Virus record (IMG/VR): IMGVR_UViG_3300021197_000634
Coordinates: 1-37,811 of that record
DNA: 37,811 nucleotides
Strand: one strand, 5' to 3'
Source of the DNA: a virus
Position 1 is the stretch's first letter; every line of letters starts with the position of its first letter. A program made the position numbers and the translations under genes. Below are positions 1-37,811 of this stretch, piece after piece. A model generated the notes under the pieces. That model had not been told where the DNA came from, made no database searches, and saw only the letters and a program-made list of their open reading frames with translations.

Positions 1-482
1 ATCTGCTCGAAGAGAGCAGGGGCGCGGAATGTAGCACCGCCTGCAGCTCCACCAGCTTGCTCATAAGCTTGTTGTGCTTGTTGGAACTCCCACGCAGCTA
101 CGTCACCGTACTTGCTGGGGTCTTTGCCATACTCTTCTTGCCACTTACCGCTAGCTGCAGCAGCTGCCTGCATAGTCTTGAACGCAGGGTCCATTGCAGT
201 CTTGCTAGCTAGGCGACGAATCTTTGCAGACCCGTGCTCAGGAGCAGCGCTAATCTCTTCAATCTGACGGTTCAAGTCCGTCAAGTACTTTTGCTTGTAA
301 GCTGCGTCAGCTTGTCCAAGTGTAGGGATAGCATCAGCCATAAGCTGCATCTTATCCATGTTAGCAATGTTGGTCTCGGCACGCTGTGTGAGTGCACCGG
401 CCACTGACATAGCCTCGTTAATAGGAGCGCCTGCATACGTACGGATGTACGGGTTAGCGTTAAACTGGTCAAAGATACTCAT
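1..482 (-). CDS. Cargo-type virion protein, C-terminus beyond the window
   Basis: This reading frame starts at the ATG at 482-480 and runs off the left edge, giving about 160 residues with no stop. It begins MSIFDQFNANPYIRTYAGAP and is rich in Ala, Gln and charged residues, with helical stretches such as NRQIEEISAAPEHGSAKIRR. The start overlaps the stop of the upstream gene as TAATG, so it probably belongs to the same translationally coupled run. It follows two other internal-type virion proteins, and in crAss-like phages this position is occupied by cargo proteins packed in the head and ejected with the DNA, often followed by giant RNA-polymerase-like polypeptides. That role is inferred from position and composition only; no catalytic motif is visible in the part present. 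Confidence 0.75.
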   Translation of the reverse strand, partial: MSIFDQFNANPYIRTYAGAPINEAMSVAGALTQRAETNIANMDKMQLMADAIPTLGQADAAYKQKYLTDLNRQIEEISAAPEHGSAKIRRLASKTAMDPAFKTMQAAAAASGKWQEEYGKDPSKYGDVAAWEFQQAQQAYEQAGGAAGGATFRAPALFEQ

Positions 483-2122
483 TACTTCTTTTTTGTACCG
501 AAGAGAGAATTCCAATCAATGTCGTTACGGTTCAACAATGCTGGGTCGTACATCTTAGAGAGCATATCAAAACGAAGCTTATCGCTATGCATGTTTTGAA
601 AGTCTCCTGCTACTTGGCCAAGCTTCATACCCATCTGCTGACGCATACGGTTCTGAGCTGCAATCTTATCGTTCTCAAAGTTAATCGTTGCCTGCTTGTT
701 GCCTGCGTCGATTCCCTTGTTAGTATTCATGTTTTGGTTAGCCAACATCAAGTTCTGGTTACGGAGGTTCAACTCCGTCTCAGCTTCTCCACCCAAAATG
801 TTCGCCTTCTGTCCAGCGGCAATACGCTGATTAGCCCGAGCCATAGCCGCTGCAACTGCAGGGTTAGACACGTTACGTGAGTTAGCTTCTTGTGCACGAG
901 AAGACGCAAGGTCTACTTGGTTCAAAGCTCTGCCTGTCTGCACGTCAGTGTTCATCAACTGCAAGCGTTGGAAAGGAGTATCGACTGGTCCCTCAATGCG
1001 GTTCATTGCACGCATAGCAGAGATGTCTGGAAGGAACTGCGCTGCAGCACCCATCGCCATACCAAGCCCTTGCTTAGTACTTGCACTCATACCACCACCG
1101 TTAGGCTGCAGTGCGCCCAATGCGCTCATGCCTGCATCCTCCACTTTACTACGCAAGCCAGGAGCTGCGTCCATACCAGTACCTACGTTAGTGGCAGAAG
1201 GCTGCCTCAGCTTAGCTGGGATACCAGCGCCTTGCGGCCCTTGTGCTTGTACGCCAAGTGTCTGCATTGGTTCCATACGTCCAGGAGCTCCGAGTCCGGG
1301 CAATGCCGCAGCAGTACCGGGAGCAGGAGTAGAACCAACAGGAGCACCTGCTTCTGCAGCAGGAATCATGTTTACGTTATTAAACGTAGCGTCGTCTTGG
1401 AAAATCTTACCACCAAACTGTGCCTGCTCACGCGCACCCATAGGACCTGCCGGGGTAGTAGTGATTTCGTTAGGGCCTGCTGGCATAAAGTCAGGGTTAG
1501 TAAGCATGTCCAAACCGCTAGGTCCAGTGTAGCCCATCTCCGCTTGCAAATCCGCAGGCATCTCTGACTCAGGGTAAGACAGCTCGTGTCCTACAGGAAC
1601 GTTAGGGTTCTCGGCAAGACGCGCCTGAGTCTCAGGGTCATCGTAGTTTACCGACTCAGTGTTGTTCCAGTTGTTACCAGCGAAGTACTCGTCGTAGTCT
1701 CCTTGAGTTAGTTTGAAGAACAAGTGCTTAGGGTTACCACCGTTAAGCTGTTGGCTCATCTCTGGAGTCATAGGAGCAACACGACCATCTGGGTGGCTAA
1801 GCAATACATACTCGCCTTGGTCGTTTACAAACGCCTGTGGATGAGAGCCATCGTTAGGTACAGTCTTTACAGACCAACCACCGAATGCAGTAGTACCACC
1901 TTCAGCATACATCTTAGTCTTACCACCGTAACCCATCTTACTACCTTCCTGTGCTTGGAACAATTCGTCCATGCCTGCAGAAAGCTTAGCAAGTCTGCGC
2001 TCGTAGTCCTTAACACCAGAAGGGCTGCCGATGCGTTCTGCTTCAGCCAACCCCTCTTCGAACTTAGCCTTCTTACTAGAAAGCTGTTTCATTACGGATG
2101 CGTATGTTTGCTTCTTACCCAT
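482..2122 (-). CDS. Cargo-type virion protein, 546 aa, with GG motifs
   Basis: The protein has three parts. Residues 1-60 are a basic helical segment (MGKKQTYASVMKQLSSKKAK). The middle, to about 370, is low-complexity and rich in Pro, Gly and Ala, with short aromatic-GG motifs (GYGGKTKMYAEGG, FGG). The C-terminal part is Asn/Gln/Ala-rich and helical, for example NQNLMLANQNMNTNKG, and ends basic (FGTKKK). An Asn/Gln-rich helical C-terminus and isolated GG motifs recall crAss-like cargo proteins, which are packed unfolded in the capsid. The ATG overlaps the preceding stop as TAATG, and its own stop overlaps the next start in the same way. No enzymatic motif was recognised. The CDS is sure; the role is inferred. 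Confidence 0.85.
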   Translation of the reverse strand: MGKKQTYASVMKQLSSKKAKFEEGLAEAERIGSPSGVKDYERRLAKLSAGMDELFQAQEGSKMGYGGKTKMYAEGGTTAFGGWSVKTVPNDGSHPQAFVNDQGEYVLLSHPDGRVAPMTPEMSQQLNGGNPKHLFFKLTQGDYDEYFAGNNWNNTESVNYDDPETQARLAENPNVPVGHELSYPESEMPADLQAEMGYTGPSGLDMLTNPDFMPAGPNEITTTPAGPMGAREQAQFGGKIFQDDATFNNVNMIPAAEAGAPVGSTPAPGTAAALPGLGAPGRMEPMQTLGVQAQGPQGAGIPAKLRQPSATNVGTGMDAAPGLRSKVEDAGMSALGALQPNGGGMSASTKQGLGMAMGAAAQFLPDISAMRAMNRIEGPVDTPFQRLQLMNTDVQTGRALNQVDLASSRAQEANSRNVSNPAVAAAMARANQRIAAGQKANILGGEAETELNLRNQNLMLANQNMNTNKGIDAGNKQATINFENDKIAAQNRMRQQMGMKLGQVAGDFQNMHSDKLRFDMLSKMYDPALLNRNDIDWNSLFGTKKK

Positions 2123-3423
2123 TAGAGTTTCATTAGTTTAGCGACAAGGTCTTTGTCTACAGTCAGTTGGTCGCTGTAAATACGAGCGCCCTTGTCGTCG
2201 GACATACCCACACCACCTGACTTGGCGCTGTGCTTATCTCCTGTAATCTCTGCTTCCGTAGAAGTCATGCGGTTCAACCCGCCGTTGTTATCAGTCTTAG
2301 GGACATCGTTAGCTTGGTGCTGAATCATCTCACCACCTTCTGCTCTGTACTGAGGGATAGTAGACCCGCCCATTGCAAAGATAGAAGACTCTGCAGCTTG
2401 CATACCAGCCTCTTTGCCGAGCACTTGGCCCATAGCCCTACGACGCATCTCTTGTACAGACATTCCTTTCTTGAGCATCTGGCCCAATCCTAACTTGCCT
2501 GCGTTGTACACAGCCTGTGCTCCCTTGGCACCCGCTACTGCATTAAACAACATATCGGGGCGCATAGACACAGGTCCGTCTTCAAAACCGTAGAGCTGCT
2601 CAGAGGTAGTCTTGGGGGCAAGATTAGGGTTAGCCGTAGCTTCTGGTCCCGTGGGCCCACCGTACTTAAAGTCCATAAACTTAGACGCCAGCTTTACAGG
2701 ACCAACAGCCCACTGCTTGAGTGCACCGCTGTCGCCAGCTGCGTCAATGATTTGATTCTTACTTAGCCCAGTCTTCTCTCTCAACGGCTTAACCCAAGAC
2801 ATGTCCATGTTCTTGAATGCCGCCAGCTTCTCCTTATTAGACTTACCCTTGAACATAGTGTCCATCTCAATAGCCTTACCAATCATAACCTGGAGCTCGT
2901 CCTCGTTAAGCTTAGTCAAGCCGGGCAAGATATCGTCGTGCATGCCAAGACGCTTAGCGTTAAGTGGCAAGTCAAAGATAGAATGCTTCTGCTTCTTAGT
3001 AGGGTCAGTATCTCCACCCATAGCATAGCGAGGAGTAGACACGCCTTTGACAGGGAACTGGGCAAGGACTGCATCGTTAGCCTGTTGCTTAACAAGCTCG
3101 AGCTCACGCTCACGACGCTCTTCCATCTTACGCTCTGCCTCAGCAGTTGCGTCCATCTCAGCCTGCACCTTGTCACGGTTAACTAGCCCAGCAACGCCAC
3201 CAATAGCAGCGCCTGCAGCAATACCCCAAGGACCCAAAGCCGCTCCCATACTTGCACCCTTCAAGGCGCCTGAACCAAACGCACCTGCGTGCGAGTAGTT
3301 ACCGTCAGCTTGGTCTTCCGTAGACAAGAACGTACCAGCAGCAGCACCCAATTGGGCTGCTCCAGACTGCATGGGCGTTAACCCACCAAAGTTGTATTTC
3401 TTAAGTCTCTTACGTGAGCCCAT
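2122..3423 (-). CDS. Virion internal protein with glycine-zipper segment, 433 aa
   Basis: The protein starts with a basic stretch (MGSRKRLKKYNFGG). Around residues 45-82 it has an Ala/Gly-rich hydrophobic segment with GxxxG spacing (GASMGAALGPWGIAAGAAIG), a likely membrane-active or self-associating helix. A charged helical segment follows (EAERKMEERRERELELVKQQ). Two GG motifs occur (RYAMGGDTD, FAMGGSTIPQYRAEGGEM). The C-terminal part contains KHSAKSGGVGMSDDKGARIY followed by SDQL. This resembles a motif recalled from Bacteroidota phage proteins (a His/Gly-Gly stretch ending in YxFSDRL). A role in the ejected core or cargo, perhaps in crossing the membrane, is inferred. It sits between the muzzle-like gene, 19 bp upstream, and the cargo-type gene it overlaps. 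Confidence 0.8.
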   Translation of the reverse strand: MGSRKRLKKYNFGGLTPMQSGAAQLGAAAGTFLSTEDQADGNYSHAGAFGSGALKGASMGAALGPWGIAAGAAIGGVAGLVNRDKVQAEMDATAEAERKMEERRERELELVKQQANDAVLAQFPVKGVSTPRYAMGGDTDPTKKQKHSIFDLPLNAKRLGMHDDILPGLTKLNEDELQVMIGKAIEMDTMFKGKSNKEKLAAFKNMDMSWVKPLREKTGLSKNQIIDAAGDSGALKQWAVGPVKLASKFMDFKYGGPTGPEATANPNLAPKTTSEQLYGFEDGPVSMRPDMLFNAVAGAKGAQAVYNAGKLGLGQMLKKGMSVQEMRRRAMGQVLGKEAGMQAAESSIFAMGGSTIPQYRAEGGEMIQHQANDVPKTDNNGGLNRMTSTEAEITGDKHSAKSGGVGMSDDKGARIYSDQLTVDKDLVAKLMKL

Positions 3424-3442
3424 AGTCTAAAAGTATATGAAG

Positions 3443-6400
3443 TTACCTTTGCGCAAGCCTAGCAGTGGCCGACACATCTGTCAAATATAGTGAATCGCCC
3501 TCTGTATTCAAAGTTTCTAGGCGGATAATTGCGTACTCAGAGATAAAGCGTCCCTGCTCATACCACTTCTTCGTACCGCTAATACGGCTAGCATCAAAGC
3601 TAAAGCCATCAGCTGCAAAGAAGCTGCCTGAACCGGTAGCTACATCACGGAACTCGTTGAAGTTCCAACGGTTGTCTACCTTGCGGATGTCAGACTCATC
3701 GCCTGCTGCGCTAATCTGGTAGTCATTGTAAACACGGAAGCTGTCAAACTTACCAGAGAGTAGCTCACCCTCACCGTCACCGCTACGGGTAATCCAGTTA
3801 AAGTTCTGCCACACTTTAGGCTTAGCACCTCCCATGTTAAACACTACGTCTACAGAAGACTTAAGAGTAGGGAGGGGAGAAGCGTCGTAGTACAAGTTTG
3901 CATTAGCATCAGCAACAGGCATCTGACCTGCAATCAGGTAGGGAGCACACACGCCTTGGTTAGCGTTGTTCAACTTGTACATCATAGTCTGGTTACCTCC
4001 AGCTACTGTGATAGTGCGCATGTTGTACTCATTCAAGAAGTACAAGTTGCTGTAAGACTGGAAGTACATCTGAGGACGGTGGTCGTGCATAGATGCCCAA
4101 GCTCCGTTACGTGCACTGTAGCTGATAGTCTCACCATCGATAGTACGTGTAGTAGAATCACCACCGAACTTAATGCCGGTGAAGAGGAGACGGTCAAACT
4201 GTGGGTCGTACCCAATAGCATATCCACCCCCACCATTCCAGTCAGTAACGCGGTCGTCTGACCCAGCAATCTGACAGAAGTCATCACGGAAGTAATCCCT
4301 CATACCATTGGCAGACAGTTCTTCCAAGCCAGAGTCAAGTTTGTACACGCGCCTACCTTCACGGTCTACCCATACGTATCCCATACGACACTGCAAACTG
4401 TCAGCCCAGTGAGCGATACCGGCGTAGCCAGCAGCGTCAGGGAACAGTTCAACAGGGGGAGCCTGGAAGATATCACCAGTACCAACAAAGACGTCAGTAC
4501 CTCCTGCATCAAATGTAAACTTGGAGCGGGTCTTAAAGATTGCGTTCTGGTGGTGGATGATTAGCTCTCCTTTGTAATCCTCAAGGTTCCTAATCTCTTC
4601 CTTACCCAACGCATTGTCATAGTAGTCAGCTACAGCAAAAGCACCCCACGCGTATTGCGTAGTCTCGTAGTTCTGCTTAGCGCTTCGTATGATACGATTC
4701 GGGAAAGACGACACAACAAGAGCAGACTCATTAAATGCAAGAGGAGCCTTGCTGTCATCAGTCTTGTAGAAGTGGTCGCCGAATACACGGTCGTTAAGGA
4801 ACTGACCTTCAAACAACAAGACACCGGTATCAGAACCCACAGACGTCTTGAACTCACTGAAGAAGTCAAGAGTCTCCGTAGAAGCCATGTCGTTGTTCTC
4901 CAACAACAGGTGGCTGTACGTAAAGTAAGTAATCTTACTCATCATCTCGAAGTCGTCAGTCAGGTTGACGGGCTCTTGGTTAGGGTCAAGACCTGTATCG
5001 TGGGCCATGAACTCAACTACGACGGGAGTAATGAAAGTGTCACCACCGTGCACAGCTTGGTTAGACCTAAACGTACCAGCGGCAGGAGTTGCTACGAGGT
5101 CGTTAGTTCCGACCAACGTTTGTGTAGACAGTCCTTGGTAGTAGTCATCGTACTCGCAAGTCAGTGCACTGTAAGAGCCCATGTTACCAGGCCCACGGTA
5201 TGGGAACCTAGTAATGCCAGCAGCTGCACCAGTCTCTGCGTTGAGGTATGCAGTACCTGTGAAAGTAACAGGGTACAGAGAGCTAGTCTTGTCAGGCATA
5301 TCATCTACAGTCCCGTGTACACCACCAAACTTAGAAGCGAAGTTATCACCAAAGCCGTTCTCACTAGCAGTACGCATTGGGTAGTCGCTAGGTACGTGGT
5401 CGTACGGCACAGACGAGTGCCATGCAGTGTTGCCTCCACCGTTGATACCAATAGAAGTACCGGGCACGTAACCAGGCCATTGAGCAAGCCAGCCAGTAGC
5501 TGCAGTAGCAGAAGCATCTAGCTTAAGAGCAAGTACGTTCTCACGCAGCTCGTTGTTAAACGTACCGTTGTTGGTGTTAGCAGGCAAGAATGCAAAGTCA
5601 TTAACAGTGCCAGTCTGCATGCTGATAGTAAGAGGGCTAGAGACAAAGCTCATGTTCTTGTACACCTCAGTCATAGACCAGTCATCTACGTCAGCAGGAG
5701 TCTGCTGCAGGATGTAGGGGTCGTAGACACGAAGGGCGTTAACTGCCTCATTCTTAGTGCCGAACAAGCTGTCCCCAGAATCTAGGTTAGCATAGCGGTG
5801 CCAAGACCACGTAGGTACGTATCCCTTAACACGGCGGTCATTGATGTTTGCTTTTGCATAAAAGATTTTGAAGCCTTGTACCTTAGCAGCAACGTCGTCA
5901 CTGATGATAACGTTACTAGCAAACACGCCTAGGTGGTGGTTAGCCCACTCGCCAGGGTACGTGCCATTCTCAACACCAGCGTTGACAGAGTCGTCTCCGC
6001 CCAAAGAAGTTTGAGTAGAGCGGAACATCTGGTCAACAGTAGGCATGCGGTGGTGGCGTACCTTTCCGTTAGCAAGGGTACCAGTGATACCTTCGGTGTA
6101 GCTAGAGTCGTAGAGCTCGTTATCATTAGAGACCCAGCCAGTACGACCTCCAAGCTTGAGGTTGTAAGTACCGCTTGTTGCAATGTTAGAATCAAGCTGT
6201 GCTTGGATAGCCAACCCAGACTGCGACGCTTGGAATGTACCAGCGTTACCGCCTCCAGGAATGTGGAAACCTTGTGACCACTGGCCATCCTTCAACAAGA
6301 AAGAGATGTAGAAAGAGTACACCTCGTCTGGCATAAAACCTCCAAGCAATCCGTGAGAGTCATTACGCCCAAGCCCACTAGGGGTACGTTGGTCACACTG

Positions 6401-7576
6401 CCTAAAAGAATCGTTAAGAGTAGCGTTAGACCTAGACTGGATAGCTTCGACAAGGTATTCGCTAGTAATGTCTTTAGTACGGGCAGTAGTACTACCAATT
6501 ACAGCAGCATCGTAGCTTTCAGCAGTAGCACCGCTAAGGTCGACAGTCCAGTGCATTGTAACTTGGTTAGCAATAGTACGGCCTTCAGCCTCAGTCATTG
6601 CTGTACCAGTCAAGTTCGCAAGGAACAGACGGTCATCACTTACGGTAAGAGTTTCTGCAGTAGTGTAGTTAGCACGGGGAATAAACAAGGCGTCAGTAGC
6701 GGGTACGTTTGTCACGCTCTGGTTCTGGCCAATGTAACGAAACTCCTTAGTAGGTCCGCTAATGCGTAGACGGTCCACGTAGTAGACAGTCTCTGTACCG
6801 TTAAAAGAACGAACACCATAGACACGTGCGTAGTTGTAACGCTGGTCCATGTTGTAGAACTTCATACCAATAGAAGTCTTGTAAGTCTTATCCTCAACAG
6901 TACTAGTGTTACCAATGCGGAAAGCACCCATGCTTGGCCCGTACTGAGTCAAGTTATCCGTGCCGTCCACTACCTCATAGGCAATCATAAAGCTCCAGTT
7001 ACCTCCAAGAATCTCGCCGCTACGGTCTGTTGCAGAGCCAGTTAGAGGACGAGCCATAGGGAATGTGGCCTCTGGGAATACGAGGTTAGGTGCCTCAGAG
7101 TTCTGGTACGTCGTTGCGTTAATCCAGTAAGGAGAGTCTGTCCCGTTAGTCCATGTAAGGATAAGCTCGTTGGCTGCGTTGACATACCCTACCCCCTGTG
7201 TAGGATTCTCAAAGTCAAAGTAAAACGTGCCGTGAGGTCCAGCTGCAACAGTAATCAATGTATCATCACCTGTAGTAGCCTCAGCAACTTCTACAATACG
7301 CTCGTCATTAGCGAGAGTGCTCGTAGCATCACGGTTCTTAATAGCAAACAAGATACGGTCCCCAGGAACCTTGAACTGTCCAACAATAGCCATGTTCTCA
7401 AATGAGCTACGCTGGCCACCAATGTTGTTATCAAAGTAAGAGATAGGAGCAGTACCCTTCTCAACAGACAAGGCACCAGCCAAGTCGTCAAGAATCATAT
7501 TGCGAGAACGTCTGTATGTAGAACCGGGCTGGTCTACGTGAGCGACGTCAGTGTTTAGTCCTTTCAGTAGCTTCAT
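3443..7576 (-). CDS. Large tail protein of the crAss-like stabilization/muzzle type, 1377 aa
   Basis: The N-terminus, MKLLKGLNTDVAHVDQPGST followed by YRRSRNMILDDLAGALSVEK, matches the pattern recalled for the large 'stabilization' (muzzle) protein of crAss-like phages: a short MKxLKGLNxD opening and then a Y-R-x-x-R-N motif. The rest is beta-rich, full of aromatic residues, Gly, Asp and Asn, with no transmembrane segment, as expected for the tail hub or muzzle that closes the portal-tail channel. The stop lies 19 bp before the next gene. The start overlaps the upstream stop as ATGA and follows three ring-type proteins, the order seen around muzzle genes in crAss-like genomes. Alternatives are another tail hub or nozzle protein. 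Assignment is by recall and context. Confidence 0.7.
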   Translation of the reverse strand: MKLLKGLNTDVAHVDQPGSTYRRSRNMILDDLAGALSVEKGTAPISYFDNNIGGQRSSFENMAIVGQFKVPGDRILFAIKNRDATSTLANDERIVEVAEATTGDDTLITVAAGPHGTFYFDFENPTQGVGYVNAANELILTWTNGTDSPYWINATTYQNSEAPNLVFPEATFPMARPLTGSATDRSGEILGGNWSFMIAYEVVDGTDNLTQYGPSMGAFRIGNTSTVEDKTYKTSIGMKFYNMDQRYNYARVYGVRSFNGTETVYYVDRLRISGPTKEFRYIGQNQSVTNVPATDALFIPRANYTTAETLTVSDDRLFLANLTGTAMTEAEGRTIANQVTMHWTVDLSGATAESYDAAVIGSTTARTKDITSEYLVEAIQSRSNATLNDSFRQCDQRTPSGLGRNDSHGLLGGFMPDEVYSFYISFLLKDGQWSQGFHIPGGGNAGTFQASQSGLAIQAQLDSNIATSGTYNLKLGGRTGWVSNDNELYDSSYTEGITGTLANGKVRHHRMPTVDQMFRSTQTSLGGDDSVNAGVENGTYPGEWANHHLGVFASNVIISDDVAAKVQGFKIFYAKANINDRRVKGYVPTWSWHRYANLDSGDSLFGTKNEAVNALRVYDPYILQQTPADVDDWSMTEVYKNMSFVSSPLTISMQTGTVNDFAFLPANTNNGTFNNELRENVLALKLDASATAATGWLAQWPGYVPGTSIGINGGGNTAWHSSVPYDHVPSDYPMRTASENGFGDNFASKFGGVHGTVDDMPDKTSSLYPVTFTGTAYLNAETGAAAGITRFPYRGPGNMGSYSALTCEYDDYYQGLSTQTLVGTNDLVATPAAGTFRSNQAVHGGDTFITPVVVEFMAHDTGLDPNQEPVNLTDDFEMMSKITYFTYSHLLLENNDMASTETLDFFSEFKTSVGSDTGVLLFEGQFLNDRVFGDHFYKTDDSKAPLAFNESALVVSSFPNRIIRSAKQNYETTQYAWGAFAVADYYDNALGKEEIRNLEDYKGELIIHHQNAIFKTRSKFTFDAGGTDVFVGTGDIFQAPPVELFPDAAGYAGIAHWADSLQCRMGYVWVDREGRRVYKLDSGLEELSANGMRDYFRDDFCQIAGSDDRVTDWNGGGGYAIGYDPQFDRLLFTGIKFGGDSTTRTIDGETISYSARNGAWASMHDHRPQMYFQSYSNLYFLNEYNMRTITVAGGNQTMMYKLNNANQGVCAPYLIAGQMPVADANANLYYDASPLPTLKSSVDVVFNMGGAKPKVWQNFNWITRSGDGEGELLSGKFDSFRVYNDYQISAAGDESDIRKVDNRWNFNEFRDVATGSGSFFAADGFSFDASRISGTKKWYEQGRFISEYAIIRLETLNTEGDSLYLTDVSATARLAQR

Positions 7577-8358
7577 CTTCCGAGACGTTGTTGGTTTTCC
7601 ATTCCATCGAAGAAGTCTGCGTGCGCGTTCATGTTAGGAACAAGACGCGTAAACATGTTCTTCATTGATTCCATCTTGTCAATGCTAGGGAACATCATAT
7701 CGTTTCCAGCCGCAACGCAGTAGTGTCCCCACTTCTGGTCTGCAACCTGCCAGTTGAACACCGGGTGCAAGTAGCCACCCATCATCATCTGGCGAATGAT
7801 GTACCACTCAAGAGCCTGCTTGACATAGATGTTATCTGGAACCATAGGGAAACCATCAGCATCGGTAGGGTAAGCAGTGTAGTGCAGCTTGATGTCACCT
7901 TCTTCAAAGGATGTGACAATGTATCCTGCATTCACAAGGTAGTAGTCGACGCCTGCGCTGCGGTTGGTAGTAGTACCGAAGCTAGGGCTAGGCTGAGCAG
8001 CATCCTCGTTAGGATTAGTAACGTACACAGCGCTTGTAGTAACTGAGGAGGCGTGGTTAGGAGTAGCAAGAGTAGTGCGGTCTGTGTCATAGCCCGCGCT
8101 GCTAGTCCCGTGCACCAACGCACGTCCTTGATATTCGACTGCACGCAATGCGTACAAGTCACAGGGGAACTCCGCCCGGAAGTCCTTGACGCTGACAGTG
8201 CCAGCTTTCTTTTCAAAGGCACCGTGATAGCCAATGAAGTCAAGTGCTTCTCCAATCCATTCCACCGCATCCATTGTCCAACTCGTATCCGTAGGCTTGA
8301 GGTCACGGAAGACCTTACCAATTACTTCTTTTGAGGAGATAAATTTGTAGTTAGCCAT
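7573..8358 (-). CDS. Ring/connector-type structural protein, 261 aa
   Basis: The N-terminus reads MANYKFISSKEVIGKVFRDL, followed by WTMDAVEWIGEALDFIGYHG and a beta segment with FPCDLYALRAVEYQG. This arrangement (SSKxVIxxxxRDL, then EWIGEALxxIG, then a P-x-D-L element) is what I recall for a family conserved in crAss-like phages whose members form rings between portal and tail. A helical segment late in the protein (QALEWYIIRQMMMGGYLHPV) packs aromatic residues. The C-terminus (DFFDGMENQQRLGR) is polar. It overlaps the muzzle-like gene downstream by 4 bp (ATGA) and follows the 153-aa gene directly. Which ring it forms cannot be told from sequence alone. Confidence 0.75.
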   Translation of the reverse strand: MANYKFISSKEVIGKVFRDLKPTDTSWTMDAVEWIGEALDFIGYHGAFEKKAGTVSVKDFRAEFPCDLYALRAVEYQGRALVHGTSSAGYDTDRTTLATPNHASSVTTSAVYVTNPNEDAAQPSPSFGTTTNRSAGVDYYLVNAGYIVTSFEEGDIKLHYTAYPTDADGFPMVPDNIYVKQALEWYIIRQMMMGGYLHPVFNWQVADQKWGHYCVAAGNDMMFPSIDKMESMKNMFTRLVPNMNAHADFFDGMENQQRLGR

Positions 8359-8819
8359 TATTCAGAGTAGTTCAGTGCGGCGAATGAATCTTTGCGGAGT
8401 CGTTCTACCAATTTCTTTTTGAGTCCTTTTTTACCGCCAGTTGGGTCGAAGCGATAAGCTGACTTGTTTTTCACAAGAGCCTTACACTTATCCCACGCCC
8501 ACCGGTAGTATGTCTTATCAGTCCAGTAAACAAAACCTTCGCGCTTGCCTGACTCTGCCCACATCTTCTTGGTCTCATTCCAATCGATGGTGCGTGCGTT
8601 AGGCGAACGCTGAATCTTTTTAATCCTTAACGTACCGAGGCGCTGACCCATATTAAAGGTAGCGCCGTCTAGCAACTCTTCAGACAACCGAGCATTAAAG
8701 CTTTCTAGTATTGAACGGTAATAAGCGTAAGTAACGTCTGTATCTTTGTTGGCTTTTTTGTAAGCACGATACATGTCCTTAGCTCCGAACCTTTCCTCAC
8801 TTGATTTCAATTTGCTCAT
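8358..8819 (-). CDS. Conserved small structural (ring-type) protein, about 153 aa
   Basis: The protein is basic and helical, with YRAYKKANKDTDVTYAYYRS, a central element MGQRLGTLRIKKIQ followed by TIDWNETKKMW, and a Lys/Arg-rich end. The pattern 'Y..F.K....TY..Y..I...FN....E.LL.G......RLG.L.I.K......IDW..T' is recalled from a family conserved near ring genes of crAss-like phages. An earlier in-frame ATG at 8843 would add eight residues and lengthen the overlap with the upstream gene to 47 bp. I prefer the ATG at 8819 (MSKLKSSEERFGAK), which leaves a 23-bp overlap. Its stop abuts the start of the 261-aa gene. Virion role is inferred from neighbours. Confidence 0.75.
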   Translation of the reverse strand: MSKLKSSEERFGAKDMYRAYKKANKDTDVTYAYYRSILESFNARLSEELLDGATFNMGQRLGTLRIKKIQRSPNARTIDWNETKKMWAESGKREGFVYWTDKTYYRWAWDKCKALVKNKSAYRFDPTGGKKGLKKKLVERLRKDSFAALNYSE

Positions 8820-9432
8820 TCGTAGTTGGTCTGTATTGGGCAAGCTCGTTCTTGAAGATAGCTTCAGTTACGCGCTGTACCATGTCCATTGTAATGGGGT
8901 AATCGTCATCAGGCCCTAAGCATGTAACGCCTCCGCCACCTGCAACACCTCCAGTCACGGGCGCCTCTGCTACCATCTTGACCTCAATGCACATAGTGCT
9001 AGAGTTCGCAAGGTACAAGTGTCCGTTCTTGTAAAAGTACTTAGGCTGACGTCCAGTAAACTTACCTGTAAGAGCATAAGGTACTTGACCCTCTACCACA
9101 TACTGAAAAGATTCCTGACCGTCAGGCGTCCCTACATAAAGAAAGCCGCTGGCACCCTTAGCATTTATCGGTGCTGGTACAACCTTCTTGGTGCGTAGCA
9201 TCTGGCAAGGTAGCGCAATACCGCAAGCCTCAACAGCTGACACCCATTCCATCTCGTATTCTAAGTTCTGCGTGTTCTTATCAGGTACGTTAAAGTTCCT
9301 TTCCGAATCACGCCTAATAAACAAAGCCCTGTAATACTCGACCATGAACTTCAATCGTTCAATGAGTACAGGGTTTGTTGCGTCTCCAGCCTTGTCTGCA
9401 AGGTTGTAAACGATTTGATTCAAGCTAGCCAT
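8797..9432 (-). CDS. Ring/connector-type structural protein, 211 aa
   Basis: The N-terminal helix region (MASLNQIVYNLADKAGDATN, then ERLKFMVEYYRALFIRRDSE) and the C-terminal helix (DYPITMDMVQRVTEAIFKNE) frame a beta-rich middle. This plan, including an opening like MAxLNxIxYNL and a 'YPI..DMV..VT..I...EL' end, is recalled from a crAss-like conserved structural protein thought to form a collar or tail ring. A Gly-rich linker (TGGVAGGGGVTCLG) separates the middle from the last helix. The start overlaps the holin stop as TAATG; the end overlaps the next gene. The presence of three such genes in a row just before the muzzle-like gene strengthens the assignment. Confidence 0.75.
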   Translation of the reverse strand: MASLNQIVYNLADKAGDATNPVLIERLKFMVEYYRALFIRRDSERNFNVPDKNTQNLEYEMEWVSAVEACGIALPCQMLRTKKVVPAPINAKGASGFLYVGTPDGQESFQYVVEGQVPYALTGKFTGRQPKYFYKNGHLYLANSSTMCIEVKMVAEAPVTGGVAGGGGVTCLGPDDDYPITMDMVQRVTEAIFKNELAQYRPTTNEQIEIK

Positions 9433-9896
9433 TAGTTTGCTTTCCTAATTTTCTCTACTGAACGTCCCCCGAAGTAGGCGGTAAGAACAATCATAGAGAC
9501 TGATGTAAGGAGGTCAGTCCATTTCTCTGGCATCTCGAAGCCGACAGTGGCGGCGTCTAATCCAGCAAAGCCTACAATGGCCATGACCAAGGCAGCTGCA
9601 GTAAGGGGACGTATGTTGTTCGGCAACCAATATGATGTTTTAGTGTCAGCCTCCCAACGACGCGTCACCCCTTCCTCCATTGCCATCCGTTCCTGTAAAT
9701 ACAGCTTCTCAAATTCCAGTTTATCACTAGGGGACATATCTTCCTTGCCACGAATGGCATTCGCTACTGCGTCCAGTACATTCCCTCCAACAGGCACCAC
9801 GTCTCCCGCAATATCGAGAATCTCCGGTGCACGAGACTTAAGCCACTGCCCGACCTTGGTATCGCCAAACTTCTTACGGTTCTTTGTTTCGCTCAT
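9432..9896 (-). CDS. Three-TM holin (GTA_holin_3TM-like)
   Basis: Holins open the inner membrane at lysis and release the endolysin. The protein has a charged N-terminus, an amphipathic or hydrophobic segment at about 24-48 (APEILDIAGDVVPVGGNVLD), a charged helix at 50-80, the motif RRWEADTKTSYWLPNNIRPL, and two clear transmembrane helices at about 96-115 and 127-146. It closes with AYFGGRSVEKI. The 'RWEAD...WL..N.RPL' and 'YFGGRS.EK' motifs are hallmarks recalled for the gene-transfer-agent three-TM holin family; 154 aa is a usual length. It overlaps the small upstream gene by ATGA and is followed by ring genes through TAATG. The endolysin partner would be the amidase at 34558-34983. Confidence 0.88.
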   Translation of the reverse strand: MSETKNRKKFGDTKVGQWLKSRAPEILDIAGDVVPVGGNVLDAVANAIRGKEDMSPSDKLEFEKLYLQERMAMEEGVTRRWEADTKTSYWLPNNIRPLTAAALVMAIVGFAGLDAATVGFEMPEKWTDLLTSVSMIVLTAYFGGRSVEKIRKAN

Positions 9897-10048
9897 GACT
9901 TAAGAGTAAAGTTAAATAGTGTCAGTGCCCATCTACGGTCACTGCGGTCGGTATAGAAATCAAACACAGTAACACGCCCCACACGTACCTTAACTTGGTA
10001 CTTGTCGGACTGCTTCTGTGTATTGCTCCAGCTTGAGTAAAATTTCAT
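9893..10048 (-). CDS. Small basic protein, 51 aa, in the lysis group
   Basis: Read directly: the frame begins MKFYSSWSNTQKQSDKYQVK at 10048 and ends ...ALTLFNFTLKS, with the TGA at 9895-9893 overlapping the holin ATG (ATGA). It has 51 residues, is basic, and has a beta-like middle (VKVRVGRVTVFDFY), with no clear transmembrane helix. I do not recognise the family. Support comes from the coupled overlap, the fit in the space between the XhlA-like gene and the holin, and a good Bacteroidota-type promoter whose -7 element ends 6 bp before the ATG. A role in lysis or its control is only suggested by position. Confidence 0.72.
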   Translation of the reverse strand: MKFYSSWSNTQKQSDKYQVKVRVGRVTVFDFYTDRSDRRWALTLFNFTLKS

Positions 10049-10054
10049 ATCTAG

Positions 10055-10085
10055 TAAATATAGTGCTTTTCTGTCCGCCGTGCAA
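10055..10085 (-). promoter_or_regulatory. Promoter for the 51-aa gene, holin and tail genes
   Basis: On the minus strand a -33 element TTG (10085-10083) and a -7 element TATATTTA (10062-10055) are separated by exactly 20 bp. The -7 element lies 6 bp from the ATG at 10048, which would give a leaderless or nearly leaderless mRNA. The pattern fits the Bacteroidota consensus TTG-N17-23-TAnnTTTG. Confidence 0.65.
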
Positions 10086-10086
10086 C

Positions 10087-10323
10087 TCAGAGCGTGATAA
10101 ATCGAGAAGCTAATTCAATGACTAGCATTGCAATAGCAGCCGCCCATCCCATCCACCGGTCATTACTTTTAACGGTGTGGCTCATTGTTGTTTCGATTTT
10201 AGCAATGCGTTCGCTGAACTCGTCAAGCTTTTCTTCAATAGACAACAGCTGCTTGCCGACCCTTTTAGTTTGGTCAGACAAGACAGCAATGTCTACTTGC
10301 ATTTGTACGTCTTTATTTTCCAT
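10087..10323 (-). CDS. XhlA-like small membrane protein, 78 aa
   Basis: Residues 1-55 form an amphipathic coiled-coil-like region (QTKRVGKQLLSIEEKLDEFS, then ERIAKIETTM), and residues 57-78 form a C-terminal transmembrane helix (WMGWAAAIAMLVIELASRFI). A short cytoplasmic or periplasmic coiled coil with one C-terminal membrane anchor is the plan of haemolysin XhlA-type proteins, which act with holins in phage lysis. The gene lies just upstream of the 51-aa gene and the three-TM holin, which fits. A spanin-like or fibre-attachment role is an alternative. The start overlaps the stop of the 955-aa fibre gene as TAATG. Confidence 0.75.
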   Translation of the reverse strand: MENKDVQMQVDIAVLSDQTKRVGKQLLSIEEKLDEFSERIAKIETTMSHTVKSNDRWMGWAAAIAMLVIELASRFITL

Positions 10324-13190
10324 TAGTACTGAACGTTAATGGTGTAATTTTGGTGCCAGTACCTAGTAGTAGAGGCTTGGGTTGTGCAACGAGAAATCAA
10401 AACAAGGACATCGTTTTGTGATACTGATACACCTAGAGCTTCAAAGTCTCCAAACTTAGGAGTAGCGCTACTAGAGCTAAAAGTATCTGCAAGTGCTCCT
10501 AGCAAAACGCCTGTACCTGTTCCCGTGTATCTGTAAAGATAGCAATTAAATGCATCACTATTATATTCTGATGCAGAAGTTGTACCTGTAGTAGAGGTAG
10601 AAATAGCGTTTGACATAGAAACTTTAATGTCTACTGTGCCTGCTTCTGTAATAACGTGACCAGCTTTTAGAAACTGTACGTCCATGTTCATAGCTGTAGG
10701 AGCAGTAGATGTCTGCTTGTTCCAGCTACCGTACCCTGCAAACGAGGTGTTGGTAGGCCAGCGGTAAGAGGTATCAGTAGACGTAGTCAGCTGGTGTGAG
10801 CCTGCATATTGGTAGGTAAGCTGTGAGCCTCCACCACCCGCAGTGGCAAAAGACAGTTGCCCAGAGCCGTCGGTAACAAGGGCTTGCCCGTTAGTACCGT
10901 CTGCAGCAGGAAGTTTAAGAGTCCAGTCACTGGCAATAGTACTAGCGGCTTCAACCTTGATATAGTTTGAATCGTCTTCATCATAAAGAACAATACATGC
11001 AGGTGTAAGGCTTAGCTTTTGAATAGTCAAGGTCCCTTGTACAAGAGGGTTCTCCTGCTGAAGCACGCTTGTCCAAGCAAGTTGCCCAGAACCATTAGTC
11101 TTCAAGACCTGTGTGTTAGTACCGTCACCGTCTGGAAGGGTCAGAGTTGTGTCATTCGTAACAGACAGGGGAGCTTGAAGCGCCATGTAGTTAGTTCCGC
11201 CAAGAACAGCAGACTCGTACATCTTAAGAGCTCCTCCAAAAGTAGCCCCTCCTCTGAACAACAAGCTTGCAGAGTCTAGGGTAATAGAGTCAGCTTCAAT
11301 GACAACCGCATCCTCAGACACGCTTAGTGGGGTAACCATTGTACTAGCTCCATTGACATTAAAGTCAATCTGCCCGTCTACTGCACCAGCAGCTGTATCC
11401 TTTGCAACAAAGCTAATGTTACCATAGTCTGTAAGGCTTGTACCTCCACCACTAGTATCATCAAACCCAGTAGCATTTATCTTAAATATCTCTGCGCCGT
11501 TACCGAGCAAGGGGGTAGTACGGAGTCCTTCAATGAAAGACCAACCATCTCCAGTAGTCTGGCTACCCTGTCCGTAAATCGTAGGGCTATCCGCCGTGTC
11601 CTCTATAAAGGTAAGGCGAGACTCCATAGTTATGTTAGTAGTAATCTTGTTGGGTACATCCAAAGGACGTCCAGCCAAAACAAGAATCTTACCAGCGCTA
11701 CCGTCAGAGTGAATGACGTGTGCAACAGGTTGGATAGTATCCCCCGGGCTTGAAGAGCGAGTACTAGTAAGGTCACCTGGAGTGCTGCTTATGTACAAGA
11801 TATCCCCAGCAGTGTGACTGCTAGTATCAACGTCTTCTAACAAACCAGAGATAAGGATGTCACCTTTAGTCCCTGTGTTAATATCAGCCATGCAAACCCC
11901 GATAGAAGGAGTATCTGAAACGCCTCCTACAATGTCTTGGTCTGCCAAGTCAACTTCAGCAATGCCTTGTACAGTAGAGCCTGTAATGTAGACCGCTTGG
12001 CCTTTGGTAAAGTTAGTGCCGCTTGAGTTGTTGATTTGCAGAACAACGTTACCACTACCTCCTGCGTCTGCAGGTACAAAGTTACTACCATCCCAAGCAA
12101 GTACTTGGTCATTAGTAGGAGCAGCCGTAGCTACATCAACATCAGCTAGGTCGCCAATGTCGATTGTGCCAAACGAAGTAACGTTAAGAGAGTCTACCTT
12201 CAAGACTTCTGCTGCACCTGCAGTAGGAGCAAAAGCGTTAGTAGGAATAGTAAAGCCCGAGTCTACCCAGTCACTTCCGTCGTAGCGAAGCACGTTACCT
12301 GCAGCAGCGCCTGACGTGTTTACGTTAGATAGGTCGCCTACAGACTGTCCGTCTACAGAAGTAAGGTAGCTGTTCTCATCGAACGCAGGGTCAACTGTGA
12401 CCTGAATGATACCGTTAGTAGCATCAGATGCAATTACGCGAGCGACCCTCTGCTGGAAAGTTCCTGAAGTAGGAGCAGTATTAGTCAGCCCGCCTGCGGT
12501 GTTAGATACGTAGAGAACGTCGTCCGTAGAAAATGCAGACGTATCTAGGTCACCAATAATTCCGTCAGTAAGTACAATAAGTTTTGTATCTACTGGGGCC
12601 TCAAATGCGAGACCGATGCAACGAGAGTTGTTGTCAGTAGAACCGACACCCACCTCGTACAAACCTGAGCCAAAGTCAGAAGAGCCCGTACGCTTGACGG
12701 GGGTTCCTTTAACGACTGTGCCTGTTTGCCTCGTTGCAGAAAATCCAGAGAAGGGGCCATCAGCCACCCACTCGTTGGAAGCACCTATGTTGTAACGAAG
12801 AATAGCTCCGTGTACAGGGTTGGTGCTAAAAGGACTAACATCCACGTCTGCCAAAGAGCTCACGTTAAGTCCTGTAAATGGGTCACCCCAAGATACAACA
12901 CCTGAACCGTCAGTCTTCAAGACGTAGTTAGCCGTACCATCAGTGAGAGGCAACGTGTAGTTGCCCCCCACTGTGATACCGTTATGTAACGCGTTAATAA
13001 TCTCATTACCATCGGCGTCCTTTATCAAGAAGACGCTTCCACTATTAGTATCGGAAAGGGTCAGAATACGGTTAGTAGCACCGTCGACCAAGAAAGGAAT
13101 AGACGCACCGCCTCCCTGCACGCTAAACTGTCCGAAGATGTCGGAGTTAGCGAGTGACGAGAGACCTTGACGTGTATTAAACTTACCCAT
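10323..13190 (-). CDS. Tail-fibre/appendage protein, 955 aa
   Basis: This long beta-rich protein is built from short repeated modules ending in 'L-x-T/W-x-G-S-x-x-x-W'. Examples are NYVLKTDGSGVVSWGDP, GNVLRYDGSDWVDSG, NDQVLAWDGSNFVPADAG, TQVLKTNGSGQLAWTS and GQALVTDGSGQLSFAT. Such modules are common in fibres of marine phages. 'SLADVDV' and 'DLADVDVATA' elements alternate with them. The N-terminus (MGKFNTRQGLSSLANSDIFG) is probably the virion attachment end, and the C-terminus (SRCTTQASTTRYWHQNYTIN) the distal tip. No enzymatic domain is visible. It is the last fibre gene of the cassette and overlaps the lysis group. Its partners are likely the 580-aa and 407-aa proteins, which share the same modules. 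Confidence 0.8.
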   Translation of the reverse strand: MGKFNTRQGLSSLANSDIFGQFSVQGGGASIPFLVDGATNRILTLSDTNSGSVFLIKDADGNEIINALHNGITVGGNYTLPLTDGTANYVLKTDGSGVVSWGDPFTGLNVSSLADVDVSPFSTNPVHGAILRYNIGASNEWVADGPFSGFSATRQTGTVVKGTPVKRTGSSDFGSGLYEVGVGSTDNNSRCIGLAFEAPVDTKLIVLTDGIIGDLDTSAFSTDDVLYVSNTAGGLTNTAPTSGTFQQRVARVIASDATNGIIQVTVDPAFDENSYLTSVDGQSVGDLSNVNTSGAAAGNVLRYDGSDWVDSGFTIPTNAFAPTAGAAEVLKVDSLNVTSFGTIDIGDLADVDVATAAPTNDQVLAWDGSNFVPADAGGSGNVVLQINNSSGTNFTKGQAVYITGSTVQGIAEVDLADQDIVGGVSDTPSIGVCMADINTGTKGDILISGLLEDVDTSSHTAGDILYISSTPGDLTSTRSSSPGDTIQPVAHVIHSDGSAGKILVLAGRPLDVPNKITTNITMESRLTFIEDTADSPTIYGQGSQTTGDGWSFIEGLRTTPLLGNGAEIFKINATGFDDTSGGGTSLTDYGNISFVAKDTAAGAVDGQIDFNVNGASTMVTPLSVSEDAVVIEADSITLDSASLLFRGGATFGGALKMYESAVLGGTNYMALQAPLSVTNDTTLTLPDGDGTNTQVLKTNGSGQLAWTSVLQQENPLVQGTLTIQKLSLTPACIVLYDEDDSNYIKVEAASTIASDWTLKLPAADGTNGQALVTDGSGQLSFATAGGGGSQLTYQYAGSHQLTTSTDTSYRWPTNTSFAGYGSWNKQTSTAPTAMNMDVQFLKAGHVITEAGTVDIKVSMSNAISTSTTGTTSASEYNSDAFNCYLYRYTGTGTGVLLGALADTFSSSSATPKFGDFEALGVSVSQNDVLVLISRCTTQASTTRYWHQNYTINVQY

Positions 13191-13208
13191 AGTAATTCAA
13201 TTATTCAA

Positions 13209-14951
13209 TTATGCAATGTTGCGGACCAAGATAGTTGTCTGGTATCCAGCACCATCAGTGACGTTGATGTCAATGTTAGCGCCATCAATAGCAGCAGCGA
13301 ACTCAGGCTCGCTAGCTTCAGAACCAATCATGCTAGTAGCAATGTCAGTCAACTCGATAGTAGTACCATCGGTAATGCACATCAACGTACCAGTACGCAT
13401 GTTAGTAGAGTCAGAGATAGCGTAGTCTACGTGGAACGCAGTAGTACCAGACTGAGCCATTACCAAGATAGTGGTTGCACCATCAGAAGCAATAGTAACA
13501 TCGGCTTGACTTTCGTCGAACTGAGAAGTAAAGTTCACCCAGTTAGTACCGTTGTACTTAGCCTGCTGGTTAGTAGTTGCTCCAGAAGCAGCCACGTTTG
13601 ACAAGTCACTCCACTCAGCAGCAGCGATTTGGTTATCAACCTCTGCATCGAAGTCGGTAACGTCTGCAGCTACGTGTGTGTGATTAGTCTCAGAGATTCC
13701 GAGCTCAGCCAACGTTTGGTTGATGAAAGCAGAACCGTTCCACTGCAACAACTCTCCAGAGGCAATAGACGTAATAGTAACGTCGTTCAAGCCGCTAAGG
13801 TTAGTAGCACCAATCAAGGTGTTAACCTCAGAGTCAAAGTCGCTGATGTTGTCATGGTCCAAGGTAGTAGCAACCAAGGCAGAACCGTTAGAGACATACA
13901 CCTGACCGTTTGTACCAACAGCACCCACATCAGAAAGGTCAGCAATCGAAGCTGCGCCAATCTGCGTGTCTGCAATAGCAGCAGCAGCAGTGTCAAAGTC
14001 AGAGATGTTGTCGTGGTCCAACGTAGTCGCTACGAGAGCGCTACCGCTAGAGACGTAAACCTGACCATTAGAACCAAGCGCACCAACGTCAGACAAATCA
14101 GCAATGCTGGCCGCAGCAATCTGATTGTCAACCTCAGTGTCAAAGTCAGTAATGTCAGCTGCAACGTGCGTGTGTCCTGGGGTGCTGTAGTCCGTGATGT
14201 TCACGTAAGCAGACCCACTCCAGCGGTGAACGCTGTTGTCAGACAAGTCAACGTACAACTTACCAGTCTCACCCGTTCCTGGGAAATCACCCTCGGTCGC
14301 GTACTCTTCCACGTCGTCGACGTAGCTAGGCAGCTGTGCAGAAGGAACCAAACCAGCTCCGTCCAAAGACGCGTAACCGTTAGCCTGACCCTTCGCAGAA
14401 GTCACTTGGTAAGTACCGAGGTCAGAAATCTGTGACTCGGTGATAGTGAGAGCTCCCTCGTGCTGAGTAACTGCAGCTTCAGCAATGTCGCCATTCTGAA
14501 TAGTAGAGTCAACCCAAGCAGAGCCAGAGTAACGCAAGAAGTCTCCAGACGCTGCTGATGCGATAGTCACATCTCCGAGGTCGTTGAGGTCCTGTGCTCC
14601 CATGATGCTGTCGACATCGACATTCACCCAAGCAGAGCCGTTAAACTGGAGCAAGTCTCCATTAGTGCCAGATGCAATAGTTACATCAGACAGGTCTCCA
14701 ATACTCTCGGCAGTAATGCCGGAGATAAAGTTACTGTCGTTCGTCAAGTCGGAGATGTTGCCTCCGTTGAGAATAACAGTTTGGAATGCTAGCGTGCCAC
14801 TACCATTAGTCGTCAAGGCTTGGTTAGCCGAGCCATCGGACGTAGGGTAAGTAAGCGACGCAGCAATCAGAGCGTTAACGGTCAAGTCCGCAGAGACAGT
14901 ACTGTCCTGCAGGCTGATAAACCCTTTCCGCATATTCAACTCGTTAGCCAT
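13209..14951 (-). CDS. Tail-fibre/appendage protein with tandem repeats, 580 aa
   Basis: The N-terminus (MANELNMRKGFISLQDSTVS) resembles the opening of the 955-aa protein, with a module NQALTTNGSGTLAFQT close behind. The body carries repeats such as NGDLLQFNGSAWVNV, SGDFLRYSGSAWVDS and SGELLQWNGSAFINQ, plus two almost identical 53-residue units (ASIADLSDVGA...LDHDNISDFD). The last 75 residues form a domain that is repeated in the neighbouring 224-aa protein (TGTLMCITDGTTIELTDIAT). The protein is acidic and beta-rich, as expected for a trimeric fibre shaft and tip. Two HxHVAADxTDFD motifs may bind metal or form turns, which is speculation. It probably takes part in host recognition. Confidence 0.8.
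   Translation of the reverse strand: MANELNMRKGFISLQDSTVSADLTVNALIAASLTYPTSDGSANQALTTNGSGTLAFQTVILNGGNISDLTNDSNFISGITAESIGDLSDVTIASGTNGDLLQFNGSAWVNVDVDSIMGAQDLNDLGDVTIASAASGDFLRYSGSAWVDSTIQNGDIAEAAVTQHEGALTITESQISDLGTYQVTSAKGQANGYASLDGAGLVPSAQLPSYVDDVEEYATEGDFPGTGETGKLYVDLSDNSVHRWSGSAYVNITDYSTPGHTHVAADITDFDTEVDNQIAAASIADLSDVGALGSNGQVYVSSGSALVATTLDHDNISDFDTAAAAIADTQIGAASIADLSDVGAVGTNGQVYVSNGSALVATTLDHDNISDFDSEVNTLIGATNLSGLNDVTITSIASGELLQWNGSAFINQTLAELGISETNHTHVAADVTDFDAEVDNQIAAAEWSDLSNVAASGATTNQQAKYNGTNWVNFTSQFDESQADVTIASDGATTILVMAQSGTTAFHVDYAISDSTNMRTGTLMCITDGTTIELTDIATSMIGSEASEPEFAAAIDGANIDINVTDGAGYQTTILVRNIA
13830..14147 (-). repeat. Two tandem 159-bp repeats inside the 580-aa fibre gene
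   Basis: Two copies with a 159-bp period encode 53-aa units that differ at a few residues (VYVSSGSALVATTLDHDNIS against VYVSNGSALVATTLDHDNIS). Silent differences are more frequent than replacements, so selection appears to hold the protein repeat. Edges are approximate. Confidence 0.7.
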
Positions 14952-14978
14952 TTCGCTAGTTTTTATTGATTATGATTA

Positions 14979-15653
14979 TCAAAGCTGTGTCAATGTAGCC
15001 TTGAACGTGTATCCATTTCCATTACTAACGCGTACCACAACCATTCCACCAGATAGGTGGGCAGTGAGCTCAGGCTCATCAACGTCTGTGCCGATAGCAT
15101 TAGTAGTATTATCGGTAAACTCAATCTCTGTACCGTCAGTCACAATCATGAACTGACCAGTACGTGCACCCACGCCAAAGTCGTGGAGCGTATATGTGTA
15201 AACGGCGCCTACAAAATCTGTAGCGCTGAAGGTATCAATGTCGTAAGCAAAGTCCTGCGGGATAAGTACCTCAGACTCAGGGTTGTATAGCACCCAGTTC
15301 TCTGTGTCCCCGTTGTAGATAAGGAAATCGCCATCCGCTGCACCGGCAACGTCAACGTCACCAATGCTTCCAATCTCTGACAAGTCTGTTCCACCTACCT
15401 GCACCCAGTTACTTGCGTTGCTCCACTGCGCGTCAGAGACGTCAGGGCCATTAAACAAGTAAGGAACAGTGTCTACATAAACAACTGCCTTGAGTACACG
15501 GTGGTTATCCAGTACTGTATCAGCAAGACCAAGAGCATCACGCTCTGCAAACGTGCTGACAAAGTAGATACCTTGTACATCGTTGTCAGTAGCAGATACA
15601 GTAATGTAATTGCTATTGTTCTGCGTTATACTATCCGGAAACTTAAGTGCCAT
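14979..15653 (-). CDS. Small fibre/appendage protein, 224 aa
   Basis: Residues 1-85 begin MALKFPDSITQNNSNYITVS and include FAERDALGLADTVLDNHRVL, a segment of a type seen in phage fibre and chaperone-like modules. A central linker GSIGDVDVAGAADGDFLIYN carries the same 'DVDVA...GD.L.YNG' motif as the other fibres. The last 70 residues (TGQFMIVTDGTEIEFTDNTT, then DVDEPELTAHLSGGMVVVRV) match the C-terminal domain of the 580-aa protein. The gene seems to be a short fibre built on a common tip domain, or a partner that co-assembles with the 580-aa fibre. It lies 27 bp upstream of that gene. Confidence 0.75.
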   Translation of the reverse strand: MALKFPDSITQNNSNYITVSATDNDVQGIYFVSTFAERDALGLADTVLDNHRVLKAVVYVDTVPYLFNGPDVSDAQWSNASNWVQVGGTDLSEIGSIGDVDVAGAADGDFLIYNGDTENWVLYNPESEVLIPQDFAYDIDTFSATDFVGAVYTYTLHDFGVGARTGQFMIVTDGTEIEFTDNTTNAIGTDVDEPELTAHLSGGMVVVRVSNGNGYTFKATLTQL

Positions 15654-16876
15654 TAGGAAACAGTAATTACAGAACCAGCAGCAAATGCATTACTCACTTT
15701 AGAGCGAAGCATTTCCATACGAACAGTTCTACCATGTTGGTTGACCACGTCGAGTTCTCCCATGTGGATGACAGCAGTGGTCTTGTCTGCTTTGTCTCCA
15801 GCGTAGAGGTTGATAGAGCCGTTCATTACCACGTTAGCAATCTCTGCTGCTGCGGGGAAGACCCAATAGATGTACTCGTGATTGCCGCTGGCGGTAAAGC
15901 CGAGCTGTGCATCAGAGCTAAACAAGTCAGACTCAATCCCTCCGCCTGCAAGCAAGCCACTTAGGAGCGTAGCCCCTTGGCCTGTAGACACAGCGTCGGC
16001 GGTAAGCTGAGTAGCATTGTCCACAATCCAGTAGCGGTACCGTACGGTAGAGGACGCGCTGACTGTGTTAACTGCACTAGACTCTGTGTCTGTAAAGCCA
16101 CTGACTGTAAGCGCCGCAGCTCCAGTGCGTTCAACAAGGCCGTTACCCTCGCTCGTGTCAGTAACGAGGAGAGTTCCTGCATGTGTTGGGATGGTGTAAG
16201 GGCCGTCAATCGGGAAAGCAGTACCAGTCCCGCCAGTAATGTACGTGTCCGTTGTAACGTACGTTCCGTTAGCAGTGTTATCGAGATTGCTGTCGTTTGT
16301 AAACGCAAGCGTAAACGAGTCGTCAGAGTAAGCTGTGCCATGTTCAAAGATGCCTGAAGTCCAATCGCTAAGAGTAGCGACTGGTTGCTGGAAAGACACA
16401 AGCATGGTACGGAAGATAGACTCAAAGTCTGTACCTGCCGGGATAGTCATGCCAGGAACATAGTTACCTGCAGTGTCTGTCACGTTAATATCCGCATCTG
16501 TAGTATCGTCTCCTGTACTACTAGGGTCAACAGGAACCCAAGACGTCCCGTCCCACTGTAGAATCTGGCCTGTACTAGCACCACCGGGCAACAAGTTACC
16601 GGGGTCCAGTACAGCAGCTACAGAGGTAGGCACCCAGAACGTACCATCCCAAGCGATGTAATCGCCAACAATAGGGGCAGCAGTTGCTAGGTCCACGTCC
16701 GTGTGGTCGCCCAAGGCTTGTGCGCCTGGAGGGACAACTAGGTTGTGGTTAAGCTCTACAAGATGTTGAGTTGTGTTCTGTGTAACTACTAGGTTAGTCT
16801 CAGCAGCAGTGATGGCCGTCACTTCTACGGTATGCTGAGTAACGCTGTTAGTTACTTGAACGACGGAGTTAGCCAT
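15653..16876 (-). CDS. Tail-fibre/appendage protein, 407 aa
   Basis: The N-terminus (MANSVVQVTNSVTQHTVEVT) is a Thr/Val-rich beta stretch, followed by two display modules (GDYIAWDGTFWVPTSV and GQILQWDGTSWVPVDPS). The second half has beta domains with 'SSTVRYRYWIVDNAT', 'HEYIYWVFPAAAEIANVVMN' and a final 'RTVRMEMLRSKVSNAFAAGS'. This half resembles a C-terminal domain I recall from phage tail proteins that contains the 'RYRYWxG' and 'YYAYPA' elements; exact family uncertain. Its start overlaps the stop of the 109-aa gene as TAATG and its stop overlaps the 224-aa start. It is probably a structural part of the adhesion device. Confidence 0.75.
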   Translation of the reverse strand: MANSVVQVTNSVTQHTVEVTAITAAETNLVVTQNTTQHLVELNHNLVVPPGAQALGDHTDVDLATAAPIVGDYIAWDGTFWVPTSVAAVLDPGNLLPGGASTGQILQWDGTSWVPVDPSSTGDDTTDADINVTDTAGNYVPGMTIPAGTDFESIFRTMLVSFQQPVATLSDWTSGIFEHGTAYSDDSFTLAFTNDSNLDNTANGTYVTTDTYITGGTGTAFPIDGPYTIPTHAGTLLVTDTSEGNGLVERTGAAALTVSGFTDTESSAVNTVSASSTVRYRYWIVDNATQLTADAVSTGQGATLLSGLLAGGGIESDLFSSDAQLGFTASGNHEYIYWVFPAAAEIANVVMNGSINLYAGDKADKTTAVIHMGELDVVNQHGRTVRMEMLRSKVSNAFAAGSVITVS

Positions 16877-17205
16877 TAGTACTTAAGGCGCTTGACTTGA
16901 AGCTTGCCGTAAAGCAATGATACTGCAGGAGTACCAGTAAGTTCAATGACATACCGCCCTGAGCGGAATGGTAGTGCGTCTATCGCTGTAGATGCAATTG
17001 TGATTGAGAACGCCCCGTCTGTACCATCTGTAGTAAGGGTGCCTGGAAAGTTGTCTGATGTTTCATCAAAGACATTATCCGTAACCTTCATGGTAATAGT
17101 AGCACCGGAGATATCAATAGGTGTGTCAGTATCGTCTTTGTAAACAAGCGCGAGTGACAGTCCTGCTCCAGTCTCTGTTTGAATGTCGTACTTAGCTGCG
17201 GCCAT
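16876..17205 (-). CDS. BppU-N-like small tail/appendage protein, 109 aa
   Basis: The protein (MAAAKYDIQTETGAGLSLAL, then DDTDTPIDISGATITMKVTD) resembles the beta-sandwich N-terminal domain of baseplate upper proteins (BppU/DUF2479), with 'PIDISGATITMKV' followed later by 'FRSGRYVIELTG' and 'LLYGKLQVKRL'. In that family the domain anchors receptor-binding fibres to the tail. Here it stands alone as the first gene of the fibre cassette, just after a terminator and a strong -7 element. It may be the adaptor between the tail and the following fibres; that role is inferred. Confidence 0.72.
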   Translation of the reverse strand: MAAAKYDIQTETGAGLSLALVYKDDTDTPIDISGATITMKVTDNVFDETSDNFPGTLTTDGTDGAFSITIASTAIDALPFRSGRYVIELTGTPAVSLLYGKLQVKRLKY

Positions 17206-17243
17206 AGCTATTAAATTATTCGTTAAGAGGGCGGTCTAGCTCT

Positions 17244-17275
17244 CAAATATAAGACAAAAACCCCACCCTTCCTAA
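17244..17275 (-). promoter_or_regulatory. Probable promoter of the fibre cassette
   Basis: A perfect Bacteroidota -7 element, TATATTTG, lies on the minus strand at 17251-17244. At the expected distance (21 bp) upstream there is only TTA in place of TTG, at the apex of the terminator hairpin. The predicted leader is about 35 nt. Confidence 0.5.
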
Positions 17276-17284
17276 GAAGAGCGG
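17256..17284 (-). terminator. Rho-independent terminator after the 54-aa gene
   Basis: On the minus strand a stem CCCGCTCTTC / GAAGGGTGGG (with G:T pairs) is followed by GTTTTTG. It starts about 30 bp after the stop of the 54-aa gene. Confidence 0.7.
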
Positions 17285-17313
17285 GATAAATGTCTCGGTT
17301 AGAGTGCACAAGC

Positions 17314-17478
17314 TCAGAGGCTCGTGCTTTGTTTGTAGTCGTATGTCCCGGCTTTACGAGCCTTAGCGCTAAGCTTAAGCATGTATGAGGACTGTTTCAT
17401 GTCAAAGACAATGACTGCGTCAGCAGATGCTTGCACGTCAGCGTCAGTAACTTCAGACTTAGAGTTCCACTTTAGCAT
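17314..17478 (-). CDS. Small protein, 54 aa, unknown
   Basis: Read directly: the frame opens MLKWNSKSEVTDADVQASAD and ends KAGTYDYKQSTSL, with TGA at 17316-17314. Its ATG lies inside the last codons of the upstream gene (7-bp overlap), so translation is likely coupled. The composition is balanced, with an acidic first half and a basic second half (YMLKLSAKARKAG). No family is recognised. It fills the space up to a rho-independent terminator, which supports it being a real last gene of a transcript that carries structural genes. Confidence 0.72.
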   Translation of the reverse strand: MLKWNSKSEVTDADVQASADAVIVFDMKQSSYMLKLSAKARKAGTYDYKQSTSL

Positions 17479-18056
17479 GACCCACAGAGTTTCTCAGTAC
17501 CCACCAAGAAGTTCTTGAGCTTTGTAATCATAGCGTTGATAGCTGTGATGTCGCCAGTTGCTGTAATAGCAGAAGCCTGGAACTCAATCAAGTCTAGGTA
17601 TGCACGAGCTTTGATGTACTTCTGAGAAGCAACCTCTGTGATATCGCAATCGCACTGGCAATCAATTACAGACTGAGCGAGAGTGTCGATGTCATTCAAG
17701 ATAGTAGGAATGTACAAATGCGGACGCAATGTGTCAGCACTGTCATTGTTGTACTCTATGCAGTACAGGCCCTCATCAAGCGTTTGAGTCAATGCAGGAA
17801 ATCCTGCTAGCAGAGAAGCTTCTGTAAGGACAAAGGCTTCATTAGCTGTCGTAGAGAAAACGACTCCTGCGGTAGCCCACTCCGTTGTTGAAGGACCTGC
17901 CTCATCAATGCGAAGGACAGTACCACTAGGGCACGCAATGGTGTAGAAGTCATCTGCTTGCGCAAAGTCTGAAGATACACGGGCAAGTTTGAGGCCGGTG
18001 ATGGTAATGTCATCAGCTGCGTCAGTACCGCTAATAGAAAGGTGTAGGTATCCCAT
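17472..18056 (-). CDS. Putative virion protein, 194 aa
   Basis: The best start is the ATG at 18056 (MGYLHLSISGTDAADDITIT). The in-frame ATG at 18092 lies within the stem of a terminator and is rejected. The first ~115 residues are beta-rich. The rest is helical, with a Cys cluster (VIDCQCDCDITEVASQKYIK) and a Cys-containing end (VGTEKLCGSC). The mix of DCQCDCD and terminal Cys could bind metal or form disulphides. A similar Cys-rich helical end is recalled from Bacteroidota phage and prophage structural proteins, but I cannot name the family. It stands between an abundant-looking virion gene and the fibre cassette, so a tail or appendage role is plausible. Confidence 0.72.
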   Translation of the reverse strand: MGYLHLSISGTDAADDITITGLKLARVSSDFAQADDFYTIACPSGTVLRIDEAGPSTTEWATAGVVFSTTANEAFVLTEASLLAGFPALTQTLDEGLYCIEYNNDSADTLRPHLYIPTILNDIDTLAQSVIDCQCDCDITEVASQKYIKARAYLDLIEFQASAITATGDITAINAMITKLKNFLVGTEKLCGSC

Positions 18057-18072
18057 GTTCAGTTTTGATAAT

Positions 18073-18103
18073 AAAAAAGGGAGGAAGCGCAATGCAACCT
18101 CCC
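18073..18103 (-). terminator. Rho-independent terminator after the 247-aa gene
   Basis: On the minus strand GGGAGG (18103-18098) pairs with CCTCCC (18084-18079) and is followed by TTTTTTATT. It lies 24 bp after the stop of the 247-aa gene. Confidence 0.8.
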
Positions 18104-18126
18104 TCTTTCAATGTTTGGGGCTAGTA

Positions 18127-18870
18127 TTAGCTAGCAGTCAAAGAAGCTCCGTCAGCAATCAAGATAGTCACGTGCTCGACATCCTGGTAAGAAGAACCAG
18201 TGTTCTTGTCAAACTTGACATCAGAAACGATTTGCTTAGTCAACACATCGTAGTCAGCACCGACAGCGAGACCGAGGTCAACAAAGACGTTAGGCTCGAT
18301 AACTGGGAAACCAACACGGTTAGTGCGTCCAGCCTTAGTGACTTTAGCGCCAACAAACTCAATCACGTCAGCAGCCTTGATTCCGGCAGTGAGGACAGGA
18401 GCAGTAGTAGCAGCAATCACAGATGCTTCGTTAGCAGCGAGCTTAGCGATAACGTCACCGGGGAAGGTGATAGTCAACACGCCAGCAGACTCAGTGCAAG
18501 TGTAAGCTTTACCGTCACCCACTTCCAACTCAGCACCGTTAATCACGGTAGCGAGAGCAGCAGCAGTAGCAGCGCGGAAAGATTTGCGAGGGAACTGACG
18601 ACGTCCGTTAGAAACGTCAATCAAGGTCACAAACAACTCTTCTCCGGCAGCAACTCCAGTAGTGTCAACAGTAGACACACCAGCAGTAGCGGCAGCGAAA
18701 GCGTTTACAGTGTACCCTTGTGCGGCTGCAAAAGTAGCAGCGTCAGCTGGGGTAGCCATGTCGAGGCCGTAAGCGGCGTCAGCTCCCAACACACGGCCGG
18801 CAGCGTTCTTAGACTCATCCATTGCGGCAGAAGCCTGGACGATGATAAGGGTATCTTTGGTGTTAGCCAT
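18127..18870 (-). CDS. Predicted abundant virion protein, 247 aa
   Basis: The protein is Ala- and Val-rich, with few Cys or Trp, alternating beta strands and small helices, and no membrane segment. It begins MANTKDTLIIVQASAAMDES and ends with VEHVTILIADGASLTAS. Codon choice leans to C-ending and favoured codons (GTC, ATC, AAC, CGT), as in the capsid gene, and the gene is followed by a strong terminator. Both suggest high expression, as for a decoration, head-fibre, tail-tube or trunk protein. No family is recognised. The neighbouring 229-aa connector-type protein favours a tail or neck role. The function is open. Confidence 0.75.
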   Translation of the reverse strand: MANTKDTLIIVQASAAMDESKNAAGRVLGADAAYGLDMATPADAATFAAAQGYTVNAFAAATAGVSTVDTTGVAAGEELFVTLIDVSNGRRQFPRKSFRAATAAALATVINGAELEVGDGKAYTCTESAGVLTITFPGDVIAKLAANEASVIAATTAPVLTAGIKAADVIEFVGAKVTKAGRTNRVGFPVIEPNVFVDLGLAVGADYDVLTKQIVSDVKFDKNTGSSYQDVEHVTILIADGASLTAS

Positions 18871-18891
18871 AAGAGAAATTATTTAGAAAGG

Positions 18892-19581
18892 TTATTCAGA
18901 TTTGAGTTGCTCAGCACTGTTTGTCTGATAGCGGGGAGACTCAATCGCTTCAAGGATATTCTTAACCGCGATATCGACAATCTCCTGGTGGGTATGCTCA
19001 GCCAGCTCACAATCTTGACTCAAAGATAGGTCAACATCTTTCGGTTTCCTAATGTAATCTACCTTTATTCCTTTTAATATAAAACTTTTGGCATCTTGAT
19101 AGACCATAATGTCGTCCTCAGAGAGGGTAGCAAGAGGTGAATCGATGCTAGATTTAGCAAAAGGATTGCGGTTTAGAGAGTGAACTTCGGCGTTATCTAC
19201 AATACGTACAGGTACTTCCATAGTGGCGTCTGCTGCAGTCACATCACTGCAACGGCTAAAGTGTACGTCAGCTCTTAGGTTTACTAAGAACAGGTAGTCA
19301 GCGGGCAAGTCTGCTTGCAACCACTGTGGTGTAGTCTCTGGTATCCAGAAGTCTTCGAAGTTCTGTACAACCAAAGCACGGATGTCATCTAAGCGTTTCT
19401 GAGAGCCTTCAAAGCCCACACGCTTAATATCACCCGTCTGGTGTGCACGCTGCTTTACAAAGCGCTCCTGTGCCCTGTTAAGCCACAAATCAATCTCTTC
19501 TGTCAAGAAGGTATCGTATGCGTTAGCGTTAACACGTTGGAGCCCTTGGTTAAAGGCGTAGTGCATTTCTTGTATTGTCAT
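18892..19581 (-). CDS. Connector/ring-type structural protein, 229 aa
   Basis: The correct start is the ATG at 19581 (MTIQEMHYAFNQGLQRVNAN); the upstream extension to 19665 runs through a terminator and promoter. The first 60 residues are helical and include LTEEIDLWLNRAQERFVKQR, the middle is beta-rich, and the end carries VDYIRKPKDVDLSLSQDCEL followed by AEHTHQEIVDIAVKNILEAI. The combination 'EI..WL..AQERFVK' and 'Y.RKP........C.L....H.EIVD.AV..IL' is recalled from a structural family conserved in Bacteroidota phages, including crAss-like ones, probably a head-tail or tail ring protein. It has its own promoter with the -7 element 4 bp from the ATG. Confidence 0.78.
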   Translation of the reverse strand: MTIQEMHYAFNQGLQRVNANAYDTFLTEEIDLWLNRAQERFVKQRAHQTGDIKRVGFEGSQKRLDDIRALVVQNFEDFWIPETTPQWLQADLPADYLFLVNLRADVHFSRCSDVTAADATMEVPVRIVDNAEVHSLNRNPFAKSSIDSPLATLSEDDIMVYQDAKSFILKGIKVDYIRKPKDVDLSLSQDCELAEHTHQEIVDIAVKNILEAIESPRYQTNSAEQLKSE

Positions 19582-19585
19582 GTTG

Positions 19586-19617
19586 TAAAGGTATGAAAAG
19601 TAGGGGAGACTACCAAA
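19586..19617 (-). promoter_or_regulatory. Promoter for the 229-aa gene, fused to a terminator
   Basis: On the minus strand TTTGG (19617-19613) and TACCTTTA (19593-19586) leave 20 bp between TTG and the -7 element. The -7 element ends 4 bp before the ATG, predicting a leaderless mRNA. The TTTGG lies at the apex of the preceding terminator hairpin. Confidence 0.72.
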
Positions 19618-19625
19618 GCCTCCCC
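19597..19625 (-). terminator. Terminator after the tailspike gene
   Basis: On the minus strand GGGGAGGCT, loop TTGGT and AGTCTCCCC form a 9-bp stem followed by TACTTTTC. It starts 9 bp after the tailspike stop. The U-tract is interrupted, so termination may be partial. Confidence 0.7.
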
Positions 19626-19633
19626 TCTTTCGA

Positions 19634-22600
19634 TTAGGACAATCCTGAGATTGATACGTTCTCAATGTCGTTAGACTGCATGCTCAAGAGGTTAAGCTTG
19701 GTGTAGTTCTGGTCAGCAGGCATTACTTGGTTACGAATCATGTTAGAGAATGAGTCGTTCGTACCATCACCCATGAGGTAAACCTGAGTTGCCGAAGCAG
19801 AAGTCAGGTTGTTGCGAGAGAAGCCCGAGTTGTTGTAGCTCGTGTGGGAGGGACGGTACGTGTTGCCGACTTTGTAGTCGTTCACCCAACCGACCGGGTC
19901 CGTAATCATCATCTCAATCTCAGTGCTGTTAGGCATGCCCGCGCCACGTTCAAGCGTCGTGGTGACGAACGAGGCAACCTTGCCATGGAAGCTACGGTTA
20001 GTGCCGCGACCACCAATGTTCATCGAACCAGTGACGGAGCGGTCCATGCGGCCACCAGTGGTGCTCCACGTTCCCCACCCTTGAGCCGTTGGGTTAGGAT
20101 TGAAGTTCCATCCCGAGCCGGTGTTGAACATCAAACGGATGTCGAAGGCAGCAGCCAAGTTGGTTGCAGTGGCGTTGGTTCCGCTGAGGCGAGTGCCGTT
20201 GAAGCCAACGTAGACGCCGTTCCAAGAACCAGCGCTCACTCTGGCGAGGAGGTACTCGTTACGAGCGCCATCGCGTCCCCAACCGAAGTACAGGTTCCTA
20301 CCTGAGTCTATTCTGAGGTAGATGTTGTCGTCCGTGCTGCCGGCGCCCTCTCCAATGTTCCAGATGTGCTGGTTGGAGTTGTTCCCATCAGGTGAGAACA
20401 CGATAGTCGTAGCCCAAGGACGGGCAGCAATGTCACTAGAGGTGTTGCCAGCCGTGCCGGGAGCAGACGTGGTGACACTCTGATAGTCCATCAACATCGG
20501 GTTGTAGTAGAGGGAGTTACTAATCATCTCTGCCCGCTCGGAGGAACCAGAGAAGTCTACTGCCTTAGTCCAAGAGGTCGCGTTCTGACTGACATCGTTA
20601 GTTGGGTCGTTAGTAACGTTAAGCGTAATCGTTCCAGTATCGCTACCAAAATCGTTTGCCTTAGTCACGTTCAACACATGTTGGATGTCAACAGCGTCTG
20701 TAATAGTCTCCGCAGTACCAATAATAGCAAAGCCGTTATCAGCGTATCCAGTGGGAACTCCTGTAACGTTGTACGTGTTGGTGTCACCTTGTGGCTTGTA
20801 CTGAATGTTTACTGCACTTCCTTCGCCGATGGTGTAGGTGATGTCGGTAAACGTTGGCGCGTAGTTAGCGTCAGTGTCTGTTCCCTTCTCATTCCACACA
20901 ACGTTGATAGAGTTACCAAACACACCTCCTTGTGGAGCAGCAGTACCGTTGTTCACGAAGCTCGTGTCAGGGTGATAGAACTGTGTGCTAGTAGTGTCAT
21001 CTGCGTAAGTGATAGCAGTAGCTGTACCAGAACCGCCTTCAACGCCGTCGATAAACTGCGCTTCTTCCAAGGTCGTGAACAGTGGGTACTCGTAGTTACC
21101 ATCTGGAGATTCAATGTACCACCATCCTGTGATGTTAGCACCTTCTTCAGCGGCAGACATATCATACTTAGTCAACGCAGGAATACGTGAAGCAGCGTGG
21201 TTGTCTTCGTTTGAACCGATAAAAATCTTCTGAGCTGTTCCGTCAAAAGGAATAACCTTTGTAGCCATCAACACGTTGTCTGTCTCGTGCCACATCTCAA
21301 GCGTGTTATCCAGCTTGTAGCGGAAAGAGATAAGGCCAAGGTTAACGCTTGCTGTGCCGTATCCAATGTCAGTGCCGTTACCATTCGGGTCATAGCTCTT
21401 AGCTGCGGCAGTGTTCCACGTCCAATCAACTCCCCCGTTTGTAACAGACTTAAGAATCTCTGTGGTCGTGTACTTCAACGGACTAGTCAACATGTCTTCT
21501 GCATTGCTCTGTCCCGTAGCTGTACCAGAGTACCCGAATCCAATAGTCTCACTTCTACCGAAGTAATCCATGTTAAGGGTAATCTTCTCACCGGGGCTGA
21601 TGCTCATGCGAGAGCGGATAACAGTAGACTCCTCGAGTCCGCCAGCCCACTCACCATCAAGGTTATCATCCTCATCGGCAACAACCTCCCAAGTCTCAGT
21701 ACGCTCAGTCATTACAGGGAAAGAGCCTTGGTTAAAGGCAGCCCACTGAATCATAACAGAGGTGCCAGAAATAGTATCGTTAGACTTAGCAATCAACGAG
21801 TAACCTCCAGATACAATCTCGAACAAGTACAAGTACCCGTCTTGACCAAACCTAATAGCAACCTGTCCGTTAGGCATAGCATACTCTCCGGAAATATTTC
21901 CGTTTGCAGTAACGGTGATTCCGCTAGATTGAGATTGACTCCAGCTTGTTGCTTCACCTGATAGGTTACCGTTGAGGAAGAATCCTTGACTCCAGTTAGA
22001 CGCTAGCAGAGCGTCGGTACCAGACTGGGTTGCCTCAGCAGCACCCCAAAGTCCAATCATAAAGTCTATCTCAGGCGTAAGAGTCCAAATAAACTCATGC
22101 CCTTTCTCTAATGCTTCACCATTATAGAAGGGATTGAAGGCTCTATAAGTGTTTCCAATTATAGCTTGGTTAATTTGCGTTCCTGCTTGGCTTCCGTAAG
22201 AGATGTACCAGTTGTTTGCGATAGCGGGCAGGCTACCACCACTAGAACTATCACCGTTGACACCTACCTCAGAGACAAGGAAAGACTTGTAGTCAATCAA
22301 GCTCATGTTGAACGCAGCGTTAAGGCTGTTGTTAGCAGAGGCAAGGTCGTTACCCGCAACTGCTCCATTGATGCAGACGTTACCGTGTGCCAATCCTCTC
22401 AGTTGAATACGGTCAGTAGACTTTTCAATAATCTCAATCTTACCGTTAACAATGTTAGATTGCAACTGGTTGATAGAGTAAGAGTTGATAGCTGTACCAC
22501 CAACACCCTCGTGCAACGTGACAGTTTGCTTAAGCGTGTCCACAACTACGTCCAAGTCTGGAACCTGCATGATGTGGTTGCTGAATGGCAACTCATTGAA

Positions 22601-25075
22601 GTTTCCTTGCAGTGGCGGCTTAATAGCCTTGTATGTAATAGACTGGTAAGAGTTGTCACCAAAGGACATCCGCAAGTTAGTCACGTCTACTTCTGTCAGG
22701 TCAATAGCGTAGTCCTGTCCAATAAAGCCAACGTCGTCTACCTTGATGATGTTCTTGTCGTTGTCGGGCAAAGCGCCTACAGCACTAGTGACAAGGAATC
22801 CAACCTTCTCAGTGTTAGAACCGAGACCGGTGTAGTGCACCTGTGTGTCGAGAATCTCAGCAATAAAGCGGAACGCTGGGTTCAAGCTAATGCTAGTACC
22901 AAGCAAGTTGTACGCCTCGTTAATCTGGATGGACGCCTTAGCATCACCAGTGTTACCGATGCCGTTCAACGCACTACGGTTGTTATCGTAGAGACCACAG
23001 TCACGGAGAGTAGCGTTAGCTGAGCCCCAAGCACAGAAGCCTGCGTTCCAGTTACCGTTTACTTCGTTCTGTGAGAACTTGTTGTTGATACCGCCGATGC
23101 AGAGAAGACCGTTGTTCGCGTTGTACGAACTGATGTTCATAGATGAGGTGATGTTCTGAGAACCCCCAGATGCACCAGCTGCAATGTAGATACCAGACTC
23201 GATGTTCTGAGTAGCCACGTTACGCGTAACAAACCCAAATCCTCCGATACCACAGTCTTGGATACGGAAGCCACGGAGGTTGTTAGTAGCTGAGTTACCT
23301 ACCACACGAACAATCGTGCTGTTCTCCAAGCGCATGGCACCACCATTAGAGGCGTGTGTTCCTGCGTAGAAAGCCTGCAAGTCAGCAGCGTCAGAGTCGT
23401 AGCCGAGTACACCAGAGGTAGCGCTGTCAAGCACAGTGTGCAATGCAGTACCATCCCATCCGTTGTTCTCAAACGTACAGTCATCAATCTCAACCCTAGC
23501 CAAACTACGGAGGTGCAATCCATAACCACCGGCATTCTTAAACGTAATGTTCTTGAACTTCAGAGTCTTGGTAGCGTCAGTCCCCACAAAAGTTACAAGG
23601 CTGCCATTAGTAGAGTTGTACTGGCTGTACTGGATAGTAGAACCAAACGCACCTGTAATAGACAAAGACTTGCTAGATGGAATGACAATGTCGCTAGTAA
23701 TAGAGAAGACACCATCAATAAAAATAGAGTCACCGTCTGATGCTGCAGCAATAGCCGTCTCCAAAGTGTGGAAAGGGTACAATGCAGAACCGTTGCGAGT
23801 GTCGCTTACAAACCCAGCCTTGACGTAGATGTCGTAGGTGTTGAGTGAAGAAGCCTCGATAGCGGCGTTAGTCGCAGCCTTAACGGGGATGTGGTCGTAC
23901 GCAACAGTAGTGGCGTTGTAGATAATCATGTCACCGTACTCGTAGTCTACACCATCGTAGGTGCCAGACACAGAGACCCGGTAGAATGCGCCGTTTACTT
24001 CGCTACCTGTGAGCGTAATGTCAGGAGTGTTAGTGTCAGCATCCCAAGCACCTTGGTACTCAGAGCCTGATACCAACGCGTCGAGCGACTCTTGGTAGGC
24101 AAGGAACTTGTCAGTAAACAAGCGGTTACGTACAGAAGTCTGGTAACGCGCTACTCCATTAGCTAGAGTGTCCCCCTCACAAACAAGGAGAAGTCCCTGC
24201 TTAACTTCCTGGTTATCCACGGTTGCTACCTTGTAAATAGATGCGTGGTTGGTAGGCCCCGCCTCAATATCAAGAGGGTGGTCAAAGTACCAAGACAAGT
24301 CTTCGTTAACGTTGATACCGTCGTGAGACAAGTACTGAACGTAAACAAGGGTGCCGTCTACAGACAGCTCGTACTTGAGTCGCTGTGTAGCAGGGACCTG
24401 TTCTGCAACACGGGTAGTGATACCTACACCAGAGATGTTGAACGGGAAGAAGTTGTCTCCGTCGTATGCAATAGATGTGTCGTCAACAGGCTGCCCTCCC
24501 AAGGGTACTGTGCCGTAGTCGCCAAACACACGTGACGTAGGCTGAATCAATCCTTCACCGGGAGCTTGGTTAGCTGTGTCGGACTGGTCCTTCATAGCAC
24601 CCCATACTGGGAAGAGGTTGTGGTTCTTAGTAAAGTCCTTGAAGTAAATGTTAGCAGCACCTGAGCTAATCTTGTGCTGGTCTCCCAAGTGGTAAGAGTT
24701 CAGTGTAGTCTGGATAGCCTTCTTAGCCTCAAGCCTGTCAGTGTCAGGATTGTACGTGAAGTACTCGGTGAGGGTAGGCTTTGTAATGAGGGCTTGGATG
24801 TGTGCAATAACTGCAGTACGGTCCATTCCAAGGTCATTCACAAGACGCTGTCCATTCTCGTCATCAATACGGTTGATGTTCAGCTTCTTAAAGAACCTAC
24901 GGAAATTGACGTCTGAGCCTTTCTCAAACAATACGTTACTACTAATGACAATTCGATTAGCAAGAGTAGGGTGCTCTGCTACTGTGAGATTACCAATAGC
25001 CTTGGCAGACACGTTACTTCCATCGAAGTGTACGAGCCCTGATACAAGGTCTGAATAGATTTTAATTCGTGCCAT
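19634..25075 (-). CDS. Giant tailspike with beta-helix and lectin-like domains, 1813 aa
   Basis: The N-terminal ~400 residues (MARIKIYSDLVSGLVHFDGS) are probably the virion attachment part. Residues about 418-820 are a right-handed parallel beta-helix of the pectate-lyase type. They start with TRNGSALYPFHTLETAIAAA and GDSIFIDGVFSI, and have repeated turns such as FKNITFKNAGGYGLHLRSLA and VEIDDCTFENNG. Such domains bind or cleave polysaccharide in tailspikes. Several beta-sandwich segments follow (about 930-1390), then an Ig/cadherin-like unit (about 1400-1490, FTDITYTIGEGSAVNI). A C-terminal LamG/ConA-like module (about 1500-1813) carries WATTIVFSPDGNNSNQHIWN and RSFHGKVASFVTTTLERG. The C-terminal module resembles one often seen in marine phage fibres. 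Its DNA looks richer in GC than the rest, which suggests recent exchange. No catalytic residues can be assigned. Confidence 0.82.
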   Translation of the reverse strand: MARIKIYSDLVSGLVHFDGSNVSAKAIGNLTVAEHPTLANRIVISSNVLFEKGSDVNFRRFFKKLNINRIDDENGQRLVNDLGMDRTAVIAHIQALITKPTLTEYFTYNPDTDRLEAKKAIQTTLNSYHLGDQHKISSGAANIYFKDFTKNHNLFPVWGAMKDQSDTANQAPGEGLIQPTSRVFGDYGTVPLGGQPVDDTSIAYDGDNFFPFNISGVGITTRVAEQVPATQRLKYELSVDGTLVYVQYLSHDGINVNEDLSWYFDHPLDIEAGPTNHASIYKVATVDNQEVKQGLLLVCEGDTLANGVARYQTSVRNRLFTDKFLAYQESLDALVSGSEYQGAWDADTNTPDITLTGSEVNGAFYRVSVSGTYDGVDYEYGDMIIYNATTVAYDHIPVKAATNAAIEASSLNTYDIYVKAGFVSDTRNGSALYPFHTLETAIAAASDGDSIFIDGVFSITSDIVIPSSKSLSITGAFGSTIQYSQYNSTNGSLVTFVGTDATKTLKFKNITFKNAGGYGLHLRSLARVEIDDCTFENNGWDGTALHTVLDSATSGVLGYDSDAADLQAFYAGTHASNGGAMRLENSTIVRVVGNSATNNLRGFRIQDCGIGGFGFVTRNVATQNIESGIYIAAGASGGSQNITSSMNISSYNANNGLLCIGGINNKFSQNEVNGNWNAGFCAWGSANATLRDCGLYDNNRSALNGIGNTGDAKASIQINEAYNLLGTSISLNPAFRFIAEILDTQVHYTGLGSNTEKVGFLVTSAVGALPDNDKNIIKVDDVGFIGQDYAIDLTEVDVTNLRMSFGDNSYQSITYKAIKPPLQGNFNELPFSNHIMQVPDLDVVVDTLKQTVTLHEGVGGTAINSYSINQLQSNIVNGKIEIIEKSTDRIQLRGLAHGNVCINGAVAGNDLASANNSLNAAFNMSLIDYKSFLVSEVGVNGDSSSGGSLPAIANNWYISYGSQAGTQINQAIIGNTYRAFNPFYNGEALEKGHEFIWTLTPEIDFMIGLWGAAEATQSGTDALLASNWSQGFFLNGNLSGEATSWSQSQSSGITVTANGNISGEYAMPNGQVAIRFGQDGYLYLFEIVSGGYSLIAKSNDTISGTSVMIQWAAFNQGSFPVMTERTETWEVVADEDDNLDGEWAGGLEESTVIRSRMSISPGEKITLNMDYFGRSETIGFGYSGTATGQSNAEDMLTSPLKYTTTEILKSVTNGGVDWTWNTAAAKSYDPNGNGTDIGYGTASVNLGLISFRYKLDNTLEMWHETDNVLMATKVIPFDGTAQKIFIGSNEDNHAASRIPALTKYDMSAAEEGANITGWWYIESPDGNYEYPLFTTLEEAQFIDGVEGGSGTATAITYADDTTSTQFYHPDTSFVNNGTAAPQGGVFGNSINVVWNEKGTDTDANYAPTFTDITYTIGEGSAVNIQYKPQGDTNTYNVTGVPTGYADNGFAIIGTAETITDAVDIQHVLNVTKANDFGSDTGTITLNVTNDPTNDVSQNATSWTKAVDFSGSSERAEMISNSLYYNPMLMDYQSVTTSAPGTAGNTSSDIAARPWATTIVFSPDGNNSNQHIWNIGEGAGSTDDNIYLRIDSGRNLYFGWGRDGARNEYLLARVSAGSWNGVYVGFNGTRLSGTNATATNLAAAFDIRLMFNTGSGWNFNPNPTAQGWGTWSTTGGRMDRSVTGSMNIGGRGTNRSFHGKVASFVTTTLERGAGMPNSTEIEMMITDPVGWVNDYKVGNTYRPSHTSYNNSGFSRNNLTSASATQVYLMGDGTNDSFSNMIRNQVMPADQNYTKLNLLSMQSNDIENVSISGLS

Positions 25076-25081
25076 AATAGA

Positions 25082-25756
25082 TTATGTGAAAAGGTACCAT
25101 GCGAAGCCGGCCACAAAGAGGTCGCCTGCAACAGTAGAGTTAACTTGAAGACAGACGCTTACTGGCGAAGTGTCTTCGATAAAGAAAGAGAGCGAAGGGT
25201 TGAGTACATAGTCAATCTCTGCCCCTTGGGTGAGAGTACCGGCCACGTCTTCAATGAAGGTGATGTCTCCGTTACCCTGCGTAATTTTAAGACGGACACT
25301 TAGCTCTGCATTGTCCTCATCAGGATTAAACCGAAGAGCAGCACGGAAGTCTCCGTAAGCAGACTCAGTCAGTCCCCCCAACAACAATCCGTAAGGGTCA
25401 GCCTGTGTACCAGAACCTCCAACGCCTACAGCGTTAGCATCAACCATAGCCTGCGGACGTTGGTCAATGATACCATCGGCACTAGGTGTCAGGTTTACAT
25501 CGAGCCAAACGTTGGCATCATCGTCAGTAATTTCGGTAAGTGTACCTGTTGCGGTACTGTCTGTAAACGCGTCGTTCACAATAGCAAAGTAGCCCTTGGC
25601 TGCGCTAATGTTATCGAGCGTGTCCTGCTGGTTGAATAAGAGGTCCCCGTCGGCACCTGCAATAATCTCCCGAGCTAGGTTGGCTTCTTGTGGGTCATCA
25701 AAGTAAATGGGTCTCCCCTTATACATGACCTTAGCCTTTGTTGTGCGTCTGCCCAT
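25082..25756 (-). CDS. Structural protein upstream of the tailspike, 224 aa
   Basis: The protein begins basic (MGRRTTKAKVMYKGRPIYFD) and continues with a helical patch (DPQEANLAREIIAGADGDLL), a long acidic beta-rich middle (DDDANVWLDVNLTPSADGII) and a beta-rich C-terminus ending FVAGFAWYLFT. I do not recognise the family. It shares the transcript with the giant tailspike, 6 bp downstream, and has its own promoter. It could be the adaptor that joins the spike to the virion, or a minor head/tail protein. The N-terminal basic arm and beta-sandwich body would suit an adaptor. That is inference. Confidence 0.72.
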   Translation of the reverse strand: MGRRTTKAKVMYKGRPIYFDDPQEANLAREIIAGADGDLLFNQQDTLDNISAAKGYFAIVNDAFTDSTATGTLTEITDDDANVWLDVNLTPSADGIIDQRPQAMVDANAVGVGGSGTQADPYGLLLGGLTESAYGDFRAALRFNPDEDNAELSVRLKITQGNGDITFIEDVAGTLTQGAEIDYVLNPSLSFFIEDTSPVSVCLQVNSTVAGDLFVAGFAWYLFT

Positions 25757-25795
25757 AGCTGTGGTTTTAGTAAGATTTAGAAATTTCCGTAGGAG

Positions 25796-25827
25796 CTAAG
25801 GTACGAAAAAAGGGGCCCCGAACCAAA
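25796..25827 (-). promoter_or_regulatory. Promoter for the 224-aa and tailspike genes, fused to a terminator
   Basis: On the minus strand TTTGG (25827-25823) and TACCTTAG (25803-25796) leave a 20-bp spacer between TTG and the -7 element. The TTTGG is the hairpin loop of the terminator. The predicted leader is about 35 nt. Confidence 0.65.
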
Positions 25828-25837
25828 TCGAAACCCC
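25806..25837 (-). terminator. Terminator after the 263-aa gene
   Basis: On the minus strand GGGGTTTCGA, loop TTTGGT and TCGGGGCCCC form a 10-bp stem with three G:T pairs. A run of six T follows. It begins about 25 bp after the stop. Confidence 0.82.
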
Positions 25838-25863
25838 TTCCTTCATTTATATCTATAGGACTA

Positions 25864-26655
25864 TCAGCTAAAAGCTTTCAACTTTGCTTGGATGTCCAAC
25901 AACATAGAGCTGTTCTTCTTGCTCTTCAAGAATCGGATAGCTTGTTCCATGTCGTCTCCGAGAGCCTCGTCTCCGAACAGGAATGTATTACCGCTCTTAC
26001 GAAGCACTCCGCACTCAATGCAGTCCCAGATAAAGGAGACAGTCTCGAGGTTCTTGTCAGTAGTAACGCGGATGAACTCAGATGCATCAGCTTCAAGCAA
26101 GTCCTCCAACTCCAACTCAATCTGCTGTGCAGACAAGCCTTGTGTTTGAGTACCGTAAGCCTTGAGAACCTGCACTGCACGCTCTGCGTCGTCAGACAAC
26201 AAGATGAGTTGCTTGTAGGCGTCTTTGCGCAAACGTGTACCAGACACTGCTGCGGCTTCTTCTTTCTGTGGGTCACTGATGTAGTAACGTCCCTTAGAAG
26301 AGTTCTCTTGGTCAGACACGTGTGGGTGTTGTGACACAAACTTGAACTTAATGTAGTCCATCACGTTGATGGGGTTACCTTCTTCGTCGGTTGCAATGTT
26401 CAACTCTACGCCCTGTGCAGGTACGTCGACGGTAAGGTTGGCGTAAAAGCGCTTAGCCTCACGAGACCAAGTAGGGTCTGTAGGAGAAATACCAAGAACT
26501 TCGGGGAGCCACTTCTTCTGCTCTGCGATTGTCAATCCTTTAAGGATGTCACCGCCTTTTAGGTAAACTGAACCAATGCGTCGCTTGGCGTCTACGTAAA
26601 CATCGTCAGGCAAATTAGTAGTATTTGGCCGACGGTAAATGAATACACTCTTCAT
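25864..26655 (-). CDS. Conserved crAss-like structural protein, 263 aa
   Basis: The opening (MKSVFIYRRPNTTNLPDDVY followed by VDAKRRIGSVYLKGGDILKG) and the section KKWLPEVLGISPTDPTWSRE, AKRFYANLTVDVPAQGVELN, then INVMDYIKFKFVSQHPHVSD follow a pattern I recall from a conserved gene placed after the capsid gene in crAss-like phages. In that pattern an 'R-R-I-G' stretch is followed by 'GL...E...LP..LG....D..W', 'Y..N....VP..G..L' and 'DYI.F.F...HP.V'. The last third is helical and acidic. No enzyme motif is seen, and I infer a capsid-associated or neck structural role. It has its own promoter and a terminator on either side, so its dose may be set separately. Confidence 0.75.
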   Translation of the reverse strand: MKSVFIYRRPNTTNLPDDVYVDAKRRIGSVYLKGGDILKGLTIAEQKKWLPEVLGISPTDPTWSREAKRFYANLTVDVPAQGVELNIATDEEGNPINVMDYIKFKFVSQHPHVSDQENSSKGRYYISDPQKEEAAAVSGTRLRKDAYKQLILLSDDAERAVQVLKAYGTQTQGLSAQQIELELEDLLEADASEFIRVTTDKNLETVSFIWDCIECGVLRKSGNTFLFGDEALGDDMEQAIRFLKSKKNSSMLLDIQAKLKAFS

Positions 26656-26659
26656 GAAA

Positions 26660-26700
26660 ATAATTATACTGTGTAAGACCCCGGTTCAAACGACTGGGGT
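26660..26700 (-). promoter_or_regulatory. Leader hairpin upstream of the 263-aa gene
   Basis: In the predicted 5' leader, CCCC and GGGG enclose a short loop containing TTTG (26677-26699 approximately). No U-tract follows. It could stabilise the mRNA or mark a second, weaker promoter (TTG followed by TAATTATT at 20 bp). Evidence is limited. Confidence 0.3.
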
Positions 26701-26715
26701 AGATTCTAGATATGA

Positions 26716-26747
26716 CGAAGGTATAACAAAAAAGGGCAACCTCCAAA
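26716..26747 (-). promoter_or_regulatory. Promoter for the 263-aa gene, fused to a terminator
   Basis: On the minus strand TTTGG (26747-26743) and TACCTTCG (26723-26716) leave 20 bp between TTG and the -7 element. The TTTGG is in the loop of the terminator. The leader is about 55-60 nt. Confidence 0.62.
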
Positions 26748-26756
26748 TGGTCACCC
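26728..26756 (-). terminator. Terminator overlapping the stop of the 88-aa gene
   Basis: On the minus strand GGGTGACC, loop ATTTGGA and GGTTGCCC are followed by six T. The TGA stop of the 88-aa gene lies within the 5' arm, so ribosomes reaching the end of that gene could affect folding. Confidence 0.78.
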
Positions 26757-27017
26757 CTTTTTCTTACGTCGTTTAGCGCGTGATACGCGGTCTGGCTTAC
26801 CACCAGCGTTAGCTTTGCTTGCCTTTTCTCTAACCTTGCTAGCCTTCTCAGACTTGCTCATCTCCCCTGAAGTCTTGGGAGTCTTAGAGTTTACACGTTT
26901 AGAAGGACGGCAGTAGGGGTATGGCCGGTCGCTACCGCCCTTTGCAGACTTACGCCCACAGTCTTTACCCGTACGGACATCCTTCCAATCCTCTTTGAAC
27001 CAGCGTCTTAAGCTCAT
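26751..27017 (-). CDS. Small basic DUF5872-like protein, 88 aa
   Basis: The protein contains WFKEDWKDVRTGKDCGRKSA, then GGSDRPYPYCRPSKRVNSKT and PKTSGEMSKSEKASKVREKA. The pattern 'WF.E.W.D......CGR......YP.CRPS.RV...TPKT..E' matches a family (DUF5872, by recall) found in marine phages and algal viruses, function unknown. Two Cys and a very basic tail suggest nucleic-acid contact or charge neutralisation in the head. Its ATG overlaps the preceding stop (ATGA), and it is the last of four small genes sharing one promoter after the capsid gene. Confidence 0.78.
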   Translation of the reverse strand: MSLRRWFKEDWKDVRTGKDCGRKSAKGGSDRPYPYCRPSKRVNSKTPKTSGEMSKSEKASKVREKASKANAGGKPDRVSRAKRRKKKG

Positions 27018-27178
27018 TTCTTCTTCTTCTTATATCCAGAGGCAGTCTTCTTCTTACCACCGCTGTCGGGCTTTGTGCCCTTACACACCTGAACTGCGTA
27101 GCCGTTAGCGTAAGCTGACGGATACACCTTATACTTCCTCTTTGCGGCTGCCTTGCCGCGTGCACATAACTTACCCAT
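27014..27178 (-). CDS. Small basic protein, 54 aa, marine-virus family
   Basis: Read directly: the frame opens MGKLCARGKAAAKRKYKVYP, continues SAYANGYAVQVCKGTKPDSG, and ends with a five-Lys tail before TGA at 27016-27014. The motif 'LCARGKAAAKRK..VYPSAYAN.YA..VCKG' is one I recall from many marine phage and algal-virus proteins of unknown function. The two Cys flank a short conserved core. The start overlaps the stop of the 83-aa gene (TAATG) and the stop overlaps the next start (ATGA), so translation is coupled on both sides. It is probably a minor virion or DNA-condensing protein, by analogy with its neighbours. Confidence 0.8.
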   Translation of the reverse strand: MGKLCARGKAAAKRKYKVYPSAYANGYAVQVCKGTKPDSGGKKKTASGYKKKKK

Positions 27179-27429
27179 TATCCAATAAAGTTTTTGGGAC
27201 GGTTCTTAGCCTTGGGCGCTTTCCCTCGCGTACCCACACCATTCTCGTCAAACTTGTAACCTGTCATGTTCTCGCACATGTTACGCTTTTCACAGCGGTG
27301 TCCGTTGAACTTGCCTTCAGGTTTAGTCTTGCCGCCGTGCAGCATCATCTCACCTTTGGTCATGCCGCCATACGCGTACATATCCTTAGCGGACTTGACA
27401 TCACTAATCTTCTTCTTCATCATTAACAT
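27178..27429 (-). CDS. Small Lys/Gly/Met-rich protein, 83 aa
   Basis: The protein begins MLMMKKKISDVKSAKDMYAY and has two aromatic/small-GG motifs (YAYGGMTKGEMMLHGGKTK), then HRCEKRNMCENMTGYKFDEN and a basic end (KAPKAKNRPKNFIG). It has two Cys and several Met. The first ATG (27429) and a later one (27423) are both possible; they differ by two residues. The family is not recognised, but the GG motifs are like those in the cargo-type proteins at 482-3423. Its stop overlaps the next start as TAATG. It probably ends up in the virion, given that it is co-transcribed with DUF6321- and DUF5872-like genes. Confidence 0.75.
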   Translation of the reverse strand: MLMMKKKISDVKSAKDMYAYGGMTKGEMMLHGGKTKPEGKFNGHRCEKRNMCENMTGYKFDENGVGTRGKAPKAKNRPKNFIG

Positions 27430-27686
27430 TTCCAGCGACGACGTGCTTTACGTAGTCTTGAGTTAGGGTCCTTAGCAGCCTTGGGAAACTTCTTCATCTG
27501 TCCTGCACTGCGTGCGCAGTAGGACTTCTTGCGTGCACCTCCTCCCGGCTGTGGAGCTTTGAGCTTAGAACCTGTGCGTTTGTTAATACGTGCTCGGCCT
27601 TTGGCAGTGAGTCCACCGCTTTTAGACTTGCATCCGTTCTTAATGCCGCAGCCTTTCATAGCTCCTTTCTTCTTTTTAGTAGGCAT
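27423..27686 (-). CDS. Small basic DUF6321-like protein, 87 aa
   Basis: The protein carries a Cys/Lys-rich start (KGCGIKNGCKSKSGGLTAKG), then SKLKAPQPGGGARKKSYCAR and SAGQMKKFPKAAKDPNSRLR, and ends RKARRRWKC. The pattern 'GGLTAKGR.R.N...GSKLK.PQP.GG.RKKS.CAR..GQM.......R..KARRRWKC' fits the DUF6321 family as I recall it. That family is widespread in marine phages and of unknown function, often near capsid genes. The four Cys could bind metal. It is the first gene after the capsid terminator and is preceded by a near-leaderless promoter, which suggests strong timed expression. Confidence 0.82.
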   Translation of the reverse strand: MPTKKKKGAMKGCGIKNGCKSKSGGLTAKGRARINKRTGSKLKAPQPGGGARKKSYCARSAGQMKKFPKAAKDPNSRLRKARRRWKC

Positions 27687-27691
27687 AGTCT

Positions 27692-27724
27692 TAAAGATAC
27701 AAACAAAAAAGGGGAGAATCCAAA
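27692..27724 (-). promoter_or_regulatory. Promoter for the four small basic genes, fused to a terminator
   Basis: On the minus strand TTTGG (27724-27720) and TATCTTTA (27699-27692) leave 21 bp between TTG and the -7 element. The -7 element is 5 bp from the ATG at 27686, giving a leaderless or nearly leaderless mRNA. Confidence 0.72.
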
Positions 27725-27736
27725 TGGACTCCCCCC
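27705..27736 (-). terminator. Terminator after the capsid gene
   Basis: On the minus strand GGGGAGTCC, loop ATTT and GGATTCTCCCC (with a TT bulge) are followed by six T. It lies about 24 bp after the capsid stop. Confidence 0.82.
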
Positions 27737-27759
27737 TTCTTCAGAAAATCTTGTGGCTA

Positions 27760-29187
27760 TTAGCTAGCAACGCACTCGAGGTGCAAGCAGTTAGTAGCGC
27801 GACGGATGCTGATACCAGCTTCCTTCAAGAAGTGCACAGCAGACCCGTCAACGTCAGTAGCGCGCAATGCGTTACCACCGAATCCTGGAGGCACTGAAGC
27901 ACCTGCGACAGCCCAACGCATCAACTCACGACCCTTACGAGTCACCATTGCAACGTTGTTCTCTCCGTCGTAGACAGACATGTCGAGGAACACCATGCGG
28001 TAGCTCTCCATTGGGAGACCAGTCACAGGGTGACGCTCAGAAGCCAAGGCACGAGCACCGTGGTCAAAGAGAGGCAAGTGGCGCACAGTCACAGTGTGAC
28101 CGTCGATGTGCTGGTACTGAGTGAAGAATCCACCCAAGCTCAAGTTACGACCTGAACCGCTCACGAATGATGCAGGGTCAGTGTTCTTGATGTAAGCACC
28201 AGTGCTCACTTCTTCTTTCATAGCGTTGTCGAACTCTTCCATTCCACCGAGACCAGTGAACAAAACGATGTTCATCTGAGCGGCGTCAGAAGCTCCGTAC
28301 AAAGCATCACGGACAACAGACTTCAACTTGGCAGCAGTCAATTGAGAGTAGGTATCCACGTTAGGAATCTGCTCCAATACACCGCTTCCCAATGGAACAG
28401 GCTTACCGTTCTCATCAGTCTGGTGAATCACGCCATTAGCATCACGGTTGTACTTAGAGTACCACATAGCCAATTCGCACTCTTCCTTCCAACGCAACAT
28501 GTGCTGGTACTCCTCAAAGTCGTACCACAAGTTGGTTGTCCGGCCACCCACGTTGAACTCGAAGTTCACCACGCGGTCAGGCATGTTGCCTTCGTAGCGG
28601 TAAGACTTACGCAAGAGAGAAATCTGGTTGCGCATCTTTGAAGGAGCGACCCAGTTGCTCTCAGTTCCACGTGAACCAGAGAATGCGTTAGCAGCAAACA
28701 ACTGAACAGCCAAGATACCAGCGAGGTCAGAAGAGCTCACGATAGCAGCAGAATCAGAAGTCACCAACTGCACTGGGTAAGCGAATCCACCTGCAGCTGC
28801 AGAAGGGTCACCAGTGATACGCAATTGTGTGTTGTTAGAGTCGCCAAATTCGATGACGTAGTTCTTGTTGAACCAACGCTCAGCGAAAGTAACGGTTCCA
28901 CCAGCGACAGAGATGTCAGTGTTCGCAACAGCGGCCACAGACTTATTGATACGGCCCATCACTGGGTAATCGTACTCGATGTCGTTGATGTACTTGACGT
29001 TGCCCAAGCCTTCAGTCAAGAAGGAGAGAGGGAAACGCTTGTCTTCACGTCCGCTCAAGTGAGTAATCACTGGGGACAAAACGTCTGGTTGCGTCAAGAG
29101 AGCATTTGCCAACGAGTTCTCGTCGGTCATTCCTTCACTGTTGAAGGTATCCTCATAGAGGCGCAACTTTTTTAGGTTATCAGCCAT
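27760..29187 (-). CDS. Major capsid protein, crAss-like, 475 aa
   Basis: This protein forms the capsid shell, probably with the HK97 fold. The start is MADNLKKLRLYEDTFNSEGM. It has a typical N-terminal helical arm, then DKRFPLSFLTEGLGNVKYIN, and a C-terminal region MESYRMVFLDMSVYDGENNV, AMVTRKGRELMRWAVAGASV and FLKEAGISIRRATNCLHLEC. The last part resembles the conserved C-terminus of crAss-like capsid proteins as I recall them. Length (about 475-500 aa), position after a scaffold-like gene, favoured codons and a strong terminator agree. A weak promoter (CTG, 20 bp, TAAATTAA) may lie just before the ATG. No N-terminal cleavage site is clear. Confidence 0.85.
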   Translation of the reverse strand: MADNLKKLRLYEDTFNSEGMTDENSLANALLTQPDVLSPVITHLSGREDKRFPLSFLTEGLGNVKYINDIEYDYPVMGRINKSVAAVANTDISVAGGTVTFAERWFNKNYVIEFGDSNNTQLRITGDPSAAAGGFAYPVQLVTSDSAAIVSSSDLAGILAVQLFAANAFSGSRGTESNWVAPSKMRNQISLLRKSYRYEGNMPDRVVNFEFNVGGRTTNLWYDFEEYQHMLRWKEECELAMWYSKYNRDANGVIHQTDENGKPVPLGSGVLEQIPNVDTYSQLTAAKLKSVVRDALYGASDAAQMNIVLFTGLGGMEEFDNAMKEEVSTGAYIKNTDPASFVSGSGRNLSLGGFFTQYQHIDGHTVTVRHLPLFDHGARALASERHPVTGLPMESYRMVFLDMSVYDGENNVAMVTRKGRELMRWAVAGASVPPGFGGNALRATDVDGSAVHFLKEAGISIRRATNCLHLECVAS

Positions 29188-29220
29188 GTTAATTTAGGTT
29201 GATTGGGAGTTAATAACAGC

Positions 29221-30315
29221 TTACAGCAAGTCCTTCAAAGAAGGAATTGAGTTCGCTTTGGTCGTACCCGACTTTGTGCGGGATTTCAGTCGACTACCCG
29301 CACTTGGGGCAGAACTAAGCTTAGACTTCAGATTCGATACCTTCTGTGTAGCAGCTGCACTAGTGGCCAACTTTCGCAAGTCAAACCCTTGGTACAACAG
29401 ATACTCCACTGCGAGTGCCGTTTCCTGGTCGATATTTTGACGGTCCAAATCTCTCTGCGTTGCGCCCTGCTCGTTGATAGGATTAGTCATCCAGTCATAG
29501 AACTTGCCGCGTGTGCGCTGAGGGATTGAAAGGCCCTTCAAGTTTCCAGTAGAAATAGTTTCCTGAACTGATGACCAGTAAGCTTCGGCTTCCGCTTTCT
29601 GCGTCTGTGCCTGCTCTGCCTGCTGCACCAACAACTGCTCTTTACGAGTAGACTGTGTAGCTTGCAAACGTGTGAGGTAACGCTCTGACTGCTTCTTGAG
29701 CAATCCGCTATCCTCTAGGTCATCAACCATTTCACTAATATCCTCACCACTAAACCCTGCTTGCTTCATGCCGTCAATAACAACACGCTTCTGGACTGCG
29801 ACATTGTCGTCAATCTGAAGTCCGTTGTAATCTAGCTCAGCCTGTTGTGCTTCGAAGTACTTAATTGGGTCACCGTTGTTAGAACGGTAGTTAAAGTACT
29901 CACCAACATCTGGGTATTGTGCAAAGATTTTCTGCATCCGCTCGTTAGCGATTTGCTCTGCCACTGCGGTAGTGTAGTTAGCTAGCCCGTCGTAGTCCTC
30001 AGCGAACTCACCTTCAACCTCATAACCGAGCTTTTCGCTCAGCGTAGAGAACATGCTGGCTTCTGCAGCTGGCTCTTCTACTGGGTCAAGCGCAGGGGCA
30101 TCCTCTTGGATATCCTCTACAACTTCTTCAGATGAATCTTCTGTGGTTACTTCGGGTGCTTCTTCCTGCACTTCCTCAGTCTCTGCTACTGGCTCGCTGG
30201 CCTCAGTAGCTTCTTCTTGTTGGGCCTCCTCCGCAGCTTGCGGCTCAGGAGAGTTGTCATTCAACCAATCAACGGAACCAAGGTTCTCGATGCCCAGACT
30301 TTTTGTTTCTGCCAT
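29221..30315 (-). CDS. Scaffolding protein, 364 aa
   Basis: Residues 1-90 are extremely acidic with runs of Glu and Ala (EAQQEEATEASEPVAETEEV). The middle is helical with Gln/Glu-rich coiled-coil stretches (STRKEQLLVQQAEQAQTQKA). The C-terminus is basic (SRLKSRTKSGTTKANSIPSL) and ends KDLL. An acidic start, a helical middle and a basic tail that contacts capsid protein are typical for phage scaffolds. The place between portal and major capsid protein fits, and crAss-like phages have a similar protein there. No protease motif is seen in it. It has its own promoter. Confidence 0.8.
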   Translation of the reverse strand: MAETKSLGIENLGSVDWLNDNSPEPQAAEEAQQEEATEASEPVAETEEVQEEAPEVTTEDSSEEVVEDIQEDAPALDPVEEPAAEASMFSTLSEKLGYEVEGEFAEDYDGLANYTTAVAEQIANERMQKIFAQYPDVGEYFNYRSNNGDPIKYFEAQQAELDYNGLQIDDNVAVQKRVVIDGMKQAGFSGEDISEMVDDLEDSGLLKKQSERYLTRLQATQSTRKEQLLVQQAEQAQTQKAEAEAYWSSVQETISTGNLKGLSIPQRTRGKFYDWMTNPINEQGATQRDLDRQNIDQETALAVEYLLYQGFDLRKLATSAAATQKVSNLKSKLSSAPSAGSRLKSRTKSGTTKANSIPSLKDLL

Positions 30316-30322
30316 TGTTCTG

Positions 30323-30354
30323 TAAATTTAGGGTAGGTAAGTTACACTACCAAA
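30323..30354 (-). promoter_or_regulatory. Promoter for scaffold and capsid genes
   Basis: On the minus strand TTTGG (30354-30350) and TAAATTTA (30330-30323) leave 20 bp between TTG and the -7 element; the -7 element ends 7 bp before the ATG at 30315. Only a weak GACT/AGTC hairpin without a proper U-tract precedes it, so readthrough from portal is likely. Confidence 0.65.
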
Positions 30355-30386
30355 TGATTTCTATAATTTATTTTACTATAAGACTT

Positions 30387-32531
30387 TTAGTCGGTCTTAC
30401 CGTCATTGTCGTGGTCGGTATCCTTTGCATTGGCATTGATAAGGGCGACTTCGACTTTGTTATCACGGTCTAGTGCTTTCTGCTCGGACTCGTGGTCACG
30501 CTCAGTCTGCGCTTCTTGCGACTTCATAGCCTCAACGTTCTGTGCTGCTTCAGCTTGTGCCTTCTGCATCTGCTGCTGCAAGTCCTGCTGCTTAGCTTCC
30601 ACTTCGTTAGAGAGCTGCTTGATGCGTGCAAAGTTGTCAGCGTCAAGAATCTCAGCGATAGTGCCTGGACCTGTACCGTTCTGTGCGAAGGACATAGCGA
30701 GGTCACGCATAGTGCGCATCTTCTCGTTCTCCTTGCTGGCGTTCTTAGCGAAGATACCAAACTCAGACTCACCGTACTCTGCACCCTCAATGTCGAGCCA
30801 TGCGTTGCGGAAGTCGTCAGCGATGTACTGAATCTTCTTGCCCTCACGGAATGCGTGCTTAGACACATCCAACAATCCCTGCATCTCCTTCTGCTCGAAC
30901 TTCTCGAACTTACGGAAAATCTCCTCAGTCATTGCGGTACTCTGTGCAATGGCAGACTGGGTGGTTCCGGCACCATCGGATGCGGTCACCTGTCCTTTAC
31001 GCTGACGGCTAATGCCGAGCAACTCTTCCCACTCCTGCTTGATAGCTTGGAGCAACTGCATCTGTGCTGCAATGTACTGACCGAGAGACATATCCAATAC
31101 TTGGTACTGGTTAAAGTTTACCCGCTCATTGTTTTTGCCTTCTGCAGTAGAGTCGATGAAGGCATATCCCATCGCATCTGCGTAGTACATGAACTTCTCC
31201 TCGTCCCATCCGTGACGCTTAGGGATAGTGTTCATCTCAATCAAAGCAATCTTGTCCTTGTTCTTAGCAATGGTAAGCTCCATACGGTAGTGGAACACGT
31301 TGTAAAGAATCTGGTAAGGCAAGCCCATACCCACGATAGAGATGTTATCCGCGTGACGGTTGCTGTACGCACGTCCGTTGTAAGGAAGCTTGCACTTAGA
31401 GATGTTGTTCATCTGGCTGCGCTGCGCCTCGATAGGCTGCACACCAACGTAGATGTCACCGTCAATACGGTAACCTTCCCACACCTCAGACACCCAGTAC
31501 CACTCGACCTTCTCACCAGCCTCCTTGTCCATCTTGTAGGAGTCATCAACCATGAGCTCTTGTTGAATCCCAAACTCGTCGACATAGGCTAGCACACCAA
31601 CCTTCTTAAAGGACTTCCAAGCAACGTGCAGCACTTCGACATACCGCTCATCGTCACCGAAGTTCTCTTCGATACGCTGGAGGAAAGGAACAGAGAACGA
31701 ACCACTACGGTTACGGTGTGGGCTCTCTACTTGGTCTACCTCTTTATCTGTAAGCAAGTCATAGAACTGGTCGATGACAGCGTTAGAGCTCATGAGCTCC
31801 TTGCGCACAACCCAGTCCCCGTCCTCTACGAACTCCAATCCTGGAGACTTAGAGAAGTCAATGTTCAATGGTGACACCACATCGTACTCTACCTCGTCCA
31901 TGCAGACGCCTTTGTAAGAGTACACGTATCCAGAAACCAACCAGTCAAAGAATGCTTGCTGCAGCTTATCAGGAAGGTCGAGGTAGTCACGCAAGTAGTT
32001 AAGAACCTGCTGGCCTACGATAGCACGGCTATCCTGGTAGCTAGTCTCCATGTACTTAGCCACCTGCTCTGGTGTCTCAATCTCTTCAGACTCTACGCCA
32101 GTGTCCATACCCAAGCCGTTAAGCTCGTTAAGGAACTGCTGCTGCAGGTTCTGAAGTACAGCCTTCTGCTTCTCCTCTTCCATACGGGTAACAGCGTCGG
32201 GGTTAGCGACAGTTACCTGGAAGTTAGCAGGACGTTGTGTCTTCTCTCCGAGGAGCAAGTCCACAACAGGCTTGATAATGTTATAGTTACGCAACTTAGC
32301 GGGGAAGTTCCGCTTCTTACCAGCTTGGCTGTTGTAAGGATTAGTTACATAGTTGTAATCTTTCTCTGCAAGCTCACCGTTGTACGCCTCATAGAAACGT
32401 AGTAGGTCGCTCTTGCTGTTCATCTGAAAAGATGACTGGCCAATATAGCCCTCCACGCAGTTCTTGCCCCAAGCCTTGGTCTTCTTGGACCGCTTAAGCT
32501 TCTGCTTTGGAATGTGATTTTTATCGCTCAT
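30387..32531 (-). CDS. Portal protein, crAss-like, 714 aa
   Basis: The portal is the ring at the vertex through which DNA enters and leaves and onto which the terminase docks. The protein begins basic (MSDKNHIPKQKLKRSKKTKA), has RNYNIIKPVVDLLLGEKTQR (a segment typical of crAss-like and Bacteroidota phage portals as I recall), then FFDWLVSGYVYSYKGVCMDE, YDVVSPLNIDFSKSPG and a helical, Gln/Ala-rich C-terminus (QQDLQQQMQKAQAEAAQNVE). The length (~700-750 aa) and the place directly after TerL agree. The helical tail probably forms the portal crown or barrel. The start is 4 bp after the TerL stop. Confidence 0.88.
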   Translation of the reverse strand: MSDKNHIPKQKLKRSKKTKAWGKNCVEGYIGQSSFQMNSKSDLLRFYEAYNGELAEKDYNYVTNPYNSQAGKKRNFPAKLRNYNIIKPVVDLLLGEKTQRPANFQVTVANPDAVTRMEEEKQKAVLQNLQQQFLNELNGLGMDTGVESEEIETPEQVAKYMETSYQDSRAIVGQQVLNYLRDYLDLPDKLQQAFFDWLVSGYVYSYKGVCMDEVEYDVVSPLNIDFSKSPGLEFVEDGDWVVRKELMSSNAVIDQFYDLLTDKEVDQVESPHRNRSGSFSVPFLQRIEENFGDDERYVEVLHVAWKSFKKVGVLAYVDEFGIQQELMVDDSYKMDKEAGEKVEWYWVSEVWEGYRIDGDIYVGVQPIEAQRSQMNNISKCKLPYNGRAYSNRHADNISIVGMGLPYQILYNVFHYRMELTIAKNKDKIALIEMNTIPKRHGWDEEKFMYYADAMGYAFIDSTAEGKNNERVNFNQYQVLDMSLGQYIAAQMQLLQAIKQEWEELLGISRQRKGQVTASDGAGTTQSAIAQSTAMTEEIFRKFEKFEQKEMQGLLDVSKHAFREGKKIQYIADDFRNAWLDIEGAEYGESEFGIFAKNASKENEKMRTMRDLAMSFAQNGTGPGTIAEILDADNFARIKQLSNEVEAKQQDLQQQMQKAQAEAAQNVEAMKSQEAQTERDHESEQKALDRDNKVEVALINANAKDTDHDNDGKTD

Positions 32532-32534
32532 GTT

Positions 32535-34568
32535 TTATACAAAGTATTCCCGGGAGAAGAAAGAGTCATGGTCGTCAGTCGACTCTTGCTTGACTACGGG
32601 CTTAGAAAGGAGGTCCATCATGTAGAACATACCAACCAACAGAGATGACGCACGGTCGAAGTTGCCCTTCTCTGTCCACTTGATAAGCTCATCAATGAGA
32701 GCCACATCGTAAATATAGTGCAAATTCTTCTTCCAATCACCATTTTCGTCCTTACTTCTTTTGGCATTAAGCCAATCTCTGAGGTATAGAACTGCCTGAG
32801 CCTTACGGTGTTTCGAACCCATAGAGAGTCCATAGTTACGACCCAGGGCTTTCGCACGGAACCCTGAGCTCTTGTCAAATATCTCTACCTCTTCCATAAG
32901 GAGGTGCAAGTTCTTCGTCCTCTTTGCAAAGGGAATCACTTCACCCCGGTCATTCTCGAATCCAATCTTAGCGTTGTAGTACTTCGCCAGTTTGAAGAGG
33001 TTCTCGTTGTAGTCATCTTGCGTCTCAGGACGCCCCACGTAGCTAGCGACAATCATATCGTCAGGCTTGCTCCACGGGTTAGCACGCTTGAATACGTACG
33101 CTGAACCCAAGGACGAGCCCTGTGAGTTATCGTGTGCGTACGGGTCATGTGCTATAAAGTACAGGTTGTTAGGCACTTGGCCATCCTCATCCCTGTAGGG
33201 TGCTTGGTAAACTACCGTTGCACCACGGATGTCATCACCTTTCTGGTGAGGAAACTTCTCTACCGCACGGACCGTATCAGACGGCCTAAACTTAACACCC
33301 CCTTCCCCAGTAGTGAGGATACCCGGTGTACCAACTTTAGCAGTTTTAGCCGACCTAATGATATGGTTCCGGTGACTGATAAGCTCCGCCGAGGGGAAAA
33401 CGTTCGCACTTGTTTGTAGGAACGCTTCACGGGGTTTCCAAGGATATTCAGTGATGAGCTTGTCGAAGACTTTCGCATCCTTACTGTTCCTTTTAGTACT
33501 TTCCCGTTTAGTTTGTTCTTTGAATTTAGCATCTTCTTCTAATGTGTTGCCGTCAGCATCCATGAATCCCACCTTGTTACGGTAGGAAGGGAAGAACCAA
33601 CCACAGTGTGTTCCTTCTCCGCCATCGTCCCAGACATTCTCCACTGGCAACAGGTTATATGGCTCCGGGTTGTAGAACATAGACTCGAAGTCTACGGTAC
33701 CACCCGACATGTCACCACCTGTACCGAAGATAATCATCTGTCCAGTAGTGATACCACCGTCCTCTACACAAGGACGAGTAGCCATGTAAGTGTCTTTAAG
33801 GTTGTGGAAGGCACCTGCCTCCTCGAATACTACGAGGGATGCGTCCTTACCACGGGCTGCGTCAGGGTTATCCTTAAACGTAATAGCCTCAACCTCAGAC
33901 TTATAGCCCTTCTCTACGGGCTGGTTGTTAATGTACTCAAGGTAGCTAGCCTTCTTGTGGTTCTGCTTATCGATAACAGAACGACGCTTAGACCACCCAG
34001 TGTGCTCGTTCAAGAAGTCCATGTTAGCCGCAGCCATAGTCATGATACCCTTAGGGTAGAGGTACTTCTTGTCGTGTGCACAAAGCAGGGTGTAGCTGCT
34101 CTTCTCTGTATTGAACTGGTTGCAAGTGATTGCAGCGTTCTTGTAAGAGAATCCTTTACGTCGGGCCTTAGCAACAATCAGGTGGTGCCCACCATCCAAC
34201 CAATCTGGGTGTATCGCAGTGGATAGGCCAAGGGCGTCAACATCTTCTCTCTTAGCGCCATTACGAGCAATCTCCATCAAATGAAAGTACTCATAATCGC
34301 CGTCCCAAAAGCCAGGGAAGTTGACTGTCTTGGAAGCACCACCTTTCTTGTTGCCGTTATCCAATACTTTCATCTGCACATAGTTCAGATAGAAGTAGTG
34401 GTTGCCCGTAATCCAGGTATCTCCCACTTTGAATCCCTCTTTACAACGGCGCAACTCCTCTGTCCAGAACTCGTAGAAGTCCTGTGACCCAGCGGGTGCG
34501 TCAATGTAGTAACCCTGCTTCTGGAAATCCAGAGCAGCCTTACGGAACTCTTGTGTATTAGTAATCAT
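32535..34568 (-). CDS. terL: Terminase large subunit (TerL), 677 aa
   Basis: TerL pumps DNA into the capsid by ATP hydrolysis and cuts the concatemer. The N-terminal region (DFYEFWTEELRRCKEGFKVG, TWITGNHYFYLNYVQ) is characteristic of crAss-like and related Bacteroidota phage terminases. A Walker-A-like element lies at about 134-144 (KARRKGFSYKNA), and Walker B at 244-250 (SLVVFEE). The nuclease half has acidic residues D475 (FIAHDPYAHD), E538/D540 (GFENDRGE) and D638 (NFDRASSLL), a set typical of the RNase H-like fold. The start overlaps the amidase stop by 11 bp. The family assignment is strong; the order (crAss-like) is by recall. Confidence 0.92.
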   Translation of the reverse strand: MITNTQEFRKAALDFQKQGYYIDAPAGSQDFYEFWTEELRRCKEGFKVGDTWITGNHYFYLNYVQMKVLDNGNKKGGASKTVNFPGFWDGDYEYFHLMEIARNGAKREDVDALGLSTAIHPDWLDGGHHLIVAKARRKGFSYKNAAITCNQFNTEKSSYTLLCAHDKKYLYPKGIMTMAAANMDFLNEHTGWSKRRSVIDKQNHKKASYLEYINNQPVEKGYKSEVEAITFKDNPDAARGKDASLVVFEEAGAFHNLKDTYMATRPCVEDGGITTGQMIIFGTGGDMSGGTVDFESMFYNPEPYNLLPVENVWDDGGEGTHCGWFFPSYRNKVGFMDADGNTLEEDAKFKEQTKRESTKRNSKDAKVFDKLITEYPWKPREAFLQTSANVFPSAELISHRNHIIRSAKTAKVGTPGILTTGEGGVKFRPSDTVRAVEKFPHQKGDDIRGATVVYQAPYRDEDGQVPNNLYFIAHDPYAHDNSQGSSLGSAYVFKRANPWSKPDDMIVASYVGRPETQDDYNENLFKLAKYYNAKIGFENDRGEVIPFAKRTKNLHLLMEEVEIFDKSSGFRAKALGRNYGLSMGSKHRKAQAVLYLRDWLNAKRSKDENGDWKKNLHYIYDVALIDELIKWTEKGNFDRASSLLVGMFYMMDLLSKPVVKQESTDDHDSFFSREYFV

Positions 34569-34983
34569 ATTCGACTAGGTCGCAGAATTTCTCTTGTACG
34601 TCAAAGCTAGGGCATGCCTTGTAGCTGAATTCATTGTGCCCGTGCAGAGTGAGTTTGCCGTAAGTCGCCCGTAGTACCACTACTAGGCTACGGAAGGTTC
34701 TCTCCTGCCCGTGATTCATTGTATCCTTCGGCTCCATGTTTTTATCACAGCCTCCCACGTAGCAAACGCCAATGCTGCTAGTGTTTCTCCCTTTAACATG
34801 AGCTCCCTTGATGTCGAGTGGGCGTCCAGCCACGAGAGTACCGTCCAGTTCAATAACGAAATGGTACCCAATGTCCGACCAGCCGCGCTCACCCACATGC
34901 CATGACTTAATGTCAGCAGTAGATACGTTGCGTCCTTCAGGGGTTGCACTGCAGTGGAGGATAATTTCATCAACGTCCCTCAT
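34558..34983 (-). CDS. N-acetylmuramoyl-L-alanine amidase, T7-lysozyme-like, 141 aa
   Basis: This endolysin cleaves the bond between N-acetylmuramic acid and L-alanine in peptidoglycan. It is a single amidase_2/PGRP domain, like T7 lysozyme. The zinc ligands should be H10 (IILHCSAT), H116 (LHGHNEFS) and C124 (YKACPSFDV), with Y40 and K122 as the catalytic pair; GWSDIGYHFVIELDGTLVAG and GAHVKGRNTSSIGVCYVGG also match. It has no signal peptide, so it needs the holin at 9432-9896, 25 kb away. It sits between a zinc-ribbon gene (ATGA overlap) and TerL (11-bp overlap). T7 lysozyme also restrains T7 RNA polymerase; whether this one has such a second role is not visible. Confidence 0.92.
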   Translation of the reverse strand: MRDVDEIILHCSATPEGRNVSTADIKSWHVGERGWSDIGYHFVIELDGTLVAGRPLDIKGAHVKGRNTSSIGVCYVGGCDKNMEPKDTMNHGQERTFRSLVVVLRATYGKLTLHGHNEFSYKACPSFDVQEKFCDLVEYDY

Positions 34984-35201
34984 TGCTTCTTAAAGTTGCC
35001 TACAGTACCGTGGTGTGCTTTCACAATTCCACCCAAACCGCTACGGATTCTCAGCTCTTCTACATGCTCGCCACAGGCACACACGTCAATAGGGTTATCG
35101 TTCTCGTCAAACTTGCGGATGGCTCCGTCACGAAAGCGGGTGGTAGTAATTCCTGCCACCTCCCACTCGTTATCGCACTTATTACACTTAAATTTCGACA
35201 T
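34980..35201 (-). CDS. Small zinc-ribbon protein, 73 aa
   Basis: The chosen start is MSKFKCNKCDNEWEV at 35201; the earlier in-frame ATG at 35237 lies inside the upstream gene. A CxxC pair (CNKC) near the N-terminus and a CxC pair (DVCACGEH) 30 residues later can form a zinc ribbon, as in FmdB-like or rubredoxin-like small proteins. The C-terminus (SGLGGIVKAHHGTVGNFKKQ) is basic and His-containing. No enzyme function is visible. It could regulate, or act in DNA packaging or head assembly, as suggested by its place just ahead of the lysin and TerL. Its stop overlaps the amidase start. Confidence 0.75.
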   Translation of the reverse strand: MSKFKCNKCDNEWEVAGITTTRFRDGAIRKFDENDNPIDVCACGEHVEELRIRSGLGGIVKAHHGTVGNFKKQ

Positions 35202-35205
35202 AGTA

Positions 35206-35775
35206 TTAGTCTTCAAATAATCCTTTGGCACCACCACCGCGAAGCTTAGTCTCAGCAGTCTGCTCTTGTTTAACTCGCTCCTCTAGGTCCCCTACTACCT
35301 TAACAACGGTAGGCAACTCCGAGGCAATCTTCATAAGCTTCTCAATCAGCTTGATTGCGTCTGCTGTGCCGTCGAACTCTTCGTCGTCCATAGCAAGCAG
35401 CTCGTCAATCTTACGGTTGAGGGCCTTGATACCGCGCTCTGCTGACTGCAACGCCTCACGGGTTGTAATCAAACTACGCACCGCAGGGGTAACCTGCAGC
35501 TCACGGTACTTCTTAATGGCAGCCTTCATACGGGTACTGTGTTTGAACCCCGGCTCCATCTTCAAATCCTTGAGCACACGGATGTGTCGCTCTTTCTCAT
35601 CGTACATCTGGTATGGTGACTTGTAATCACACATGTGGTAGATGTAAGCAAACCAATCAGTAGCGTTAGTCTTCTCACGGTTCTTGTCCTCAGCGATGAG
35701 GTCCTTGAACTCCTTGATAACACGCAGTGATGGGTCTACTTGTACGGAGAACCCTTCCATAACAAATAGCTTCAT
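35206..35775 (-). CDS. Conserved Bacteroidota-phage protein upstream of TerL, 189 aa
   Basis: The protein is almost wholly helical, with VIKEFKDLIAEDKNREKTNA, TDWFAYIYHMCDYKSPYQMY, a basic middle and a coiled-coil-like part (TREALQSAERGIKALNRKID). The string 'EFK.L...DK....A...FAYIY..CDYKSPY' is a pattern I recall from a conserved gene in crAss-like and other Bacteroidota phages, function unknown. By position, three small genes ahead of TerL, it is a candidate small terminase subunit or head-assembly factor. Helical proteins of this size with a coiled coil would suit a terminase small subunit, but no DNA-binding helix-turn-helix is clear. Confidence 0.72.
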   Translation of the reverse strand: MKLFVMEGFSVQVDPSLRVIKEFKDLIAEDKNREKTNATDWFAYIYHMCDYKSPYQMYDEKERHIRVLKDLKMEPGFKHSTRMKAAIKKYRELQVTPAVRSLITTREALQSAERGIKALNRKIDELLAMDDEEFDGTADAIKLIEKLMKIASELPTVVKVVGDLEERVKQEQTAETKLRGGGAKGLFED

Positions 35776-35999
35776 TTGTTCTTCTTTACTTTGGTTAGGT
35801 TAATCTTGTGCAATCGGTAGGGGTTGACGTAGAAGCGCCCAAACATGGGTAGCCTCACACTGTCAAAGGCCCCATGCTCTACAGTACTACGCAGAAACGA
35901 GAACTGGGACTCGACAATCTGACGTACTTCGTCAATTGGAGCCCCATACTCTTCCGCTATCTCGCGGCAGAGCTTCTCTTTGAATGCGTTCTTACTCAT
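35772..35999 (-). CDS. HU/IHF-like DNA-binding protein, 75 aa
   Basis: The protein starts MSKNAFKEKLCREIAEEYGA and has a core IDEVRQIVESQFSFLRSTVE followed by FDSVRLPMFGRFYVNPYRLH. The 'V..IV..QF.F....................VRLP.FG.F.V.P.R' pattern is that of small HU/IHF-related proteins in crAss-like and Bacteroidota phages; it is shorter than cellular HU (~90 aa) and ends basic (KINLTKVKKNK). It probably bends or compacts DNA during packaging or gene expression. It overlaps neighbours on both sides by 4-8 bp. Confidence 0.8.
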   Translation of the reverse strand: MSKNAFKEKLCREIAEEYGAPIDEVRQIVESQFSFLRSTVEHGAFDSVRLPMFGRFYVNPYRLHKINLTKVKKNK

Positions 36000-36192
36000 A
36001 GCTTGGGCCGATTGGACCGTGGTATTCGTCCTGATGCGGATAGTCTAGCTCGACGATAATCTCGCCTTCGCCAACTACAATCTTGTGGTCAGGACGTGCG
36101 ATTCCTTCCTCGTCAAAAGTCTCCATCTGCTTTTGCAGGTAGAAGAAGACAAGGTCAGTTTCTTCGGGATGTCTAAATGATACTTGAACCAT
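35992..36192 (-). CDS. Small acidic protein, 66 aa, unknown
   Basis: The protein (MVQVSFRHPEETDLVFFYLQ, then KQMETFDEEGIARPDHKIVV) is acidic with a beta-rich second half and an unusual end (HQDEYHGPIGPSYE). No family is recognised. It overlaps the 112-aa gene upstream as TAATG and the HU-like gene downstream by 8 bp, so it is translated as part of that run. Confidence 0.68.
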   Translation of the reverse strand: MVQVSFRHPEETDLVFFYLQKQMETFDEEGIARPDHKIVVGEGEIIVELDYPHQDEYHGPIGPSYE

Positions 36193-36530
36193 TACTCTGC
36201 TGTGAAACTAAACTCGATGCCCTCCAACTTTGACTTCGGCGATACAACGTCGATGTACTTATAGTTGTTGTAGCGGTCTTTGTGGATGATGCCTTTGTCT
36301 TTGAGAGCCTTGACGTAGTTGTTCAATACAGCTACGTTCTTCATGTTGAGCTTCTCAACGACTACCTTACGTGCTGCCTTAGATGCACACACAAAGGGGT
36401 CATAATCTACAAACGCTGCGAGGACATCCAGCTCAACTTCCGTCAGCTTGAGAATGCCATTCAAGAGAGTCAGGTAGTCACGTACATACGTGTCTTCTGA
36501 CAGTGTTACTGGGACTGATATCTTACCCAT
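36192..36530 (-). CDS. Winged-helix-like small protein, 112 aa
   Basis: After a beta opening (MGKISVPVTLSEDTYVRDYL), the segment KLTEVELDVLAAFVDYD, then KAARKVVVEKLNMKNVAVLN and NYVKALKDKGIIHKDRYNNY looks like a winged helix: helix, spacer, recognition helix (NVAVLNNYVKALKDKG) and basic wing (IIHKDRYNNYKYI). This is a common plan in Bacteroidota phage regulators. It could control the late genes that follow. It overlaps the 92-aa gene by 8 bp. DNA binding is inferred from the fold-like pattern only. Confidence 0.7.
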   Translation of the reverse strand: MGKISVPVTLSEDTYVRDYLTLLNGILKLTEVELDVLAAFVDYDPFVCASKAARKVVVEKLNMKNVAVLNNYVKALKDKGIIHKDRYNNYKYIDVVSPKSKLEGIEFSFTAE

Positions 36531-36801
36531 GATAGTTCTTTACGTTCTGTATTTTGCGGGACAGTCTACGACGTAGCGTATTCTTGATAACCTGCAGGAG
36601 TGACAGAACAAGTTCGTTCTCAACAGACCAACTCCGGTCATTGAGATGCTGAAAGCGGTCAACTAGCATGTCCACCACTTCCTCGTTAGTTGTTCCAGGG
36701 ACGAATTCTCCGTCTACCTTTTCTGTAAACCTAATAGTCTGGTATGTACTAGACTTGAAATTAAACAGTCGGTAGAAAATCCCTTTTCTTTCTGATTCCA
36801 T
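36523..36801 (-). CDS. Possible Acb2/Tad1-like hairpin-domain protein, 92 aa
   Basis: Residues 18-92 run YQTIRFTEKVDGEFVPGTTN, EEVVDMLVDRFQHLNDRSWS, VENELVLSLLQVIKNTLRRR and LSRKIQNVKNYHG. This order (IRFxxxxxxxxGxTNEEVxxML.DR.Q.L....SxEN..........RR..R..NV) is what I recall for a common phage family with the Acb2/Tad1 hairpin domain, whose studied members bind the cyclic nucleotide signals of host defences such as CBASS or Thoeris. It differs at the C-terminal 'GVEGTH' end, here NVKNYHG. It is the first gene after a terminator and has a clean, near-leaderless promoter, so it can be expressed on its own. Alternative: an unrelated small helical protein. Confidence 0.55.
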   Translation of the reverse strand: MESERKGIFYRLFNFKSSTYQTIRFTEKVDGEFVPGTTNEEVVDMLVDRFQHLNDRSWSVENELVLSLLQVIKNTLRRRLSRKIQNVKNYHG

Positions 36802-36805
36802 GTTC

Positions 36806-36837
36806 TAAAGATAATAGGTATGTGCCATACTTCCAAA
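36806..36837 (-). promoter_or_regulatory. Promoter for the 36801-30387 late gene run
   Basis: On the minus strand TTTGG (36837-36833) and TATCTTTA (36813-36806) leave 20 bp between TTG and the -7 element. The -7 element ends 4 bp before the ATG at 36801, predicting a leaderless mRNA. No hairpin overlaps it; the terminator is 35 bp upstream. Confidence 0.75.
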
Positions 36838-36870
36838 TCATAGGGCCGAAAAAAGCACCCCGCCGCCAAA

Positions 36871-36898
36871 ACAAAAAGGGCCTCCTTGCGGAAGCCCT
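36871..36898 (-). terminator. Terminator after the 73-aa gene
   Basis: On the minus strand GGGCTTCC, loop GCAA and GGAGGCCC (8-bp stem, stable GNRA-type loop) are followed by TTTTTG. It lies about 30 bp after the stop. Confidence 0.87.
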
Positions 36899-36927
36899 CT
36901 TCATCTTTCACAAAATCAACACACCAA

Positions 36928-37149
36928 TTACCCAGCCACCAACTCTTCAATGGTTTCTTTGACTGCTTCGCTTGCTTCTGCTGTGTCGTCAGACAGAAGG
37001 TCGTTATATGTAGCAATCTGAACCTTAAGGTTGTGGATAGTCCCACTCAATGTCTCTGCGCGCTGTTGCATAGCTTGGTACTCTGCAATGCGGCCTTGGA
37101 GTTCTTTCTGAGAAAGCTCCAGCTTATTCTCTACCAATTCTTTTGTCAT
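36928..37149 (-). CDS. Small coiled-coil protein, 73 aa
   Basis: The protein (MTKELVENKLELSQKELQGR, then IAEYQAMQQRAETLSGTIHN) shows heptad-like spacing of Leu/Ile over about 55 residues and ends acidic (SDDTAEASEAVKETIEELVA). It is probably an oligomeric coiled coil. Similar short coiled coils are found in phage early/middle regions, but I cannot name a family. It lies 3 bp after the 65-aa gene and ends at the terminator. Confidence 0.72.
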   Translation of the reverse strand: MTKELVENKLELSQKELQGRIAEYQAMQQRAETLSGTIHNLKVQIATYNDLLSDDTAEASEAVKETIEELVAG

Positions 37150-37152
37150 GTC

Positions 37153-37350
37153 TTATTTATTGGTGGTTAAGTCGACCTCACCTGACTCTGTCGGGGTCTC
37201 ATAGGAGAACCCCTCTAAGGTGCCGTCGTTATTCTGTACGATACTAATCGTCATCAGCTTGTTAGTGTAGCTTGTGACTACCTTGTCGTTTACTCCGAGG
37301 AAGATTTGTCCCTCCTCCCAGATGAATCCGAACTGTGACTTTCGTGGCAT
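37153..37350 (-). CDS. Small protein, 65 aa, unknown
   Basis: The start is MPRKSQFGFIWEEGQIFLGV at 37350. An earlier ATG (37365) lies within the promoter and is rejected. The rest (VVTSYTNKLMTISIVQNNDG, LEGFSYETPTESGEVDLTTN) is beta-rich. The family is not recognised. The promoter ends 4 bp before the ATG, so the mRNA is likely leaderless. It forms a two-gene unit with the coiled-coil gene. Confidence 0.7.
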   Translation of the reverse strand: MPRKSQFGFIWEEGQIFLGVNDKVVTSYTNKLMTISIVQNNDGTLEGFSYETPTESGEVDLTTNK

Positions 37351-37354
37351 AGAG

Positions 37355-37385
37355 TAAAGGTACAAACAGTAGTCTGACTATGCAA
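37355..37385 (-). promoter_or_regulatory. Promoter for the 65-aa and coiled-coil genes
   Basis: On the minus strand TTG (37385-37383) and TACCTTTA (37362-37355) are 20 bp apart. The -7 element ends 4 bp before the ATG at 37350. Confidence 0.68.
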
Positions 37386-37551
37386 CTTTACTTTTCCACA
37401 GACAGTGCTACTACACATCGAGCGCTGTGTGGTTGCCTCTGGGTGTTCGCCAGAAAGCTGCAGTATTACTAAGGCCGTAGGCCGTTTCCGAAAAAATTTC
37501 ATTTTCATAAATCCCACTGCTATAACCCCCTCTGCCCATCGGCTCTACGCG

Positions 37552-37579
37552 CCCGTTCGTCGAACAGGGGTATTTTTTC
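37552..37579 (+). terminator. Plus-strand terminator-like hairpin
   Basis: On the plus strand CCC-GTTC, loop GTC and GAAC-A-GGG are followed by GTATTTTTTC. No plus-strand gene feeds it, and on the minus strand the hairpin is not followed by a U-tract. Confidence 0.45.
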
Positions 37580-37811
37580 TTACAGAGTGAAACTGTGGTG
37601 CTCCGCCAGGTGGTTATCCATGCGACGTTCAGAACGCTCGTACTCGCGGTACAGGTCTTGCTTGGACTCTTTGTGCATCATCGCGAGGTAGTCAACTACC
37701 TTCTTCATCTCTGCCTCTCTCTGTGCACGAATACGTGAAAGTGCGCGCCATCCGCTAAAGAGGACAGTCGTGATTGTACCAAGGGCACCAGTGAGGATTT
37801 CAATTTCAAGT
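37580..37811 (-). CDS. Membrane-anchored coiled-coil protein, N-terminus beyond the window
   Basis: Only the last 77 residues are in the window. They read LEIEILTGALGTITTVLFSG (a transmembrane-like segment), then WRALSRIRAQREAEMKKVVD and an Arg/Glu-rich helical tail ending LAEHHSFTL, with TAA at 37582-37580. A short N-terminal membrane anchor followed by a charged helix is seen in several small phage proteins of Bacteroidota. The family is not recognised. It may act at the membrane. The real start is outside. Confidence 0.68.
   Translation of the reverse strand, partial: LEIEILTGALGTITTVLFSGWRALSRIRAQREAEMKKVVDYLAMMHKESKQDLYREYERSERRMDNHLAEHHSFTL

Follow-up and report, generated by a model that had tools for sequence, protein, structure and literature searches.

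Probable intrinsic terminators overlaid on Bacteroidota-type promoters between late genes of a crAss-like phage

Can one short stretch of phage DNA both end a transcript and start the next? The question is raised by a 37.8-kb virus record (the window, 37,811 nucleotides in all), in which an earlier note had described four minus-strand junctions where a terminator hairpin carries the -33 element of the downstream promoter in its loop. This DNA represents the late module of a crAss-like phage, with all of its long genes on the minus strand; they encode terminase, portal, a 364-aa protein, the major capsid protein (MCP), small basic proteins, a 263-aa protein, an 1813-aa tail-fibre-like protein and tail proteins including a muzzle protein. 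The MCP is of the crAss type (PF23898, 4e-81), and the crAss markers used, namely the major capsid, portal, terminase and muzzle proteins, place the window in the Crassvirales (PF25731, 1e-18, and phrog_11589, 6547 and 6681, in addition to PF23898). The small basic proteins encoded after the MCP (27423-27686 and 26751-27017) match DUF6321 and DUF5872. An Rfam search of the window gave no match, and a search of phage collections with the fused-site loci and the 263-aa protein gave no useful host assignment; the relatives of the phage point to a marine origin. These relatives comprise clade A, which consists of IMG/VR records G001-G010 (MCP 96-99% identical) together with G017, which was identified by its 263-aa and 257-aa genes, and more distant IMG/VR records whose MCP is 74-85% identical.

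At each of the four junctions a TTG, a spacer, a -7 element and a hairpin are present on the minus strand. After the MCP gene (J1), the hairpin GGGGGGAGTCC-ATTT-GGATTCTCCCC and its first Ts occupy 27708..27739 (-23 kcal/mol), with TTG at the apex (27721..27723) and, after a 21-nt spacer, the -7 element TATCTTTA (27692..27699), whose TA is followed 13 nt later by an ATG. After the 88-aa gene (J3), the hairpin GGGTGACC-ATTTGGA-GGTTGCCC (26731..26759) holds TTG in its loop (26744..26746), 20 nt from TACCTTCG (26716..26723) in the promoter of the 263-aa gene. The same spacer of 20 is found after the 263-aa gene (J4), where GGGGTTTCGA-TTTGGT-TCGGGGCCCC (25809..25840) has TTG in the loop (25824..25826) and is followed by TACCTTAG (25796..25803), and after the tail-fibre gene (J5), where AGGGGAGGCT-TTGGT-AGTCTCCCCT (19602..19626), with TTG at 19614..19616, is followed by TACCTTTA (19586..19593) and an ATG (19581) 12 nt after the TA. 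The -33 element thus lies in the loop at J3, J4 and J5 as had been claimed, but at J1 it straddles loop and stem, since the minimum free energy loop is ATTT and the GG pairs inside the 3' arm. Nor is the apex TTTGG constant, as the earlier note held; what is invariant is TTG together with the 20-nt spacer.

Both elements resemble known types. The hairpins fold at -14 to -23 kcal/mol (RNAfold), and each has a T-rich stretch behind it, so that stable GC-rich hairpins are followed by U-tracts as in intrinsic terminators: five or more of eight letters are T at J1, J3 and J4, and the tract at J5 reads TACTTTT. The promoter consensus of Bacteroides is TTTG near -33 and TAnnTTTG at -7 (PMC7366714), and -7 boxes of this type occur in the window (TATCTTTA, TACCTTCG, TACCTTAG, TACCTTTA and TATATTTG) and at orthologous sites (TAGCTTTG, TACCTTTG and TATCTTTG), although the four main window boxes are each off the consensus at one position (TACCTTCG and TACCTTAG are imperfect matches). 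TTG or TTTG stands about 20 nt upstream, and the spacing peaks at 20 both in the clade and in Bacteroidota genomes. The terminator hairpin and the next promoter fit together into ~45 letters.

An explicit rule was applied to both strands of the 37.8 kb, requiring TAnnTT at 19-21 nt from a TTG, T-rich DNA between the two and a hairpin with dG <= -12 kcal/mol centred on the TTG. It returned exactly the four sites (27723, 26746, 25826 and 19616), and none in 60 dinucleotide-preserving shuffles. The simpler pattern TTTGG-N-TAnCTT has five matches on the minus strand and none on the plus strand, four of the matches being these sites and the fifth a stand-alone promoter at 36808-36837. The plain terminator and promoter prediction that the earlier note had proposed as a check showed no excess over shuffles, with 17 sigma-70 promoters against 18.7 and 15 terminators against 14.9; such a generic scan alone would miss the fused sites because the promoter type is that of Bacteroidota and not sigma-70. 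A promoter-blind finder returned 69 non-redundant terminator hairpins in clade A (dG <= -12), with a TTG tip and a TAnnTT in 19, the TTG alone in 8, the -7 alone in 3 and neither in 39 (Fisher 4.5e-8), and those followed by a -7 element have TTG 19-21 nt upstream in 18/22 cases against 5/65 elsewhere (p = 9.6e-11); because the instances are related, the Fisher and binomial values are more extreme than independent cases would give, and the layout is carried by about nine distinct junctions. The spacer among co-occurring sites is 20 nt in 15, 19 in two and 21 in one. More generally, TTTG and TAnnTT in the clade's intergenic DNA are most often 20 nt apart (21 cases), and a hairpin loop is centred within 1.5 nt of the middle base of the TTG at 27/45 clade promoters.

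Other crAss-like clades show no association between TTG tip and -7 element (p = 0.4), nor do 120 contigs that had been gathered for their TTTGG tips alone (p = 0.14), and across all viral contigs hairpins tipped with TTTGG belong mostly to unrelated phages and show no -7 association. Tips of this kind in so many unrelated phages are what might suggest that a common terminator loop has fallen beside promoter-like DNA by accident. That explanation, which we regard as scarcely credible, is refuted by the shuffles, the sharp spacing peak and the clade-wide recurrence, barring an unsuspected bias. The stop-then-restart layout is real rather than a chance alignment, and the clade-wide comparison of TTG, -7 element and hairpin upholds both the overlap of terminator and promoter and the proposal that the 3' arm and U-tract make up the promoter spacer.

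The freedom of the stem sequence, with TTG and spacing kept, is likewise borne out by comparing junctions within the clade. After the 263-aa gene (J4) there are eight distinct stems, tipped with TTTGGT, TTGC, TTGT or ATTGC and always 20 nt from TAnnTT. Five diverged stems in the same register are 100% paired, compared with 88% in shuffles; TTG is invariant, and at four pairs both partners have changed. Such values are attained in 2-7 of 500 shuffles, and sliding the partner by one column lowers pairing to 60-66%. Compensatory change, as expected of an intrinsic terminator, is thus seen at J4.

Whether selection acts on hairpin and promoter as one combined device, as the earlier note argued, can be judged from junctions at which relatives differ. 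Before the 263-aa gene, TTG-N19/20-TAnnTT is present in 12/12 contigs, but a hairpin lies on it in only 4/12 (the window, G005, G010 and G009). In G003, G004, G006, G008 and G017 the promoter adjoins the stop codon without a terminator hairpin, and in G001/G002 a terminator tipped with ACTAC is followed by a separate promoter. G007 (L012, 4584-4660) is an intermediate between fused and separate arrangements: its old hairpin keeps a relic TTTGG tip, and the promoter has shifted to CTTTTGG where the U-tract ends, at a distance of 20 nt from TACATTAG. Before the 109-aa gene the relatives keep TTTG-N20-TATATTTG, while the stem decays in G006 (-11.1 vs -19.4 kcal/mol). The junction before the 257-aa gene does behave as a combined device would, the window and G006/G008 having both elements and G003/G004 neither.

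Free variation of the apex on a retained hairpin had been named as an observation that would count against the proposal, and the result is divided. Relatives that keep the -7 element keep the TTG, whereas in the clades with 74-85% identity the hairpin after the MCP gene is kept, its tip varies freely and no -7 element stands at the right place; the TTG therefore tracks the promoter and not the hairpin. Where no promoter overlaps a terminator, its tip is mostly UUCG, GAAA, GCAA or of the CAA type, and several such terminators have a stand-alone TTTGG promoter just downstream. Selection on the promoter only, combined with frequent overlay of a terminator, explains the pattern: there are two overlaid elements, of which the promoter is the more conserved. 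In more distant clades (L048-L085) a conserved TAGAAAnTCAnTAGATAnAATAGAT stands just before the next ATG after the MCP stop, in place of TTG/TAnnTTTG, and is possibly another promoter type or a leader element.

Several further hairpins and promoters lie in the window, all on the minus strand. A fifth and weaker case had been proposed at J7, and it is present: the hairpin (17260..17287) has the apex TTA and a stem of opposite polarity, with a C-rich 5' arm, and the perfect -7 element TATATTTG (17244..17251) lies 21 nt from the apex. Its support is better than the earlier note supposed, because in relatives the orthologous junction bears TTTG at the apex, at exactly 20 nt from TATATTTG or one of its variants. 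No further fused site was found by the explicit rule in 17205-482, about 17 kb of tail genes, and all of these may therefore be transcribed as one operon from the promoter at 17275-17244. The tip of the terminator at J6 (18078..18104; apex ATTGC, of the CAA type in relatives) includes TTG, but a proper -7 element and a recognisable promoter are lacking. The stand-alone promoter, TTG-N20-TATCTTTA (36806..36836), lacks a centred hairpin and lies downstream of a separate terminator with a GCAA tip (36876-36899); its TA is followed 12 nt later by an ATG.

Upstream of the gene that precedes the MCP gene lies the promoter J0, TTG-N20-TAAATTTA (30323..30353). Its orthologues (G001 8401, G003 17517, G006 3231, G007 1952, G009 16932 and G017 9847) carry unrelated inverted repeats, CATACG..CGTATG or CCCCCAG..CTGGGGG, without a U-tract, the loop centre lying 2.5-4.5 nt past the TTG and the ATG always 15 nt after the TA; the repeat is possibly an operator or a 3'-end structure. 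Since U-tracts are weak in the relatives of J7 (ATTTATCC) and absent from J0 hairpins, a hairpin tipped with TTG need not always be a terminator. At many promoters the ATG falls 11-13 nt after the TA of the -7 element (19593-19581, 36813-36801 and 27699-27686 in the window, and in G005, G006, G003 and G017). By the geometry of Flavobacterium, in which the -7 box TAnnTTTG spans -12 to -5 (PMC9723704), late mRNAs from these promoters are predicted to be leaderless and to start on the ATG.

As a sequence pattern, the layout recurs in unrelated phages including phiCrAss001. Among viral contigs TTTGG-N4-8-CCCCTTTTT-N3-7-TAnnTTnG has 34 matches, compared with 12 when the -7 element is moved 14 nt further. 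Those outside clade A, with spacers of 19-20, include sites in 13 low-GC contigs (GGGGGGTTTGGAAAAATCCCCCTTTTTTATTATATTTG) and in L304/L312, L311, L322 and L325; one such site lies between genes that, by eye from their translations, are SSB-like and DnaB-like helicase genes. The cultured phiCrAss001 of Bacteroides intestinalis (MH675552) has one fused site at ~25,020-25,073, at the gp26/gp27 junction, with the -7 element TAGGTTTG. In its genome (L292) TTG-N19-21-TAnnTTTG sites at 11587, 16913, 25038, 27040, 35084 and 41938, upstream of portal, tailspike, lysis and MCP-module genes, are candidate late promoters, and sites of the form TTG-N20-TAnnTTTG stand alone ahead of late genes. No fused TTG site was found in phi14:2, B124-14, FCL-2 or 11b; in Flavobacterium phage 11b (L417) a terminator is followed directly by TATATTTG at 12583, 21068 and 28668, none of the three having TTG at its tip. 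Among bacterial genomes the pattern has a spacer of 20 in 19/39 Bacteroidota matches vs 2/32 from other phyla (taxa from record titles), and the hairpin is present in only 6/39 of the Bacteroidota matches.

Taken together, the letters and their conservation make it very probable that these sites are intrinsic terminators overlaid on host-type promoters, of the Bacteroidota sigma-A-like kind, which split the late region into units with their own starts and ends. We infer termination, initiation, the polymerase and the purpose alike as follows. The upstream late transcript would stop at the hairpin and U-tract; in the double-stranded DNA the tip TTG would act as the -33 element, the 3' arm, U-tract and a few further bases as a fixed ~20-bp spacer and the TAnnTTTG-like DNA as the -7 element, so that the next transcript would start ~20 nt past the 3' end of the first. 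The host RNA polymerase would respond to both signals; in phiCrAss001 it is likely the host enzyme that transcribes the middle and late genes, as suggested for phi14:2 (PMC8375218). The arrangement may serve to give separate expression levels to the units of a dense structural module (MCP; small basic proteins; 263-aa protein; tail fibre; 257/247-aa proteins; tail genes) while using almost no space.

What polymerase does at the shared DNA could be more elaborate, and recapture after termination, blocking of the promoter and cruciform control all fit the geometry. E. coli RNA polymerase can be retained after termination, diffuse in one dimension and re-initiate nearby (PMC6978380; PMC6978322), and such re-initiation is said to depend on the distance from terminator to promoter, which is near zero here. 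It is nevertheless rather unlikely that a polymerase, once its transcript is released at the hairpin, stays on the DNA, retains sigma or binds it anew and is captured again by the promoter on which it stands: a stand-alone promoter serves the 263-aa gene in 8/12 contigs, so coupling is not essential there, and the sequence reads alike for recapture and for plain overlap. Recapture is an addition to the reading of overlaid terminators and promoters, not an alternative anatomy, and the version in which a single recruitment would transcribe successive late units as separate RNAs in set ratios is unlikely. Polymerase that reads through the hairpin, as the earlier note suggested, or that pauses there might also block the embedded promoter, such that strong upstream transcription would silence the next unit. 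By geometry the pause site falls inside the promoter spacer, but terminators as strong as these (-14 to -23 kcal/mol) argue for little read-through, and we hold this to be decidedly unlikely.

The inverted repeat could instead regulate the promoter as DNA, extruded as a cruciform or bound by a protein as a palindrome, with termination secondary. When a phage N4 promoter hairpin was placed between the -35 and -10 elements of an rrnB promoter, that promoter lost its activity, an effect that depended on gyrase (PMC4496689), and the J0 promoters do carry an inverted repeat without a U-tract. Most hairpins, however, have a U-tract behind them, the repeat is absent from many orthologous promoters, and the stems are unrelated between junctions, which leaves no common protein site; control of this kind is thus very unlikely. 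That the hairpins are promoters for a virion RNA polymerase of the phage, in the manner of N4, appears highly improbable. CrAss-like phages carry such an enzyme (PMC8375218) and that of N4 recognises hairpins (PMC4496689), yet orthologous sites have TTG-N20-TAnnTT free of any hairpin, the genes are late structural ones attributed to the host polymerase, and the hairpins are centred at about -33 on long stems, unlike the short stem and 3-nt loop near -11 of N4-type promoters.

If late transcription is organised by terminators overlaid on host-type promoters, a simple rule (tip TTG, 20 nt, TAnnTTTG) would locate the borders of transcripts in crAss-like phages and other phages of Bacteroidota, where maps of transcript ends are few. 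Within one clade the same promoter is found naturally in fused, unfused and half-lost form, and these sites would be a natural substrate for the open question of whether polymerase re-initiates after termination in vivo. They could also supply very short stop-and-restart parts for Bacteroidota expression systems.

Each half of the arrangement has a familiar counterpart. Like Bacteroidota sigma-ABfr promoters, the phage sites have TTG/TTTG, a ~20-nt spacer and a TAnnTT(T/A)G box, and the same spacing is found in Bacteroidota chromosomes and in the candidate late promoters of phiCrAss001; unlike them, the phage sites place the -33 element in a hairpin tip, and their -7 element is often TAnnTTAG or TACCTT. 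As in other intrinsic terminators a GC-rich hairpin and U-tract follow a stop codon, for example that of the MCP gene, but here the 3' arm and U-tract double as promoter spacer, and the U-tract is weak at some sites. In the T7 group, as in LUZ100 (PMC10134795), the MCP unit has its own nearby promoter and is directly followed by a strong terminator. There promoter and terminator are separate and a phage RNA polymerase is used, whereas here the terminator contains the next promoter. In the open-access literature we found nothing direct on terminator/promoter overlap in phages, and no repeated overlay of fixed geometry with the -33 element at the tip, although an open-access subset gives weak evidence of novelty. 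Overlap of terminator and promoter is not new in kind. In E. coli the frd terminator and the ampC attenuator overlap, and these adjacent operons share a terminator/promoter region in which the promoter comes before the terminator; here, in contrast, the terminator overlaps the spacer of the downstream promoter, and the arrangement is repeated many times.
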